This document shows, one piece after another, positions 1 through 64,000 of a stretch of 64,000 nucleotides of DNA (the stretch's first letter is position 1; each line of letters starts with the position of its first letter). The stretch is from Deltaproteobacteria bacterium (lineage in GTDB: Bacteria > Desulfobacterota > Dissulfuribacteria > Dissulfuribacterales > UBA3076): positions 1 through 64,000 of the forward strand of contig JAGYNZ010000008.1 of the NCBI GenBank assembly GCA_018399745.1, given 5' to 3'. The notes below the pieces were generated by a model. That model was given only the letters and a program-made list of their open reading frames with translations. It had not been told where the DNA came from and made no database searches. The position numbers and the translations under genes were made by a program.

Positions 1-121
1 GGTAGTTCATTTAGTTTAATGTCTATAACGCTGTGTCTGAATGAACTTCATGGCTGAAATAATTGATGGATTGAAACGACAAAGATCTTCCGAAACAAAA
101 GGGAGCGTATAAAAATCTTCC
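1..121. other. window edge, no gene recognised
   Basis: This stretch lies downstream of the rarA stop codon. A short minus-strand reading frame runs through it and into the end of rarA (16-198), but it has no family features and no clear ribosome site. I see no terminator hairpin or promoter I would defend. Confidence 0.4.
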
Positions 122-1441
122 TCAAAGGCCCTTGTGGCTCCGCCTCTGGGCCAATATCTTTCTCCACTTGTCCAGTCGTTCCTTGATAACACCTTCATGC
201 CCCCGGTTTGTGGGCCTGTAGTAGATACGTTCTCGAAGCTCGGTAGGAAAGTACCCCTGCTCTACCAGTGCCTCGGGATAGTCGTGGGCATAGCGGTAGT
301 CCTTTCCGTATCCGATTTCCTTCATGAGTTTTGTGGGGGCGTTTCTGATGTGCATGGGAACCGGCAGGGTGCCGAATTTCCTGGCATCGGCCTGAGATTC
401 TCCAAAGGCAACATAGACCGCATTACTCTTGGGTGCAGTGGCCAGATAGACTGCTGCCTGGGCCAGGGCCAGTTCACCTTCCGGAGATCCGAGGAAGTCA
501 TAAGTCTTCAAGGCGTCGATTGACAGGGACAGTGCCTGGGGGTCTGCATTACCTACGTCTTCTGATGCGAAGCGTATCATGCGCCGGGCGATGTAATGAG
601 GGTCCTCTCCTGCGGTCAGCATGCGCGCCATCCAGTAAAGGGCCGCATCAGGGTCACTGCCCCTGAGGCTTTTGTGGAATGCGGATATCAGGTTGTAGTG
701 TTCCTCTCCGGACTTGTCGTAGCGCAGGGCCTTCCGCTGTATGGCTTCTTCTACCAGCGGCAATGTAATAGTCGCCCCTTTGCCTTCAGGCCTGGCTGAT
801 ACAGCGAGTTCCGCCGCAATTTCAAGATTGTTCAGCAATGTCCTGCCGTCGCCGTCCGAACGCTGGACCAGGCAATCTGCCGCCTCGGGATCAATGGAAA
901 GCTCAAGACCTCCAAGCCCCCTTTCAGTGTCGGTAAACGCCCTGTTCAAAATGACATCGAGGGCCTCTTTGTCCAAGGAGTTGAGTACCAGGACCCTGCA
1001 TCTTGAAAGTAAAGGGGGGATGATTTCAAATGACGGGTTTTCCGTAGTGGCACCGATCAGGGTAATAAGGCCGCTCTCCACATGGGGGAGAAACGCGTCC
1101 TGCTGGGCCTTGTTAAAGCGGTGTATCTCGTCAACAAAAAGGATGGTATGTGGCCCGTTGTTTTTTGTGTTTACCTTTGCATCCTCTATGACGATCCTGA
1201 GTTCTTTCACGCCTGAAAGGACCGCGGAGAATGATACGAAGTTGGCCTCTAGTCGCCGCGCAAAAATCCTGGCAAGGGTGGTCTTGCCACATCCTGGAGG
1301 TCCCCAAAGGATCAGGGAAGGTATGGTCCCCCTTTCGATCAGGGTGTTCAGGATCTTGTCCTGGTTCAGAAGGTGCCCCTGACCTACGAATTCATCAAGG
1401 TCTTTTGGCCTGAGCCTTTCGGCAAGTGGGATTCGGGTCAA
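122..1441 (-). CDS. rarA: RarA/MgsA replication-associated AAA+ ATPase
   Basis: This is a clamp-loader-like AAA+ ATPase that acts at stalled replication forks in the cytoplasm. The 439 residues carry a Walker A motif (GPPGCGKTT, 47-55), a Walker B motif (LFVDEIHRFN, 101-110) and a sensor-1 segment (GATTENPSF, 130-138), followed by the helical C-terminal oligomerisation region; the length is normal for the family. The start is TTG (1439-1441), set by a strong GGAGG six bases upstream. The TTG overlaps the TGA of the upstream symporter gene as TTGA, so the two are probably translationally coupled. Confidence 0.96.
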   Translation of the reverse strand: MTRIPLAERLRPKDLDEFVGQGHLLNQDKILNTLIERGTIPSLILWGPPGCGKTTLARIFARRLEANFVSFSAVLSGVKELRIVIEDAKVNTKNNGPHTILFVDEIHRFNKAQQDAFLPHVESGLITLIGATTENPSFEIIPPLLSRCRVLVLNSLDKEALDVILNRAFTDTERGLGGLELSIDPEAADCLVQRSDGDGRTLLNNLEIAAELAVSARPEGKGATITLPLVEEAIQRKALRYDKSGEEHYNLISAFHKSLRGSDPDAALYWMARMLTAGEDPHYIARRMIRFASEDVGNADPQALSLSIDALKTYDFLGSPEGELALAQAAVYLATAPKSNAVYVAFGESQADARKFGTLPVPMHIRNAPTKLMKEIGYGKDYRYAHDYPEALVEQGYFPTELRERIYYRPTNRGHEGVIKERLDKWRKILAQRRSHKGL

Positions 1442-2961
1442 AAATTACCTCCGCTTTTAAGGCTCCTTCCTTCCATTCTATAATATGCGGTTTTCCATGG
1501 TCGCCTGGCAAATACAAAGGCGGCAATTACTGTCAGGAATATCCAGTTCCATCCGATCAGGATAAGCGAAGTCCATGAGTAGCCTCCGTAAGGCTGTTTG
1601 ATTTCGGCGTACAGATCACCAATGAGAACTATTCCCAGCACAGATGGAACAAAGTATTTAATTATGATATCCCATGAATATCCCAGTTTTATGGAAGAAA
1701 TAGAGTTTACGTGTTTTCTGAGATTTCTGGTATCGAAGAGCCAGCCGACAAGATGACATTCCGCAATACCCACGACTATGAGCCCGTAATGAGTGATAAA
1801 ATGATCCGCTATATCCAGCCATAGCAGGCCGGCCTGGGTAGTAAAGATTATGGAGCCAAAAAAGCCAAGTATTGTTACCAGGGTTATGAGGGGTTTTCTG
1901 CTGAAGCCAAACTTGTCAACCGTTGCGGAGATAAAGGCCTCGATTATCGATATGGACGAGGAGAGCCCTGCTACAACGAGGCACAGAAAAAAGATTGCAC
2001 CAAAGATGTTTCCCCCGGGTATAAGGCTTACGGCCTTTGGATATGCAACAAATGCAAGGCCTATGCTTTGAGACACAACTTCTGATATGGGTTTTCCCTG
2101 TGATGTGGCCATAAAACCCAGGACGGAAAACACGGCAATGCCCGCGAAAAGGGAGTAACCGCTGTTCATGAACGCGGTTAATATCGCGTTCTTTGTTATA
2201 TTGGCCTTTGCCGGGAGATAGCTTGCATAGGCTATCATGATGCCGAAACCCAGGCTGAGGGTGAAAAAGATCTGGCTGTATGCATCTATCCAGACAGTCG
2301 GGTCGAATAATTTTGAAAAATCAGGTTCCAGATATGCCTTAAGACCTTCCATGGAGCCGTCAAGCGAAATTGACCACAAGACAAGCACTGCGGTTAAGAA
2401 AAACAGCAGGGGCATAAATATTTTGTTCATGTATTCTATTCCACGACGGACACCCCGGAAGACAATACCCCAGTTTATTAACCAGACGAAAGCCAGTGCC
2501 ACCAGGACAGGGATTCGTATATTACCTGTCTCAGAGGGAGATTTGCTTAGTGCAAGGAATTGGTTAAAGAAAAAGGCATTGGGATCATCTCCCCAGCCGA
2601 GGCTGAAAGAGAGGACAAAGAAGTTCAGACACCAGGAAATAATAACCGTATAGTATAGAACAATACCGAACATCACAAAAATGACCGCCCACCAGCCAAG
2701 CCACTCCCATTTTCTGTTTACCTTTGCAAAGGCAAGGGGCGCTGAACCCATACGTTCATGTCCGAGGGCAAATTCCAGTATCAATAGAGGGATCCCTGCT
2801 GACAAAAGGGCGACGATGTATGGAATCAGGAAAGCGCCTCCACCGTGGCTGTACGCCATATAACTGAATCTCCAGATATTTCCGAGACCCACTGCAGAGC
2901 CCACGGCGGCAAACACAAAACCGAGCTGGCTTTTCCATTGCTCCCTCTGCAATTTTATCAA
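1438..2961 (-). CDS. Sodium:neurotransmitter symporter (SNF) family transporter
   Basis: This is a LeuT-fold, Na+-dependent symporter of the inner membrane with 507 residues and about 12 hydrophobic segments. The N-terminus holds the family hallmark of TM1, VGSAVGLGNIWRFSY, where the unwound GNIWRF segment normally binds substrate and sodium. Members carry amino acids or related amines; the substrate cannot be read from the sequence. It precedes rarA in a two-gene minus-strand unit with a 4-base overlap. The start is probably TTG at 2959-2961: an in-frame stop lies nine codons upstream and a G-rich stretch sits just before it, but a second TTG four codons in is also possible. Confidence 0.93.
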   Translation of the reverse strand: MIKLQREQWKSQLGFVFAAVGSAVGLGNIWRFSYMAYSHGGGAFLIPYIVALLSAGIPLLILEFALGHERMGSAPLAFAKVNRKWEWLGWWAVIFVMFGIVLYYTVIISWCLNFFVLSFSLGWGDDPNAFFFNQFLALSKSPSETGNIRIPVLVALAFVWLINWGIVFRGVRRGIEYMNKIFMPLLFFLTAVLVLWSISLDGSMEGLKAYLEPDFSKLFDPTVWIDAYSQIFFTLSLGFGIMIAYASYLPAKANITKNAILTAFMNSGYSLFAGIAVFSVLGFMATSQGKPISEVVSQSIGLAFVAYPKAVSLIPGGNIFGAIFFLCLVVAGLSSSISIIEAFISATVDKFGFSRKPLITLVTILGFFGSIIFTTQAGLLWLDIADHFITHYGLIVVGIAECHLVGWLFDTRNLRKHVNSISSIKLGYSWDIIIKYFVPSVLGIVLIGDLYAEIKQPYGGYSWTSLILIGWNWIFLTVIAAFVFARRPWKTAYYRMEGRSLKSGGNF

Positions 2962-3311
2962 TGCCCCCTGTTCGAAAAATTCGCTCTAGTATGACGTAAC
3001 TGACGGCTTGATTCAAGTATGTCTTTGCAATAACTCAGATTGAGCTGTCAGCAATTAACGCTTAACTTTGAGAGAATCAATCCCTTACATTAAACTTGGT
3101 AATAGCAAAACAGACTGTAAATATTAAACTGCTAATTGACCGCTGAGGTCTGATTACTCAATTTTGGCGGTGGGAGATTCACACCAGGGTGCGAATTTTC
3201 CGGAGATTAGGCGTATTTACTGTACGCTGCAGTAATCGGCACATCAGAGCGACATTGGATATCGGGCCTTTCAGCGGGATGATGAGCATCTTGCTAAATC
3301 ATCACTTAGAT

Positions 3312-3341
3312 GTTACATAGAGCCTCTTTACTGTTTATAAC
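3312..3341 (+). promoter_or_regulatory. candidate sigma-70 promoter of rpsB operon
   Basis: A -35-like GTTACA (3312-3317) and a -10-like TATAAC (3336-3341, five of six consensus bases) are separated by 18 bases. Transcription would start near 3348 and give a leader of roughly 95 bases before rpsB. This is a visual consensus match only. Confidence 0.4.
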
Positions 3342-3366
3342 GCACGTTCAGTGAGATCCGGTGGTG

Positions 3367-3386
3367 CCGCCTGACCATTCAGGCGG
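3367..3386 (+). promoter_or_regulatory. rpsB leader hairpin
   Basis: There is a perfect eight-base-pair stem, CCGCCTGA / TCAGGCGG, with a CCAT loop, in the rpsB leader about 55 bases before the start codon. It has no T-run after it, so it is not an intrinsic terminator. Ribosomal protein S2 represses its own leader in other bacteria, so a regulatory structure is plausible here; that role is inference. Confidence 0.45.
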
Positions 3387-3443
3387 TGTAAGGATGGCTT
3401 TTGGCTGGACGGATGAAAAACCACATTTATTCAAGGAGAAACT

Positions 3444-4262
3444 ATGGCTTACGTTACAATGAAACAGTTGCTTGAAGCAGGTGTCCACTTCGGGCATCAG
3501 ACCAGACGATGGAATCCCAAGATGAAGCCTTACATCTTTGGTGCCAGAAACGGGATCTATATTATAGATCTACAGAAGACCGTAAAGCTCTTCAAGGTGG
3601 CTTACGATTTTGTGGTAGATACCGTTGCCCAGGGCGGGAAGTTGCTTTTCGTCGGTACTAAGAAGCAGGCCCAGGATTCAATAGTTGAGGAGGCCAACCG
3701 ATGTTCAATGCCATATGTGAACAGCCGCTGGCTGGGTGGGATGCTTACAAATTTCCAGACCATCCAGAAGGGCATCGATCGTCTGAAACGTCTTGAGGCC
3801 ATGTTTGAAGATGGCACTGTCGAGCGTTTTCCCAAAAAGGAGGTCCTTCGTATGGATAGACTACGCCAGAAGCTGGATCGCAACCTTGGTGGAATAAAGG
3901 ATATGGGTACACTGCCCTCTGCTGTTTTTGTTGTTGACTCCAGACAGGAGCAGATCGCGGTAAAGGAAGCCAATAAACTGGGAATTCCAGTGATCGCGAT
4001 AGTTGATACCAACTGTGATCCTGATGGTATCGATTATATTATTCCGGGCAATGATGATGCCATCAGGGCCATCCGTCTCATTTCATCTTTAATGGCGAAT
4101 GCATCCCTGGAAGGCATGGAAAAGTTTGCCGAGGCCCAGCAGGCGGCTTCTGATAAAAAAGCTCAAGAGGAAATGGCGGGCGATGATACGGCAGTTGATG
4201 GGGAAGCAGCAGTTGGGGAAGTTGCTGCAGTCGAAGATGCCGGTTTTGAGGCAAGTGCCTGA
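3444..4262 (+). CDS. rpsB: 30S ribosomal protein S2
   Basis: S2 is a structural protein of the small ribosomal subunit, bound late near the head-body junction. The N-terminus ([20 protein letters not shown]) and the segment [21 protein letters not shown] are typical. After about residue 225 there is an acidic, alanine-rich tail, making the protein slightly longer (272 residues) than E. coli S2. AAGGAG precedes the ATG at suitable spacing. It opens the tsf-pyrH-frr-uppS-cdsA-dxr-rseP-tsaB gene run. Confidence 0.98.
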
Positions 4263-4265
4263 CAA

Positions 4266-4343
4266 TAGATCATAGGTCATGGCCTGTGGTTACGGCTATC
4301 CGTTTGATTTGATATGTCGCCCGTGACCTGTGACCATTGACCT
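4266..4343. repeat. TGACC-type intergenic microrepeat between rpsB and tsf
   Basis: The spacer contains GGTCAT-like words on one side and GTGACCTGTGACCATTGACC on the other, giving a degenerate inverted arrangement of TGACC units. It is non-coding and resembles other short-word repeats seen between genes in this window. Its function is unknown. Confidence 0.35.
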
Positions 4344-4371
4344 TTTAGAATAGATTTGGAGGATGGAAATA

Positions 4372-4974
4372 ATGACTCAAATTACTGCTGCAATGGTCAA
4401 GGAACTCAGAGAGCGGACCAAGGCAGGTATGATGGACTGCAAGAAGGCACTTCAGGAGTGCGACGGGGATATGGAGAAAAGCTCTGACTGGCTCAGGCAG
4501 AAGGGGCTTTCGGTTGCCGCAAAGAGGGCCGGGAGGTCAACCTCAGAAGGCGCTGTACAGTGTTATATTCATGCTGGCAACAAGCTTGGTGTTTTGGTTG
4601 AGGTGAACTGTGAGACGGATTTCGTGGCAAAGACAGATCAGTTTATCGGATTTGCAAGAGACGTGGCCATGCATATTGCAGCCACCAATCCTGTCTGCAT
4701 AAGGCGTGAAGATACTCCTTCGGATCTTATAGAGAAGGAGAAAGAGATTCTTCGCAAACAGGCGGAGGAATCCGGCAAGCCGGCTAACATAATCGAAAAG
4801 ATCGTTGAAGGTCGCATCGAAAAATTTTACAAGGAAGTATGCCTGCTTGAACAGCCTTTTGTTAAGGATCAGGATATCACTGTCCAGGACCTTTTAAATG
4901 AACTCATTGCCAAAACGGGTGAGAATATCAGCATCAGGCGCTTTGTTCGTTTCCAGGTCGGGGTGGAAGCTTAA
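4372..4974 (+). CDS. tsf: Elongation factor Ts
   Basis: EF-Ts exchanges GDP for GTP on EF-Tu. The 200-residue protein has the N-terminal [17 protein letters not shown]-like signature (here [18 protein letters not shown]) and the core motif [12 protein letters not shown]. It is the short form with a reduced core, as in many deltaproteobacteria and Thermus, rather than the roughly 280-residue E. coli form. I chose the ATG at 4372 because GGAGG (4358-4362) lies nine bases upstream; the in-frame ATG at 4363 directly abuts that site and cannot use it. Confidence 0.97.
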
Positions 4975-4976
4975 TA

Positions 4977-5714
4977 ATGGCGGGAACCGCTCAGGGATCA
5001 ACGGGCCATAGACGCATTTTGCTGAAGCTCAGCGGTGAGGCACTGCTGGGGGATATGCCCTACGGGATATCCCCGGCGGTCGTGGATCTCCTTGCCCGAG
5101 AAATCGTCAGGGTTCATGGACTGGGCGTTGAAATCGGATTGGTTGTAGGGGGAGGTAATATATTCAGGGGGGTCGCCGGCTCTGCCCAGGGGATGGACAG
5201 GACGGCCGCCGATCAGATGGGCATGCTTGCAACGGTTATGAATTCCCTGGCCCTTCAGGATTCATTAAACAGGCACGGCGTCCAGGTAAGGGTGCTGTCA
5301 GCTATAGAGGTGGGGCAAGTTGCAGAGCCATTCATAAGAGGAAGGGCCCTCAACCATTTGATAAAGGGCCGGATAGTTATATTTGCCGCAGGGACGGGAA
5401 ATCCATTCTTTACCACCGATACCGCAGCTGCCCTCAGGGCCCTCGAGATAAATGCCGATGTCCTTTTCAAGGCTACAAGGGTGGACGGTGTCTACGACAA
5501 GGACCCGGAGGTCGCCCCTGATGCAAAGAGATATAGCAGCCTGACCTATCAGGATGTTCTTGAAAAGGGTCTTAAAGTTATGGATGCCGCTGCCATATCT
5601 CTCGCCAGTGACGCAGGTCTTCCTGTGGTTGTGTTTAGTTTGCAGGTCCCCGGGAACATAGAGCGGGCCGTGAAGGGTGAAAGTGTCGGCACACGGATCG
5701 GAGGAGGTGACTGA
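4977..5714 (+). CDS. pyrH: Uridylate kinase (UMP kinase)
   Basis: PyrH phosphorylates UMP to UDP in pyrimidine nucleotide synthesis and belongs to the amino-acid-kinase fold. The 245 residues include [13 protein letters not shown] near the N-terminus, [10 protein letters not shown] (phosphate-binding glycine-rich loop) and [17 protein letters not shown]. It starts two bases after the tsf stop, so it is in the same operon. Pairing with frr downstream is the common bacterial order. Confidence 0.97.
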
Positions 5715-5716
5715 AA

Positions 5717-6274
5717 ATGAAAAAGGCATGGATCCAAGAGGCGGGCGACAAGATGGATAAGGCCATTGATGCCTTTGAGCGGGATCTTGCTCGAATACGG
5801 ACCGGAAGGGCTTCTGCCGCCCTGCTGCAGGGAATTAACGTCGATTACTATGGTACCTTTATGCCGCTTAATCAGGTGGCTTCCATTGCTGTGCCGGAGA
5901 GCCGCCTTTTGTCCATACAGCCATGGGATATCAATATCCTGAAAGACATAGAAAAGGCCATTCTAAAATCCGATCTTGGTCTCAATCCCTCCAATGACGG
6001 CAAGATTATCAGGGTAAATGTACCGCCCCTGACAGAGGAGCGCAGAAAGGAATTGGTCAAAGTAGTAAAAAAGATGGCTGAAGACTGCAGGGTGGCGATA
6101 AGGAATATACGAAGAGAGGTTATTGAATTTTTGAAGAACCGGAAAAAGGCCAAGGAGATCTCAGAAGATGATCTCTTCAGGCTCCAGGATGAAGTCCAGA
6201 AGATAACTGACGATCATATCATGAAGATAGAGGGGATTATTTCTGACAAGGAGAAAGAGATACTGGAGTTTTGA
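5717..6274 (+). CDS. frr: Ribosome recycling factor
   Basis: RRF splits post-termination ribosomes together with EF-G. The protein has the standard length of 185 residues, the conserved DLARIRTGRASAALL segment near the N-terminus, VPPLTEERRKELVK in the middle and a long three-helix-bundle pattern. The ATG follows the pyrH stop by two bases and GGAGG lies just upstream inside the end of pyrH, indicating coupled translation. Confidence 0.97.
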   Translation: MKKAWIQEAGDKMDKAIDAFERDLARIRTGRASAALLQGINVDYYGTFMPLNQVASIAVPESRLLSIQPWDINILKDIEKAILKSDLGLNPSNDGKIIRVNVPPLTEERRKELVKVVKKMAEDCRVAIRNIRREVIEFLKNRKKAKEISEDDLFRLQDEVQKITDDHIMKIEGIISDKEKEILEF

Positions 6275-7041
6275 TAAAAAGAACAGCCAAATCATCAGAA
6301 CTCATTCGGCTGCCAAGACACATTGCCATCATTATGGATGGCAACGGCAGGTGGGCCAAACGTAGAGGATTTCCCAGGATCATGGGCCACCGGCAGGGAG
6401 TAAAGGCCGTACGTTCTACAGTCCGTCTATGCAGAGAGTTAAATATAGAAGTTTTGACTTTGTATGCATTTTCACAGGAGAATTGGGGTCGTCCAAAAGA
6501 AGAAATAAATGCATTAATGGACCTCCTGTATGATTACCTGAAGAGCGAGCTTGATGAGATGCTCGGAAATCAGATCTCTCTTCGGGCTGCCGGACAGATC
6601 GAAAACCTTCCTGAACGTGTCAGGACCTGTCTTCTGGATACCATTGAGAAGACCTCATCCAATACCGCCATGGTTCTTAACCTCGCCTTGAGCTACGGGG
6701 GCAGGGCTGAGATAGTAGGGGCGGCCAGAGGCCTTGCGCACCAATGTCTTTCAGGGACCCTTAATCCGGAAGATATAGACGAGTCAATATTCGCTTCAAA
6801 TCTTCATACAGCCGGGCTTCCTGATCCAGACCTTCTTATTCGCACAAGCGGAGAAAGCAGGCTCAGTAACTTCCTGCTTTACCAGACGGCATATTCAGAG
6901 TTTTATATTACTCCCGCTTTTTGGCCGGATTTTGACGAAAGTGAACTCTTGAAGGCCCTCTTTGAATATCAGAATAGAGAACGTCGTTTTGGGTTGACGA
7001 ACGAACAGCACTCCGAATCATGCACCGCCAAAGGCTCTTAA
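6271..7041 (+). CDS. uppS: Undecaprenyl diphosphate synthase (cis-prenyltransferase)
   Basis: UppS extends farnesyl diphosphate with isopentenyl diphosphate to make the C55 lipid carrier for peptidoglycan and LPS. The sequence shows IAIIMDGNGRWAKRRG (catalytic Asp and diphosphate-binding Arg residues), LTLYAFSQENW and RTSGESRLSNF. The start is TTG at 6271, sharing TTGA with the frr stop; GGAG lies only two bases before it, so initiation probably depends on coupling. At 256 residues the length is normal. It shares its substrate pool with the hopanoid genes elsewhere in the window. Confidence 0.96.
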   Translation: MIKRTAKSSELIRLPRHIAIIMDGNGRWAKRRGFPRIMGHRQGVKAVRSTVRLCRELNIEVLTLYAFSQENWGRPKEEINALMDLLYDYLKSELDEMLGNQISLRAAGQIENLPERVRTCLLDTIEKTSSNTAMVLNLALSYGGRAEIVGAARGLAHQCLSGTLNPEDIDESIFASNLHTAGLPDPDLLIRTSGESRLSNFLLYQTAYSEFYITPAFWPDFDESELLKALFEYQNRERRFGLTNEQHSESCTAKGS

Positions 7042-7838
7042 CTGCAGCGATCCTGAGCCCTTTAATCTTCATAGTCCTCTGGTGGGGGGGGAGTGGACTG
7101 TTCGACATGGTGCTCTTAGTGGTAACTGCTTTCTGTCTGTACGAATACTTTACTATTTGTTTTTCAGGATTTTTGGTAATACAGGGTTTTGGGGTTATGC
7201 TCGGGCTGTTTCCCTTGTCTTCAGTGTTACTGTGGAAGGACCCAGAGTTTATGGTCCCTGCTGTTTATGTGGCCTTTCTGGGAACTACTTTATTATTTCT
7301 TGTTTCGTACACCAGGTGGTCCAATATTACATGGAGACTGGCGGCCTTTTTCATGGGGATAGCATATGTAGGTGTATGCGCGGCCCATTTGGGACTATTG
7401 CGTTATCTGCCTATGGGGAAGGAGTGGGTCCTTTTTCTCCTGGTAACGGTCTCCTGTGGTGATGCAGGGGCCTATTATGTAGGAAAGGGTATTGGAAGAC
7501 ACAAGTTGTGCCCCAATGTGAGTAAAGGAAAGACGGTTGAAGGCGCTGCCGGCGGGTTGATTTTAAATGCAATGGCAGCCTTTTCCCTCTGGTTTGTGCT
7601 TTTCAGGGAAATTGATCCAAGGGTCCTGGTGCCCCTGGCGCTGGTCACTGGAGCAGTCGGTCAGGTGGGGGATCTGCTTGAATCAATGGTCAAACGTTCT
7701 GCCGGCATCAAAGATTCAGGCAGCATACTTCCAGGGCACGGAGGCATCTTAGACAGAGCCGATGCCGTGCTGCTGGCGTCTCCTTTTCTGTATTGGATAC
7801 TGTACTTGTGCAATATAGAGGGTATTTTGATCGGATGA
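7020..7838 (+). CDS. cdsA: Phosphatidate cytidylyltransferase (CDP-DAG synthase)
   Basis: CdsA makes CDP-diacylglycerol from phosphatidic acid and CTP in the inner membrane, the entry point to phospholipid synthesis. The 272 residues form about seven to eight hydrophobic segments. The C-terminal signature is clear: SMVKRSAGIKDSG followed by PGHGGILDRADA. Its ATG lies 22 bases inside the 3' end of uppS, the usual tight arrangement in this gene string. Confidence 0.95.
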   Translation: MHRQRLLTAAILSPLIFIVLWWGGSGLFDMVLLVVTAFCLYEYFTICFSGFLVIQGFGVMLGLFPLSSVLLWKDPEFMVPAVYVAFLGTTLLFLVSYTRWSNITWRLAAFFMGIAYVGVCAAHLGLLRYLPMGKEWVLFLLVTVSCGDAGAYYVGKGIGRHKLCPNVSKGKTVEGAAGGLILNAMAAFSLWFVLFREIDPRVLVPLALVTGAVGQVGDLLESMVKRSAGIKDSGSILPGHGGILDRADAVLLASPFLYWILYLCNIEGILIG

Positions 7839-9010
7839 AAGAAACCAGACGTATATCTCTGTTGGGATCCACAGGATCTATCGGTACAAACGTCCTTGAT
7901 GTTATAAGACGCTCCAAGGGGCAGTTTTCAGTAAGTGGCCTTGCTGCTGGACAGAATGTCGAACTCCTTGCAGAGCAGATAAGGGAATTCAGGCCCCAGG
8001 TCGTATCGGTAATGACAGCCGAGCTTACAGATCAAGTCAGGTCTATGATCAGTTTTTCTGAGGTCAAGGTCCTTTTTGGGAAAGAAGGTTATAAGGCAGT
8101 TGCAACGCTTGATGATGCGGATCTTGTGGTGTCGGCCATGGTAGGTGCGGCCGGGTTGATACCAACCCTCGCCGCTATTGACGCCGGGAAAGACGTTGCC
8201 CTTGCCAACAAGGAATCCCTGGTGACTGCCGGTCCTTTGGTTACATCTCTTGCAAGGGAAAAAGGGGTAGCCTTAATTCCTATAGATAGTGAACATTCTG
8301 CTATTTTCCAGTGTCTCAGAGGACATCGCAAAGAAGACGTCAGGCGTATAGTGCTGACCGCTTCCGGTGGTCCATGTAAAGACCTGAGCAGAAGTGAGCT
8401 GATCAAGGTGACACCAGAGGAGGCCGTAAGACATCCCAAGTGGTCCATGGGGGCTAAAATATCCGTGGACTCCGCCACTTTGATGAACAAGGGGCTTGAG
8501 GTGATAGAGGCACACTGGCTCTTTGATATTTCTGTGGAACGTATAGACGTGGTAGTTCATCCTCAGAGCGTTGTACACTCTATGGTGGAATTCATAGACG
8601 GTTCTGTAATTGCGCAGATGGGAATCCAGGACATGAGGGTGCCCATAGCCTATGCCATGGCCTGGCCTGGACGTCTGGAACTGGATCTTCCAAGTCTTGA
8701 CTTGATCGAATCGGGTTTTCTTAACTTTGAGATGCCGCGTCTGGATACATTCCCATGCCTTGGATTGGCTTATGACGCGGCGAGGAAGGGAGGGACGGCT
8801 ACTACGGCCCTTAATGCGGCAAATGAAGTGGCTGTGGAGGCCTTTCTCCAGAAACGCATAGGTTTTACGGCAATACAGGAAATAGTTAAAAAAGTGATTG
8901 AAGCCTTTCCTGTTGAGGATATTGTAGATCTTGACGACGTGCTGAAGGCAGATGCCCTGGCTCGATTGAGGGCTGAAGGCATTATATCTAACCTGGAGAA
9001 ATCGATATGA
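7835..9010 (+). CDS. dxr: 1-deoxy-D-xylulose 5-phosphate reductoisomerase
   Basis: Dxr (IspC) converts DXP to MEP with NADPH, the second step of the non-mevalonate pathway. The N-terminal nucleotide-binding motif ISLLGSTGSIGTNVLDV is present, followed by LANKESLVTAG, the metal-site segment IPIDSEHSAIFQ, and MNKGLEVIEAHWLFD. I chose the ATG at 7835, which overlaps the cdsA stop as ATGA and places the Rossmann motif at the expected distance (391 residues); an upstream TTG at 7793 would add a non-homologous tail. Confidence 0.97.
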   Translation: MKETRRISLLGSTGSIGTNVLDVIRRSKGQFSVSGLAAGQNVELLAEQIREFRPQVVSVMTAELTDQVRSMISFSEVKVLFGKEGYKAVATLDDADLVVSAMVGAAGLIPTLAAIDAGKDVALANKESLVTAGPLVTSLAREKGVALIPIDSEHSAIFQCLRGHRKEDVRRIVLTASGGPCKDLSRSELIKVTPEEAVRHPKWSMGAKISVDSATLMNKGLEVIEAHWLFDISVERIDVVVHPQSVVHSMVEFIDGSVIAQMGIQDMRVPIAYAMAWPGRLELDLPSLDLIESGFLNFEMPRLDTFPCLGLAYDAARKGGTATTALNAANEVAVEAFLQKRIGFTAIQEIVKKVIEAFPVEDIVDLDDVLKADALARLRAEGIISNLEKSI

Positions 9011-10077
9011 CGACTGCCTGGTCATTTTTATTAGTACTTACCGGCATAATACTGGTACATGAGTTTGGACACTTCATAGTAGCCAGGAGTTTTGGCATTC
9101 GGGTTTTGAAATTTTCCATAGGTATAGGGCCCAGGGTCTGGGGTGTAGTGAGGGGGGCGACCGACTACTGCATTTCGGCGCTTCCTCTTGGTGGGTTTGT
9201 TAAGATGCTGGGTGAGCAACCGGATGAGGCAGTACCTCCGGAGGACAGGGCCTGGTCCTTTTCACACAAACCGGCCTGGCAGAGGTCCTTTGTCGTTGCC
9301 GCAGGCCCGGTTTTTAATTTTATTTTCGCCTGGCTTATCTTTTTCGTCATATTTCTAGGTTATGGGAAGCCAGTTATTTTAACAAGTATTGGAGACGTCC
9401 AATCCGGTTCTCCTGCAGAGAAGGCGGGGGTGATGCCAGGAGATCGAATAGTTGCCATAGATGGACGCGAGGTGCATGAATGGGAAGAGGTTTCCAAGGC
9501 GATCGAGGCGAACAGAGGGGATACTGTGGTCCTGACATTACAAAGGGACCGGACAACCATATCGGTAGCTATTGTTCCCAAGATTTATGAGCTTAAAAAC
9601 ATATTCGGTGAAGAAGTTAAGGTGCCAATGATAGGAGTTTCAGCATCCGGTGACCTTGAGGTCAAAAAACTAAGTCCACTAAATGCGATTGGACAAGCAT
9701 TTTCGCGTACATGGGAACTCATAGTTCTTACCGGACAGGTTATTGTGAAACTGTTTGAGCGTGTAATTCCTCTTTCCACCCTGGGCGGGCCTATAATGAT
9801 TGCCCAGATGGCTGGACAACAAGCCGAACTGGGCATACTCAATCTTTTTTACTTCATGGCCCTTCTCAGTATAAACATAGGGTTTCTGAATTTGCTTCCC
9901 ATACCTGTTCTGGACGGCGGTCATCTGGCCTTTCTGGCAATAGAAGGCATCACGGGCCGTCCCCTCACTATGCGGCAGAAAGCAGTCGCTCAGCAGGTCG
10001 GAATTTTTATTCTTCTGGCCCTGATGGTGCTTATTTTTTACAATGACATCGCTCGACTTTTGGGATTCATTCCTTAA
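9007..10077 (+). CDS. rseP: RseP-type site-2 zinc metalloprotease
   Basis: RseP cleaves transmembrane segments inside the inner membrane, typically anti-sigma factors and remnant signal peptides. The zinc site HEFGH lies at residues 18-22 and the third ligand motif (LDGGH) in the C-terminal membrane region. A single PDZ domain spans roughly residues 115-190 (SPAEKAGVMPGDRIVAIDG); E. coli RseP has two. The length of 356 residues fits the one-PDZ form. It starts with an ATGA overlap on the dxr stop. Confidence 0.95.
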   Translation: MTTAWSFLLVLTGIILVHEFGHFIVARSFGIRVLKFSIGIGPRVWGVVRGATDYCISALPLGGFVKMLGEQPDEAVPPEDRAWSFSHKPAWQRSFVVAAGPVFNFIFAWLIFFVIFLGYGKPVILTSIGDVQSGSPAEKAGVMPGDRIVAIDGREVHEWEEVSKAIEANRGDTVVLTLQRDRTTISVAIVPKIYELKNIFGEEVKVPMIGVSASGDLEVKKLSPLNAIGQAFSRTWELIVLTGQVIVKLFERVIPLSTLGGPIMIAQMAGQQAELGILNLFYFMALLSINIGFLNLLPIPVLDGGHLAFLAIEGITGRPLTMRQKAVAQQVGIFILLALMVLIFYNDIARLLGFIP

Positions 10078-10122
10078 GGTTGAAAATTGAGCAATTGAAT
10101 AACTTGGTAGTTGACTGGATTT

Positions 10123-10845
10123 GTGGTTACTTTATCCATCGAAACATCTGATTGCACGGGAGGAGTGGCTCTGATACGCGACGGTCGTCCTGCGGCGGAA
10201 GTGGTCATTACCAGCAAGGAAACCCATTCCCGAAGATTGATGATCACTATTAGATGGTTGATGCAGAGGCTGGAATTTGATTGGTCTGAGCTTGATCTAC
10301 TTGCCGTAAGCCTGGGACCGGGCAGTTTTACCGGACTTAGGATAGGCCTTTCAACGGCAAAGGGGTTGGCTTTTGCCTTAGGTTTACCCTTGGTTGGTGT
10401 TCCGACCCTGGACGCCCTGGCGAGTAATGTTATTGCATGTAAGGGGGATCTTGTGTGCCCCGTGCAGGATGCCAGGAAGTCCCAGGTTTATACGGCCCTG
10501 TATCAGATTGGAAATTCTGGTGAATTAGAGAGAATACGCCCATACCAGGCCCTATCCCCGAAGGAGTTGCCGGCCTTTGTGCCTTATGGCCAAAGCGTGT
10601 TATTGCTTGGGGGTGGCCTTTTGCTATATCAGGACATGATTGTAAATGGATTTGGTGATCGGGCGGTTGTAGTCCCCGGTCATATGACACATGTCAGGGC
10701 CGCATCTGTGGGTATAATGGCGGAGCATAGGTGGCAAAAAGATAGCAACTGCGATGATTTTAGAACATTGAAACCAATTTATGTCCGTCCCTCTGAGGCA
10801 GAGGCAAAAAGCCAACATCGGAGGAGTAGGGGAGCAATATTATGA
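10123..10845 (+). CDS. tsaB: tRNA threonylcarbamoyladenosine biosynthesis protein TsaB
   Basis: TsaB is the non-catalytic dimerisation partner of TsaD in making the t6A modification on ANN-decoding tRNAs. The ASKHA-fold N-terminus (TLSIETSDCTGGVAL) and the family motif SLGPGSFTGLRIGLSTAKG are clear. I prefer the GTG at 10123 (240 residues), which puts the first beta strand at the N-terminus as in the family; a TTG at 10111 in the same frame would add four residues. Neither has a strong ribosome site. tsaD itself is not in the window. Confidence 0.93.
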   Translation: MVTLSIETSDCTGGVALIRDGRPAAEVVITSKETHSRRLMITIRWLMQRLEFDWSELDLLAVSLGPGSFTGLRIGLSTAKGLAFALGLPLVGVPTLDALASNVIACKGDLVCPVQDARKSQVYTALYQIGNSGELERIRPYQALSPKELPAFVPYGQSVLLLGGGLLLYQDMIVNGFGDRAVVVPGHMTHVRAASVGIMAEHRWQKDSNCDDFRTLKPIYVRPSEAEAKSQHRRSRGAIL

Positions 10846-11117
10846 TTTCCAGATTAGGCAAAACCTGTCCATATTGCAAAGAAAGAATCAAAAAGAATGC
10901 CCTTGTATGCCGGTATTGCGGTAGAGACCTCGAACCAGATAACGAGAGCAAATGTTATGATTTATGTTATCCCAACTGGATTTTTGCGGGCGTTGCCGGA
11001 CTGGCTGCCGGTGCTGCACTTGCCCTTGTATGTGGTTACTGGAGAGAGAGGCGCAGATGGAAGGACGACATAACAGATTATGAAGTGGATCGGGAAATTG
11101 ATAATATAGGGTCCTGA
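10842..11117 (+). CDS. Small zinc-ribbon membrane protein
   Basis: This 91-residue protein is not a named family to me. Two CxxC pairs, CPYCKERIKKNALVCRYCG (residues 9-27), form a classic short zinc ribbon like those of the zinc-ribbon_2 group. A single hydrophobic helix (about residues 46-65) follows, then a charged cytoplasmic-type tail. Its ATG overlaps the tsaB stop as ATGA, so it is the last gene of the rpsB operon. It is likely an inner-membrane protein; the role is unknown. Confidence 0.8.
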   Translation: MISRLGKTCPYCKERIKKNALVCRYCGRDLEPDNESKCYDLCYPNWIFAGVAGLAAGAALALVCGYWRERRRWKDDITDYEVDREIDNIGS

Positions 11118-11773
11118 GTCCTGTATGCGACCAAATCTAAGCCTTGGCTTTTCTGAGGCTGCGTCGTTTTCCGGCCAGTTCACATTTGCGTCTGCAATTG
11201 TTGCATATAGCAGGCTGAGTCGCCCTGCTGGGGTTTTTTAAGCATTTCATTTATTAATCTCCCTTATTAATTTTTTATATTAGACAATAGATATCGTTTT
11301 TTGTCAAGCAATATTTGTGCCTAAAATCAAGCAAGCCCTTGTTTGTATCCTTACAAAATAAGTCTTATACATTTATAAGATCCGAGGTTTTCTTTTTTAT
11401 TGACTTTACAGATTCATCCGCAGGATTTTCGTCATGCCCTGAAATCCTTTAATAATAGCACTTTTAACTTTCCATGTGGAATGCATTAATAAACGCTTCA
11501 GGTTTTTTATGGAACCAACGAACTTTTATTTTTTGAATACTGAAGCTATTACTGAAGCTATTAAAGATTGGCAAAATTATTTTTTGGGAAGGATAGAACC
11601 AGCACACAATCTAACGTCAGGAAGTTGACATAATTGGTCATAGAGAACCAATTCAGTTGTGGCTTGGACGCTTTTCGCCACTAGGTTGGACCATATTATG
11701 CTTATACTTTTATATCTTGTTCTATCAGTCGAAGAATTGGTGCAGTATATCCAAGTTGTTCGCGTACAACCCT
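11118..11773. other. 656-base AT-rich gap between convergent genes
   Basis: The region lies between the plus-strand zinc-ribbon gene and the 3' end of dxs. It holds a plus-strand terminator candidate (11209-11239), a 39-codon open frame (11509-11628) with no recognisable family, and a perfect seven-base-pair hairpin, AATTGGT / ACCAATT (11632-11653). The AT content is visibly higher than in the neighbouring genes. I find no tRNA or transposase remnant. Confidence 0.45.
11209..11239 (+). terminator. intrinsic terminator candidate after the rpsB operon
   Basis: A six-base-pair stem, AGCAGG / CCTGCT, with a nine-base loop is followed by GGGG and a run of six T. It is the only terminator-like structure after the zinc-ribbon gene and would end the rpsB-tsaB transcript. 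The stem is modest. Confidence 0.5.
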
Positions 11774-13699
11774 TTAGACTGGCAATTTACGTACTTTTGC
11801 CGAACTGACGGATTTAATTTCTTTTGATTTTACCATTGATTTTACGGACTCAATTACAGATGTTACGTCAAGACCGACAGACTCTCTCAGGGTTTTCTGG
11901 CTTCCATGTTTCACAAATCTGTCGGGTAGTCCAAGGCGACGGACCTTGACAGATGCTATTTCATTGTCAGAGAGACATTCCAGAACTGCTGATCCGAATC
12001 CACCCGCTAAGGCATTTTCTTCAATTGTAAGTATATGTCCGGTTTTCAGGGCCATCTCTGCTATCAATTCCTCGTCCAGGGGTTTGACAAAGCGTGCATT
12101 CATTACCGAGGCCTTTATCCCATAATGAGCCAGTTCTTTTGCCGCGATCCTTGCAGTAGATACGTGGTGCCCCACGGCAATTATACCCACATCAGGTCCT
12201 TCCACCTCCATCTCTCCTTTGGCTATAGGAATTTTTCTCAATTGCCAATCAAGGCTTACTCCTGTACCCGATCCTCTTGGATATCGGATAGCCACAGGTC
12301 CATTATGCATCAGTGCGGTATATAGCATGTGCTGGAGTTCATTTTCGTCTTTGGGGACCATTACAACGAGGTTTGGAATAGCCCTCATATAAGACAGGTC
12401 AAAGGCCCCATGATGGGTAGGTCCGTCTTCGCCAACAAGGCCTCCTCTGTCAATCGCGAAAATCACATGTTGATTCGTCAGGCAGACATCATGGATAATC
12501 TGATCATAGGCCCTCTGGAGAAAGGTTGAGTAGATTGCCACTACCGGCCTAAGCCCTTCCAATGCCAGACCTGCTGCAAAGGTTACGGCATGCTGTTCTG
12601 CAATTCCCACATCGAAGAATCTATTCGGAATTTCTTTTTCAAAGGCGTTGAGTCCGGTACCGGCTGGCATGGCCGCTGTGATTGCTACGATCCTCGGGTC
12701 TTCCTTGGCCAGACGCACAAGTGTCTGACTGAAGATCTTTGTATAGGAAGGCGGCTTGATTTTTGATGAAGGTTTTGGCTTTCCGGTTGAAATTTCAAAT
12801 GGGCCGACACCATGGAACAGGTCGGGATGATGTTCAGCGGGTGAATAACCCTTACCTTTTTTGGTAAGCACGTGGACCAGCACCGGTCCGGGTATGGTAC
12901 GCACGTTTTTGAGCGTTTGAATCAGAGATTCCAGATGATGGCCCGGTAATGGACCTAAGTACTCAAATTGCAAGGACTCAAAGAGCATTCCGGGGGTTAA
13001 CAGTGCCTTTAAGGAATCCTCGCTGCGCTTCAGTACAGCCCATATGTTTTCACCTACACCCGATCGTTTTAGAAAGGATTCAAGTTCTTTCTTCAATCGG
13101 GTTGCCGGGCGGCTTGTCATCTTTCGGCTCAGAAAAGATGACAGCGCCCCAACATTTGGGGAGATAGACATTTCGTTATCGTTTAATATAACGACAAGAT
13201 TTTTTCTAAGATGGCCGGCATTATTTAGTGCCTCAAAGGCAATGCCGGCGCCCATTGAGCCGTCGCCGATCACCGCGATTACCCTGGAGTCTTCACCCTT
13301 AAGATCAAGTGCGGTAGCCATTCCAAGAGAGGCTGAGATAGATGTGCTGCTGTGACCGGTATCAAGCGTGTCATAAGGGCTTTCACAGCGCTTGGGGAAG
13401 CCGCTTATTCCACCGTCCTGACGTAATGTATGAAAATTATCTACTCTTCCGGTAAGCAGTTTATGGGCATAGGCCTGATGTCCTACATCCCAAATTAGTC
13501 GGTCCTTGGGGGCATCAAAGACATAGTGAAGGGCTATTGTCAATTCTACTACTCCCAGACTGGGGGCAAGATGACCTCCGGTCTCAGCTACGGTCTCCAC
13601 GATCTTACGTCGTATTTCAGAGGCCAGCTGTATGAGCTCTTTGGGCTTTAAAGATTTTATTTCCTGAGGACTTTTTATAGATTCAAGTAGGTCTGACAT
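11774..13699 (-). CDS. dxs: 1-deoxy-D-xylulose-5-phosphate synthase
   Basis: Dxs condenses pyruvate and glyceraldehyde 3-phosphate with thiamine diphosphate and commits carbon to the MEP pathway. The 641 residues are standard. The thiamine-binding segment [15 protein letters not shown], the N-terminal [15 protein letters not shown] and the transketolase-type [12 protein letters not shown] and [15 protein letters not shown] motifs are all visible. ATG (13697-13699) has GGGAG about ten bases upstream. It is the last gene of a minus-strand xseB-ispA-dxs unit, with an 18-base gap after ispA. Confidence 0.97.
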
Positions 13700-13717
13700 C
13701 GAAGTTATACTCCCTAA

Positions 13718-14617
13718 TTATCTATCTCTTTTTATTATATATCGGGCTATAGATCTTAATGGTTCCGCCCTGTCATCAAAGCATTCCAGTTCGGAAAGGG
13801 CCTTTTCCAGGAGTTCTTGTGCCCTTCTTTTGGTCTCTTTAAGACCAAAGAGAGCGGGATATGTGGCCTTGAAATTACGATTATCTGAACCGACCGGCTT
13901 TCCAAGAATTTCCTGGTCTCCTTCTACATCCAGAAGATCGTCTTTAATCTGAAAGGCCAGGCCTAGTGATTCTCCGTACCTTTTCAAATGATATAGCTCC
14001 TCATCACTTGCCTTGCCCAGTAATCCACCTATTTCCACAGATGTCTGTATCAGTGATCCTGTTTTATGGCTGTGTATGAATGAAAGGGTTTCCGCGTCTA
14101 CCGGTTGTCCTTCCATTAAGATATCCGCAGTTTGGCCTCCTACCATTCCGGAGACACCTGCAGCCTTTGCAAGAAGAAAAACTGCATCTTTTAGCAATAA
14201 GGGAGAAATGTTTTGCGTAAGCTCCGGCTTACACATGAGTTCAAAGGCATAGGTGAGAAGGCCATCACCTGCAAGAATGGCAATGGCTTCACCATAGACC
14301 TTGTGGCAAGTGGGCCTGCCTCTTCTCAAGTCGTCATTGTCCATTGCAGGAAGATCATCGTGAATTAAGGAATAAGTATGGATGCATTCAAACGCGCAGG
14401 CAGCGGGAAGAAGTGCCTTTTGATCGCCGCCGGTTGCTCCGGCAGCGGCAATTAACAAAATAGGCCTTATTCTCTTTCCACCTGACATGAGACTATATCT
14501 CATGGCATCAACAACTGGACCTGAAGGTCCATGAGGCAGGGGAAGCCATTTGTCCAGAGCAGAGTTAATTATCTCCTGTTGTTTTTTAAGATAGATACTG
14601 AGGTCAAAGATCTTCAC
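13718..14617 (-). CDS. ispA: Farnesyl/geranylgeranyl diphosphate synthase
   Basis: This trans-prenyltransferase builds the C15 (or C20) diphosphate used for squalene, undecaprenol and quinone side chains. The first Asp-rich motif reads DDLPAMDNDD and the second DDLLD; GGKRIRP is also present. The best start is GTG at 14617, preceded by AAGGAG, giving a 299-residue protein with the family's usual N-terminus. An ATG six codons upstream (14635) has no ribosome site. The gene overlaps the end of xseB. Confidence 0.95.
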   Translation of the reverse strand: MKIFDLSIYLKKQQEIINSALDKWLPLPHGPSGPVVDAMRYSLMSGGKRIRPILLIAAAGATGGDQKALLPAACAFECIHTYSLIHDDLPAMDNDDLRRGRPTCHKVYGEAIAILAGDGLLTYAFELMCKPELTQNISPLLLKDAVFLLAKAAGVSGMVGGQTADILMEGQPVDAETLSFIHSHKTGSLIQTSVEIGGLLGKASDEELYHLKRYGESLGLAFQIKDDLLDVEGDQEILGKPVGSDNRNFKATYPALFGLKETKRRAQELLEKALSELECFDDRAEPLRSIARYIIKRDR

Positions 14618-14843
14618 TATCTCCTTCCCATGCATTTAACACAAGTTCATTATTTTCGTCTCGTGAAAGCTGCTTTATTCGCTTTTCCACGTCATCCAGG
14701 CACTTGGCACAGTATCGTGAAAGCTCTATACCATGTTCAAAGGTCTTCAGCGCCTTGTCTAGCGGTAGATCATCTTCTTCCAGCTGTCTTACAAGTTTTT
14801 CAAGTTCTTTGAGGGCCTTTTCAAAATCCAGCTTCTTTTTCAT
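14604..14843 (-). CDS. xseB: Exodeoxyribonuclease VII small subunit
   Basis: XseB is the small helical subunit of ExoVII, which degrades single-stranded DNA. The 79 residues match the family in length and pattern: FEKALKELEKLVRQLEEDDL followed by LDKALKTFEHGIEL and a Lys/Glu-rich helix. It heads the ispA-dxs unit, a very common bacterial linkage. The large subunit gene xseA, often immediately upstream, is absent here; the next gene is divergent. Confidence 0.93.
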   Translation of the reverse strand: MKKKLDFEKALKELEKLVRQLEEDDLPLDKALKTFEHGIELSRYCAKCLDDVEKRIKQLSRDENNELVLNAWEGDSEDL

Positions 14844-14893
14844 GTCTTTCCTAAAGCTTGATCAATATATTGCTATATGTTACCTCATGCCTT

Positions 14894-15580
14894 ATGAAAG
14901 TGCCAGAGGCCACAACAGATTTTTCAGATACAATAGGTGATAAACCATGTTCAGGATTACACGTATTATTGTTCCGCCTTCTTGAATTATGGCTTACCTC
15001 TTGCCGGTTCACAATAGTTGGAAGGGATGCCTTAAGACCCCTTTTTGAACCCGGACATCCCGCCATAGCAGCCTTGTGGCATGCGAGCTTGATATATACC
15101 CTGTTTTATTTCAGACGTTATCCTGGGGTCATCATGGTGAGCGGCAGTCCCGACGGTGAATGGGTGGCAAGGTTCTTAAGGGTTTGGGGGCAGATTCCAG
15201 TACGTGGCTCCAGACATAAAGGGGGGCTCCTGGCCATTAAAAAAATGGCAGATATAATGCAGCAGCGGGGTTGTAATGCCGGTATAGTGGCCGATGGCTC
15301 GCAAGGGCCTGCCTCAATAGTTCAAAAAGGCGCAGTAGTTCTGGCAAGGGAGACAGGGGCGCCTATCGTGCCAACGGGTTTCGCTGCCAGGCCGGCCTAT
15401 AGATTCAATAGCTGGGACCGCACTATTCTGCCATTTCCCGGAAGCAAAGTGGTTATGGTATTCGGACAGCCGATTACAGTGCCACCGGATGCAAGGGGGG
15501 TATTTATAGAGGAATTCCGAAGAAATCTTGAAGATAGTCTGAATGAATCAACCCGCATTGCCGAGGAGACCATAGACTAA
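14894..15580 (+). CDS. DUF374 lysophospholipid acyltransferase-family protein
   Basis: The protein belongs to the DUF374 group of acyltransferase-like proteins related to LpxL/PlsC, whose proven roles are few. Visible features are ALWHASLIY (taking the place of the usual HxxxxD region), VSGSPDGEWVARFL and VADGSQGP, the DGxxGP motif of the family. Starts are uncertain: the ATG at 14894 gives 228 residues, and a TTG at 14858 would add twelve. It is followed nine bases later by cvpA. Action on membrane or lipid A precursors is inferred. Confidence 0.82.
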   Translation: MKVPEATTDFSDTIGDKPCSGLHVLLFRLLELWLTSCRFTIVGRDALRPLFEPGHPAIAALWHASLIYTLFYFRRYPGVIMVSGSPDGEWVARFLRVWGQIPVRGSRHKGGLLAIKKMADIMQQRGCNAGIVADGSQGPASIVQKGAVVLARETGAPIVPTGFAARPAYRFNSWDRTILPFPGSKVVMVFGQPITVPPDARGVFIEEFRRNLEDSLNESTRIAEETID

Positions 15581-15589
15581 AGGTGAACC

Positions 15590-16162
15590 ATGGATTTTCA
15601 TTTTAATTCTTTTCATTTTAACTGGCTGGATATTTTTCTCGGAGTAATACTTGTTTTTTTCATTTTCCGCAGTCTTTGGACAGGTTTCAGCAGGTCATTA
15701 GCCTCTCTTCTCGGGTTAATATTTGGTTTTTGGATAGCCGGTCACCGATTTTCATACATATCATACAAGCTCTCACCATGGATGCAGGATGAGATGTGGC
15801 GATCTTTTGTTTCATTTCTATTAATATTTCTTGTAGTCTATCTGATTTTTTTTATTTCCGGAATCATAGTTCAAAGGATGTTCAAAGCCCTTAATTTGAG
15901 TTGGGTTGACAGGCTTCTGGGGGCTGCTGTAGGCCTTGCTAAAGGCCTGGTTTTGGCAGGAGCCATTGTGTTTATGTTAACCATTTTTTTAGAATCGAAT
16001 AATCCTCTGCTCAGGAAGTCATGTCTTTATCCAGCCTTGAGCCGGGTGGCACAAGTGATGGGATCGTTAGTTCCCGGAGACCTCAGGGGCCGGTTTATGT
16101 GGAAGTTTAGGAAATTCCACTCAGTCCAGGACCGGAATAAGGGATCGGCACAGGAAATCTAG
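15590..16162 (+). CDS. cvpA: CvpA family inner-membrane protein
   Basis: CvpA-family proteins are small multi-helix membrane proteins; in E. coli CvpA is needed for colicin V export and affects envelope stress. The 190 residues begin with WLDIFLGVILVFFIFRSLWTGFSRSLASLLG, whose layout (aspartate in helix 1 followed by G-x-x-R/S) is typical, followed by three more hydrophobic segments. AAGGTG sits just before the ATG. It forms a short plus-strand pair with the DUF374 gene. Confidence 0.85.
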   Translation: MDFHFNSFHFNWLDIFLGVILVFFIFRSLWTGFSRSLASLLGLIFGFWIAGHRFSYISYKLSPWMQDEMWRSFVSFLLIFLVVYLIFFISGIIVQRMFKALNLSWVDRLLGAAVGLAKGLVLAGAIVFMLTIFLESNNPLLRKSCLYPALSRVAQVMGSLVPGDLRGRFMWKFRKFHSVQDRNKGSAQEI

Positions 16163-16177
16163 GGCGTCATAAAAATA

Positions 16178-18599
<2,422 letters not shown>

Positions 18600-18677
18600 C
18601 GCTACACAAAGATAAGTATCTGAATATATAAGGTATGGCGTATTTGCTTCCCATATTTTCTTATTAATTTCTGAAAA

Positions 18678-18683
18678 TATAAT
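18678..18683 (+). promoter_or_regulatory. TATAAT -10 candidate before the hpnM transcript
   Basis: A perfect TATAAT lies 41 bases before the ATG of the small reading frame at 18724, in the gap diverging from the ppx-like gene. I see no good -35 element at 16-18 bases, so this is weak evidence. Confidence 0.25.
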
Positions 18684-18723
18684 ACATTGATATTAATTCA
18701 ATAGTGGGGAAAGAGAAAGAAAC

Positions 18724-18979
18724 ATGTTAATTTTGAAAGGACACAATAGGCAATCCTGTTTTTCTGTAACGGTTTCGCGTTTAGATTTACTGAAGGGTAA
18801 ATCTGAAGGCCCCCTGGGATTTGGAAAGAAAATTCCATGATTTAAGGCAGTTTATTGCATATAATTCTCATAAATGGATAGTGACGGATTCCCAGGACTG
18901 TTATGATGATAAGGATAAGGTAAAACAGGTTCTGTATATGATAAACCAAACTTTTTTCGCAATCAGCAAAGAGCAATAA
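18724..18979 (+). pseudogene. possible frameshifted small gene immediately before hpnM
   Basis: An open frame starts at ATG 18724 (MLILKGHNRQSC...) and reads to codon GGC at 18808. The continuing coding-like sequence is one base out of frame after the five-C run at 18810-18814: it then reads PWDLERKFHDLRQFIAYNS and onward to a TAA at 18977-18979. Removing one C would give a continuous protein of about 84 residues. The TAA lies three bases before the hpnM ATG, as expected of an operon partner. I do not recognise the product. It may be a pseudogene, a sequencing error at the homopolymer or a programmed shift. Confidence 0.4.
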
Positions 18980-18982
18980 AAA

Positions 18983-19603
18983 ATGAGAAAACTTGGATGG
19001 ATAACCAGTTCTTGCATTTTGATCATTGGATTGGCCTCCCAGCTCTCAGGACAGCCTGTTCAGTCAAGAGCTGCGGATGTAATTGAAGGATTAAATAATG
19101 CTTTCGTTGAATCCATGAAAAGTGGAGATGAGCTTGGCTTTTCCGGGCGCTACATGCTTTTGGAGCCTGTCATAGAGAACAGCTTTGATTTTGCGTATAT
19201 ACTCAGAAAAATTACCGGGAGATACTGGAAGGATATGGACGAAAACCAGCGAAAGATGCTCTTGGATAATTATACTGTATGGACCATATCCAAGTATGCC
19301 CAACGTTTTCACCAATACACGGGACAACGTTTCGAAGTGGTTTCAGAAACTGAATTCAGACCACAGGTCATGAGTGTTAAGAGTAACCTGATAAAAGCGA
19401 ATAAGGAAATAATAGAATTCAGGTATTTTATGTTGGAAAATAATGGAAGCTGGCGTGTTGTTGATATTCAAGTTTCCGGTGTGAGCCAATTGGCCATGAA
19501 TCGCGCACAGTTCAAACAAGTGCTTAAAGATGAGGGATTCAAAGGATTAAATGAAGGCCTAAAGGAAAAAATAAAAGAGCTTTCCGCAATTGAAAAAGAC
19601 TGA
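18983..19603 (+). CDS. hpnM: HpnM, MlaC/Ttg2D-like periplasmic lipid-binding protein
   Basis: HpnM is the hopanoid-cluster member of the MlaC/Ttg2 family, soluble periplasmic carriers that ferry lipids between membranes. The 206 residues begin with a signal peptide (about 1-30, ending near SRA). The conserved patterns GFSGRYMLLEPVIENSFDF and WRVVDIQVSGVSQLAMNRAQF are typical of HpnM. It converges on hpnN, whose stop lies nine bases away on the other strand. The ribosome site is weak, consistent with coupling to the small gene just upstream. Confidence 0.9.
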   Translation: MRKLGWITSSCILIIGLASQLSGQPVQSRAADVIEGLNNAFVESMKSGDELGFSGRYMLLEPVIENSFDFAYILRKITGRYWKDMDENQRKMLLDNYTVWTISKYAQRFHQYTGQRFEVVSETEFRPQVMSVKSNLIKANKEIIEFRYFMLENNGSWRVVDIQVSGVSQLAMNRAQFKQVLKDEGFKGLNEGLKEKIKELSAIEKD

Positions 19604-19612
19604 CAGGTAACC

Positions 19613-22267
19613 CTATGAAAGGTCCTTTTGTTTGTAGGGGTTATATATTTTTAAAAAAGCAGGAAGGACCACAAGGGTAGATATGATCATAAAGCTGATG
19701 CAGGTGGTAAGCAGTTTGCCCATGCTGGCGGTCCCGGCATGATGCATAAAAGATAGTATTCCAAAGCTGATAATGGTTGTAAGGGCACTAAATAAGACGG
19801 CACGAGACGTACTGGTCTCCAGTATATTGACGTTTAACCCCAGATTGTCTCTTGTCCTGTTGATGATATGAATGCTGAAATCCAATCCGATTCCCAGTAA
19901 GAGTGGAATAACAATAATATTGGCAAAGTTGAAAGGAATGTTGAACAATACCGTCGCTGCCATTGTATAGAGAAGACCCAGTAACACAGGAAACATAACA
20001 AGTATTACCTCAACCCACCTTTTAAATATAATCCTCAAAAAAAATGCAATGAGCACAAAGGCTAGGAGAGTTGCGGTTCTGAATGCGGAGGAGATCGTAC
20101 TGCCGGACTCCAGGATGGTGACCGGTTTATCAGTGGCATCAGGTGCTATTGTCCGCACCTCTGTTACAAATTTTTTCAGATTTTGCCTGTCGTTTATATC
20201 ATTTCGTGGAAATACCTGGACTCTGTAAAGGCCTTCATCAGAGACGTAACGACTGACTAAATCTTTAGGCAGATTTGAAGGTTTAATTGTTTCTGCCTGC
20301 ATTAAGTTGTTAAAATTTTCAAGAAGGAATTCAAGATTTGACAAGAGACCAGTTTCAAGGTCCTTAAACAGTTCTTTTTCTTTACCGCTATCTTTCAGGA
20401 GTCTGTTGAAGTTTTGAATATTTTCGGCAAGACGAGTAATCGCCGAAATGTAAATTTTGTCTTCTATAACATCTGAGTTAATCTTCTCCACCAGGACACG
20501 GTATAAACTTTCCAGGGCCTTCTTGTTTTTTTCAGGGGTATATGAATCGCATTGCTTTAATTTTGGTGCAGGGGGCAGGATGAGAGCTATGTCGTTAATA
20601 AGATCCAGTTTTTCGCTCTGGTTTTCCGGAACGAAATCATCAAAAGTAACCACCCTCTCGACTTCGTTCAGCTTTCTGAGCTGTTTTGCGAGGTCTGCGG
20701 CCTCCTGTATGTCAGATGCCATGACTGATATTGTCCACAGAGTCCTCTTATCAGTTTCAATAAGACCGCGTGCAGTAACAACCGAATCTGTTGTCTGATC
20801 CGAAAGGTTAAGTGGATTTGCGTCAAAAGTGATTTTGGGCATTATCGCAGCAGCAGCCATTCCGAAAGCAATGGCTACTACAACAATCGGCATGGCATAA
20901 CCTTCAAGGAATTTCGAAACGTGTCTGCCTAAGTGAAGGGCCAGATAGTTACTTTTTTGCGGGGGTATCAGATTGATCAAAGCGGGCAATACGGTGATAT
21001 TTGCCAGCAGGTTGAGGAACATTCCGGTTCCGGCAATGAGGCCCAGTTCTGACGCCCCAACATATGCCGTAGGCACAAAGGCGTAAAATCCAATGGCCGT
21101 AGTTATTGAACATAGTATAAGGGCATTACTTACGCTCCCGATCCCTTTCAGGATGGCCTCGGTATTTGTCAGTCCTGAAGATCGTAGTTCTTTATAGTGT
21201 AAACCTATCTGAATGCTGTAATCGATTCCGAGGCCTATAAAAAGGACTATAAAGGTGATTGACATCAAATTGAGACTTCCGATAAAGAGGATAGCAAATC
21301 CTAATGTCCAGATAAGGCCAGTGACTAAGGTAAAAAGACTGACAAACACAAGGCGGACTGAACCGAGTCCTATATAGAGGATTAGTCCGACAAAAATAAG
21401 GGAGACCATACCTGCGATTCCAATATCTTTCCGAACACTGAGCAAGTCATCATGATTGATAGCAAGTCTTCCGGTTATATTGATTGTTATGCTGTTTTCC
21501 TCGTTAATATGAAGCTCATTGGCAACACTTCGAATTCTTTTGACGGCCTTTTGGGCAGGTTGTGCAGTACGGTAATCCAAAAAAGGCTCTATAATAATGA
21601 ACTGATAACCGGGCAGGGTGTTTGTTTCCTGATCGAGCATGAGTTTCTGCCAAGACATGCGGTGATTCGTTCCCAGCATAACCTTCTCAAAGGTGTCGCT
21701 TAAGCCGTCGAACAAAACCACCAGGCGTTGATGGTCCTTGATGAGTTCATCATGTTCGCCAACCACCTTTTCGATTAATGAGAATAGACCTGACAGAGAG
21801 AAGTCCTGCGATAGCGTGGCAATAAAAGGCTGAATTTCGGATAATCGATCTGTCAGGTCCTCGATCTTTTCAGGGCTCATATACATCAGTCCGTTCTTAT
21901 GGAAAAAGGGGCCTCCTCCAGGAGTATATACGGATTTAAAAATGTTTCTGTCGCCGCGCAGATTCAGTGCCAGAAGATCCCGTGCCTGTACAGCCTGTTC
22001 CGGCGTTTCGGCCTCTATCACGACCACGATGTTGTTGTGTAATGCAGGAAAGGCATCATGAAAGATTCTGGCGATCTTACGGAAGTGCAAATCATTTGAG
22101 ATCATTTGCGTGAGGTCGGTGTTTATCTTGAAATGATCCACTATGAAAAATGTTATGGCACAGGTCAGACATATTGCCGCTGCCAAAACTATAAATGAAT
22201 GTTTCAGGACCCCAGGTATCCACCATGACGGCAGACAAAATCTGTCATTTCTCAAGTATCTGAACAT
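19613..22267 (-). CDS. hpnN: HpnN, hopanoid-associated RND/MMPL transporter
   Basis: HpnN is an inner-membrane RND transporter needed in Rhodopseudomonas to move hopanoids to the outer membrane. The 884 residues show the RND layout: an N-terminal helix (near 25-45), a large periplasmic domain, five to six helices (about 280-450) with the GLGIDYSIQIGLHYKELR segment, a second periplasmic domain and a repeated helix set with GIGLDFSIHIINRTRDN. It is followed on the minus strand by nothing before hpnM's convergent end, and hpnL lies just upstream with a nine-base gap. Confidence 0.93.
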   Translation of the reverse strand: MFRYLRNDRFCLPSWWIPGVLKHSFIVLAAAICLTCAITFFIVDHFKINTDLTQMISNDLHFRKIARIFHDAFPALHNNIVVVIEAETPEQAVQARDLLALNLRGDRNIFKSVYTPGGGPFFHKNGLMYMSPEKIEDLTDRLSEIQPFIATLSQDFSLSGLFSLIEKVVGEHDELIKDHQRLVVLFDGLSDTFEKVMLGTNHRMSWQKLMLDQETNTLPGYQFIIIEPFLDYRTAQPAQKAVKRIRSVANELHINEENSITINITGRLAINHDDLLSVRKDIGIAGMVSLIFVGLILYIGLGSVRLVFVSLFTLVTGLIWTLGFAILFIGSLNLMSITFIVLFIGLGIDYSIQIGLHYKELRSSGLTNTEAILKGIGSVSNALILCSITTAIGFYAFVPTAYVGASELGLIAGTGMFLNLLANITVLPALINLIPPQKSNYLALHLGRHVSKFLEGYAMPIVVVAIAFGMAAAAIMPKITFDANPLNLSDQTTDSVVTARGLIETDKRTLWTISVMASDIQEAADLAKQLRKLNEVERVVTFDDFVPENQSEKLDLINDIALILPPAPKLKQCDSYTPEKNKKALESLYRVLVEKINSDVIEDKIYISAITRLAENIQNFNRLLKDSGKEKELFKDLETGLLSNLEFLLENFNNLMQAETIKPSNLPKDLVSRYVSDEGLYRVQVFPRNDINDRQNLKKFVTEVRTIAPDATDKPVTILESGSTISSAFRTATLLAFVLIAFFLRIIFKRWVEVILVMFPVLLGLLYTMAATVLFNIPFNFANIIVIPLLLGIGLDFSIHIINRTRDNLGLNVNILETSTSRAVLFSALTTIISFGILSFMHHAGTASMGKLLTTCISFMIISTLVVLPAFLKIYNPYKQKDLS

Positions 22268-22276
22268 ATACCAACA

Positions 22277-23266
22277 TTACTTGCCGGTAAGTTGAGGGCT
22301 TGCTTGACGTCCCTCAAGGATAAACCAGCAGATCAACCCGGGAACTCCAACGACAATTTCACGAAAACGTTTGGCAAGCGCCAATGCAAGGGCTTTTTCA
22401 GGACTGAGGCCTATCATGATACCGATAAAAAGTATTCCACCGTCTTGGACACCAAGGCCACCAGGGACGGCAAAGGCGGCGCTCCGGAATGCCGTGCTCA
22501 GACTTTCCAGAACTATGGCCTCTTGTATAGTGACAGGAGAACCCACGAAATACAAAAACAGCCATATTTCACCTGATTTAGCGATCCATCCCGCAAGTCG
22601 CCATAATCCGCAGGAAACAAGTCTATTTTTTCGAGTATAGGCGTCTGAAATTTGTTGATCCAGATTGCGGGAACTTTCTATGAGGCCCATTATTTTCCGA
22701 CTTCTTAAGAGCAAATTGATGCCCTTGGTACCAATGGCAAAGAGACCCGCCCTCTGGACTAAAATGAAACCTGAAACCGCCACTAATCCCGCAATAATTC
22801 CTACAATGATCCATAAATGAATATTTTCTTTCTGTGATTCTTGTATCAGGAGAATCAGACCGGCCACTGTAAACAGGATTTGAGTGACAAGCCCGATTGT
22901 AAAATCCACAACTACGGTAGCACTTGCTTTGGCTTTGTCCACGCTGTTTTTTCCTATTAGTTTAGCACGCAGAAAATGGCCGCCTATCTGCGCCACGGGT
23001 AAAAGTGTATTGAATGCCTCACATACCCATCTGGCTGAAACGAGATTCGAGAATCGTGGGATCATATCCTTTTCAAAAAGCTTCAACCAGCCGAATGAAT
23101 CCATTGTGATGGGTATGATACGGTAGCTGGCTATCCAGAAGAAATTCCACTTGACAATGGATAGGACGGCGAAGATATCTGTGAGATCTTCGCGGATGAA
23201 TAACCATATGAAAAGGGTAAAACCTATGAAAGAAAAAAGCAGGGTGATTAAACGATTCTTGTACAT
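22277..23266 (-). CDS. hpnL: HpnL-like integral membrane protein
   Basis: This 329-residue protein has about eight hydrophobic segments and belongs to the lysylphosphatidylglycerol-synthetase transmembrane group (UPF0104), within which HpnL is the hopanoid-linked branch. The motif PVAQIGGHFLRAKLI near residues 90-105 and the C-terminal VPGGLGVQDGG are characteristic. It shares a minus-strand unit with hpnN. A role in moving or anchoring hopanoids is inferred; the family has no settled biochemistry. Confidence 0.85.
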   Translation of the reverse strand: MYKNRLITLLFSFIGFTLFIWLFIREDLTDIFAVLSIVKWNFFWIASYRIIPITMDSFGWLKLFEKDMIPRFSNLVSARWVCEAFNTLLPVAQIGGHFLRAKLIGKNSVDKAKASATVVVDFTIGLVTQILFTVAGLILLIQESQKENIHLWIIVGIIAGLVAVSGFILVQRAGLFAIGTKGINLLLRSRKIMGLIESSRNLDQQISDAYTRKNRLVSCGLWRLAGWIAKSGEIWLFLYFVGSPVTIQEAIVLESLSTAFRSAAFAVPGGLGVQDGGILFIGIMIGLSPEKALALALAKRFREIVVGVPGLICWFILEGRQASPQLTGK

Positions 23267-23353
23267 CCTTTAAAATTTCGATCCGTTTGCTGAAAGTATA
23301 AAAAAGTTTACCTAGTCTATAACCTTTATGTGGAAATGTTTCACCATCAATCC

Positions 23354-23382
23354 TTGACAATTTGACAGCCATTAGCCATATT
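23354..23382 (+). promoter_or_regulatory. candidate sigma-70 promoter of the sulfotransferase gene
   Basis: A perfect -35 TTGACA (23354-23359) is followed after 17 bases by CATATT (23377-23382), a four-of-six -10. It lies 86 bases before the ATG of the plus-strand sulfotransferase gene, in the gap diverging from hpnL. Confidence 0.5.
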
Positions 23383-23467
23383 CAACAAAATTTGAATACA
23401 ATAGAGAGACGCTATCTTACCTGCCCTTGCCTTTGGACACTTTCCATGGATTCTACAATTTACTGAC

Positions 23468-24595
23468 ATGTATTTTCATTACCCTACGCTGTTTAAAATA
23501 TTACGTCTTTCATTCTCACGACAACACTTCTCACTGCGGCACGCGTGTATTACGTTAGTTTTTCTTATTCCATTCCTGGGCCTGCGCACATTTGTGTGGT
23601 TTATGCGCCTTCTTGACCATATATTTTTCCCCGGTTTTCGAAAACAGGCCCTGAGAACACCGGTTTACATCATTGGTAATCCACGTAGCGGAACCACATT
23701 CACTCATCGTTTGATGGCATTGGACCAGCAGTTTTCTTATCTGAAGCTCTATCATACGATTTTCCCTTCTGTGATTTGTTATAAATTTTTTGAAACAGCA
23801 GGTAAGATCGATCGGATATTTGGCAGTCCCGCAGCAAAATTACTGAACGGGATCAGTAAGAAGGGATTCAAAGGTTGGGAAACCATTCATCAAACCGGGC
23901 CTAACAAGGCTGAGTCTGATGAGATGTTTTTCGTTTATGCCATGCTCAGTCCATTGCTTGGCCTCCTGTTTCCGTATTTAAAGGACTTGGAGGAGGCAGT
24001 CTTTGTTGATCTTATGCCTTACAAAGAGCGGCAAAGACTAATGTCTTACTACAGGGATTGTCTGCAGAGGCATATGTATGCCACCGGACCGGACAAAATA
24101 CTTCTCCAAAAAGTCGCTCTTATTGCCGGGCGCCTCCATTCCATTTGCGAACTGCTGCCTGACATTCATATTGTGCATTTAGTCCGGCATCCCTACGAAT
24201 CCATACCGTCCCTGGTCAGTATGTTTGATGCGGCATGGAAGGCGCTGGATCCTGATGCCAGAAAGGACGCCCGGGCCAACCGGGAACTGGCTGATTTAAC
24301 CTGTAGATATTATTTATATCTGTATGAATTTAAGAAAAATCTTCCAGAAAATCAATTTATAGAAGTATGTTACGAAGATATGGTTTCTGATCCCCGCAAT
24401 ACAATATGCAGGATCTATCGGGCATTTGGCATGGAGTTAAGCCGCGGATACGAGAAGGTCCTTGAAAAAGAGACTCTGAAGGCCAGGCAATACAAGAGCG
24501 AACACTATTATTCCCTTGAGTCGTTCGGTCTTAATAAAGACACCATATATCGAGATCTCAGAACTATTTTTGAGGTCTATGGTTTCAAGCAATAG
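23468..24595 (+). CDS. PAPS-dependent sulfotransferase family protein
   Basis: The 375 residues match the Sulfotransfer_3 type. The 5'-phosphosulfate loop reads VYIIGNPRSGTTFTHRLM (66-83) and the 3'-phosphate-binding segment IVHLVRHPYESIPS (235-248), with the conserved Arg and Ser. An N-terminal hydrophobic stretch (about 25-50) suggests membrane association. The acceptor is unknown. Its position between hpnL and hpnA, on its own strand and with its own promoter candidate, suggests a hydroxylated lipid such as a hopanoid side chain; that is inference. No PAPS-synthesis genes are nearby. Confidence 0.85.
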   Translation: MYFHYPTLFKILRLSFSRQHFSLRHACITLVFLIPFLGLRTFVWFMRLLDHIFFPGFRKQALRTPVYIIGNPRSGTTFTHRLMALDQQFSYLKLYHTIFPSVICYKFFETAGKIDRIFGSPAAKLLNGISKKGFKGWETIHQTGPNKAESDEMFFVYAMLSPLLGLLFPYLKDLEEAVFVDLMPYKERQRLMSYYRDCLQRHMYATGPDKILLQKVALIAGRLHSICELLPDIHIVHLVRHPYESIPSLVSMFDAAWKALDPDARKDARANRELADLTCRYYLYLYEFKKNLPENQFIEVCYEDMVSDPRNTICRIYRAFGMELSRGYEKVLEKETLKARQYKSEHYYSLESFGLNKDTIYRDLRTIFEVYGFKQ

Positions 24596-24604
24596 GCGAC
24601 ATTT

Positions 24605-25597
24605 TTAGCCGTTTTTTTCTTTGGATTCCAGAAATTTATTGTGCCAGTTGACTGCGTCCCGAATAGTTCCATCCAGCGGGCGTGGCTGGTGCCCCAGCGT
24701 TTTCCACGTCCATGTGCTGTCGAATTCCAGCGAACGCTTGCATAACTTAACCCCGGTAATTGAACTTCTCGGCCTCTTGCCCGTCACGATGCCCAGATAA
24801 TGTTCCAGATAGCTCCAGGTCAACGCTACAAAATAGGGGATTTTAATTTTGGGGCATGGTACGCCACTTATCCTGCTCAGATGTTGGAAAAACTCGTAGA
24901 GGGTCATGTTATGAGCGGCCAGTATATATCTGCGTCCCGGCTGGCCGTGTTCTGCGGCAAGGCGATGTCCTGTAGCCACATCCCGAACATCAACGAAATT
25001 GAGCGTACAATCGAGATAACCTGGAATTTTTCCCTGGAGGAAATTCGATATCATTTGTCCTGGAGGGGTTAAATTTCTGTCTCCGGGACCTATGGGCAGC
25101 GTAGGACATACCGCGATCGCCGGAAGGCCGTCCTTCGCAGCCCTGAAAACGGCCTGCTCAGCCAGCAATTTTGAGCGGCAATACGGGCCAATCATGTCTT
25201 CAATGCGAGGCTGAATATCTTCAGTGATTGCTTCTTTCCCGGAGGGTGTGGCAAGAATTGACTCTGTACTGGTAAAAATAAGCCGTTTTATACCTGATCG
25301 CTTGGCTGTCTTGAGTACGTTAATGGTTCCTTCGTGATTTGTACGGTCAAAAAATTTGGGATCTCTGCTCCAGAGCTGAGGAGTACCACCCAGATGATAA
25401 ACCGTACTGCAACCGTCCATGGCAGGAGATAGCTGATCAGGGTTTAATATGTCCCCACGTACCGTTTCAATATCCTGATTCGTTTCGTCTTCAGGAAACG
25501 GATTCAGGTCATATACCCTTACCCTTTCTCCCTGTTGTACTAGTTCCCTGACGAGATGACTGCCTATAAAACCGCTCCCCCCGATTACAAGATTCAT
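24605..25597 (-). CDS. hpnA: HpnA, hopanoid-associated NAD-dependent sugar epimerase/dehydrogenase
   Basis: HpnA is an extended short-chain dehydrogenase found in hopanoid clusters and is thought to act on hopanoid side chains or their sugars. The Rossmann motif GGSGFIG lies at residues 6-12, and the catalytic YxxxK is YCRSK with FTSTES as the Ser/Thr partner. I chose the ATG at 25597 because AAGGAT precedes it and it places the Rossmann strand at the N-terminus (330 residues); an alternative start at 25630 adds eleven residues. It follows mlaA on the minus strand. Confidence 0.88.
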   Translation of the reverse strand: MNLVIGGSGFIGSHLVRELVQQGERVRVYDLNPFPEDETNQDIETVRGDILNPDQLSPAMDGCSTVYHLGGTPQLWSRDPKFFDRTNHEGTINVLKTAKRSGIKRLIFTSTESILATPSGKEAITEDIQPRIEDMIGPYCRSKLLAEQAVFRAAKDGLPAIAVCPTLPIGPGDRNLTPPGQMISNFLQGKIPGYLDCTLNFVDVRDVATGHRLAAEHGQPGRRYILAAHNMTLYEFFQHLSRISGVPCPKIKIPYFVALTWSYLEHYLGIVTGKRPRSSITGVKLCKRSLEFDSTWTWKTLGHQPRPLDGTIRDAVNWHNKFLESKEKNG

Positions 25598-25712
25598 TGA
25601 ATCCTTTTTGTTTCTGAAATTATATTTCACAAGTTCTCTAAGGCGTTATTTAAAGATATTCGTATTTTTCAATGAGTATCTTGTAGACAGGCTCAGCAGA
25701 AAGACATTGTGA

Positions 25713-26531
25713 CTATCTGCGTTTCTTTATTAATTCCGCTCGATGCTGGATATAGGCATCCCTGAAAAAGACATATGGGTCAAAGGCATCTCTCTTGAGA
25801 TTATCATATTCTTCCGGATTGATAGAGACATAATTGACCATATCTGCAGAAAATATAATGAGTTTGTGTTGAAAGTTCATGAAATAGTTCTGAGGTAATG
25901 TATAATACCCGGCAAAGGTCCCAATCCCGTCCCTTGCACTGGATGGGCCAAACAAAGGAAGGACCATATAAAATCCATGATTTATTCCATAATACCCCAA
26001 AGTTTGGCCAAAATCAGCTTTTTTTGCTTCTATGTCCCACCAATTCCTTGCAGGATCGAACAGACCGCCTAATCCGAGTGTAGTGTTTATAACAAGGCGG
26101 GCGATTTCAGTTCCTCCATCCTTGAGGCGCCCCTGCAGCAGGCAGTTGGTGAAGCTAATCGGCGTCTTGCTGTTATTCATTGCACGCCCGAGGGCTACTC
26201 TCAGATCCCTGGGAACAACAAATGAAAAGACTTTGGACACAGGTTTGATAAGATAATAATATAATTTGTCGTTTATCTGAAACATTGCACGGTTAAATGG
26301 TTCTATGGGATCGGGGACAGGCTCGATTTCCTCTTCAAAAAAGAGATCGTTTTCCCAGTCTTCGTCGAATTTTTTCTTGTCCTTATCTTCAATGATTTCA
26401 GTACAGGATCTTTGGAATGCCGAGTCGGATTCAGCCGGAGGGACGTGAGTCGGCAATATCTGGTCTGCATGAACATAGACTGTTTGTATGAGAAATAACG
26501 TGCATGCAGTCAATATACAAATAATTTTCAT
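25713..26531 (-). CDS. mlaA: MlaA/VacJ family outer-membrane lipid-trafficking protein
   Basis: MlaA removes mislocalised phospholipids from the outer leaflet of the outer membrane and passes them to MlaC. The family core is clear: PDPIEPFNRAMFQINDKLY (about 73-91), then the amphipathic helical ring region and GGLFDPA. After the signal peptide there is an unusually long acidic linker (about 30-70). The N-terminus looks like a signal-peptidase-I type ending near VHA; the LTAC at 7-10 is too early for a normal lipobox. Its neighbourhood contains an MlaC-like HpnM and HpnN rather than MlaDEF. Confidence 0.9.
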   Translation of the reverse strand: MKIICILTACTLFLIQTVYVHADQILPTHVPPAESDSAFQRSCTEIIEDKDKKKFDEDWENDLFFEEEIEPVPDPIEPFNRAMFQINDKLYYYLIKPVSKVFSFVVPRDLRVALGRAMNNSKTPISFTNCLLQGRLKDGGTEIARLVINTTLGLGGLFDPARNWWDIEAKKADFGQTLGYYGINHGFYMVLPLFGPSSARDGIGTFAGYYTLPQNYFMNFQHKLIIFSADMVNYVSINPEEYDNLKRDAFDPYVFFRDAYIQHRAELIKKRR

Positions 26532-26616
26532 CCAATCGTCCCTTTTGCAGATATCCGTAACCCCGGTTTAATTTATTGACGTATTCAGTGGTGTGACATG
26601 TGAATAGAATCGGTAC

Positions 26617-26957
26617 TGTCAATTTTTTTGTGAATTTCTCACAGGCCAATTCTTTAAGGAATGGCAGATTATTAAATACTTTTCGTATTGGGTTTGATCT
26701 CCCTGTCTGTGTGCAGCGCTCATGCAGGCAATGCAATTCCATTCTCAAAGAGATAAGGGCCGGAAGACGACGATAACAGGCAGTCTCGCCGGCAATTATT
26801 TCCAAGGGTTTCGTCCTGCGTCTAAATTCCTTATTCAGCCTCTCTATGATGTTGGTGTTTCTTAGAGATATGCATTTCTGTTAAAAATTATCCCTGCCTG
26901 CTCTTGTATCTCCTTGAAAATTTCAATTACCTCAGGTACTCTAATTTCCAAATTCAT
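26617..26957 (-). pseudogene. IS256 family transposase remnant (N- and C-terminal pieces)
   Basis: The ATG at 26957 opens a 31-codon frame, MNLEIRVPEVIEIFKEIQEQ and eleven more residues, which matches the N-terminus of IS256-type transposases and ends at a TAA (26862-26864). Directly after it, in another frame, the sequence resumes as the C-terminal region: NTNIIERLNKEFRRRTKPLE, then IIAGETACYRRL and SLRMELH. The whole DDE catalytic core between them is missing. The remnant frame reads through the inverted end without a stop. No active enzyme can be made. Confidence 0.8.
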
Positions 26958-27015
26958 GGCACTTTTCCTTTCGGTCTGATTTTTTGTGTATCAAACCATT
27001 ACAGGGAAAAGTGCC
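26958..27015 (-). promoter_or_regulatory. RBS-covering hairpin of the IS256 remnant
   Basis: Perfect eleven-base arms, GGCACTTTTCC (26958-26968) and GGAAAAGTGCC (27005-27015), flank a 36-base loop. On the minus strand the 3' arm covers the AAGGAAAAG ribosome site and abuts the transposase ATG. Such structures in IS elements block translation when transcription enters from outside. On the plus strand the same arms are followed by a T-run and could act as a weak terminator. Confidence 0.6.
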
Positions 27016-27133
27016 TTTTTTCTACTTTTTTTTAGAATTCACACAAAATATTTTACACTTCCGATAGTGCATTATGTAGAATTATTCTAAAATTTAAAAG
27101 GTCTATAAGAGATATAAGCAGATAGAGCAGGAA

Positions 27134-28060
27134 ATGGAAATCATTCTGGCCAATCCGAGGGGGTTTTGTGCGGGTGTGATTCGGGCTATCAAGACAGTCC
27201 GGCTCACTCTTGAGAAATACGGCGCGCCTGTTTATGTTCTGCATGAAATTGTTCACAATAAGCACGTGATCCAGGAACTTCGGAAACAAGGGGCTGTTTT
27301 TGTTGAAAATCTCGCAGATATTCCGACGAGGGCCGTTACCATTTTCAGTGCTCACGGAGTCTCCAGGGCGGTAGAAAAACAAGCCACTGAACTTGGACTC
27401 AGAACCATCGACGCAACTTGTCCTCTGGTGGCCAGTGTCCATAGAATGGTGAGCAAATATCATAAAGAAGGATACAGTGTGGTCATCATAGGCCATCGTG
27501 ATCATCCTGAAGTGGAGGGAACTGCCGGAAGAATCAACGGGCATGTCCATCTCATATCAACCGTCGAGGAAGTTAGGACTATGAAGGTGAATGATTCCTC
27601 ACGCATGGCCTATGTCACTCAGACCACCCTGAGCCATGATGACATTGTCGAAGTGCGCAAAGCTCTGGAAAATCGGTTTCCAGATATCAAGGGACCGGCA
27701 TCGAACATCTGTTATGCTACTCAAAATCGGCAAAATGCCGTAAAAGAGCTTGCCGGTAAAACAGACGTGCTTTTTGTAGTAGGCTCAAAAAACAGCTCTA
27801 ACTCCAACCGGCTTAAGGAAGTGGGGATGCGCCAGGGAATTGATTGCTACCTGATCGATGATGCCGGTGATATTGATCCGGGGTGGCTTGAGGGTATACA
27901 ACGTGTTGGAGTGACGGCTGGGGCCTCTGCCCCGGAGCGCTTGGTTGATGGTGTAATAAATTGGCTCCGGCATCATGGGGCAACAACAGTTCAGGAGATG
28001 GTTGGTAAAAAAGAGGAGGTAAGATTCGAACCGGCAGGGCTTGACGAGGAATTGAGCTGA
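27134..28060 (+). CDS. ispH: 4-hydroxy-3-methylbut-2-enyl diphosphate reductase
   Basis: IspH is the last MEP-pathway enzyme and makes isopentenyl and dimethylallyl diphosphate with a [4Fe-4S] cluster. Its three cluster cysteines are C12 (NPRGFCAGV), C96 (DATCPLV) and C193. H41, H74 and H124 and the QTT motif (163-165) bind diphosphate, and E126 is the proton donor position. The 308-residue length is normal. It opens a plus-strand run with a DUF116 gene and hpnH, linking precursor supply to hopanoid modification. Confidence 0.96.
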   Translation: MEIILANPRGFCAGVIRAIKTVRLTLEKYGAPVYVLHEIVHNKHVIQELRKQGAVFVENLADIPTRAVTIFSAHGVSRAVEKQATELGLRTIDATCPLVASVHRMVSKYHKEGYSVVIIGHRDHPEVEGTAGRINGHVHLISTVEEVRTMKVNDSSRMAYVTQTTLSHDDIVEVRKALENRFPDIKGPASNICYATQNRQNAVKELAGKTDVLFVVGSKNSSNSNRLKEVGMRQGIDCYLIDDAGDIDPGWLEGIQRVGVTAGASAPERLVDGVINWLRHHGATTVQEMVGKKEEVRFEPAGLDEELS

Positions 28061-28119
28061 AGTAATGTTTAACTATTATTTTTCCCGGCGATTGCCTAGG
28101 AGTACGATAAGGTTATAAG

Positions 28120-29073
28120 ATGATGAGAGAAGAAACGGAAGAATCGGCCACGCCGTTATCTGGAGGTCGTCCAGCCATTGGGGAACCTGTTTTGCTAAAG
28201 GCTCTGGAGGCCTTTGATAAAGAAGACCAAAAGGCTGATAAGGCAAAAAAGCGTCTGTTTATCGGACTTGTCATGGCCACCAATGGAATGGTGATATTTT
28301 TTCTTTTTCTGGTCTGGGCCGTGGCGACCTTCGATCTTGCCCATATTCATCCCTTAGGACCCATATTGTTAGGACTTGTCATCGGCTGTATTATAGTGCT
28401 TATTGGTCTGTCATCGCTTAGCTTCATTCTCAGCGTCAGGTTCGGTAAAGTCCTGCCTTTTTTCCCCCGGCTGAGAGGTCTGATAGTCAAGCTGTTTCTA
28501 CCGTTTATGGTCATGTTCGGTCAGGCTATTGGCATATCAAAAAACAAGGTCCGTTCATCATTTGTGGAGGTAAATAACGAGCTCATCCTGAAGACGGCGG
28601 CACGCTATAAGCCGGAAGAGATGCTGCTGCTCATGCCTCATTGTCTGCAGAGATCCACATGTAAGAGGCGTCTGACTTATTCCATCTATAACTGCAAGCG
28701 CTGCGGCAAATGTCCAATTAGCGACTTGATCGCCTTAAGCGAACGCTACTCTGTATATCTGGCCATTGCTACCGGTGGCACAATTGCCCGTAGAGTCGTA
28801 GTCCAGCGTTTGCCAAAGATGATCGTTGCCGTAGCCTGTGAACGGGATATGGCAAGCGGTATCCAGTACGCCTACCCGCTGCCTGTCTATGGGGTGTTGA
28901 ATACAAGGCCCCATGGCCCCTGTCGCGACACCCAGGTCTCTATAGAAAGTGTAGAATGGGCCGTCCGCCGATTTATGCAACCCCAATACTATCCGGAAAA
29001 TCTGCATCAAGATCAGGATGACGACAGAAAAGAAACAGCCTATGTCAAAAAAAGACTCCTTGAGGTCAGATAG
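28120..29073 (+). CDS. DUF116 family membrane protein with Cys cluster
   Basis: The protein has two transmembrane helices (about residues 46-70 and 80-106) and a soluble C-terminal DUF116 domain. A dense cysteine set, C175, C181, C192, C195 and C198 (HCLQRSTCKRR...YNCKRCGKCP), with C240 and C268, suggests a metal or Fe-S site. The family has no established function. It lies 59 bases after ispH and 67 bases before hpnH, both Fe-S enzymes. ATG at 28120 and ATG at 28123 are both possible starts. Confidence 0.85.
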   Translation: MMREETEESATPLSGGRPAIGEPVLLKALEAFDKEDQKADKAKKRLFIGLVMATNGMVIFFLFLVWAVATFDLAHIHPLGPILLGLVIGCIIVLIGLSSLSFILSVRFGKVLPFFPRLRGLIVKLFLPFMVMFGQAIGISKNKVRSSFVEVNNELILKTAARYKPEEMLLLMPHCLQRSTCKRRLTYSIYNCKRCGKCPISDLIALSERYSVYLAIATGGTIARRVVVQRLPKMIVAVACERDMASGIQYAYPLPVYGVLNTRPHGPCRDTQVSIESVEWAVRRFMQPQYYPENLHQDQDDDRKETAYVKKRLLEVR

Positions 29074-29140
29074 GCTGTAGTCAGAGCTCCCTGGATGGTG
29101 AACCTCACTCCCTCATACACTATTTTTTCTGAGTAAACTA

Positions 29141-30148
29141 ATGGGAATACCAATTTTTCAAAAGGCCCTTATCGGAAAATATATCGTCAGCCAGATGCTG
29201 ATGAAACATAAGCATTTTCCTCTGGTTCTTATGCTTGAACCTCTCTTTCGCTGTAACCTGCGCTGTAAAGGTTGCGGCAAGGTGAATTATCCCCCCGAGA
29301 TACTGCGTAAACATCTCAGTGTTAAAGAATGTGTGGAAGCGGCTGAAGAATGCGGCGCGCCAGTGGTAAGCATAGCAGGAGGCGAGCCATTGCTCCATCC
29401 GAAGATCACTACTATTGTTGACGAGCTAATCAGCCGCAAACGGTTTATATATCTTTGTACCAATGGCCTGCTGGTTAAAAAGCGATTTCATGATTTTTCC
29501 CCCAGTCCCTATCTCACATTCAATATCCATCTGGACGGTATGTATGAACGTCATGATCAGGCCGTCTGCCATGAGGGGGCCTTTGAAGAGGCTACTGAAG
29601 CCATCCGCAGGCTGGTAGGCGCCGGTTTCAGGGTAACTACCAATACCACTTTTTTCAAAGGGCAGACCGTGGAGGATGCGGCACGTTTGTTTGACCATCT
29701 GGGCTCTCTGGGAATTGAGGCCATGACCGTTGCCGCTGGTTTTAATTATGATTCAGCCGATGATCAGGACTGTTTTTTGGGCAGGGAAGGCACAAAAGAG
29801 CTGTTCAGGGGCATTCTCCGTCAGACTAAATCTTTCTGGACCTTTAACCACTCAAGTCTGTATCTTGATTTTTTGGCAGGAAACCGTGATTATAATTGCA
29901 CCCCTTGGGGAAACCCGACCAGAAACCTGTTCGGATGGCAAAGGCCGTGTTATCTGCTCAATGATGGTTACGCGGCCACTTACCGTGAATTGATAGACAA
30001 TACCGATTGGAATCGTTACGGGGTAGGACGTGACCCCCGCTGTGCCGACTGCATGCTCCACTGCGGATTTGAGGCAAGCGCTGTCCTGGATACGGTTAAA
30101 TATCCCTGGCGGGCATTCACCGTTTGCCTGCGCGGACCGGGGAGGTAG
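29141..30148 (+). CDS. hpnH: HpnH, radical SAM adenosylhopane synthase
   Basis: HpnH joins the 5'-deoxyadenosyl radical to diploptene to make adenosylhopane, the first C35 hopanoid. The radical SAM motif CNLRCKGC has cluster cysteines C38, C42 and C45. SIAGGEPLLHP is the SAM-binding GGE motif. The cysteine-rich C-terminus (CADCMLHCGFEASA) matches the SPASM-like end of HpnH. The 335-residue length is normal. Its 3' end overlaps the convergent hpnG by 32 bases. Confidence 0.95.
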   Translation: MGIPIFQKALIGKYIVSQMLMKHKHFPLVLMLEPLFRCNLRCKGCGKVNYPPEILRKHLSVKECVEAAEECGAPVVSIAGGEPLLHPKITTIVDELISRKRFIYLCTNGLLVKKRFHDFSPSPYLTFNIHLDGMYERHDQAVCHEGAFEEATEAIRRLVGAGFRVTTNTTFFKGQTVEDAARLFDHLGSLGIEAMTVAAGFNYDSADDQDCFLGREGTKELFRGILRQTKSFWTFNHSSLYLDFLAGNRDYNCTPWGNPTRNLFGWQRPCYLLNDGYAATYRELIDNTDWNRYGVGRDPRCADCMLHCGFEASAVLDTVKYPWRAFTVCLRGPGR

Positions 30149-30923
30149 CATGTCGTGCATTGGCAGATGATAGAAAATGTTCACCGACGAGGAGCCATGC
30201 CGTTTCGAGTGCAAACAAGGCCTGCCGGAACTGGCTGGCCATTCGTATCATATCCCGCAGGAACCAGGGATGCCGCACAAGATGTGCCAATATATGGCCG
30301 ATTCTGGGGTTGCCCTGCTTGTCCACCATTGCCGGGAAGATGTCAGCTACAGTCTGATTGGCCGGATCGCAGACGGCCCGCAGACAGAAAAAGGGGATTC
30401 CTGCCTCTGCGGCAACTTCGCAAATCGCTCTACTCTCCATGTCGGCTGCCAGTGCCCCGGTCAATCTATGGACACTCAGTTTTGAGGTCGCGGTTGAAAT
30501 CGGTGTAGATGAACAGAGTATAGGGCCTCGATAAAAGTGGATTATGTTCTCTTGAAATTTCTCTGCAATATGATTGGTGATCCTTTCATCGGTCCTGAAA
30601 GTGGCAGGCATAACTTGTGTCGCGGACAATTCATGCATGTCGTTGTCCCAGGCCATTACAAGGTCGGCCAGTATAAGGTCTCCAGTCTTCAGAAGTGGGT
30701 TTAAACCGCCTGATATGCCGAATGAGACAAGCAATTCACTTATGCCCGCCAGGTATTCCGCCTGTCTGCGAGCAGACTGCATGCCAATTCCTGACTTGCG
30801 GATAATTATTTTCCCTCTTGTCGAGGATCCCTGCATCATCTTGTCTGTTGCCCGAGTGAGTAATTCGGCTTCAGCCGGGAGGGCGGCCACGACACCGATA
30901 GTGGGATACGGGTCAGTATGCAT
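30117..30923 (-). CDS. hpnG: HpnG, adenosylhopane nucleosidase (phosphorylase family)
   Basis: HpnG removes adenine from adenosylhopane to give ribosylhopane, the step after HpnH. The 268 residues belong to the purine/MTA nucleosidase fold: VVAALPAEAELL at the N-terminus, VSFGISGGLNPLLKTGDLILAD in the middle and AADMESRAICEVA with the base-binding Met-Glu. ATG 30921-30923 diverges from the squalene-hopene cyclase gene. The 32-base tail-to-tail overlap with hpnH is unusual and could create antisense pairing of the two transcripts. Confidence 0.9.
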   Translation of the reverse strand: MHTDPYPTIGVVAALPAEAELLTRATDKMMQGSSTRGKIIIRKSGIGMQSARRQAEYLAGISELLVSFGISGGLNPLLKTGDLILADLVMAWDNDMHELSATQVMPATFRTDERITNHIAEKFQENIIHFYRGPILCSSTPISTATSKLSVHRLTGALAADMESRAICEVAAEAGIPFFCLRAVCDPANQTVADIFPAMVDKQGNPRIGHILAHLVRHPWFLRDMIRMASQFRQALFALETAWLLVGEHFLSSANARHATSPVRAGKR

Positions 30924-30964
30924 TGCGTCTGCCGGTCAAATGAGATTGAAAGGTGCTAGAGTTC

Positions 30965-32971
30965 ATGTACTCGACCCCTCATAGCATGATCATATCAAGC
31001 CTGCAACAGGGGATTGAAAGAGGTGTGGCATGGTTATTGGATAACCACCGGCCGGAAGGATTCTGGGTAGGGAACCTGGAAACCAACTCTTGCATGGAGG
31101 CTGAGTGGGTTCTAGCCATGCATTTCCTTGGTGTAGAAGATGATCCGAAGTATGAATCGGTTGTACGGGCGATCCTGAACGAGCAGCGGCCTGACGGTTC
31201 ATGGGAGGTATACTATCAGGCGCCCATGGGCGACATCAACGTTACGGTAGAGTGTTATACAGCGCTCAGGGCCTCCGGCATGTCAGTTGATTCGCCGCCT
31301 CTCTGCAAGGCGAGAAATTGGATCTTGGAGCATGGCGGGCTGGTTGGCCTTCGGGTCTTTACCAGGTACTGGCTTGCCCTTTTTGGTGAATGGCCCTGGG
31401 ATGCTACCCCGGCCCTGCCTCCGGAAATCATATTCCTGCCATCATGGGCACCGTTTAATGTCTACCGGTTTGCATCTTGGGCCCGGGGCACCATTATCCC
31501 GTTGACAGTGCTGAGGGCCAGGCGTACGGTCAGAGAACTCCCGCCGGAATATCGGATCGATGAGCTTTTTCCTGAGATACGAGAACGATTTGATTACCGG
31601 TCGATCGGCAAAAATACCTCTTTCCGGCAGCGCCCCTTTTATTTATTTGACCGTTTGTTGAGTCGGTATACCAGGTTTCCGTTTTGTCCAGGCAGGGAAT
31701 TGGCCATCCGGCAATGTCTGGAGTGGATCATTCGTCATCAAGAGGCGGACGGGGCATGGAGCGGCATTCAGCCGCCATGGATCTATTCGCTCTTGGCTTT
31801 GCATGCAGAGGGATATGCCCTTGATCATCCGGTGCTGGCAGCTGGCCTTGATGCCTGGAATAAATACTGGAAATTCGAGAAAAATGGGGCTACCTATCTC
31901 CAGGCAAGCGATACGCCTGTATGGGATACTCTGCTTTCACTCCTGGCCACTCTGGACTGCGATCAGGATTTCAATTTAACACCTCAGATGCAAGCCGCTT
32001 TGGAGTGGATTCTGAACGAACAGGTTATGGCGGGAGGGGACTGGCAGGTCTATGTCAAAGACGTGGAGCCTGGTGGATGGGCATTTGAGAGGCAAAACGA
32101 TTTTTATCCCGATGTGGATGATACGGCAGTGGCCGTAATTGTACTGCTCAGGTTGCTGCCTGCGCTGGACTCCGTTCTGCGGAGCCGGGTTGATCTGGCT
32201 ATACGCAGGGCAGTGGCCTGGATGAGTGCCATGCAGAGTTCAAACGGCGGCTGGGGTGCCTTCGACAAAGACAATACCAGCCATTTTATTACCCTTATTC
32301 CCTTTTGCGATTTCGGCGAGACGCTGGATCCGCCGAGTGTTGATGTGACGGCCCATGTACTGGAGGCCTTGGGACTTCTGGGACGGGGGATGGATGATCC
32401 TGTTGTTGCCAGGGCCTACAGATATATCCGGGCGGAACAGGAAAAGGATGGTAGCTGGTTCGGCCGCTGGGGAGTTAATCATATTTATGGAACAGCCGCG
32501 GTTATGCCAGCCCTGAAGGCCATTGGCGAGGATATGAATGCGCTCTACGTTCAAAAGGCTGCCCGATGGATCGTGGACCACCAGAACCCGGATGGTGGCT
32601 GGGGTGAAAGCTGCGGCTCTTATATGGATATCACACTCAGAGGACGTGGTCCCAGTACTGCGTCACAGACCGGCTGGGCACTGATGGCCCTTGTGGCCAC
32701 AGGATCCCATACCTATGATCAGATAATTGAAAGGGGGCTGGAATGGCTGCTGGTAACGCAACGCGCTGACGGTACCTGGAATGAGCCACAATATACCGGC
32801 ACCGGTTTCCCCGGCTATGGGACAGGCGAACGCACTGACATTGCCAAAGCGGCGGATAATCTGGATCAAGGCAGCGAGCTTTCCAGAGGTTTTATGTTAA
32901 ACTACAATATGTATCGCCATTATTTTCCGCTCATGGCTATGGGCAGAGCCCGGCATCACCTCAGTGAGTGA
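30965..32971 (+). CDS. shc: Squalene-hopene cyclase
   Basis: Shc (HpnF) cyclises squalene to hopene/diplopterol at the inner membrane. The catalytic Asp-rich DxDD motif is DVDD (about residues 383-386), and many QW repeats are visible (DGSWE, DGAWS, NGGWGAF, DGSWFGRWG, DGGWGE, DGTWNE). I prefer the ATG at 30965 (668 residues), 12 bases after GAAAGG; a GTG at 30953 in the same frame would add four residues but abuts that site. The length is typical. It diverges from hpnG with about 40 bases between starts. Confidence 0.96.
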   Translation: MYSTPHSMIISSLQQGIERGVAWLLDNHRPEGFWVGNLETNSCMEAEWVLAMHFLGVEDDPKYESVVRAILNEQRPDGSWEVYYQAPMGDINVTVECYTALRASGMSVDSPPLCKARNWILEHGGLVGLRVFTRYWLALFGEWPWDATPALPPEIIFLPSWAPFNVYRFASWARGTIIPLTVLRARRTVRELPPEYRIDELFPEIRERFDYRSIGKNTSFRQRPFYLFDRLLSRYTRFPFCPGRELAIRQCLEWIIRHQEADGAWSGIQPPWIYSLLALHAEGYALDHPVLAAGLDAWNKYWKFEKNGATYLQASDTPVWDTLLSLLATLDCDQDFNLTPQMQAALEWILNEQVMAGGDWQVYVKDVEPGGWAFERQNDFYPDVDDTAVAVIVLLRLLPALDSVLRSRVDLAIRRAVAWMSAMQSSNGGWGAFDKDNTSHFITLIPFCDFGETLDPPSVDVTAHVLEALGLLGRGMDDPVVARAYRYIRAEQEKDGSWFGRWGVNHIYGTAAVMPALKAIGEDMNALYVQKAARWIVDHQNPDGGWGESCGSYMDITLRGRGPSTASQTGWALMALVATGSHTYDQIIERGLEWLLVTQRADGTWNEPQYTGTGFPGYGTGERTDIAKAADNLDQGSELSRGFMLNYNMYRHYFPLMAMGRARHHLSE

Positions 32972-33060
32972 AGTTCGCGAACAGTTATAACAGAGGTTCA
33001 AAGGTTCAGAGGTTCAGAGGTTAGATCACCTCAGCGAGTAAAATCCGCAAACAGTTATAA
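32955..33060 (+). repeat. 36-base imperfect direct duplication of the shc 3' end plus 9-base microrepeats
   Basis: Copy 1 (32955-32990) covers the last shc codons and stop; copy 2 (33025-33060) lies 70 bases downstream and matches 31 of 36 positions. Between them are three tandem copies of a nine-base word like AGGTTCAGA (about 32994-33022). Copy 2 carries no start and is not coding. This looks like a local duplication followed by drift. Confidence 0.75.
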
Positions 33061-33265
33061 ATCTACTCTGTAACACCGAGACAGTTCCCTATATTTATTT
33101 GCAGAACAACATTTCCTCAATTTTTGTTTTTTCCTGCGACCAAGAAACTACTCAATATCCAATCACACAGGTGGAAAATCTTTCATAGAAACTTATGCAA
33201 ATGATTCTATTTTCCGTAAAGTCTAATGAAGTGGTCGGCAAAATTATCAAAGAAGGAAATGCCAT

Positions 33266-34555
33266 GTGATAATGAAGTACAAAATACTTATAGTTGAAGA
33301 CAATAAAAAGCTGGCATGCCTTTTTAAAGAGGCCCTGGGTGATGAGTATGATATACGTCTTGTCCATGATTTGAAACAGGCCAAGTCCTGTCTAGATGGT
33401 ATCCATGGTCTTTTATTGGATCTCCAGCTTCCAGATGGCGAGGGGCTGAGTCTTATCAGGCCTGTTCGGCAGATAAATCCTTCCTGCGTGATAATTGTAG
33501 TTACAGCTTACGGTACTATCCAGAAAGCAGTTGAGGCTTTAAAATTTGGGGCTACTGATTTCCTGGAGAAGCCTGTGGATCTTGAGGCCCTTGTCCAGCG
33601 GTTTCAGGATTTGTTCCCGTTGCAGGGATTACAAGACCTCGTAGCTGAATCATCCGAGATGGTTGAGATACTGCAAATGGCCGATCGTGTGGCTTCTACA
33701 CCTTTCCCTGTTCTTGTTACGGGAGATACTGGAACCGGAAAGGATGTGCTGGCCCGTTATATTCATCAACACAGCGGCCGGGAAAAATTCATAGGGCTCA
33801 ACTGTGCAAGTGTGCCACACGAATTGGCAGATTCAATGTTGTTTGGTCATCTAAAGGGCAGTTTTACAGGGGCAATAGAGACACGTAAAGGCCTTCTTTC
33901 TGCAGCCAAGGGAGGGACTCTTTTTCTGGATGAGATTGGAGAACTACCTCTGTCTCTTCAGGCAAAGCTCTTGAGATTTTTAGACTCTGGTTGTTATCTG
34001 GCATTGGGTAGCAGCCAAGAATCCAAAAGCGATGCCCGGATCGTTGCAGCGACAAACAAGGACCTTAAAAAGGCTGTAAAAAATGGCTTTTTCAGGAAAG
34101 ATCTACACTTTCGTCTTACAACCTTTCCAATTCATATTCCGTCCCTCATGGACAGAAAGGACGACATTATTCCCTTGGTTCACCATCACCTTGAAAGAGT
34201 TAAACAGGTGCTTGGCCGTAGGATCCGTTTATCAGATGGTGCCAAGGAACTTCTTCTGGACTATTATTTTCCGGGAAATGTAAGAGAACTTTTCAATTTA
34301 CTGGATCGAACTGCACTTTTGACAGGAGGCGACATTACTCATGGCTCCCTGAGACCGTTTTTAAGCCCTCCTCCTGAAGATAAGCCGGCGCCGGGTGATT
34401 TCTGGTCGGAAAGCAGGGGCCATGTCTTGAAAAAGGAAAAAGAACTAATAGGCGCGGCCCTGACAGCAACTGGGGGTAATAAGGCAGCTGCGGCCCGTGC
34501 CCTTAAAGTCAGTTATAAGACCCTTTTTAATAAGATGAAAAAAATGGGTTTATGA
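33266..34555 (+). CDS. NtrC-family sigma-54-dependent response regulator
   Basis: This transcription activator works with sigma-54 RNA polymerase. The 429 residues have a receiver domain (E11/D12 acidic pair, phospho-acceptor D52, T80, K102), an AAA+ domain with Walker A GDTGTGKD (153-160), the sigma-54-contacting loop GSFTGA (198-203; GAFTGA in most) and Walker B FLDEIG (220-225), and a Fis-type helix-turn-helix at the end (NKAAAARALKVSYKTLFNK). GTG at 33266 follows AAGGA by about nine bases; an ATG two codons later is possible. No histidine kinase is adjacent. Confidence 0.93.
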   Translation: MIMKYKILIVEDNKKLACLFKEALGDEYDIRLVHDLKQAKSCLDGIHGLLLDLQLPDGEGLSLIRPVRQINPSCVIIVVTAYGTIQKAVEALKFGATDFLEKPVDLEALVQRFQDLFPLQGLQDLVAESSEMVEILQMADRVASTPFPVLVTGDTGTGKDVLARYIHQHSGREKFIGLNCASVPHELADSMLFGHLKGSFTGAIETRKGLLSAAKGGTLFLDEIGELPLSLQAKLLRFLDSGCYLALGSSQESKSDARIVAATNKDLKKAVKNGFFRKDLHFRLTTFPIHIPSLMDRKDDIIPLVHHHLERVKQVLGRRIRLSDGAKELLLDYYFPGNVRELFNLLDRTALLTGGDITHGSLRPFLSPPPEDKPAPGDFWSESRGHVLKKEKELIGAALTATGGNKAAAARALKVSYKTLFNKMKKMGL

Positions 34556-34858
34556 AATTCGGCATCTTGCATGGTAAGCCAAAAGTAATTTATTATTTGT
34601 TATTAGTGTAATTTGGCGGTGAAGTCAGAAATCAGATCTGTTTAATCAATTTTTTGCAATTTTTTGTGAAATAAGTGTAAACCGGAAAAGCGAGGCTGAA
34701 TCGAACCTTTATAGAGGCTTATCTTTAGCGTTTAATAATCTTTGCAGGCAGTAAAGAATCACGTTGATTGACATAGTATAGGTTGAACAGTACATTAAAA
34801 CAGAATTTATGATCTGTCTTAATATTCGGCGGTCTTTTTTCTAGGAGAGGAATATAGG
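34556..34858. other. 303-base AT-rich gap before tatA
   Basis: The gap lies between the response regulator and the first tatA. It has long T- and A-tracts (around 34645-34670) and one good promoter candidate (34768-34796). I find no sigma-54 -24/-12 element that fits and no coding frame. Confidence 0.45.
34768..34796 (+). promoter_or_regulatory. candidate sigma-70 promoter for tatA-ccs operon
   Basis: TTGACA (34768-34773, perfect -35) and TACATT (34791-34796, four of six) are spaced by 17 bases, about 63 bases before the tatA ATG. It probably drives tatA, ccs1, ccsA and the second tatA. Confidence 0.55.
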
Positions 34859-35062
34859 ATGTTTGGGTTAGGGGTGCCTGAGCTGCTGATAATTTTAGTT
34901 ATAATTCTAGTCATTTTTGGTGCTGGTAAGCTGCCAAAAATCGGTGAGGGCCTTGGAAAAGGTATCAGCAACTTCAAAAAGTCTATAAAGGAGAATGGAG
35001 ATATTGAAGATGATGCCAGCCAGGATGAAAAGACCGGTTCATCATCGCGTCATAAAAAATAA
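34859..35062 (+). CDS. tatA: Sec-independent translocase TatA/E family protein (copy 1)
   Basis: TatA forms the translocation pore of the twin-arginine pathway that exports folded proteins. The 67 residues have the standard layout: a short N-terminus ([10 protein letters not shown]), one transmembrane helix with [17 protein letters not shown] as the hinge and amphipathic helix, and a charged tail. AGGAG lies eight bases before the ATG. It precedes the cytochrome c maturation genes. tatC is not in the window. Confidence 0.93.
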
Positions 35063-35121
35063 TCATTTCCTTAAGGCAGACCATATCTGCTAAATATAGA
35101 TCTCAGCCCTAAATCCGCTAT

Positions 35122-36483
35122 ATGAAAATATTATCCTCGACCTATCAAGATACTTCAATCTGGCGATTCTTTTCTTCGGTTCGTCTGGCCGTATTCCTTT
35201 TAATTACTTTGGCAATAACCTCTATTATCGGTACGGTTATACCCCAAGGTGAAACACTTCAGTTCTATCTTGAAACGTTTGGCCCCAATTTTTTTCGAAT
35301 CATAAAAGCCCTCCACTTGTATGACACATATCATTCCTGGTGGTATCTGACTTTACTCGGACTGTTTAGTATTAACCTTATAATCTGTACGCTGAGACGT
35401 TTGCCGTTCACGCTCAAACTTTGCAGGAGAGACAGCCTTTCATTGGATTCCGAGCGTCTCTTAAAGATGCCCTTTAAAAAAGATTGGGAGACAAAAAAAC
35501 AACTGGATAATGATTCCACTCAATCGATCATCTCAGCGTTTAAAAAGGTCGGCGGTAAATTCCGTGAACGCGATGGGGTAGATGGGGGGAGACTCTTTCT
35601 GGCTGAACGCGGAAAATGGAGCTACTGGGGTGTCTACGCTCTGCATGGCAGTATTTTGATTATTTTTATCGGTGCCCTGGTAGGATTATTCCTGGGGTTT
35701 AAGGGTAGCGTCATGTTACCGGAGGGTGAGACAATAGATTATATTGTAAACAGACAGACGGGAAAGCGCATATCCCTTGGCTTCTCAGTCCGTTGTAATC
35801 GTTTTAATATCGCCTTTTACGATAATGGCGCACCCAAAGAGTACCGATCTGACTTAACAGTATTAAATGACGATAAAGAGGTCTTTCATAAGTCCATTGT
35901 TGTCAATGATCCTATGAAATATAAGGGCATTACTTTTTATCAGGCAAGTTATCGGGCTATTCCTGAGGTAACAGTGCAGGTCTCCAATTCTGATAATATG
36001 CAGCGTTCCCTCACCATTTCAGCGTTTCAAAAGACCATATGGCCGGAAGAACAACTGAGCTTTAGTTTGATTCAATATCAGCCAAACGTCCATGGAAGGC
36101 CAGCAGCTCAGATATGGATTGCAGACAATGAAGGTCGAGCGGGTAATTTCTGGCTTTTGGAAGGAAGAGAAAGAGAATTTAAACAGAGTGGAAACCTGTA
36201 TAAGATGTCACTATCTACTGCCAAACAACGATATCTTACGGGGCTACAAGTCAAGAAGGATCCGGGTGTCTGGATAGTATGGTTGGGTTGTACTGTACTT
36301 ATTGCAGGTTTCTCCGTGGTGTTCTGGGTTCCGCATAGACGTTTGTGGCTGTGGATAGGTCGCCGGAAGGGCAGGACCTTTGTGATTTTGTCCGGTCAGA
36401 CTAATAAGAATAAATTGCAGTTGGAAAAAGACATCAAAAAGATTGAAGAGGCCTTGAATTCCAATTTAGGAGTAGGGCAATGA
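35122..36483 (+). CDS. ccs1: ResB/Ccs1 cytochrome c biogenesis protein
   Basis: Ccs1 (ResB, CcsB in some schemes) pairs with CcsA in system II to deliver haem and attach it to apocytochromes c outside the inner membrane. The 453 residues have three N-terminal helices (about 18-37, 75-90, 168-190), a large periplasmic domain and a last helix near 380-405. The family phrases SVRLAVFLLITLAITSIIGT and PMKYKGITFYQASY are visible. Its stop overlaps the ccsA start as ATGA. This suggests the organism makes multihaem or other c-type cytochromes. Confidence 0.93.
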   Translation: MKILSSTYQDTSIWRFFSSVRLAVFLLITLAITSIIGTVIPQGETLQFYLETFGPNFFRIIKALHLYDTYHSWWYLTLLGLFSINLIICTLRRLPFTLKLCRRDSLSLDSERLLKMPFKKDWETKKQLDNDSTQSIISAFKKVGGKFRERDGVDGGRLFLAERGKWSYWGVYALHGSILIIFIGALVGLFLGFKGSVMLPEGETIDYIVNRQTGKRISLGFSVRCNRFNIAFYDNGAPKEYRSDLTVLNDDKEVFHKSIVVNDPMKYKGITFYQASYRAIPEVTVQVSNSDNMQRSLTISAFQKTIWPEEQLSFSLIQYQPNVHGRPAAQIWIADNEGRAGNFWLLEGREREFKQSGNLYKMSLSTAKQRYLTGLQVKKDPGVWIVWLGCTVLIAGFSVVFWVPHRRLWLWIGRRKGRTFVILSGQTNKNKLQLEKDIKKIEEALNSNLGVGQ

Positions 36484-37328
36484 CCTTTTCCAGTTCATAC
36501 CTTTTTGGTTTAACGACGTTCATATACATGGGGGCCGCTGCTCTATATTTGATACGCTGGATCTTCAGGGTACGAAAGGTAGGGTTGCTGGCTACGTTTG
36601 TTACGATTTCAGGCCTTGTAATTCAGACAGTTGGAATAGGTCTGAGGTGGATAGAGTCCTACCAATTAGGCTATGGCCACGCGCCCCTCTCAAATCTTTA
36701 TGAGTCCCTGGTGTTTTTTTCTTGGATAACGGTATTGGTTTACTTGATTATAGAATGGCAGACTAGACAACGTGTGATCGGGGCCTTTACAACTCCATTT
36801 GCTTCTCTGTCTATGGCCTATGCATCTTTTAGCCCTAATATTGAAGATAAAATACAGCCTCTCATACCAGCCCTTAAGAGCAATTGGCTCATTGCCCATG
36901 TTGTAACGTGTTTTCTTGGATATGCGTCTTTTGCCGTTGCCTGCGGACTGGGTATCATGTACCTTTTTAAAAATAGATACAGTGGGGCATCAGGGGGGCT
37001 CATAGGTGTTATGCCTGATTGCAAAATCCTGGATGAGTTGATACACCAAACAATTATTTTTGGTTTCCTGTGGTTGAGCCTCGGCATAATTACAGGGGCC
37101 ATTTGGGCCAACGATGCTTGGGGAACATACTGGAGTTGGGACCCAAAGGAGACCTGGTCATTAATAACCTGGTTTGTATATGCTACGGCCCTGCATGCAA
37201 GATTTGTCAGGGGCTGGACTGGTCGCAGGATCGCTTACTTATCGATAATAGGTTTTGTCTCAGTCTTGTTTACATACTTTGGGGTAAATTTTCTACTTTC
37301 AGGATTACACAGTTACGGATCACAGTAA
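36480..37328 (+). CDS. ccsA: CcsA/ResC haem-handling cytochrome c biogenesis protein
   Basis: CcsA carries the periplasmic WWD haem-binding motif, here WGTYWSWDPKETWSLITW (about residues 213-230). The 282 residues form about eight helices, with conserved His residues in flanking segments (GYGHAPLSN; IAHVVTCFLGYASF; LHARF). It works with the upstream Ccs1 as the haem lyase of system II. The 4-base overlap with ccs1 indicates coupled synthesis. Confidence 0.95.
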   Translation: MTFSSSYLFGLTTFIYMGAAALYLIRWIFRVRKVGLLATFVTISGLVIQTVGIGLRWIESYQLGYGHAPLSNLYESLVFFSWITVLVYLIIEWQTRQRVIGAFTTPFASLSMAYASFSPNIEDKIQPLIPALKSNWLIAHVVTCFLGYASFAVACGLGIMYLFKNRYSGASGGLIGVMPDCKILDELIHQTIIFGFLWLSLGIITGAIWANDAWGTYWSWDPKETWSLITWFVYATALHARFVRGWTGRRIAYLSIIGFVSVLFTYFGVNFLLSGLHSYGSQ

Positions 37329-37409
37329 GGATTGCAGGATTATAGGATTAAAAAAAACCGTATTGTTAAAATCTACTAATATTTCTCCAAAAGTCTAAAG
37401 AGGGTTTTA

Positions 37410-37634
37410 ATGTTTGGCTTAGGCACACAAGAACTGTTAATTATCCTGGTGATTGCCTTTTTTATCTTTGGGGGCAAAAAGCTTCCGGAAATAGGCGCGG
37501 GACTTGGAAAGGGTCTGAGGGCATTCAAGTCCGGTTTGAAAGACATTGAAAATGAGGTCGATTCGGAAAAGCTTCCTAATAACAAATCCAACAGTTCGTC
37601 AGATACAGACACACAAAGTAAGAAAAAGGTCTAA
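37410..37634 (+). CDS. tatA: Sec-independent translocase TatA/E family protein (copy 2)
   Basis: This is a second TatA-like protein of 74 residues. It shares the MFGLG start, the single helix ([14 protein letters not shown]) and the [20 protein letters not shown] amphipathic helix, then a Ser/Asn-rich tail unlike that of copy 1. It follows ccsA by 81 bases. The two copies could be TatA and a TatB-like partner, or duplicated TatA; no Pro-rich TatB hallmark separates them clearly. Confidence 0.92.
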
Positions 37635-37667
37635 CGGCTTCACGGATTGCGCTTAGTATAGTGTAGC

Positions 37668-38573
37668 ATGCCTTTCTGCAAACAAGCTATGATTTTAGCC
37701 GCAGGTCTGGGCACACGACTGCGACCTATTTCTTTTTATTTACCGAAGCCTTTATTCCCGGTATTAAACATCCCCTTGCTCTACAGGTTAATTTGCCAGC
37801 TTGAGGAGGCAGGGTTCAGAAAGATTGTGATCAACTGCTTTCACCTTGCACATCGGATAATGGAGTTGGTGGGGTCTTATAGGATAAGGGCTGAAATTAT
37901 TACATTGGTGGAACCGTCACTGCTGGGGACAGGGGGCGCGCTTAGAAATGCTCTGCCTCATATCTCTCGGGACGGACCCCTGCTGGTTATAAACGGAGAT
38001 TTGGTAACAGACCTTAATCCGGCCCAGGTAGTTAATCAGCATCGGTACCACGGAGCTATAGCATCTCTGGTTGTTCACAAGAGGGAACCGTGGAACAATA
38101 TAGCCGTAAGGGACGAAAAGATCTCGGGTTTTAATGACAGCGGGCCATATGCCATGGCCTTTACGGGCATTTCTGTGCTGGAACCGGAATTTATAAGGAC
38201 CATTCCTGAAGATTGTCCGAGTTCCTTGATTGATGCATTCAAGGTCGTAATTAATAAGGGTGACCGCCTGCAGCCCCTGAGAGCTGATCAATTTGCCGGT
38301 CATTACATTTGGGAGGATATAGGGTCGCCCGGGGGGTATCTGTCGGCCCATAAAGTGCTTTTTGCAGGTGAAAATAACCGGTGCCTGGTTGGACGAGAGA
38401 CTGAGTTACCAGGCGATCTCATATGGAAGGACTGGGTCTCTATAGGCCCTGGAGTGAGTTTGGGATCTGACATCACCCTTTGTCGAAGCGTGATCTGGGA
38501 GGGAAGTACTGTCCCTTCCGGAACAGTTCTTGAGGATTGCGTTTTTTGTCCTTATGGAAACATTAGTTCTTGA
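37668..38573 (+). CDS. NDP-sugar nucleotidyltransferase (MurU/ManC-like)
   Basis: This GT-A-fold enzyme transfers a nucleotidyl group to a sugar 1-phosphate. The signature AMILAAGLGTRLRPIS lies at 7-22, with the Lys/Pro segment LPKPLFPV following, and GTGGALRNAL and VINGDLVTDL in the catalytic domain. About 60 C-terminal residues hold a short hexapeptide-like tail (SIGPGVSLGSDI). At 301 residues it resembles mannose-1-phosphate guanylyltransferases and MurNAc-1-phosphate uridylyltransferase. The substrate is not decidable from sequence. Confidence 0.85.
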   Translation: MPFCKQAMILAAGLGTRLRPISFYLPKPLFPVLNIPLLYRLICQLEEAGFRKIVINCFHLAHRIMELVGSYRIRAEIITLVEPSLLGTGGALRNALPHISRDGPLLVINGDLVTDLNPAQVVNQHRYHGAIASLVVHKREPWNNIAVRDEKISGFNDSGPYAMAFTGISVLEPEFIRTIPEDCPSSLIDAFKVVINKGDRLQPLRADQFAGHYIWEDIGSPGGYLSAHKVLFAGENNRCLVGRETELPGDLIWKDWVSIGPGVSLGSDITLCRSVIWEGSTVPSGTVLEDCVFCPYGNISS

Positions 38574-38616
38574 CTAATCGGATTGAATTAACGCCTTTAA
38601 TCGACTAATCTAAGTT

Positions 38617-39291
38617 ATGTCACTTGTTAGGGCGGAAGTACTTGAAAAAACGTATATAGCCGGCGAAATTACTGTCAGGGCCATACGCGGAGTTGATTTT
38701 GACATTGAACGGGCTTCATTTGTTGCTTTTGTCGGCCCGTCAGGAAGCGGAAAAAGTACTCTGCTGAACATGATTGGTTGTCTTGACTTTCCAACCAGCG
38801 GCTTTCTTGAAGTCGCAGGGCAGGATGTGACAGGTCTTCGCTCAAGGGAATCGGCCCGTTTTCGGGGAGAGCATATTGGTTTCATTTTTCAGGATTTCAA
38901 CCTAATTTCCGTACTCACTGTATTTGAAAATGTGGAATATCCTTTGCTGATGGTGCAAAACTGGCCGAAGCAGAAACGGCAGAAACGGGTACAGGAGTTG
39001 TTAAAATCAGTGGAAATGGCGGATCAGGGAACCAAATACCCCAGCCAGATCTCCGGTGGCCAGAAGCAGCGGGTGGCAGTGGCGCGTGCCCTGGTTACCA
39101 ATGCCAAACTGGTGCTTGCCGATGAACCCACTGCCAACCTGGACAGTAAGACCTCCAACCGTATTATTGAACTTATGAAAGATATGCGGGATGAGTTCGG
39201 CACCACCTTTATCTTCTCGACCCATGACCCCAAAGTGATGAAGAACGCTGAAACTATTTTTACCCTGGAAGACGGAAGATTGAAAGGCTGA
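38617..39291 (+). CDS. ABC transporter ATP-binding protein, LolD/MacB type
   Basis: The 224-residue ATPase has Walker A GPSGSGKST (40-48), Q-loop FIFQDFNLIS, ABC signature ISGGQKQR, and Walker B LVLADEPT followed by ANLDSKT. The family partners FtsX-type permeases in lipoprotein release, MacB export and related envelope tasks. The permease gene follows 57 bases later. It begins the five-gene run that ends with an outer-membrane barrel. Confidence 0.93.
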   Translation: MSLVRAEVLEKTYIAGEITVRAIRGVDFDIERASFVAFVGPSGSGKSTLLNMIGCLDFPTSGFLEVAGQDVTGLRSRESARFRGEHIGFIFQDFNLISVLTVFENVEYPLLMVQNWPKQKRQKRVQELLKSVEMADQGTKYPSQISGGQKQRVAVARALVTNAKLVLADEPTANLDSKTSNRIIELMKDMRDEFGTTFIFSTHDPKVMKNAETIFTLEDGRLKG

Positions 39292-39348
39292 AGGTAGATA
39301 TACTGATAGTAACAAATAACCTTCTACCTGAACAATCTATGTAATTTT

Positions 39349-40593
39349 ATGCTCAGTATATTTAAGCTTGCTATCCGGAATCTGCAACGCTATAGGCGAC
39401 GAACCTTGCTTACCTCCGTTTTGATTACCCTGGGAGTGGTGGCGGTGCTGCTTTTCGTTTCCATATCCGGTTCCTTCAAGGCCATGATGATCGGTCAGAT
39501 CACGGATTCTATGTTGGGCCACCTGCAGGTGCACCGCAAGGGATATCTTGCTTCCATTGACAGCCTGCCCCTGGACCGTAATTTGAAAGGCAAACAGGTT
39601 GCCGAGGTAAAGGAAATTCTGGAAGGCAATGATTGCGTGGAGGCCTATTCCATGCGTATTAAGCTCGGAGCGATGTTCAGCAATTTTTCAGAGACAACCA
39701 GTATTCGGCTTAACGCGATAAATCCAAAACAAGAGATGCAGACAGTCCCCAGGCTTGCTGATCGCATCATCGAGGGGAAAAAGGAAGGCCTCCTTGACAA
39801 GGGAGAAATCCTTGTCCCCGAACTTATTGCCAAGGGAATGAAGGTCAGGACCGGCGACACCATTGTCCTGGTTGCCACCAATAAGGATGGATCGGTGAAC
39901 GGGCAGCCATTCGTGGTGCGCGGGATTCTGGAAGGTATTTCAGGGCCGGGCGGCCGGGATGGCTTCATACATCTTGACGATGCCGTGACCCTGTTGCGTA
40001 TCGAGGGCAGAGAGATTAGCGAAATTTCCATACGTTTGAAAAGCATGGGTCTTATGAGTGAGGTGTTTGATCAGCTGGAGACCCGGCTTGGATCTATTCA
40101 AGACAAAAACGGCAAGCCGGTCTTTGAAGTGCATACCTGGGAGAAGCTGTCGCCATTTTTTAATATAGCAGAGATGATTGACCTGATGACCTTTTTCATC
40201 AAAATTATGTTGGTAGCCATCGTTTTGGTGAGTATTATGAACGTTATGATCATGGCTGTTTATGAACGTATCAACGAAATTGGCACCATGGCCGCCATTG
40301 GGACCGTGCCTGGCAAGATTCTCTCTCTTTTTGTGGTGGAGGGTTTTCTGCTCGGCGTATTCGGCACTTTAATAGGTGTTGTTATCAGCCTTATCACTAT
40401 TGTCGCAATGAATACGGCCCAGATTAGTTTTAATTTCGGCCGTCAGGAAGGACTGCTTCTTTCGCCAACCATTGCCTTAAATGATGTGGTTACGGTCGCT
40501 GGAATTGTCATTACCATAGCCGTACTTGCCAGTCTGCAGCCAGCGTGGAAGGCTGCAAGGATGGACCCCATAACGGCCCTGCGTCATGTATAG
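39349..40593 (+). CDS. FtsX/LolE-type ABC transporter permease
   Basis: The 414 residues follow the type VII ABC (MacB/LolCE) plan: one N-terminal helix (about 20-40, after RNLQRYRRRTLLTSVLITLG), a large periplasmic domain (about 45-270) and three C-terminal helices, ending with the P-A-W-K-A-A-R-M-D-P pattern near the C-terminus. The periplasmic domain would collect a hydrophobic or lipoprotein substrate. It pairs with the upstream ATPase. A role analogous to LolCDE is inferred; no second permease is present, so a homodimer is expected. Confidence 0.9.
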   Translation: MLSIFKLAIRNLQRYRRRTLLTSVLITLGVVAVLLFVSISGSFKAMMIGQITDSMLGHLQVHRKGYLASIDSLPLDRNLKGKQVAEVKEILEGNDCVEAYSMRIKLGAMFSNFSETTSIRLNAINPKQEMQTVPRLADRIIEGKKEGLLDKGEILVPELIAKGMKVRTGDTIVLVATNKDGSVNGQPFVVRGILEGISGPGGRDGFIHLDDAVTLLRIEGREISEISIRLKSMGLMSEVFDQLETRLGSIQDKNGKPVFEVHTWEKLSPFFNIAEMIDLMTFFIKIMLVAIVLVSIMNVMIMAVYERINEIGTMAAIGTVPGKILSLFVVEGFLLGVFGTLIGVVISLITIVAMNTAQISFNFGRQEGLLLSPTIALNDVVTVAGIVITIAVLASLQPAWKAARMDPITALRHV

Positions 40594-40701
40594 ATCGTCA
40601 AGCAGACAGGTGAAAGGCGGAAGTTGATGAGATATAAAGCCGTTATATTTTTTGGCCCTTGTTTCCATACCTTCAGTTTAAAAGACTAAGTGGAGGAACC
40701 T

Positions 40702-41103
40702 ATGAAAATTAGAAGTACGTCAACCAGCATTGTCAGTTTATTTTTGTTCTTTTTTTTGGGTCTTGCTATAATCGCTTCTGCAGATTCAATGAAAATTGCC
40801 GTTGCTACCAGCGGCCCTGTAAAAGATGCAATCATAAGCCAAAGGGCTGCCAGAACACCGTTTTTTCTATTTTTTGATGGCAAAGGTAATTTTATTGAGG
40901 CCCTAGAGAATCCTTTCTGCGATCAGTCTCGTAACGCTGGGCCAAGGGCGGCCATGTTTCTTGCAGACAAAGGGGTGAAGCTCGTTATAGCTGGTAGTAT
41001 AGGGTCTAAAATGGGACAGGCCCTGAGGGACTATCAGATCGAATATAAAGAGGGGACCGGAGTTGCTTATGATGTGGTTCAATCAATTATTAAAGACCGT
41101 TAG
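40702..41103 (+). CDS. Exported NifX/NifB-type domain protein
   Basis: The mature part resembles the dinitrogenase iron-molybdenum cofactor biosynthesis domain (NifX, NafY, NifB C-terminus): MKIAVATSGPVKDAIISQRA, then FFLFFDGKG, and GPRAAMFLADKGVKLVIAG. Unusually, it is preceded by a clear signal peptide (about 1-27: positively charged start, long hydrophobic core, ASA site), so it should be periplasmic. I chose the ATG at 40702, preceded by GGAGG; an in-frame GTG at 40690 lies on the ribosome site. It stands between the permease and the LolA-like gene. Confidence 0.85.
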   Translation: MKIRSTSTSIVSLFLFFFLGLAIIASADSMKIAVATSGPVKDAIISQRAARTPFFLFFDGKGNFIEALENPFCDQSRNAGPRAAMFLADKGVKLVIAGSIGSKMGQALRDYQIEYKEGTGVAYDVVQSIIKDR

Positions 41104-41836
41104 CCGGATCATCATTCCTGCAGTTATTTTTTTCCTTTTTTTCTGTACAGCAGCCGTCCTTGCTCTGGATGGCAACGATATCCTGAGCCAGGTCGATAAA
41201 AACATGCAGCCCCAGTCCTATGAGATGTACCGGAAGCTGATCAACATAGAGCCTGATGGCTCAAAAAAGGAGTTTGTACTTTATACGGTTAAGAAGGGAC
41301 AGGACAAAATGGTGGCCTTGTTTATCTCGCCGGCCAGTGAAAAGGGCCGTTCCACTCTACGTCTGGGTGATAACATGTGGCTTTATATCCCTAATGTGGG
41401 AAGACCGTTACGCATCACCAGTCTTCAGTCAGTTGTGGGCGGGGTATTCAACAATTCCGATATTTTACGATTAGACTACAGTGTAGAATATAATGCGGAA
41501 AAGATAACCGATCAAGGTGATAACTATATGCTTGAACTAAAGGCCAAATCCTCCTCGGTTGCCTATAACCACTTAAAGATGAAGGTGGATAAAAAGACCC
41601 TTTTGCCGGTCACTATCGAGTGTTATGCGGTCAGCGGCATGCTCATCAAGACCCTGCACTATACGAAAATCAAGGATTTTGGGCAAGGTATCGTCAGGCC
41701 GTCAATGCTTGAGACGGACAGCCCACTCCACAAGGGGTATCGGTCTGTAATGCTTTTTGCCAAAATCAACAAGAAGGAACTACCGGACGAGGTATTTACC
41801 CTCAATTATCTGTCCAAGGTTGATGAATTGCGATAG
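41069..41836 (+). CDS. LolA-like outer-membrane lipoprotein-sorting protein
   Basis: The 255 residues contain a signal peptide (about 1-33) and the LolA-like fold of the outer membrane lipoprotein-sorting group (PF17131 type): FVLYTVKKGQDKMVALFISP, STLRLGDNMWLYIPNVGRPL and PVTIECYAVSGMLIKTLHYTKI. Such proteins often pair with RND or ABC exporters rather than LolCDE. The ATG at 41069 has GGAG six bases upstream. It overlaps the end of the NifX-like gene by 35 bases, so the two are coupled. Its substrate is unknown. Confidence 0.88.
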   Translation: MMWFNQLLKTVSRIIIPAVIFFLFFCTAAVLALDGNDILSQVDKNMQPQSYEMYRKLINIEPDGSKKEFVLYTVKKGQDKMVALFISPASEKGRSTLRLGDNMWLYIPNVGRPLRITSLQSVVGGVFNNSDILRLDYSVEYNAEKITDQGDNYMLELKAKSSSVAYNHLKMKVDKKTLLPVTIECYAVSGMLIKTLHYTKIKDFGQGIVRPSMLETDSPLHKGYRSVMLFAKINKKELPDEVFTLNYLSKVDELR

Positions 41837-43133
41837 CATAGGCCCCTGTCTCGTCGGCTTTTTGCTCGGTCTGCTTCTTCTCTCTACCGCTCTCCTGTAT
41901 GCAGATGACAAATTCAGTTTTGAACTGGAGGAGTTTGAAAGAAAGACCTTGGAAAACGGAGGCTATGCAGAGCTGAAGTTTGAGCATATGGATATTAACC
42001 ATGATTCTGCTTTTGCCAGATTAAATCTAGATCAGCCTCGGTCGACACTTGATCGCTTATACGGCAGTCTTCAGATTGACGGTTATTACACCAGAAAAAT
42101 AATTAGTTTCAATTGGGTTCTGAATGCCTATGCGCAGCAGGATAATCTGGGCTGGACTGATAAGGCAGATGTCTATGAGTCCTATGTAAACATTAAACCG
42201 ACGCCTGTTTTTACTGCAGGTGTCGGTAAAAAATTATACAGGTGGGGTACGGGCTATGCGTGGAATCCAATCGGCTTTATAAACCGTCCCAAAGATCCCA
42301 ATGATCCGGAAGAGGCGATGGAGGGTTACATAACGACTGAAGTTGATTTAATAAAGAGCTTTTCTGGATCCTTACAGACCGTTGCTTTTACCACGGCTAT
42401 TCTGCCGGTGTGGCAGGGAGTCAATGAAGATTTCGGCGAGATAAACAATGTGAATCTGGCGGCCAGACTTTATTTTCTGTATCGGGATACGGACATTGAC
42501 CTGATTTTTTACACAGGGGACAGTCGTTCCATTTCTTATGGCCTGGATTTTTCCAGAAACCTGGCGCCAAATTTTGAAGTTCACGGAGAGTTTGGCTATG
42601 TTCCCGATCAAAAAAGAGTAGTTCTGCAGGATGATGGCTCCGCCATGGTCCGGGAGAGTGCGGCACTTTCCTATCTCCTCGGTCTTCGCTATTTAACGGA
42701 AAATGATATAACCGGTATTATTGAATATTATCACAATGATGCCGGATACACCGAAGAAGAGATGGAACGTTTTTTCCAACTTAGTTCAGACGGTGAAAAC
42801 CAAGTCCTTGCATCAGGCAGTGATCTACTCCTTGAAAAGGCAAGAGACATGAGCCTGAAAAGTTATAGCAGGCCGCAAGCGGGACGTAATTATCTCTATG
42901 CAAGATTTACTCAGAAAGAACCCTTTGATATTCTATACTTTTCACCCGGTCTTTTCACAATTATCAACCTTGATGACAAGAGTTACTCCATAAGTCCACA
43001 GCTTGTTTACACTGGATTTACCAACTGGGAGTTAAGGCTGCGTTTTTCGTACCTTAATGGCGGGACATCCACTGAGTATGGCGAGAAAATGAACAGTAAT
43101 AAGCTGGAATTGAGAGTTCGCTATTTTTTTTAA
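41823..43133 (+). CDS. Putative outer-membrane beta-barrel protein
   Basis: The protein has a signal peptide (about 1-26, ending LLYA-DD) and a body of alternating amphipathic strands, with a final aromatic residue pattern LELRVRYFF that is typical of BAM-dependent barrels. I do not recognise a named family; the phrase KKLYRWGTGYAWNPIGF is conserved-looking. The ATG at 41823 overlaps the LolA-like gene and has AAGG before it; 436 residues. It ends the operon and may be the outer-membrane end of the transport route. Confidence 0.8.
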   Translation: MNCDSIGPCLVGFLLGLLLLSTALLYADDKFSFELEEFERKTLENGGYAELKFEHMDINHDSAFARLNLDQPRSTLDRLYGSLQIDGYYTRKIISFNWVLNAYAQQDNLGWTDKADVYESYVNIKPTPVFTAGVGKKLYRWGTGYAWNPIGFINRPKDPNDPEEAMEGYITTEVDLIKSFSGSLQTVAFTTAILPVWQGVNEDFGEINNVNLAARLYFLYRDTDIDLIFYTGDSRSISYGLDFSRNLAPNFEVHGEFGYVPDQKRVVLQDDGSAMVRESAALSYLLGLRYLTENDITGIIEYYHNDAGYTEEEMERFFQLSSDGENQVLASGSDLLLEKARDMSLKSYSRPQAGRNYLYARFTQKEPFDILYFSPGLFTIINLDDKSYSISPQLVYTGFTNWELRLRFSYLNGGTSTEYGEKMNSNKLELRVRYFF

Positions 43134-43142
43134 GGGCACCGG

Positions 43143-45842
43143 CTATTTACTCTCAAGCTCGGCCCAATTAACTCCCCAGCCAATATCTACCTTCAGGGGC
43201 ACGGCAAGATCCACTACGTTTTCCATGGTCTCTTTTACCATTATACTGATTCTTTTTATTTCTTTTTCCGAGGCTTCGATTATCAGCTCGTCGTGTACCT
43301 GGAGCAACAACCTGCAAGGCATTTTTTCTGCTTGAATATTTGAATCAACTTCTATCATGGCCAGCTTTATTATATCTGCCGCGGTGCCCTGAATAGGTGT
43401 GTTGATGGCAGTCCTTTCGGCAAATTCTCTTACGGCCCTGACCCTGTTCTTAATGTCAGGGATATGGCGCCTGCGACCGAGCATTGTGGTGACGTATTTC
43501 TGCTCCTTAGACTTTTCTATAGTTTCCCTTATATAACGTTTTACACCAGGATATTTTGCAAAATAGCGATCGATGAACTCCTTTGCCTGTTTATTTCCAG
43601 TGCCCAGTTCCTTTGCCAGACCATAGGCGCTTATTCCGTATATTATTCCGAAGTTAACTGTCTTGGCCGCTCTGCGCATTTCCGGCGTAACCAACTCTGG
43701 GAATACGCTAAAGACCTCTGCTGCGGTGATGCGATGAATATCTTCATTATTTCTGAAGGCATTTATCAGGGCTTCATCTCCGGAATAATGGGCGAGGACT
43801 CTCAGTTCTATCTGGGAGTAATCTGCGGATAAGAGGAGGTTTCCAGGGGCAGGGATAAAAAGCGCCCTGATTCGTCTGCCTTCTTCTGTCCTGACCGGAA
43901 TGTTCTGGAGATTAGGATCACTGGAGGAGAGCCTGCCGGTGGATGTGACAGTCTGATTAAAAGACGTGTGGACCCGACCTGTATCGGGGTTTACCATCCT
44001 CTTTAATCCATCAACATAAGTAGACTTGAGCTTTGACAGATTTCTATAGATAAGGATTTGTTGCGGAAGCTCGTGAGATTGGGCAAGTTCCTTTAGTACA
44101 TCTACGTCTGTGGAATAACCAGTCTTCTTGCGGGTCTTTTTTATCTGAGGAAGCTTGAATTTTACAAATAATATTTCTGCCAGTTGTTTTGTAGAGTTTA
44201 TATTGAATGGTTCTCCTGCAAGCCGGATAATTTTCTTATCCAGATCATATAGTCTTTGAGAAAATTCTGTTGACAGCGCATCAAGTCCTTCTCTATCAAC
44301 AAGAATTCCAGACATCTCCATTTCAGCGATAATCCGTATCAAAGGCACTTCAACCCGCTCGAGCAGTTCCCACAAGCTGCTCTCTTTTAACCTTTTCCGC
44401 AGTGCAATGTGTACAAGAGAAGTTACGTGGACATCTTCACAGGAATAGTCCCTGGCAAGCGGTAGGGGCACATAGGCAAAATTTTTCACCCTTTTCTGTT
44501 TTTCAGTTACCTCTTTAAAGGATATCATGTGGTGCCCTAACACTTCTTGCGCTATCCCGGCAAGGTTATGACGACGTTTTGAGGGATTAAGGAGGTAAGA
44601 GGCCAACATCGTGTCCACGTATATCCCTTTCAGCTCCATCCCATGGTTGGCAAGGACAATCAGATCATACTTTATGTTCTGCCCGATTTTTTCGATTTTT
44701 CGGTCTGAAAATATCGGTCCCAGGACCTTGGCCACCTGAGATAAATTGAGTTGGGGTTCCTGGCTTTCGTGCCCAATAGGGATATAAGCGGCCTTTGGCG
44801 GTGTAATGCAGAGAGATATCCCGACAATCTTTGCCTTCATGGGGAATTCGCTCGTGGTTTCCGTATCGATGACTATTCTTGAAGCCTTCCGTGCCATCTC
44901 TGCCCAGCGGACAAGATCTTTTTGGGATTGTATCAGCTCATACTCCTTAAATGAGATGGTCTGTTCCGGCACCATCTGGTCTAAAAAGCGGGTAAGATTG
45001 AATTCTTTAAAGAGCCGCCTCAGTCTTTGCTGGTCGGGTGGATTTCTGCGAAATGAGTTAATATCAAGGGAGACAGTTATGTCGTCTGCAAGGCTTACAA
45101 GCCTTCGCCAGAGGTCCAAGCGATCCTTGTGTAATTCAAGACGTTCTTTTATTTTTCCCTTTGGAAGTTCATCCAGTTGCCTGATAAGATTATCCACTGA
45201 GCCATAATTCTTTATGAGTTTTAGCGCAGTCTTTAAGCCGATTCCGGGCACGCCAGGGATGTTGTCCGATATGTCGCCTGTCAGTGTCATTACATCCAGG
45301 AATTGAACCGGTTCAAGACCGAATCTTTTATAAAAGTTATCAAGATCTGTAACTTCATCTTTCATCGAATCCCATATGCTGACTTGTGGACCGATCAACT
45401 GCAGGAGGTCTTTGTCGCCGGAAACAATTATAATATTCTGGTTACTGAGGCCCCGTGCCAGTGTGGCAATTATATCGTCTGCTTCATAGCCTTTTTTCTC
45501 GAGCTGTGTGAGACCCAGGGCATTTACTATTTCTTTTACATATGGAATCTGAACGCTCATATCATCAGGCATTGCAGGCCTGTTTGCCTTGTAATCGGTG
45601 TAGAGGTCGTGTCTGAAGGTAGTGCCTTTGGCGTCCCAAACTATAGCCACATATTCAGGATCCTTTTCCCTCAGAACCTTCCAGAGCATATTTGTGAGGC
45701 CGTATATTACCTTGGTGGGAAATCCATCATTGGCGGTCATGGGCTGACGTATGGCAAAGTAGGCCCTGTAAAGATACGAGCTGCCATCTATCAGGAATAG
45801 CGGCGGGCTGGATTTTTTATTTTGCTGATCAAGCGCTGTCAT
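43143..45842 (-). CDS. polA: DNA polymerase I
   Basis: PolA fills gaps and removes RNA primers. The 899 residues hold the 5'-3' exonuclease (about 15-300; SGDKDLLQL, GYEADDIIAT, TGDISDNIPGVPGIG), an intact DEDDy 3'-5' proofreading domain (IDTETTS, NIKYDL, YSCED) and the family A polymerase domain with STGRLSSSDPNLQNIP, SADYSQIELR and VHDELIIEA. All catalytic acids I could locate are present. It is convergent with the barrel gene and divergent from purA. Confidence 0.97.
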   Translation of the reverse strand: MTALDQQNKKSSPPLFLIDGSSYLYRAYFAIRQPMTANDGFPTKVIYGLTNMLWKVLREKDPEYVAIVWDAKGTTFRHDLYTDYKANRPAMPDDMSVQIPYVKEIVNALGLTQLEKKGYEADDIIATLARGLSNQNIIIVSGDKDLLQLIGPQVSIWDSMKDEVTDLDNFYKRFGLEPVQFLDVMTLTGDISDNIPGVPGIGLKTALKLIKNYGSVDNLIRQLDELPKGKIKERLELHKDRLDLWRRLVSLADDITVSLDINSFRRNPPDQQRLRRLFKEFNLTRFLDQMVPEQTISFKEYELIQSQKDLVRWAEMARKASRIVIDTETTSEFPMKAKIVGISLCITPPKAAYIPIGHESQEPQLNLSQVAKVLGPIFSDRKIEKIGQNIKYDLIVLANHGMELKGIYVDTMLASYLLNPSKRRHNLAGIAQEVLGHHMISFKEVTEKQKRVKNFAYVPLPLARDYSCEDVHVTSLVHIALRKRLKESSLWELLERVEVPLIRIIAEMEMSGILVDREGLDALSTEFSQRLYDLDKKIIRLAGEPFNINSTKQLAEILFVKFKLPQIKKTRKKTGYSTDVDVLKELAQSHELPQQILIYRNLSKLKSTYVDGLKRMVNPDTGRVHTSFNQTVTSTGRLSSSDPNLQNIPVRTEEGRRIRALFIPAPGNLLLSADYSQIELRVLAHYSGDEALINAFRNNEDIHRITAAEVFSVFPELVTPEMRRAAKTVNFGIIYGISAYGLAKELGTGNKQAKEFIDRYFAKYPGVKRYIRETIEKSKEQKYVTTMLGRRRHIPDIKNRVRAVREFAERTAINTPIQGTAADIIKLAMIEVDSNIQAEKMPCRLLLQVHDELIIEASEKEIKRISIMVKETMENVVDLAVPLKVDIGWGVNWAELESK

Positions 45843-45937
45843 GTATAACTCGGAGCCTATATCTCATGGTAGTATCTCGTTAGGGAAAAGGCATTCTGTA
45901 AATATAACCCATTAACTGTTTTCAAAGGCCGGTTTGT

Positions 45938-45966
45938 TTGACTTTTTTAAATGATCTAAGTATCCT
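45938..45966 (+). promoter_or_regulatory. candidate sigma-70 promoter of purA
   Basis: TTGACT (45938-45943) and TATCCT (45961-45966) are separated by 17 bases and lie about 37 bases before the purA ATG, giving a short leader of roughly 30 bases. Confidence 0.5.
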
Positions 45967-45984
45967 TAATGGCCGCAAAAGTAA

Positions 45985-47298
<1,314 letters not shown>

Positions 47299-47398
47299 AC
47301 GGACAGAATCGCCTTAAAAAAATCCATAAACTAGAGGGACTGAATTGACTGACATCTTAAACTATAATAGGTATTAAAGGGCTTGACTAGGTTGCGAT

Positions 47399-47521
47399 AT
47401 GGAAATAACATACCGTGAAGTAAGGCAATTGCAAGAGGACTAGTTCGCATTCGGCTGGATGGATTTGTCATTGGGCGCTTTTCTGAAAAAAAGAAAATTT
47501 ATATATCTTAAATTAGTTTAA
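47399..47521 (+). pseudogene. possible acetyltransferase-like gene remnant
   Basis: A frame opening MEITYREVRQLQED is interrupted by TAG (47441-47443) and then stays open as FAFGWMDLSLGAFLKKRKF and onward to a TAA (47519-47521). The opening resembles the N-terminus of small GNAT acetyltransferases, but the match is short and the rest of the domain is missing. I treat it as a weakly supported relic. A TTGACT...TAACAT pair with 17-base spacing overlaps its start. Confidence 0.2.
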
Positions 47522-47545
47522 ACAAAGGGAAGGGGGGTAAACTAA

Positions 47546-47983
47546 GTGAGACTAAAGAGTGTTTTTGAGAATAACGGTTTTATGCCTGCGAAATATACAT
47601 GCGACGCCGGTGACAATAGCCCGGAATTTATAATAGAAGATGTGCCTGAAAATACAAAAAGTTTTGCTATGACAATGGAAGACCGCGACTCTCCGATCAG
47701 GGCTATGGTCCACTGGATTATCTTTAACATCCCAGCGGATACAAGAGAAATGAAAGAAAATAAGGTGCCTCAGGCAAGTATACAAGGTACAAATGATTAC
47801 GGGAAATGCAGCTATAAAGGGCCGTGTCCGGATTCTTCCATTCATAGATATGAATTCAAGCTATTTGCGCTAGACAGAGTCCTTGAGGTCGATGAAAGAA
47901 CGAAAAAAGCTGAGTTAGAGAATCTAATAAGGGGCCGCACTCTGGCAGAAGCCGTATTAACTGGATTGTATTCAAGGGATTAA
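47546..47983 (+). CDS. YbhB/YbcL (PEBP) family protein
   Basis: This is a phosphatidylethanolamine-binding-protein-like (Raf-kinase-inhibitor-like) protein of 145 residues. The ligand-pocket signature SPEFIIEDVPENTKSFAMTMEDRDSP, VHWIIFNIP and GPCPDSSIHRYEFKLFALD are clear. The role in bacteria is not settled. The start is GTG (47546-47548) after a strong G-rich site (AAGGGGGG). It is monocistronic. Confidence 0.9.
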   Translation: MRLKSVFENNGFMPAKYTCDAGDNSPEFIIEDVPENTKSFAMTMEDRDSPIRAMVHWIIFNIPADTREMKENKVPQASIQGTNDYGKCSYKGPCPDSSIHRYEFKLFALDRVLEVDERTKKAELENLIRGRTLAEAVLTGLYSRD

Positions 47984-48130
47984 AACGGCCGGGTATACTT
48001 GATGGATTTTATGGGCATTTTCGACCTTCCTATCTTTGATATACAGGAAATCTGGCAATGATGCAGCCCATCTATCCGGAGATTGATGATACCGGAGCGG
48101 CAGCTAGAGACGTATTTTGCAAACGGTTTT

Positions 48131-48161
48131 AAAGAAAAAAGGCGACTTGTAAAGCCGCCTT
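48131..48161 (-). terminator. intrinsic terminator of hsp20
   Basis: On the minus strand AAGGCG-GCTTTACAAGT-CGCCTT forms a stem (with further CTT/AAG pairing inside) followed by TTTTTTCTTT. It begins 36 bases after the hsp20 stop, a good position and shape for a rho-independent terminator. Confidence 0.75.
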
Positions 48162-48196
48162 ACGGATTTTTGGAATATCGTCTGACTGGAGCAGCG

Positions 48197-48634
48197 CTAT
48201 TTGATCTCAATCTGTTTTGCCTTCACCTCTTCCTTTTTGGGAAGGGTAATTTTTAAAACCCCGTTATCATAGGATGCCTTTATTTTTTCAGAATTCACCG
48301 ACACAGGAACCCTGATAGTCCTGGAAAAAGCCCCGTAATGAGTCTCGATGCGATGGTAATTCTCTTTTTTTTCCTCTGTTTTCTGCTTTTTTTCTCCCTT
48401 TATTGTCAACAAATCTCCACACAGAGATACGTCAATATCCTTAGACTCCATGCCCGGGATTTCTGCCTTTACGATAAGGGAATCCTTTGTTTCTGATACA
48501 TCAACAGCAGGCATCCATTCCCCTTTCATGGGTAGAAACTCTTTTTCACCGGTCAAGTTTCCCCAAAGGTCATCCATCTCCCTTCTTAGATTGCTCAGTT
48601 CACGTAACGGTCTCCAAGGTGTAACCTCAAACAT
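48197..48634 (-). CDS. hsp20: Hsp20/alpha-crystallin family small heat-shock protein
   Basis: This holdase chaperone binds unfolding proteins without ATP. The 145 residues carry the alpha-crystallin domain (about 40-135): PAVDVSETKDSLIVKAEIPGM, GDLLTIKGEKK, YGAFSRTIRVPVSV and ASYDNGVLKITLPKK. The C-terminal IEI takes the place of the usual IxI oligomerisation motif. AAGGAGG lies eight bases before the ATG at 48634. No CIRCE element or obvious sigma-32 promoter is visible upstream. Confidence 0.94.
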   Translation of the reverse strand: MFEVTPWRPLRELSNLRREMDDLWGNLTGEKEFLPMKGEWMPAVDVSETKDSLIVKAEIPGMESKDIDVSLCGDLLTIKGEKKQKTEEKKENYHRIETHYGAFSRTIRVPVSVNSEKIKASYDNGVLKITLPKKEEVKAKQIEIK

Positions 48635-48872
48635 GGCATGAACCTCCTTTGTTTCGAGTTCGATTCATTGTATTTAAAAAGAAAATAAGTTCGAGGTTTT
48701 TTAAGTCAAGGAATTTTCCCACTCAATTTCATAATTTACAGATATTTTTTTGAATGCGATTATATCGGAAATAGATCTCGGTAACCTCTTTATTTGCCTG
48801 CTTAAGGAAAGTAGATATAATAAATGATATATTTAGTTGATATTGAGGAGAGGCCAAAGGAGATTGCGATGC

Positions 48873-49562
48873 ATGGCTGAACAAGCTGATAACAAAAGTC
48901 CGTTCACTCAACCTTTCAATATTAAAGACTGCGCACTTGTGGCTATGGCCACTGGTTACAAAGCCCAAAACTTAAGAGAATTTAAGGAGGGGCTGCTGAG
49001 AGTTCATGAAAGCAGCATATATCATCACTTTTGGGGGCGTTTTTTAGAGCCACAGTTTGACGAACCTGAGTACAATAATGATTTTGCATCATGGGTATAT
49101 CGTCGTCTTAACGAAAAGGCCTTGGCAGAAAAGCTGAGTGTTATTGACCCTACTGACTACGAAGATATTGATGCTATAAGGCATGATTTGGTGGAATGTA
49201 TAGAAGACGTCCTTTACGAAAATGAATTTGTGCCGTGGACAAGGGCCGATGAGCAATTTCATTTTGTTCGGTCTCAGATAGTGGTATTGGATACAGGACG
49301 TTATATGGAGATACCGTCAGATTTGTCTTCCGCAGTGCCTGAAATGACAATCGGCAGCATATTTTACCACTTTATAGATGCCCGCAGGAGGACAGAAGAT
49401 GGAAGCGACGACTTTAGCGCCTGGTTGACAGGATGGGGTGACATATATAATGATCTCAGACTTAAACTTATGGCTGTTGACCCGTTTTTTTCTTCTTTAA
49501 AAGAATTGCGTTTTCAGGTTACCCATGTGCTGGATGAATACTTTAGCGGAGGGAACTCATGA
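48873..49562 (+). CDS. DUF5752 family protein
   Basis: The 229 residues match the DUF5752 pattern as I know it: FNIKDCALVAMATGYKAQNL at the N-terminus, SSIYHHFWGRFLEPQFDEPEYNNDF, and SQIVVLDTGR with IFYHFIDARRRT. The family is found next to sugar-osmolyte glycosyltransferases and has no established activity. I chose the ATG at 48873 (GGAG ten bases upstream); an in-frame start at 48837 is possible. Its stop overlaps the next gene's start as ATGA. Confidence 0.8.
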   Translation: MAEQADNKSPFTQPFNIKDCALVAMATGYKAQNLREFKEGLLRVHESSIYHHFWGRFLEPQFDEPEYNNDFASWVYRRLNEKALAEKLSVIDPTDYEDIDAIRHDLVECIEDVLYENEFVPWTRADEQFHFVRSQIVVLDTGRYMEIPSDLSSAVPEMTIGSIFYHFIDARRRTEDGSDDFSAWLTGWGDIYNDLRLKLMAVDPFFSSLKELRFQVTHVLDEYFSGGNS

Positions 49563-50800
49563 ATGAACTCCTCGTTCGCTATGCAGAAGTGACAGGCATG
49601 GATGTAATAAATCACCTTAGCCAGTTGGCAGTTCCTCTCAAAGGTATGAAGGTTGTTCATGTAAATTCCACCAGGGAAGGCGGAGGAGTGGCTGAGATCC
49701 TCAGAAAACTGGTTCCGATGATGGATGCCCTGGGTCTTGATGTGAAGTGGGAAGTGTTGAAGGGTAATCCTCTTTTTTATCAATGTACCAAGGGATTTCA
49801 TAATGCCATCCAGGGTTTTCAAACAGATCTGTCTGAGGCCATGCTGGAGGCCTATGAAACAGTTAGTGCAGAGAATGCCGAGAGACTCCGGTCTGTCCTG
49901 GAAGAGGCTGACTTTGTTTTTATACATGACCCACAACCGGCGCCATTTCTCAGCTTTTGTCCCAATAGGCGTGGGAAATGGGTATGGAGGTGTCATATAG
50001 ACTGCAGCCGTCCATATCGTCCGGTATGGAAGTATTTAAGAAAGTGGATCCATAGCTATGATGCCAGTATTTTTTCTCTTGCGCAGTTTGCTCAATTCCT
50101 GCCTCATCACCAGTACCTTATTGCCCCCAGCATAGATCCCTTAAGTGAAAAAAATATAGATCTTCCCGAAGAGGAAATCAAAGGGGTCTTTGAGCGTTTT
50201 GGCCTGAAGCCGGATTTACCTCTTATTTTGCAGGTTTCCCGTTTCGATCGGTTTAAGGATCCCCTCGGCGTTATAGAGGCCTTCAGACAGTCGAGGAAAA
50301 TGGTGCCTTTGCAACTGGTTTTAGCAGGTGGCGGTGCTACTGATGATCCTGAAGGTGGAAAGGTTCTTGATGAGGTCAGAGAGGCGGCGGAAGATGAAGA
50401 AGACGTCCATGTGCTGCTTCTTCCACCTGATGCTCACAGGACGATTAATGCCTTGCAAAGGGCTTCTGATATTGTACTCCAAAAGTCCATAAAGGAAGGT
50501 TTTGGTTTAACTGTCACAGAGGCAATGTGGAAAGGGAAGCCTGTGATAGGAGGAGATACAGGCGGAATTCGTCTTCAGGTAGTAGATCACTTTACCGGTT
50601 TCCGGGTAAGGAGCCCTGAAGGTGCTGCCCTCCGTATCCGTTATCTGTTGCACAGTTTAGATAAGTTGGAGGAGATGGGCACCAGGGCAAAACGTCTTGT
50701 CCTTGAAAATTTTCTTCTGACAAGGCATTTGAGAGAATACCTTGCATTGATGATCGGTGTTCTTCATGGTCTGGAAGACCGGATAGATATGACACGATGA
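49559..50800 (+). CDS. GT4 glycosyltransferase, trehalose synthase (TreT)-like
   Basis: This 413-residue GT-B enzyme resembles the trehalose glycosyltransferring synthase group. Visible motifs are VHVNSTREGGGVAEIL (N-terminal sugar-donor loop), LQVSRFDRFKDPLGVIEAF (start of the C-terminal Rossmann domain) and SIKEGFGLTVTEAMWKGKPV, the EX7E donor-binding motif. TreT makes trehalose from NDP-glucose and glucose in one step. It is coupled to the DUF5752 gene and followed by a GT20 gene, so a role in compatible-solute synthesis is likely. Confidence 0.87.
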   Translation: MNELLVRYAEVTGMDVINHLSQLAVPLKGMKVVHVNSTREGGGVAEILRKLVPMMDALGLDVKWEVLKGNPLFYQCTKGFHNAIQGFQTDLSEAMLEAYETVSAENAERLRSVLEEADFVFIHDPQPAPFLSFCPNRRGKWVWRCHIDCSRPYRPVWKYLRKWIHSYDASIFSLAQFAQFLPHHQYLIAPSIDPLSEKNIDLPEEEIKGVFERFGLKPDLPLILQVSRFDRFKDPLGVIEAFRQSRKMVPLQLVLAGGGATDDPEGGKVLDEVREAAEDEEDVHVLLLPPDAHRTINALQRASDIVLQKSIKEGFGLTVTEAMWKGKPVIGGDTGGIRLQVVDHFTGFRVRSPEGAALRIRYLLHSLDKLEEMGTRAKRLVLENFLLTRHLREYLALMIGVLHGLEDRIDMTR

Positions 50801-51044
50801 GAGTCCTTTCTTCGGAGACGAGAGGATTTTGTTGCATATCCCGCAGATGATAAGACCGATGAGAATGTATTCCTTACTACAGAAGCATGAGCGTTTGGAT
50901 TTTGCTCAGTTTTTGATTAACTGACAGGGAAGGGGACCTTTGGCCGAAGCCTACGTATGATGTACTGAGTTTCTTTCAGAACGGCCAGGACATTCAATAT
51001 CAGAAAACTATATTTTCAGTTACAAAGAGCAAGCGGAGGAGTTT

Positions 51045-52523
51045 GTGAAAGAGCCGGTTACCAGGATAATAGCAGTTTCAAACCGTTTACCTATTCATCT
51101 TGTGCACGGACCTGATGGGTTGGAGATAAAACCTGGCGAGGGAGGACTTGTGACCGCCCTTGCTCCGGTCTTCAGAAATAGGGGCGGGGTATGGATCGGT
51201 TGGTCTGGAGGGAGTGATGACGACGATCTTGCCGGTCTTCTGGAACCGGCGTCTCGTGAGGCTGGATACCGCCTCTATCCTGTACCTCTCTCAGTCGATG
51301 AGGTCTGCGATTACTACTATGGATTCTCTAATGAGGTGATCTGGCCACTGTTCCATGATTTACAGACTCGCTGTAACTTTAAGCCCAGGTATTGGCAGCA
51401 ATATCTCAATGTCAACCGTAAGTTCGCCGAGATTACAACAAAGCACAGCGCTGAGACCGATTATATATGGGTCCATGACTACCATCTCATGTATATGGCA
51501 AAGTCCCTTAGGGAGCTTGGGGTAGAAAGGAACACCGGGTTTTTTCTCCATATTCCCTTTCCGCCTGCGGACATCTTTATGAAACTACCATGGAGGGCCC
51601 ATATTCTCAGGGCACTTCTTGAATATGAACTGGTTGGTTTTCAGACCATGAGGGACCGAAAGAATTTTATTCAGTGCCTCCGTTACATAAGCTCAGACAT
51701 AAGGATTTCCGGAAGGGGGTCTGTTGTTACTGTTATTGTTGGAGACAAGCGGGTCAGGGTAGGTGCCTTTCCTATCAGTATTGACTACGATGCCTTTGCC
51801 AGGGATGCAGAATCTAAAGAAGTAGCTGACCTGGCTTGGTATCTTCACGAGGCTTTACCCAATCGCCAGGTAATACTGGGTGTGGACCGGCTTGACTATA
51901 CTAAGGGTATACCGGAGAGGCTTGAGGCTTTTAAAGACGCGCTTTCCCGTTTTCCTGAACTTCAGGGGAAGACTACCTTGGTTCAGGTCGTGGTCCCCAG
52001 CAGGGAGGAGGTCCCTGAATACCAGACGCTTAGGGCAGAGCTCTACCGTCTTGTTGGTGAAATAAACGGACAGTTTACCCGATCGGGCTGGGTGCCGATA
52101 CACTATCTTTACAGAAGCCTGGACCGCTCTGAGCTTTTGGCCTACTATCGTTTGGCTGAAATCGCCCTGATTACTCCACTGAAAGATGGGATGAACCTGG
52201 TGGCAAAAGAATATTGTGCCTGTAATCTGGAAGAAAATGGTGTGCTTATTCTCAGTGAGTTTGCAGGTGTTGCAGCTCATTTGCATAGAAATGCTATCAT
52301 GGTTAATCCCTATGATGTTGAAGGGATGTCCAACGCTATTCGTGAGGCCTTTCACATGGATCGAACTGAAAGGCACAACAGGATGCACAAGCTAAGGGAG
52401 ATAGTGCATCATAGAGACATTTTCTGGTGGGTAAACAATTTTTTAGAGGCTGCTATTGCCAAAGACCTTCGAGCCTTTCCCGCTCTTGAAGAGTATATGC
52501 CTGATATTACCATTGGCATCTGA
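51045..52523 (+). CDS. otsA: GT20 family trehalose-6-phosphate synthase-like enzyme
   Basis: The 492 residues show the GT20 signatures: [10 protein letters not shown] with [39 protein letters not shown] and [13 protein letters not shown]. OtsA joins UDP-glucose and glucose-6-phosphate; the related GgpS uses glycerol-3-phosphate, and the two are hard to separate by eye. The start is GTG at 51045 after GGAGG. No otsB-type phosphatase is fused or adjacent. A 244-base gap separates it from the TreT-like gene, in the same direction. Confidence 0.9.
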
Positions 52524-52545
52524 GTAGTGTAAAAAATTACTCAGA
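52519..52545. terminator. hairpin overlapping the otsA stop codon
   Basis: A perfect eight-base-pair stem, TCTGAGTA / TACTCAGA, encloses an A-rich loop and includes the otsA TGA. It lacks a downstream T-run, so it would be a weak or factor-dependent terminator at best. Confidence 0.35.
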
Positions 52546-52608
52546 CGGATGGCCTGAAGGAGAAAAGATCTTTAGGGATAAATCGTAAGCGATTACATAA
52601 AATTACCT

Positions 52609-52645
52609 CGTCTGAAAGTTGACAGGGGTCTTCAACATTCAGACG
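52609..52645. terminator. strong hairpin between convergent otsA and HEAT genes
   Basis: Arms CGTCTGAA-A-GTTGA and TCAAC-A-TTCAGACG pair over 13 base pairs with one A-A mismatch around a nine-base loop. No T-run follows on either strand. The site lies at a convergent junction, suggesting bidirectional transcription shielding or RNA 3'-end protection. Confidence 0.5.
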
Positions 52646-52675
52646 AAACACATGGATAATTTTTAGCAGTTATTA

Positions 52676-53542
52676 TTACTTTTTATAGTTTTGGACAATA
52701 CTTATGGCTGTCCTTTTAACCTCCATGGCCGGGTCGTCCAGAAAAGGCAAAACATGCTCAAGTTCTATTGATTTCATAGCACCCAGGCGCTCAAGGGCTA
52801 AAGCCCTTATCTTTGGATTGGGGTCTTTGAGGAAGGACCGATAGACTTCCTCATGGCTCATATCATTATTCAATTGGCCCAGGAGTATGAGTATGTCAAG
52901 CTTCAGGGAGGGTTCCCCTTGTTCTAATTCTTTTCTATAAATTTCAGTAATTTCTTTTTGCTTGTCCTTGAATCTCCAAAGATTAAAGAGAATCGCCCTT
53001 TTCTGGTCTGGAGAGCAATGCTTCATTCTGTCAAATAAAAGTCCGATTACACGGCTGTCTTTCAGATTACACAATGCACTGACTGCTACTTCCTGTATTT
53101 CTTCGCAAAGGTCATAAAGACATTCAATCAGTGATAAGGCCGCTCCCATATTACCTTCCCAGCCCAGGGCTAATATGGCACGGACTTTAATATCTGTATT
53201 TGGATTTTTCAGGTCTCCAATTAATTTTTTGATCAAGGCATGGGGATCATCCAGAAATGGCCCTATCACGCTAAGGTGCAAAGCCGCCTGATCTCTTAAT
53301 TCGTCTGGCTCTTCAGGGTCACACATAATTTCATATAAGGGCCAGTAGACATCATCTTTGGCGAAGCTTCCCAACAACAAGATAATTTCTCGTCTGATTT
53401 TAAGCTCACCGCACTTGAGCGCCCGCAGTAACAAAGGTATTGCCCGATCCTTTTCAACAATTATTAGCTCCGGATCAGATATGTATTTTCTGGCCTGGAT
53501 CAGGAGACGTTCCTGGGAGTCAAATGGGATTATAGATGACAT
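52676..53542 (-). CDS. HEAT-repeat protein
   Basis: The 288 residues consist of tandem two-helix repeats in which phrases such as KVRAILALGWEGN, EVAVSALCNLKDSRV, KIRALALERLGAM and EVKRTAISIVQ recur at about 30-40 residues. Such solenoids bind other proteins. It begins 12 bases after the Hsp70-like gene stop on the minus strand, so it is probably a cofactor or scaffold for that chaperone. No enzymatic motif is visible. Confidence 0.85.
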   Translation of the reverse strand: MSSIIPFDSQERLLIQARKYISDPELIIVEKDRAIPLLLRALKCGELKIRREIILLLGSFAKDDVYWPLYEIMCDPEEPDELRDQAALHLSVIGPFLDDPHALIKKLIGDLKNPNTDIKVRAILALGWEGNMGAALSLIECLYDLCEEIQEVAVSALCNLKDSRVIGLLFDRMKHCSPDQKRAILFNLWRFKDKQKEITEIYRKELEQGEPSLKLDILILLGQLNNDMSHEEVYRSFLKDPNPKIRALALERLGAMKSIELEHVLPFLDDPAMEVKRTAISIVQNYKK

Positions 53543-53554
53543 GGAATAATATAC

Positions 53555-55372
53555 TCAGCCACGCACGCTAAATTCCAGATCAAAGCGAAGGTCTTTTTCT
53601 TTTGAAACCAGTGATAAGGCCAGAGTCCCTATTTCCGTGACCGTGGCCTCAAGTTGAACAGGTATCACGGTACCCGGCTCAAGCTCCGATGCCTCCATAG
53701 ATGTCTTAAGAGTCGTTATGGGTTCTATGGTTTCATCCCAGTCATCGATCAGATCTCCGACACTGTCATCCGGCCTGATAGTAGAAGCCAGAAAACGAAA
53801 TTCAACAGGTTGTCCTACTATGAGTCCGAAAGTCCTTCCCTGAAGGGAGACCGAACCGCCTTCTTCCATGCCTTGAGGAACAACACAGAGGGCCTTTATG
53901 GTTGGGGGGAGACCGGGCACTGCTGGCCTGGCGCCCTCTATCCCCATGTAATATGAACGGGCGATGCCTCCTCGGATCCTGAGTAGTCCTGCTTCTCTGC
54001 GTACAAGGCCGTAATATGATGCCCCCTGAGCGACAGCAAGGTCCAGATCAGGGCTGTCAAGCTCCTTTATTGCAGGTGCTCCTTTTTCATGTAGCCACTG
54101 AGATATAATATCTAATATGCGACGGCGTATAATCCAGGGTTTTAATACCCCTCCATTGAACAGAATGGCAGTGGGTGCCAGCATATGTTGAGAAGAATCG
54201 AATTTATCTTTATGGATATCAAGAAACCTGGCGAGATGTCTGGTTATGGCCGTATCACTCACATAGGGCAACCCCATTTCCTGAAGACCGATTCTGGGGC
54301 GACATTGAGGCCAGTCACTGCTTTTACAGGCAGGGAAAAAGCCTTCAAACAGCAATGATTCCAATTTTTTTTTCATCAGGGCGGTACGCAGGGTGCCTCC
54401 TACAAGACCTGACCCGCGTCCGGGTATAACCACTGGGATCTCGGAAAATTCTTGATTTGCAAGGAGTTTTTCCTTTGCCATACGAGCACTATACCATAGT
54501 GTCTGCATCTGGAGGTAATCAAGCATTATACCCTTGCCTTTCAGACCTTCACTGAGGCTGTATGCAAGAGCAAGATCCATGTTATCACCTCCAAGGAGTA
54601 TGTGATCTCCCACTGCTACCCTTTCAAGACCGAGTTCTTCCTTTTCGCTGGTGACGCGAATCAGGCTGAAATCAGTAGTGCCTCCTCCTATATCGCAGAC
54701 CAGTATAAGGTCCCCCGGTCCCACTTCTTTCTTCCATCTATCCCTGCATGCATGGAGCCAGGCATAGAAGGCCGCCTGCGGCTCTTCCAGGAGTGTGATG
54801 TCATCAAGGCCTGCTGAACTTGCGGCCTTTACTGTAAGTTCTCTTGCCACTGCATCGAAAGATGCTGGAATGGTAAGATATATAGACTGCTCTTCCAGTC
54901 GGTCTTTGCCTTCTTGGGCAAAAGTATGGTTCCAGGCCGCCTTAAGATGGCGCAGATATGAAGCCGAGGCCACAATTGGTGAGAGTTTTTGTACATCTTC
55001 CGGGGCGTCTACCGGTAGAATCGGAGCGGTGCGATCTATTCCTGTATGACATAGCCAGCTCTTGGCGGAGGCCACAAGCCTTCCAGGGACCTCCGTACCT
55101 CTGGACTTGGCGTATGCTCCGACTACCCTGTCACCAAAAGGATTCCATGACATCGTGAGTCTTTCCCCTTGCTTTTCCTGATTGGTGGGGAGATAGATAA
55201 AGGAAGGGAGAAGATCCTTTTCACCGATTTCTCCCGGGGCTACAAGTTGAGGTACCAGAAAAATATCAATTGGGGCAGTTGTGAGGTCATGTTCTTTCCG
55301 GGTATCGATGTAGGAAAGAACGCAGTTAGTGGTACCAAGGTCTATACCGACTATATATCTGGATTTACTCAA
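53555..55372 (-). CDS. Hsp70 (DnaK-like) family ATPase
   Basis: The 605 residues contain the Hsp70 nucleotide-binding domain: IVGIDLGTTNCVLSYI (phosphate-1, 7-22), IPASFDAVARELT, LEEPQAAFYAW and VCDIGGGTTDFSLIRV (phosphate-2). The C-terminal part is a short beta-domain-like region and lacks a canonical DnaK lid and EEVD-type tail. It differs from DnaK and HscA and belongs to the group found with DUF2760. The start is TTG at 55370-55372, sharing TTGA with the DUF2760 stop. No DnaJ or GrpE is nearby. Confidence 0.88.
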   Translation of the reverse strand: MSKSRYIVGIDLGTTNCVLSYIDTRKEHDLTTAPIDIFLVPQLVAPGEIGEKDLLPSFIYLPTNQEKQGERLTMSWNPFGDRVVGAYAKSRGTEVPGRLVASAKSWLCHTGIDRTAPILPVDAPEDVQKLSPIVASASYLRHLKAAWNHTFAQEGKDRLEEQSIYLTIPASFDAVARELTVKAASSAGLDDITLLEEPQAAFYAWLHACRDRWKKEVGPGDLILVCDIGGGTTDFSLIRVTSEKEELGLERVAVGDHILLGGDNMDLALAYSLSEGLKGKGIMLDYLQMQTLWYSARMAKEKLLANQEFSEIPVVIPGRGSGLVGGTLRTALMKKKLESLLFEGFFPACKSSDWPQCRPRIGLQEMGLPYVSDTAITRHLARFLDIHKDKFDSSQHMLAPTAILFNGGVLKPWIIRRRILDIISQWLHEKGAPAIKELDSPDLDLAVAQGASYYGLVRREAGLLRIRGGIARSYYMGIEGARPAVPGLPPTIKALCVVPQGMEEGGSVSLQGRTFGLIVGQPVEFRFLASTIRPDDSVGDLIDDWDETIEPITTLKTSMEASELEPGTVIPVQLEATVTEIGTLALSLVSKEKDLRFDLEFSVRG

Positions 55373-56100
55373 GATATTTCCACTTCAGCGGGTGCCAGCA
55401 CATCAGTTTTTTCAGATGCCGTCCAATCGGGCAGGTGCATTTTAGTGAATTTCCATCCGCAGTGACGGAGTGTTCCTTTAAAAGGGGGATTGCCCCGTAT
55501 ATTGCCAATAAGTTTGATCCGAGTAGAGTCAAAATCTTTTTCTATTTCTACTTGGCTTCCTTCGGCGGCCCTAAGTACGGGCGAGAGTCCAAAAACCTCC
55601 TTTAACGCGGTTTTGCATCCATTATGGACCTCCCTAACTGCCGCACCTATTTGGGCATCATCATAGGGCTCTATGTCCTCCTGCAGGAAGTCAATGAGTC
55701 TGCCTTCCCGCTGGAGCAGACCTAAAATTTGGACTGTCGCAATCTCTGATGCAACTGCTGTTTGCTGATTTTGTGATTTTGTGATTTGCTGGTTGAAATC
55801 GTCATTAACCGAGGATTTATCCGGAGGCGACGCCACTTCAAAACGTGTCGCGATTTTTTCTTCTGCGGGCTTTGCAACTTTCTCTGCATCCTGAGCAGGG
55901 GTCATTTCTTTGGGCCATGATCTTGCTATAAGATAGAATATAAGCCCGATTGCCGGGGGCGCTCCCATAATGGCAGGACCGATCCAATTATTCATAAGAG
56001 TCGGATCAAAATAGACCGCTGCGCCTCCCAAGGCGGACAGACTGCCGAAACACAAAACCGAGCTTATAAGTATATTCGTGTGAAGATTACTATTTTTCAT
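55369..56100 (-). CDS. DUF2760 family membrane protein
   Basis: The 243 residues have two N-terminal hydrophobic segments (about 9-30 and 40-62), a variable charged linker (about 65-120) and the conserved DUF2760 domain (VQILGLLQREGRLIDFLQED and FKGTLRHCGWKFTKMHLPDW). The function is unknown. It is the first gene of a three-gene unit with the Hsp70-like and HEAT proteins, tightly coupled by a 4-base overlap, and would place that chaperone at the inner membrane. Confidence 0.85.
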   Translation of the reverse strand: MKNSNLHTNILISSVLCFGSLSALGGAAVYFDPTLMNNWIGPAIMGAPPAIGLIFYLIARSWPKEMTPAQDAEKVAKPAEEKIATRFEVASPPDKSSVNDDFNQQITKSQNQQTAVASEIATVQILGLLQREGRLIDFLQEDIEPYDDAQIGAAVREVHNGCKTALKEVFGLSPVLRAAEGSQVEIEKDFDSTRIKLIGNIRGNPPFKGTLRHCGWKFTKMHLPDWTASEKTDVLAPAEVEIS

Positions 56101-56131
56101 AATTTTATCCCTAAACTAAATATCATAGATG

Positions 56132-56203
56132 TTCAAGGGTTCAAGGTTAAAGAGCTTAGATCAACAATACATAACGAAATATGTTTTCGTTTAACCTTTG
56201 AAC
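56132..56203. repeat. inverted GTTCAA-type repeat with inner hairpin
   Basis: GTTCAAGGTTAAA (56139-56151) and TTTAACCTTTGAAC (56190-56203) form near-perfect inverted arms; inside them AACGAAA / TTTCGTT (56173-56191) forms a perfect seven-base-pair hairpin with a five-base loop. The words GTTCAAGG resemble the microrepeat after shc. The site lies between the RNB gene stop and the DUF2760 start. Confidence 0.5.
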
Positions 56204-56216
56204 AGTTACCAAATTC

Positions 56217-58229
56217 CTAGTGGCACCAGTCCATTTTTAAAATATTTTCCCTGGCGTTGACTTTTTTGATTCGCACCTTGACCTGTTGGTCCCAGGAGTA
56301 TCTCTGCCCCGGTATTATCGGAAGCTCCACGGTCATAAGGTAATCCGAAAGTACGGCAAGCAATTTATTGCGACTTGTGTCTATTATCCAGGCGTCAAGC
56401 GGCTCATCCATCCTTTTTTCCATGTGTTTCAACAACCAGTAACGGGTCCTTCCCTGACATACTGCAGCTGCGGTATTAAGACCCTGCTGGAGATATGTAG
56501 CAAATCTTATCAGGTCCTCTTTTGTGTGGAGTAGCTTGCCCTCTGTAAGCATATTGGTAATCTGCTGCTGCATAAGGAGGTCAACTCCACGCCTCAATGG
56601 CGAAGTTATCGTGGTATATACATCCAGACCAAGACCATGATGTATGTCCGGCTCAGTTCCCAGATTACCCTTACTGATGAGTCTTCTTTGCCTGAAATTG
56701 GCCAACAGATCAGTTTCGTCTCCAGAGATGATCCGTTCCCTTGGTGGAGGCTGACTTCGGTACAGCGCCGGAACAGTATGATTTTTTACAAATTGGGCTG
56801 CTACAAGATTCGCCAGAATCATGCACTCTGCTATGAGAAAACGGCCTGGTCCCAGACAAGAAAGTTCTACGTCTACCTCTCCGGTTTCATCAACATTTAT
56901 GACAAGTTCCGGGATGGGCAGAGGAATGGCTCCGTTCTCAATTCTTCTGGCCTGTCGGGCAATGCAGAGTTTATGGAGGGTGTAAAACAGATTTCCTTCT
57001 GCTATTCTTGCCTCGGCATCTTCATATGTGAGACGCTCTTTAACATTGATTAAGCTACGGACTATTCGCTGAGAGAGGATATTTCCTTTCGAATCGAAAT
57101 ATATGAAAAAAGATAGAGTCCTGCGATCCTTTCCAATCTCAAGGCTCCAAGCACTCTGAGAAAGTATTTCAGGTAGCATTGATATTTTACGGTCCGGCAA
57201 ATAAATGGTTGTTCCCCTCTGGATTGCGTCTTTAAATAAAGGGGTATTGGTTCCTATCTGGAGTCCAATGTCGGTTATATGTACACCGATTTCCCATTCA
57301 TTGTTGATCTTTCTAAAGCTCAATGCGTCATCAAGGTCCCTGCTTTCAGGCCCATCTATGGTAAAAGTATGGAGACCGGTAAGGTCCTCTCGAACTTCTT
57401 TTTTTGCATCTATAGGGATTTCCGCCAGTGCTTCCGCCTGTTGGATTACCTCTGCGGAAAAATCGGTTTCTATTTCATACCTGAGCAACTCAAGATTTTC
57501 TTCTTCATCCCATATTTTTGCCTTGATAAGTGTATTAAAGGGGGACGCCGGGCTGTTAAGGCCTGCCTGTCTGAACAGTTCACGAACCAAAACGGCATGC
57601 TCGGATTCGTCTCCTTTTATGCAGAAGTCTTTAATATTTGAGATCCAGAACGAAATATTCGGTTCATCGAGCTCTTTAATGGCCTGGTCCTTTTTTAATG
57701 AGTTGTCTGACCAAAGGTCTTCAAGCCAGCGGCTTCCCATTATAAGTCGAGCAAAACGCTTCGCTTCCCTTGCATGTTGATCCAGAATTCTCTTGACGGC
57801 ATCCGGAGATTGGACTTTTATCATCCCCTCTCTGAATTTGAAGTACGTGTGATCGTTTATCACTGCACGAATAAAAGCGGCTTCATGGTCAGGCTCCACT
57901 GTCTGACCAAATACCAGTTCAGCCAGCTTTCCCACAGGCCAGAGTGCCTGTTCGTCTTGAACCAGTTCCCAGAGTTCAGGAATGTTGATCTTTTCTTTCA
58001 GCGCCTCTCTTCGCGTATAAATTTCGTATAGTTCCTTGATGCGAATATCTCTTGTCTTCGCGGATATTTGCTGTGCAGATACATGAATAAAGCGGCTGGC
58101 AGCCAAGTTTGCCTCCCTGCCAAGGTGTGTCAGTAAATGATATCTGGTCCCTTTTTTTGCAACACACTGCGCGCAGATAAAACGTTGGCCTTCCAGGAAT
58201 TCAACTACCTGGCTAGTTGATATTTTCAT
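56217..58229 (-). CDS. RNB-domain exoribonuclease (RNase II/R family)
   Basis: The 670-residue protein degrades RNA 3'-5'. The RNB catalytic motif is intact: FTIDGPESRDLDDALSF (the Asp cluster binds Mg2+), followed by DRKISMLPEILSQ and TTITSPLRRGVDLLMQQQI. The N-terminal 250 residues differ from the cold-shock domains of E. coli RNase R, resembling the shorter form of other bacteria and plastids. It follows the lipoprotein gene by 57 bases on the minus strand. Confidence 0.9.
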   Translation of the reverse strand: MKISTSQVVEFLEGQRFICAQCVAKKGTRYHLLTHLGREANLAASRFIHVSAQQISAKTRDIRIKELYEIYTRREALKEKINIPELWELVQDEQALWPVGKLAELVFGQTVEPDHEAAFIRAVINDHTYFKFREGMIKVQSPDAVKRILDQHAREAKRFARLIMGSRWLEDLWSDNSLKKDQAIKELDEPNISFWISNIKDFCIKGDESEHAVLVRELFRQAGLNSPASPFNTLIKAKIWDEEENLELLRYEIETDFSAEVIQQAEALAEIPIDAKKEVREDLTGLHTFTIDGPESRDLDDALSFRKINNEWEIGVHITDIGLQIGTNTPLFKDAIQRGTTIYLPDRKISMLPEILSQSAWSLEIGKDRRTLSFFIYFDSKGNILSQRIVRSLINVKERLTYEDAEARIAEGNLFYTLHKLCIARQARRIENGAIPLPIPELVINVDETGEVDVELSCLGPGRFLIAECMILANLVAAQFVKNHTVPALYRSQPPPRERIISGDETDLLANFRQRRLISKGNLGTEPDIHHGLGLDVYTTITSPLRRGVDLLMQQQITNMLTEGKLLHTKEDLIRFATYLQQGLNTAAAVCQGRTRYWLLKHMEKRMDEPLDAWIIDTSRNKLLAVLSDYLMTVELPIIPGQRYSWDQQVKVRIKKVNARENILKMDWCH

Positions 58230-58286
58230 TTAGCATAACCGTTCACACTTTTTGGTAGGGGTGAATAACTACCACCCAACCGGAAA

Positions 58287-58997
58287 TCAGGGAAGGAGAT
58301 TTTTGAGCTCGTCCGCGGCGTAATTCAGACCATGATCTGCCAGCTGGTTGGCAGTAAGCCAGCGTAAACCTGTTTTTTTGTATAGCCCTGCCTTCAGGAG
58401 ATTTTCCATTAATCCCTGTTGTGTCTGATCAAACGTATGGCGCCAAAGTGTTGCACCGTCTGAAACCCTTATTAGTTGTAGGGTGAAGGCCACAGACGCA
58501 GGTTTTTTGGCCGAATACTTTGTACCTATACGCTCTTCAAATCTCAAGAGCTGACTGTACAATACAGCGTCTACTTTGAGTTCCTCGCCAAATGCCTGGA
58601 TCAAGCGGAGTTTGGAAGCCTTTATATCTGCGGCTAACTGAGAATTCAAAAGACCTATGCATCGGCCCTCAGATACGAGCACGAACCTCTGATCATCCTG
58701 AAAATTTTGGAATAAAAGGCTGGTCACTTCATTGCCTGCCTTCGGCTCTATCCCGTAAGCCTCGGGAAAAAGGCCGCTCAAGAGGCAGGCCCGCCTTTCC
58801 AAATTAGGTTCGGCAGATGCTCGGTCCATAGGAAGAACCGCAATACTTTTCAGCATTGGAAGTGGAGTCTGCTTTTTTCCATCCCCCTTTTGGAAAAAGC
58901 CGTTGCATCCCTGCAAAAACAAAAAAATGGCAATCAGATAAAATAACAATATAAACGTAAAAATGGCCGGGTATTTTCTAAAGTTTGTAGGTTTCAT
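58287..58997 (-). CDS. Putative lipoprotein
   Basis: A long signal peptide ends in the lipobox LQGC (cysteine 31), so the mature protein is lipid-anchored, most likely at the outer membrane because Asn rather than Asp follows the cysteine. The mature part includes SIAVLPMDRASAEPNLE, FQDDQRFVLVSEG and VDAVLYSQLLRFEERIGTKYS, a pattern like CsgG/LpoB-type alpha-beta lipoproteins. I cannot name a family. It sits between hisB and the RNB gene. Confidence 0.78.
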   Translation of the reverse strand: MKPTNFRKYPAIFTFILLFYLIAIFLFLQGCNGFFQKGDGKKQTPLPMLKSIAVLPMDRASAEPNLERRACLLSGLFPEAYGIEPKAGNEVTSLLFQNFQDDQRFVLVSEGRCIGLLNSQLAADIKASKLRLIQAFGEELKVDAVLYSQLLRFEERIGTKYSAKKPASVAFTLQLIRVSDGATLWRHTFDQTQQGLMENLLKAGLYKKTGLRWLTANQLADHGLNYAADELKNLLP

Positions 58998-59040
58998 GTC
59001 TGGTGGCCTTGTAAAACTATACCATCTATATTTCTTAAAG

Positions 59041-59628
59041 CTATAGCATTCCCTTGCTGGAAAGGGGGCCTTTTAACCTGGAATCAACCTGTGTTGCCTG
59101 ATCAATGGCCTTGCCCAGGGCCTTGAATAACGCTTCTGCAATATGATGGCTGTTTTTTCCATAAGGTACTTGAACATGGAGGGTCATACCGCTATTTATC
59201 ACCATTGCCCGCAAAAATTCCTCAATCAGTTCCGTATCGAAACTACCTATTTTAGACGTAAGGAAATTCACCTTATAGATCAGATGAGGCCTATTACAGA
59301 TGTCGAGGTTTACACAGGCGAGGGTCTCATCCATAGGTACGGCAACATTTCCAAACCGCCTTATACCGCTAAAATCCTTTAATGCCTGGCTCAGCGCCTT
59401 CCCCAGACATATACCTATATCCTCTACCGTATGATGTGCATCTACTTCCAGATCTCCTATGGCCTTTATATCTAGGTCGAAGAATCCGTGTACCGTCCAA
59501 AGTGTCAGCATATGGTTCAAAAAACCTACCCCGGTATTTATGGATGCCTTTCCTTGGCCGTCTATATTAAGACTCAAGTTTATATCGGTTTCTTTTGTGG
59601 TCCTGCTGATTTTTGCATATCTTGACAT
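59041..59628 (-). CDS. hisB: Imidazoleglycerol-phosphate dehydratase
   Basis: HisB dehydrates imidazole glycerol phosphate in histidine synthesis. This is the monofunctional 195-residue form, without the histidinol phosphatase domain of E. coli HisB. The two manganese-binding motifs are DAHHTVEDIGICLG and GKNSHHIAEALFKALG. ATG 59626-59628. No other his gene is in the window, so the pathway is scattered. Confidence 0.97.
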   Translation of the reverse strand: MSRYAKISRTTKETDINLSLNIDGQGKASINTGVGFLNHMLTLWTVHGFFDLDIKAIGDLEVDAHHTVEDIGICLGKALSQALKDFSGIRRFGNVAVPMDETLACVNLDICNRPHLIYKVNFLTSKIGSFDTELIEEFLRAMVINSGMTLHVQVPYGKNSHHIAEALFKALGKAIDQATQVDSRLKGPLSSKGML

Positions 59629-59803
59629 GGAGTTATACCTGCTCGTTTATGTAATAAAAATAGTATACAATCTCTAAGTTTAGGTTGAAGTGCTCAAAGT
59701 GGATTAAAGTTAAAGTGTTTTTTCGTTCCACCTCTCTCCATGGACCGTGCTCTAGGAATACACCACAACTTTAAGGACCATTAGTTCACGTTTAAGATTC
59801 TAT

Positions 59804-61462
59804 TTAGGTGACTATAGCCCCTTTGGAGGCACTACTTACTTGCCTTGCGTACCTTGCCAGGTATCCCTGAGTTATGCGCGGTTCCATCGGTTTCCAAATA
59901 CTCCGCCTTCGATTTAGTTCCTCTTCAGAGATCTGAAGGCTCAGTCTCCTCGCAGGGATATCGATTTGTATAATGTCATCCTCCTCGACCAGACCTATTG
60001 TGCCTCCGTCAGCAGCTTCGGGCGATATGTGGCCGATCGCTGCACCTTTGGTGCCTCCACTAAATCTGCCGTCGGTTATGAGGGCTACGTCTTTATCCAG
60101 TCCCATGCCAACTACAGCTGCGGTAGGGGAGAGCATTTCCGGCATGCCCGGCCCACCTCTTGGCCCTTCATAGCGAATCACTATTACATCTCCGGCTTTG
60201 ATTTTATTGTTCAAAATAGCTTCGTATGCCTTATCCTCCGAGTTAAAAATTTTAGCAGGGCCCTTATGCCTCAACATCTCCGGGGCTACTGCCGACTGTT
60301 TAACTACTGCGCCCTCAGGGGCAAGGTTACCGTATAGTATGGCAAGGCCGCCCTCTTTATGATAAGGGTCGGTAACAGGGTGAATGACATCCATATTGTT
60401 TATTGTTGCGTGCTCAATATTTTTTCCAACCGTGAAGCCTGTAACTGTTTTTATGCCCGTATCTATGACACCCAGTTTATCCAGTTCCCTGATTATGGCC
60501 TGGATGCCTCCAGCCAGGTCAAGTTCTTGAAGACTGTGCGGGCCTCCAGGAATCATGTTGCATAGATGAGGTGTTTTTGCACTGATTTCATTAAAGATTT
60601 CCAGTGGGAGATCCACATCCGCCTCATGAGCGATTGCAGGCACATGAAGCACTGTGTTGGTTGAACAACCCAGAGCCATATCAACAGCAATAGCATTTTT
60701 AAACGCGGACAACGTGGCTACGTCCCTTGGCCTTAAATCCATTTCCACCAAGCGGACCGCCTGGACACCGGCGACCTTTGCGAGACGAATCCTTGCGGCC
60801 GATATTGCTGGAATAGTGCCGTTTCCCGGAAGGGCCAGTCCAAGGGCTTCAGCGAGACAGTTCATCGAGTTTGCGGTGAACATTCCGGAACATGAGCCAC
60901 ATGTGGGACAGGACTCATTCTCGATTTCGTACAGTTCATCCTCGCTCAGGCTTCCCGTCTTAACCTCACCTATTCCCTCAAATACGGAAATCAAGTTGAC
61001 CTTTTTTCCTCTCCAGTCTCCTGTGAGCATAGGACCACCAGTTACAGCTATGGCTGGAATATTTAACCTGAGCATTGCCATCAGCATACCGGGAGTTATT
61101 TTGTCGCAGTTCGGTACAAGTGCAAGGCCATCAAATGGGTGTGCCTGTGCCATGAGTTCTACTGAATCGGCTATCAGTTCTCTGCTGGCCAAAGAATATC
61201 TCATCCCTAAGTGATTCATGGCGATGCCGTCGCAGACACCAATTCCACCAAATTCTATCGGGGTTCCACCTGCCATCCGAATCCCTGCCTTGACTGCATC
61301 CGTGATCTGACGAAGGTGTATATGGCCAGGAATAATTTCATTAAAGGGGTTTGCTACGCCGATTAAAGGCCTTTGGAGTTCCTCGTCAGTAAAGCCTATG
61401 GCCTTAAACAGCGCCCGGTGGGGTGCCCTTTCTAAACCTTTTTTCATTCGGTCACTGCGCAT
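59804..61462 (-). CDS. ilvD: Dihydroxy-acid dehydratase
   Basis: IlvD makes the 2-keto acids for valine, isoleucine and pantothenate, using an Fe-S cluster. The cluster cysteines are in [11 protein letters not shown], in [11 protein letters not shown], and [10 protein letters not shown] is also present. I chose the ATG at 61462 (552 residues), which gives the family start [16 protein letters not shown] and has AAGGA upstream; an ATG eight codons earlier is less likely. An FNR-type palindrome lies 127 bases upstream in the shared gap with rnc. Confidence 0.97.
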
Positions 61463-61588
61463 TATATTTTTCCTTTCATTTTTCATTGAACACTGGACAT
61501 GGATTTAAGGGTATGCAACAATTATTTTTAATGATTATTTATCTGTTAATGTAGAATGCCAAAACAGGAAAGGGAAATCAAGGCAAAA

Positions 61589-61602
61589 TTGATCTATATC
61601 AA
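61589..61602. promoter_or_regulatory. perfect FNR-type binding palindrome
   Basis: The sequence TTGATCTATATCAA is an exact match to the FNR consensus TTGAT-N4-ATCAA. It lies between the divergent ilvD (start 61462) and rnc (start 61750), about 130 and 155 bases from the two start codons. IlvD carries an oxygen-sensitive Fe-S cluster in other organisms, so oxygen control of that gene is plausible. Confidence 0.5.
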
Positions 61603-61749
61603 AATGGTTCAGTGAAAAGGGCCTTTCCGCATCTTGTTGTTCAGCTCAGATTCTGGTAAAAGATATGACGATGTTTATTGAGACTTTAACACATTTTATC
61701 AGTCGCAAAGTTTTTAATTCTTGGCATCCTTTGTTTACTAAAGATATAA

Positions 61750-62469
61750 ATGGAAGAATCTGAAGGTATCAGGCCCGGACAAGATTCTGTATCTGATTTA
61801 GAAATCAGCCTTGGTTATCATTTCGTGCGTCCCGAACTCCTGGGACAGGCCCTGACTCATCGTTCATACGCCGTAGAGCATGGTATAGGTGCTTTAGACA
61901 ATGAACGTTTAGAATTTCTCGGTGATGCCGCCCTGGAGCTTGTGGTCAGCCATCTTCTCTTTGTCCGCCATGGGGCGATATGCAGAGAAGGTGAGCTAAC
62001 CCGTATGAGATCATTTTTTGTTAACGAGAGTCAGCTTGCCGCTCAGGCTTTTAGGCTCGGACTGGGGCGCTACCTGCGATTGGGCAAAGGTGAAGACAGG
62101 AGCGGAGGTCGCGAAAAGCCGTCCATTTTATCTGATGCCTTTGAGGCAGTAGTAGGGGCCATCTACCTGGACAGTCGAATAGAAGAGGTTTTTTCTTTTA
62201 TTGAAAGATGCTTTGGTGATTTACTTGATCAGGCACTGGAAATAGGACTAAATCAAGATTACAAAAGTAAACTTCAGGAATTGACTCAAGGCCGTTTTCG
62301 CAGTGTGCCCGTGTATGAGATCGAAAAAGTCAGTGGACCTGATCACCAGCGGACGTTTGAGGTAATAATCAACTTTAACGGTCAGGTATTACAAAGAGGC
62401 AGTGGGCGGAGCAAGAAAGAGGCTGAACAGGATGCCGCCCGTAAGGCACTAAGTATTTTAGATACTTGA
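61750..62469 (+). CDS. rnc: Ribonuclease III
   Basis: RNase III cuts double-stranded RNA in rRNA and mRNA processing. The catalytic signature NERLEFLGDA lies at 51-60, with the second acidic site in SDAFEAVVGAIYLDS. The C-terminal double-stranded-RNA-binding domain (about 165-239) includes DYKSKLQELTQGRF and the terminal KKEAEQDAARKAL. The 239-residue length is normal. It is followed by era, a very common pairing. Confidence 0.97.
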   Translation: MEESEGIRPGQDSVSDLEISLGYHFVRPELLGQALTHRSYAVEHGIGALDNERLEFLGDAALELVVSHLLFVRHGAICREGELTRMRSFFVNESQLAAQAFRLGLGRYLRLGKGEDRSGGREKPSILSDAFEAVVGAIYLDSRIEEVFSFIERCFGDLLDQALEIGLNQDYKSKLQELTQGRFRSVPVYEIEKVSGPDHQRTFEVIINFNGQVLQRGSGRSKKEAEQDAARKALSILDT

Positions 62470-62504
62470 TTGTATCGTAAAAGTCCTAAGACTTGAAATT
62501 TTAG

Positions 62505-63434
62505 ATGGATACAGACACAGATTCGCACCCATCTGGGAGAGAGGTTGGCTTCCGTTCCGGTTTTGTCGCAATTGTCGGGGCACCAAATGTAGGCAAATCA
62601 ACGCTCCTTAATCAACTTCTGGGTGAAAAAGTAGCAATTACTACTCCCAAGCCTCAGACAACTCGACGTCAAGTAAGAGGCATACTCACCGGAGACAACT
62701 TCCAGGTTGTTTTTGTAGATACGCCCGGAATACACAAATCAAACAAACCTCTCAACAAGATATTGGTTCGTTGGGCTATCAAGGCACTTGAAGATGTGGA
62801 CGCGCTGATATTCATAGTTGACGTAACTCACCGGCATAGAGGTCAGAATTTTGCTGTTCTGGACCTTTTAAGAAAGGTCGGGAAGCCCGTAGTGTTGGTC
62901 CTTAACAAAATTGACAAGGTAGCAAAAGAGATTTTGTTGCCCATGATCGATGAGTGGAAGGATACCTATCCTTTTGAAGCAATAATACCTATATCTGCAA
63001 AGTATGACAGCGGTGCTCATTATGTGCTTGATGAGACACTAAGATTGCTCTCTGAAGGACCTCAGTTTTTCAATGGGGCTCTTATTACCGATCAATCCAG
63101 AGAAGACCTGGTAGCTGAATTTATCCGGGAGAAAATTTTTTTGCTTGCAGAACAGGAGATACCTTATTCAACGGCTGTAAACGTCGAAGAGATTGATGAT
63201 AATCAGGAACAGCACATAACAAAGATATCAGCCACTATTTATGTGGAAAGGCCCTCTCAAAAAGGGATAATTATCGGCAAAAATGCTCGTTTTCTCAAAA
63301 AAATTGGAATTCTTGCCAGAGAGGAGCTTGAATCGCTCTGGGGGAAAAAGGTATATATGGACCTTCGGGTAAAGATACTTAAGGACTGGTCCAGAGATGA
63401 CCATTCACTTCGTCGTCTCGGTCTTACTACTTGA
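62505..63434 (+). CDS. era: GTPase Era
   Basis: Era is a GTPase that binds 16S rRNA and checks small-subunit assembly. The 309 residues carry G1 GAPNVGKST (25-33), the G2 region with KPQTTRRQVRG, G3 DTPG (72-75), G4 NKID (134-137) and G5 SAK, then a KH RNA-binding domain with GIIIGKNARFLKKIG. Its ATG lies 35 bases after the rnc stop. It has an N-terminal extension of about fifteen residues compared with E. coli Era. Confidence 0.97.
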   Translation: MDTDTDSHPSGREVGFRSGFVAIVGAPNVGKSTLLNQLLGEKVAITTPKPQTTRRQVRGILTGDNFQVVFVDTPGIHKSNKPLNKILVRWAIKALEDVDALIFIVDVTHRHRGQNFAVLDLLRKVGKPVVLVLNKIDKVAKEILLPMIDEWKDTYPFEAIIPISAKYDSGAHYVLDETLRLLSEGPQFFNGALITDQSREDLVAEFIREKIFLLAEQEIPYSTAVNVEEIDDNQEQHITKISATIYVERPSQKGIIIGKNARFLKKIGILAREELESLWGKKVYMDLRVKILKDWSRDDHSLRRLGLTT

Positions 63435-63457
63435 CCAGGAATCCTGCCCCTTTTAAA

Positions 63458-63530
63458 AGTGACTTTTATGTCACTCACTTATTTGTTTTCCGGACTTTTC
63501 AGTCTCACTCGGTTTATAGTTAATAAACCG
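63458..63530. other. two short hairpins after era
   Basis: AGTGAC / GTCACT (63458-63475, six-base stem) and CGGTTTAT / ATAAACCG (63510-63530, perfect eight-base stem with a five-base loop AGTTA) lie in the 233-base gap between era and lpxC. Neither has a good T-run, so they are possible weak terminators or regulatory sites. The rest of the gap is AT-rich and may carry the lpxC promoter. Confidence 0.4.
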
Positions 63531-63667
63531 CCATTCTAGAACTACCTGAAATTACGATTAAAAATCTTGTTATCATGTTAGGCATTATTTTTGCTTAATA
63601 AGATAACATATTTTATTAAAAATATTTGGATTTATTTGTTATTCCATTTTAACAAGGAAAGATAATT

Positions 63668-64000
63668 GTGACCAATTTCCAACATACACTTAGAAAGTCT
63701 GTAAAGGCGTTTGGTATAGGACTGCACTCCGGTAACAAGGTCTCTTTAAAGATAAATCCTTCTTCGGTCAATACCGGGATTTGTTTTGTACGCACTGACT
63801 TAAGCCCTGAACAGGTTGTTCCGGCCCGGACAAGGTATGTAGTAGATACCAGATTTGCAACCACCATAGGTAATGAGAAGGGGTCTGTTTCAACCATTGA
63901 ACATCTTATGGCTGCTCTGTCGGGAGCCGGTGTGAATAATGCCTTGATTGAGGTTGACGGTCCTGAAGTTCCGGCAATGGATGGGAGCGCAGCCCCATTT
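63668..64000 (+). CDS. lpxC: UDP-3-O-acyl-N-acetylglucosamine deacetylase (5' part)
   Basis: LpxC catalyses the committed step of lipid A synthesis with a catalytic zinc. The first 111 codons are present and the gene runs past the window edge. [21 protein letters not shown] at the N-terminus (with family-typical GxGLHSG) and [24 protein letters not shown], which supplies the first zinc histidine, are unmistakable. The start is GTG (63668-63670) with AAGGA about ten bases upstream. It shows that the organism makes LPS. Confidence 0.96.

Follow-up and report, generated by a model that had tools for sequence, protein, structure and literature searches.

The closest relatives of the two-frame stretch in front of hpnM were transposases of the Pfam family Transposase_29 (PF21804). 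One of these was found within the genus, in genome G004, where a frame of at least 763 residues runs off its contig and scored 50.3 bits against PF21804, the gathering score of which is 27 bits; the G004 protein also showed partial similarity to the transposase models of IS630, ISNCY, IS4 and IS481, each below its cut-off. Among 46 genomes of the order, two matched the G004 protein at E ≤ 1e-5 (G004 itself and G003), and a scan of genome contigs returned six loci, of which one is this same G004 contig listed by its record name. Three further relatives, L034, L035 and L036, scored 45.7, 56.5 and 48.2 bits against PF21804, and all four proteins scanned were above the gathering score. At L034, L035 and L036 the transposase was encoded in a single frame of 768-773 residues reading to a stop codon; the reading of L036 crosses a masked run close to the end, which leaves its last part uncertain, and the longer match at this locus included one TAA, upstream of the listed ATG. 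A perfect inverted repeat of 18 bases flanked the L034 element, with 2,482 bases between the arms, as expected of an insertion sequence. Arms of this repeat were also detected at other loci, namely the left arm unchanged at L037, the left arm with 3 mismatches at L033, and both arms, with 4 and 5 mismatches, at L035.

The same insertion sequence was observed both in Deltaproteobacteria MAG UBA3076 and on a contig assigned to the MAG of an ANME-2 archaeon, with 93% DNA identity over 2,364 bases; the loci compared were L034 (PQXF01000025.1), L060, L061 and L033 (DFBQ01000197.1). The contig filed under ANME-2 encodes SecA (1238 bits, above the cut-off; 10 of the 18 listed ORFs of 220 or more residues were scanned). 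SecA is a bacterial protein, so this contig is probably bacterial. Cross-domain transfer of the insertion sequence was disfavoured on the same ground, and a bacterial contig was probably mis-binned into the archaeal MAG. A literature search on horizontal transfer of insertion-sequence transposases in the ANME and sulfate-reducing setting found nothing, and neither did one on UBA3076.

The window analysed in this study was the whole 64,000-nucleotide stretch of contig JAGYNZ010000008.1, in which hpnM was found intact on the forward strand at 18983-19603. Its product scored 174.3 bits against TIGR03481 (NCBIfam; cut-off 160.1 bits) and carried an MlaC domain. The divergent neighbour, on the reverse strand at 17607-18599, was assigned to the Ppx/GppA phosphatase family (ppx) from the ORF list and a family match, and hpnN and hpnL, each above its model cut-off, were also located nearby on the opposite strand. 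Two forward-strand frames lie between ppx and hpnM. The first half starts at ATG 18724, ends at TGA 18838-18840 and encodes 38 residues. The second half, in a shifted frame, runs without a stop from 18794 to TAA 18977-18979, and its first start in the ORF list is TTG 18821. The frame changes at a CCCCC run (18810-18814, forward strand), and three bases (18980-18982) separate the TAA of the second frame from the ATG of hpnM at 18983. The initial annotation had described two frames that join at five C, give 84 residues together and end three bases 5' of hpnM, and this description was confirmed by the sequence and its frames.

The joined frame, queried as both halves with an X at the junction, was compared with a profile built from the four long transposase relatives, each of which exceeds the gathering score of PF21804. 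It scored 47.9 bits and was collinear with the profile over columns 631-699; the top score among 2,000 shuffled controls was 8.5 bits. The second half alone reached 31.8 bits (columns 655-699). The first half alone gave 2.8 bits, which was not significant, at columns 623-651, immediately preceding the columns of the second half, and its addition to the second half raised the score by 16 bits. At the DNA level, 18782-18947 matched L035 at 71% identity (120 of 170 columns; E 7e-12 for a search of the whole window), and the alignment was unbroken across the C run. As the profile match was collinear and the DNA alignment continuous across the C run, the two halves were once one frame, the tail of a transposase. 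The joined frame also matched the C-terminal end of the G004 frame (43% over query residues 14-74, E 2.7e-9), and a raw DNA search gave a weak match to the same place (E 6.4e-4). With the G004 protein as query, the single match in this genome at E ≤ 0.001 was the same stretch (5e-4); a second copy of it, in genome G005, is present yet went unreported at this threshold, which placed the search near its limit. Against Pfam, the joined 84 residues matched no family at E ≤ 1, and the stretch itself did not score above the gathering score of PF21804. Homologues of the joined protein do exist, and they are transposases. On these comparisons the joined frame is almost certainly a C-terminal transposase tail from an insertion sequence, now decayed. 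Judging from the profile columns, 18724-18840 is transposase tail up to the C run, and the remainder of it is out of frame.

Compared with the Transposase_29 transposases, with four of which it shares the C-terminal region (columns 631-699), this remnant has kept roughly one tenth of the protein, with a broken frame, and lies without element ends in the window. In a search of the six-frame translation of the window, taken as pieces of no fewer than 15 residues, only the second half passed the HMMER inclusion threshold with the profile (E 5e-9). The N-terminal 620-630 or so residues of the transposase were not found in the window, where only columns from about 623 on were detected, and the part absent includes the IS4-transposase-like stretch at 448-583. 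Allowing as many as 3 mismatches, the 18-base repeat of L034 was not matched anywhere in the window. L035 did align over 28 bases with window positions 27124-27151 (E 0.001), which is likely due to chance, since the L035 stretch, as judged by eye, codes for a charged part rich in lysine and glutamate. The remnant makes no functional transposase, and presumably no useful protein is made from it.

Short C-terminal tails of this transposase family were also observed in other genomes. An 84-residue open piece at L058 1414-1665 (G148:C220) scored 106 bits against the profile, its surroundings being read as ORFs only, and a piece at L039 2941-3105 (G010:C199) carried one TGA and matched with 43% at E 3e-4. 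Unlike the remnant beside hpnM, the G010 piece lies on C199 and the HpnM-like match of that genome on C207.

The second copy of the remnant was found between the same two genes in G005, a genome of the same genus, and scored 21.5 bits against the transposase profile. Two TAA codons interrupt the transposase frame in the G005 copy. At the C run this copy stays in the transposase frame, with a one-base length difference close by. In the global alignment the two copies differed in length by -1, -3, +1, -1 and +1; the BLAST alignment placed some of these differences otherwise, with the same net change of -3. No gaps were found in hpnM or ppx in the global alignment. The identity with G005 was 91.1% for ppx, 86.6% for hpnM, and 79% and 75% for the two halves of the remnant. 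The substitutions at codon positions 1/2/3 were 7/3/6 for 18724-18808 and 11/13/11 for 18815-18976. These are small numbers, and they exclude the six bases between the two segments; ppx showed an excess at the third position (29/16/43) that the remnant lacked. The distribution in hpnM (25/23/35) was itself weakly skewed and differed weakly from that of the remnant. Against neutrality, no stop has arisen within the second half in this genome, although nothing would hold a neutral remnant open. On these comparisons the remnant is a non-functional piece that is decaying separately in the two species. The initial annotation had described a possible small gene coupled to hpnM and had listed a recent pseudogene among its options; the term pseudogene was supported, but not its recent origin, its description as a small gene or its coupling to hpnM, as the stretch is a C-terminal piece of a protein of about 770 residues and the same piece, decayed differently, is carried by G005.

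It was also observed that one frame of the remnant in G005 (L006 4407-5159) is open into hpnM. Automatic start calling could wrongly lengthen HpnM there by about 45 residues.

Taken together, the locus is best explained by an insertion sequence, carrying a Transposase_29-type transposase of about 770 residues, that would have inserted between the Ppx/GppA gene and hpnM in an ancestor common to this species and that of G005. Most of the element would since have been lost, with about 250 bases near the C-terminus of the transposase remaining. This remnant would then have drifted with its reading frame unconstrained, so that this genome shows a shift of frame at the C run, and G005 two stops and several length changes.

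One alternative is compatible with the explanation above, and it concerns what the remnant may have become. The 64 bases upstream of it (18660-18723, forward strand) were identical to G005 at 61 positions, above hpnM (87%), ppx (91%) and both halves of the remnant. This block may be a promoter or leader of hpnM. That the block, the ribosome-site-like stretch, ATG 18724 and the remnant have together been exapted as hpnM promoter and leader is unlikely, as several observations count against it. Set against an 80% background, the binomial probability of the conservation was 5e-4, but it rose to 0.02 when the identity of hpnM was taken as the background and to 0.17 with that of ppx, and the choice of the block was made with the alignment already in view. 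A scan of 18560-19020 gave no match to the sigma-70 consensus. When 18655-18760 was searched in 11 family genomes, convincing matches were found in this genome and G005 only, the next best having E 0.05, and the stop of the second frame before hpnM is not kept in G005. An HpnM/MlaC-like match was detected in 10 of the 11 family genomes, this genome included, and the hpnM of G002 (81% identical) has neither block nor remnant before it: DNA similarity ends two bases before the start codon, and a different gene, an ABC transporter by eye, lies upstream. An 18-column similarity between the upstream region of hpnM in G002 and that in this genome was rejected as not significant, since 33 of 500 shuffles scored as high.

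A second alternative is a true small gene coupled to hpnM, with a miscalled base or an assembly error at the C run as the sole cause of the broken frame; it would fit a joined frame that is open for 84 residues and stops three bases 5' of hpnM. It was judged very improbable: the joined frame has its homologue in the tail of a far longer protein, and two stops interrupt this frame in the G005 copy. A search with the joined frame at E ≤ 1 gave matches in three of the 8 genomes of the genus, namely this one, G005 and G004. In G004 the match is the transposase on contig C151, and the HpnM/MlaC-like match lies on C49. The remnant stands before hpnM in this genome and G005 only, and no intact small gene was found before hpnM in any of the 8, the place where the initial annotation had proposed to look for one; around the hpnM-like genes of G007 and G009, the ORFs listed were those of at least 130 residues. 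In a draw of 395 genomes from the phylum, which did not include G004 or G005, the joined frame matched five at E ≤ 0.01, this genome among them. Of the other four, one was the G148 transposase piece described above, and the weak matches in G109, G253 and G274 did not match the transposase profile and were taken as chance. No literature linking hpnM or hopanoids with a transposase was found. A base-call error at the C run, even if present, would leave no intact gene, and the verdict is unchanged by it.

Some insertion-sequence transposases use a programmed frameshift, and the homopolymer run at the frame change had led the initial annotation to list a shifty site among its options, but a ribosome joining the two frames at the C run is scarcely credible here, because the G005 copy decayed differently, without a frame change at this run and yet with stops, while the two-frame arrangement is not conserved in L034, L035 or L036 (the last through its masked run) and no other part of the transposase was detected in the window.

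The transposon remnant, the reading preferred here, is an ordinary genomic fossil, not a new gene or a frameshift signal, and the 84-residue frame should be annotated neither as a gene nor as a case of frameshifting. It would instead serve as a mark of a transposon insertion common to two species of the genus. The block at 18660-18723 is worth testing as a promoter of hpnM. If the remnant and this block did act together as promoter and leader, the regulation of hopanoid transport in this branch of the genus would derive in part from a transposon.

Follow-up and report, generated by a model that had tools for sequence, protein, structure and literature searches.

The window analysed here is the whole stretch of DNA, 64,000 nucleotides of a contig from a Deltaproteobacteria bacterium. 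At positions 38617-43133 it carries a string of five genes, all on the + strand, encoding an ABC ATPase, an FtsX permease, an exported NifX-like protein, a LolA-like protein (PF17131) and an outer-membrane barrel. All five open reading frames of the initial annotation were found at the coordinates given there; Pfam families fit the first four products and an AlphaFold barrel model fits the last. The genes and the features discussed below are as follows.

38617..39291, + strand: ABC ATPase of the LolD/MacB class, core gene 1 (ABC_tran, E 1.4e-33; motifs read directly)
39349..40593, + strand: FtsX-type permease with 4 TM helices and a periplasmic domain, core gene 2 (PF12704, PF02687)
39880..39900, + strand: tip of the permease hairpin, codons 178-184 (NKDGSVN), at the position of the Lol Hook (family alignment and model)
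40702..41103, + strand: exported NifX-fold protein (PF02579), optional passenger (Pfam, E 3.6e-12)
41072..41836, + strand: LolA-like periplasmic carrier (PF17131), core gene 3 (E 1.1e-43; signal peptide read directly)
41823..43133, + strand: outer-membrane beta-barrel of about 18 strands, new family, core gene 4 (AF2 model; outside Pfam and NCBIfam families)
42225..42326, + strand: most conserved barrel segment, residues 135-168 (alignment of 17 barrels)

The ABC and FtsX genes are separated by 57 nt and the FtsX and NifX-like genes by 108 nt, while the NifX-like gene overlaps the LolA-like gene, which in turn overlaps the barrel gene by 14 nt. The next gene after the barrel is polA (43143-45842), in convergent orientation. 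A nucleotidyltransferase gene upstream was rejected as a member of the operon; it was present only in one close relative (L039) and absent from the other loci. A scan for promoters and terminators gave no signal marking the unit, and an Rfam search of the locus gave no match.

We compared the string with the 80 best related loci. The initial annotation had allowed that the neighbourhood might not be conserved in relatives; as far as the contigs reach, the order ABC, FtsX, (NifX), LolA-like, barrel was kept in these loci. Among relatives with a long enough contig, the FtsX gene was found in 72/72, the ABC gene in 58/58 and the barrel gene in 77/79, the barrel being absent at 2 loci. The order of the four genes without NifX was found in Desulfobacterota, Gammaproteobacteria and several candidate phyla, and gene order is conserved far beyond chance. 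Protein distances of the four core proteins correlated with one another (r 0.76-0.91); for the NifX-like protein the values were lower (r 0.53-0.69). It had been proposed that all five genes form one transcription unit. A conserved unit with parts in both membranes and in the periplasm was indeed observed, but it consists of the four core genes, and the NifX-like gene, present in 27 of the 80 loci, is an optional passenger. Its product has a Nitro_FeMo-Co domain (E 3.6e-12) behind a signal peptide, and no conserved Cys or His was found among 24 homologues. A role as a core metal-cluster carrier was therefore unsupported, given also its optional presence and weaker distance correlation.

The ATPase has intact motifs by direct reading: Walker A GPSGSGKST, signature SGGQKQR, Walker B LVLADEPT and H-loop STHD. 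It scored 223 bits against the LolD model TIGR02211, below a cut-off of 307.75 that is strict, being reached by no gene of the genome (another ATPase, on C19, scored 267.5 bits). The permease matched MacB_PCD (PF12704, 6.8e-13) and FtsX (PF02687, 5.6e-12) and scored 118 bits against the lolCE model TIGR02212 (cut-off 362), whereas LolC/E of the same genome (C15) scored 391. Since there is a single permease gene, the permease is presumably a homodimer. The LolD/MacB-like ABC pair with one permease that had been read from the sequence agrees with the Pfam and fold matches and with LolF, the best solved sequence relative of the permease (E 5e-26). The best fold matches of its AF2 model (pLDDT 85) were LolE/LolC. 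The model contains a beta-hairpin (171-177/183-194), which in the alignment is 5 residues shorter than that of the genome's LolC/E; the tip residues N178, G181, S182, V183 and N184 (NxxGSVN) were invariant in 42/42 family sequences. By this alignment and model, the LolA-recruiting Hook is missing from the permease, with a short NxxGSVN-tipped hairpin in its place. In LolC the Hook is essential for recruiting LolA (PMC10865981).

The carrier passed the gathering score of PF17131 (30 bits) with 149.5 bits and matched PDB 3buu (NE2245) with E 4.8e-29. Of the LolA-type models, PF17131 alone was passed; PF03548 and TIGR00547 (LolA) were not. We rejected the housekeeping Lol pathway as an identity for the four genes because a canonical LolA (C2, passing TIGR00547) and LolC/E (C15, passing TIGR02212) are encoded elsewhere in the genome, and because the operon's products score below the curated Lol cut-offs and the Hook is missing. 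Compared with Lol systems that use LolF, the operon shares a LolD-like ATPase, a single LolC/E/F-like permease and a LolA-fold carrier, but it lacks the Hook and LolB, PF17131 replaces PF03548, and a barrel is added. The proposed difference from Lol therefore held for the LolCE/LolD cut-offs, the LolA family and the Hook alike, and the proposed difference from Mla also held, with an MCE domain in 0/5 proteins. MacAB-TolC has the same type VII ABC fold; here, however, ATPase and permease are separate genes, and neither a MacA adaptor nor a TolC partner was found in the operon or the recurring neighbourhood. A MacAB-TolC-like set lies elsewhere in the genome (C13).

The barrel was modelled with about 18 strands (pLDDT 83.7), and its C-terminus is RYFF. 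Its fold resembles those of AlgE, Occ and OmpF-type porins, with sequence identity of about 10%. The 50 top-ranked structural matches comprised AlgE, chitoporin, Occ, OmpF/OmpC, OmpM and MOMP-type barrels and no Omp85. Searches with Pfam, NCBIfam and named-porin profiles gave no match, and DUF1302 (PF06980) matched none of 17 barrels. In one comparison, the window barrel and the genome's own DUF1302-like barrel gave hhalign 5.5%. We therefore rejected DUF1302 or a named porin as the identity of the barrel. It had been called unfamiliar, which our searches bear out: it belongs to no known sequence family and resembles porins by fold only. Nor did the barrel and the LolA-like protein turn out to be parts of a well-described porin or lipoprotein system. 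Alignment of the 17 barrels gave a conserved segment, GKKxxxWGxGYAWNPxGFxxRxKDPxDPExxxEGY, which strand order in the model places in the outer-side loop joining strands 5 and 6, comparable to porin L3.

Apart from a Borrelia cluster, our literature search turned up no account of an ABC-PF17131-barrel system, and the passages of the Seep-SRB2 genome paper that we consulted do not mention the ABC-FtsX-LolA-like-barrel set. Borrelia BBJ23-29 combines a MacB-like homodimeric ABC protein, a LolA-like protein and an outer-membrane barrel, but there the barrel is Omp85 and two TPR proteins are present, while the barrel here is AlgE/porin-like with 18 strands (PMC13078400). This cluster speaks for a second, specialised Lol-like pathway, in which the motor would extract a subset of lipoproteins, the carrier ferry them and the barrel insert them or flip them onto the cell surface, the model put forward for Borrelia. 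The LolF-like permease and LolA-like carrier point the same way. We consider this pathway rather unlikely, since the essential Hook is missing, the carrier is PF17131 and not PF03548, a full-length LolA and LolC/E are encoded elsewhere, and relatives of the cassette lie in N-acyl amino acid clusters.

The initial annotation held that LolA-like proteins of this kind usually accompany RND/MMPL exporters. This needs correction, as ABC-linked PF17131 carriers make up a whole branch of the family. In the carrier tree they are split from RND/MMPL-linked ones by one branch with 100/100 support, corresponding to one motor change; the window clade also has 100/100 support. Single-permease, double-permease and DUF1302-barrel versions all occur on the ABC-linked branch, and an OMP-like ORF adjoins other ABC+PF17131 cassettes. 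An RND-PF17131-DUF1302-like set is also present in the window's genome (C31). The RND (HAE3/MMPL)-DUF1329/LolA-like-DUF1302 exporters, including AmeABCD of Castellaniella defragrans, likewise have a motor, a LolA-superfamily carrier and an outer-membrane barrel in one operon, and deletion of AmeABCD lowers monoterpene tolerance (PMC6394551). They differ in that the motor here is an ABC pair and not RND, no AmeC-like protein is present, neither Pfam nor hhalign identifies the window barrel as DUF1302, and a branch with full support separates the carriers from the RND-linked ones that we tested.

In one related genus we observed both motors at the same place. One genome has ABC-FtsX-LolA-DUF1302 and the other RND-LolA-DUF1302, in flanking DNA that is 92-98% identical, and 38 codons of the RND gene survive as a remnant at the ABC locus. 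Thus an RND-PF17131-DUF1302 cassette, whose pump is proton-powered, was replaced in place by an ABC-FtsX-PF17131-DUF1302 cassette, which suggests that either type of motor can serve the same purpose and that the window system is an ABC-powered counterpart of the AmeABCD type. Beside these cassettes lie two genes for FeeM N-acyl amino acid synthases, as well as ThiF. A related cassette is also found on an E. coli plasmid, in a fatty-acyl/N-acyl amino acid cluster with ACP, KS, SDR, FeeM-like and enoyl-CoA hydratase genes; it has a homologous barrel (hhalign 96.6%, E 5.5e-10). The FeeM linkage is based on three lineages.

Around loci of the window family, 131 neighbour genes were scanned. They encode stress proteins (Usp), PAS/histidine sensor kinases and ArsP permeases, varying from locus to locus; no biosynthetic or catabolic neighbours and no consistent substrate pathway were found among them. 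FeeM is absent from the window's genome. With neither biosynthetic neighbours of the family nor FeeM in this genome to point to it, a lipid-like cargo would be deduced from relatives whose carriers are about 30% identical. Some of these relatives have DUF1302 barrels, for which one comparison showed no detectable kinship with the window barrel. The stress-type neighbours without biosynthesis, the AmeABCD phenotype and a patchy distribution inside genus and order would also suit an AmeABCD-like tolerance pump with an ABC motor that expels apolar compounds of foreign origin (hydrocarbons, terpenes, organometallics) instead of exporting a cell-made lipid. With neighbours differing between loci and cassette relatives tied to acyl-lipid biosynthesis, we regard such efflux as improbable.

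Transport in the reverse direction, of a hydrophobic nutrient through the barrel and the carrier to the inner-membrane ABC protein, would fit the porin-like fold and carriers of the same superfamily in hydrocarbon degraders (PMC6304351, PMC13101534). It is very unlikely, as the matched type VII (MacB/LolC) ABC proteins are exporters or mechanotransmitters and catabolic genes are absent from the neighbourhood. The FtsX-type fold is common to FtsX and MacB, so the four proteins could form a mechanical switch of the FtsEX or MacB kind, regulating the envelope and moving no molecule. We give this hardly any credence: a LolA-fold carrier and a barrel occur in nearly every member, and a related set is interchanged with an RND transporter cassette.

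Together the four core genes probably encode one route, driven by ATP, that exports an amphiphilic, lipid-like molecule with an acyl chain across the envelope. Because the LolF-like permease has no Hook, a lipid or another small amphiphile is a more likely cargo than a lipoprotein. In the proposed route, the motor would use ATP to pull the molecule from the inner membrane and pass it to the soluble PF17131 carrier, which may dock via the short NxxGSVN hairpin at the LolC/LolF Hook position. The carrier would shield the hydrophobic part of the cargo across the periplasm, and the 18-stranded barrel would serve as acceptor or exit at the outer membrane. The direction of transport, the place of docking, the transfer to the barrel and the lipid-like nature of the cargo are our inferences. 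More tentatively, with chances somewhat short of even, these systems may represent a separate, phylum-crossing class of ABC lipid exporters, with a Hook-less LolF-like motor, a PF17131 carrier, direct unloading at a dedicated barrel, and ABC and RND motors exchanged as cassettes.

Beyond LPS, phospholipids and lipoproteins, the ways in which hydrophobic molecules traverse the periplasm are poorly understood. The compact set of four genes spans phyla, has a plasmid-borne relative in E. coli and comes with a natural exchange of RND for ABC motors at one locus, which together make motor-carrier-barrel transport directly testable in a laboratory organism. Barrels encoded on the E. coli and Vibrio plasmids keep part of the conserved barrel motif.

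The initial annotation had named an ABC ATPase, an FtsX permease, a NifX-like protein and a LolA-like protein, and domain searches returned the same identities. These searches matched the fifth open reading frame, the barrel, to no family.

38617-39291, + strand, ABC ATPase (domain search)
39349-40593, + strand, FtsX permease (domain search)
40702-41103, + strand, NifX-fold protein with a signal peptide (domain search)
41072-41836, + strand, LolA-like carrier (domain search)
41823-43133, + strand, barrel (without family in domain searches)

We searched public genomes with a LolA-like profile, obtained 551 relatives and read the flanks of the best 80. Among these 80, at loci with sufficient contig, the permease lay upstream of the carrier in 72 of 72, the ATPase preceded the permease in 58 of 58, and the carrier was followed within 3 kb by a homologous barrel in 77 of 79. 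The contig of L084, one of the two loci without a barrel, stops 958 bases past the carrier. Going by record titles, the 80 loci came from Desulfobacterota, Gammaproteobacteria, Krumholzi-, Eisen- and Fermentibacteria assemblies. The proposed co-occurrence of five genes in order held for ABC, FtsX, LolA-like and barrel and failed for the NifX-like gene, which was nearby at only 27/80 loci. These exported NifX-fold proteins (window 40702-41103) form their own family, without conserved Cys or His.

Other arrangements were also observed. L065 reads ABC-FtsX-NifX-LolA-like and then response regulator, with no barrel in the remaining 1.6 kb of contig. A gene for a TsoY-family (SLAC1-type, seleno)protein lies between LolA-like and barrel genes at L071:9012-10226, L078:4771-5970 and L089:8906-10102, and adjoins the carrier at the contig end of L084. 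ArsP-like permease, ArsR-type regulator and thioredoxin-like genes flank some cassettes; Usp and PAS/histidine kinase genes flank others (L063, L087, L044, L046).

Protein distances of the four core proteins were correlated (r 0.76-0.91), those of NifX with the core more weakly (r 0.53-0.69), and the median LolA-barrel gap was 3 nt. Since common ancestry alone would also make the distances correlate, these sequence comparisons support inheritance of the core genes as one unit and are not proof of contact. In a set of 41 genomes, almost all belonging to the window's order, the barrel was restricted to the window genus and missing from some of its members, while a close carrier is present in many other families of the phylum; the simplest reading is that the whole unit was gained by horizontal transfer. 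The closest named relatives of the window genome (88 contigs, 2.65 Mb, 97.5% complete) that have the set are Deltaproteobacteria UBA3076 and one SeepSRB2 assembly.

The catalytic motifs of the ATPase are complete. The permease model (pLDDT 85) fits LolC/LolE best by fold, and its sequence matches LolF best; against the LolCE model it scores 118 bits, below the cut-off of 362 bits. We rejected the set as housekeeping Lol, as the genome holds a separate LolA (passing TIGR00547) and LolC/E (passing TIGR02212). The latter gene (L129:3298-4587, contig C15) follows lysS without an adjacent LolD; the top LolD candidate is on contig C19. MacAB-TolC-like and RND/MMPL-PF17131-barrel sets also lie elsewhere in this genome.

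The LolC Hook (residues 167-179) is essential for LolA recruitment (PMC10865981). Aligned with the genome's own LolC/E, window-family permeases lack five residues at this site and have a tight hairpin instead, as do the examined permeases of more distant PF17131-linked cassettes. The hairpin tip, N178-x-x-G-S-V-N184, was invariant in 42/42 window-family sequences and is a putative docking site for the PF17131 carrier.

In the model, the barrel is built of about 18 strands and its two termini lie on the periplasmic side; best fold matches were AlgE, chitoporin, Occ and OmpF-type porins (~10% identity). The most conserved stretch, residues 135-168, is the loop following strand 5, which strand parity in the model would place on the outer side, comparable to porin L3. 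A helical insert (311-348) lies within another outer loop.

An ABC ATPase of this kind was near 12 of 18 weaker PF17131 loci and an RND pump near 4. ABC cassettes were laid out as ABC-FtsX-LolA-barrel, LolA-FtsX-FtsX-ABC-barrel or ABC-FtsX-LolA-DUF1302, and an OMP-like ORF with a terminal aromatic residue adjoins most inspected ones having sufficient flank. In a maximum-likelihood tree of 44 carriers, with only five RND rows and long branches on two rows, ABC-linked and RND-linked carriers fell on opposite sides of a 100/100 branch (one motor change). Another 100/100 branch set off the window clade (25 rows).

Two genomes of genus g39 share a locus, HU - enolase - FeeM - FeeM - [cassette] - ThiF - nitroreductase region, where the cassette is ABC-FtsX-PF17131-DUF1302 (L134) or PF17131-DUF1302-RND (L197). 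The flanks on both sides are mostly 92-98% identical in DNA; the cassettes had no DNA similarity when compared. Directly after the DUF1302 gene, L134 retains ~38 final codons of an RND gene, in frame to the stop, FLTIQFGYLTAFTMLIALLVELTTLPILLKIVNPRIDKKK*.

L134:8549-8675 versus L197:4004-4117, RND remnant comparison at the N-acyl amino acid synthase locus

Therefore the ABC cassette replaced an RND cassette in place. A third g39 genome has the ABC version (L200; L133 is a separate contig). Searched with the model for N-acyl amino acid synthases, the two FeeM proteins gave E-values of 4e-44 and 4e-45. FeeM was uncommon in the phylum sample (21/148 genomes), but four of these genomes, from two families, have it no more than ~3 kb away from a PF17131 gene.

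Among 5,426 E. coli genomes, only NZ_CP060058 and NZ_CP060062 carry a plasmid cassette, ABC-FtsX-PF17131-barrel among SDR, ACP, FabA-like, ketoacyl synthase, FeeM-like, TPR and enoyl-CoA hydratase genes. By hhalign (96.6%, E 5.5e-10), its barrel and that of the window are remotely homologous. On the IncK2/Z plasmid, region L165 (NZ_CP060058.1 4000-30000) holds this ABC-LolA-like-barrel cassette as part of a fatty-acyl/N-acyl amino acid cluster. Aliiroseovarius and Vibrio plasmids have the identical four-gene order, the last gene being annotated 'hypothetical'.

AmeABCD, which combines an RND motor with a LolA-superfamily protein (DUF1329) and a barrel of the DUF1302 family, confers monoterpene tolerance (PMC6394551). 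Taken together, this phenotype, the motor swap and the acyl clusters point to a common job, in which small amphiphiles leave the inner membrane and are brought to the outer membrane or across it. A neighbourhood scan found no cargo encoded near the window set, and FeeM is absent from the window genome; a lipid made by the cell or an apolar compound of foreign origin would fit, and lipoproteins may be a further option. We found no description of an ABC-FtsX-PF17131-barrel set in the literature. The Borrelia BBJ23-29 cluster is a similar combination, but its barrel is Omp85 (PMC13078400).

The Aliiroseovarius and Vibrio plasmid cassettes adjoin two-component systems, that of Aliiroseovarius also a ketoacyl synthase. 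At two distant cassettes (L141, L163), genes for a LytTR or other response regulator and a histidine kinase directly follow the barrel, which suggests regulated expression.
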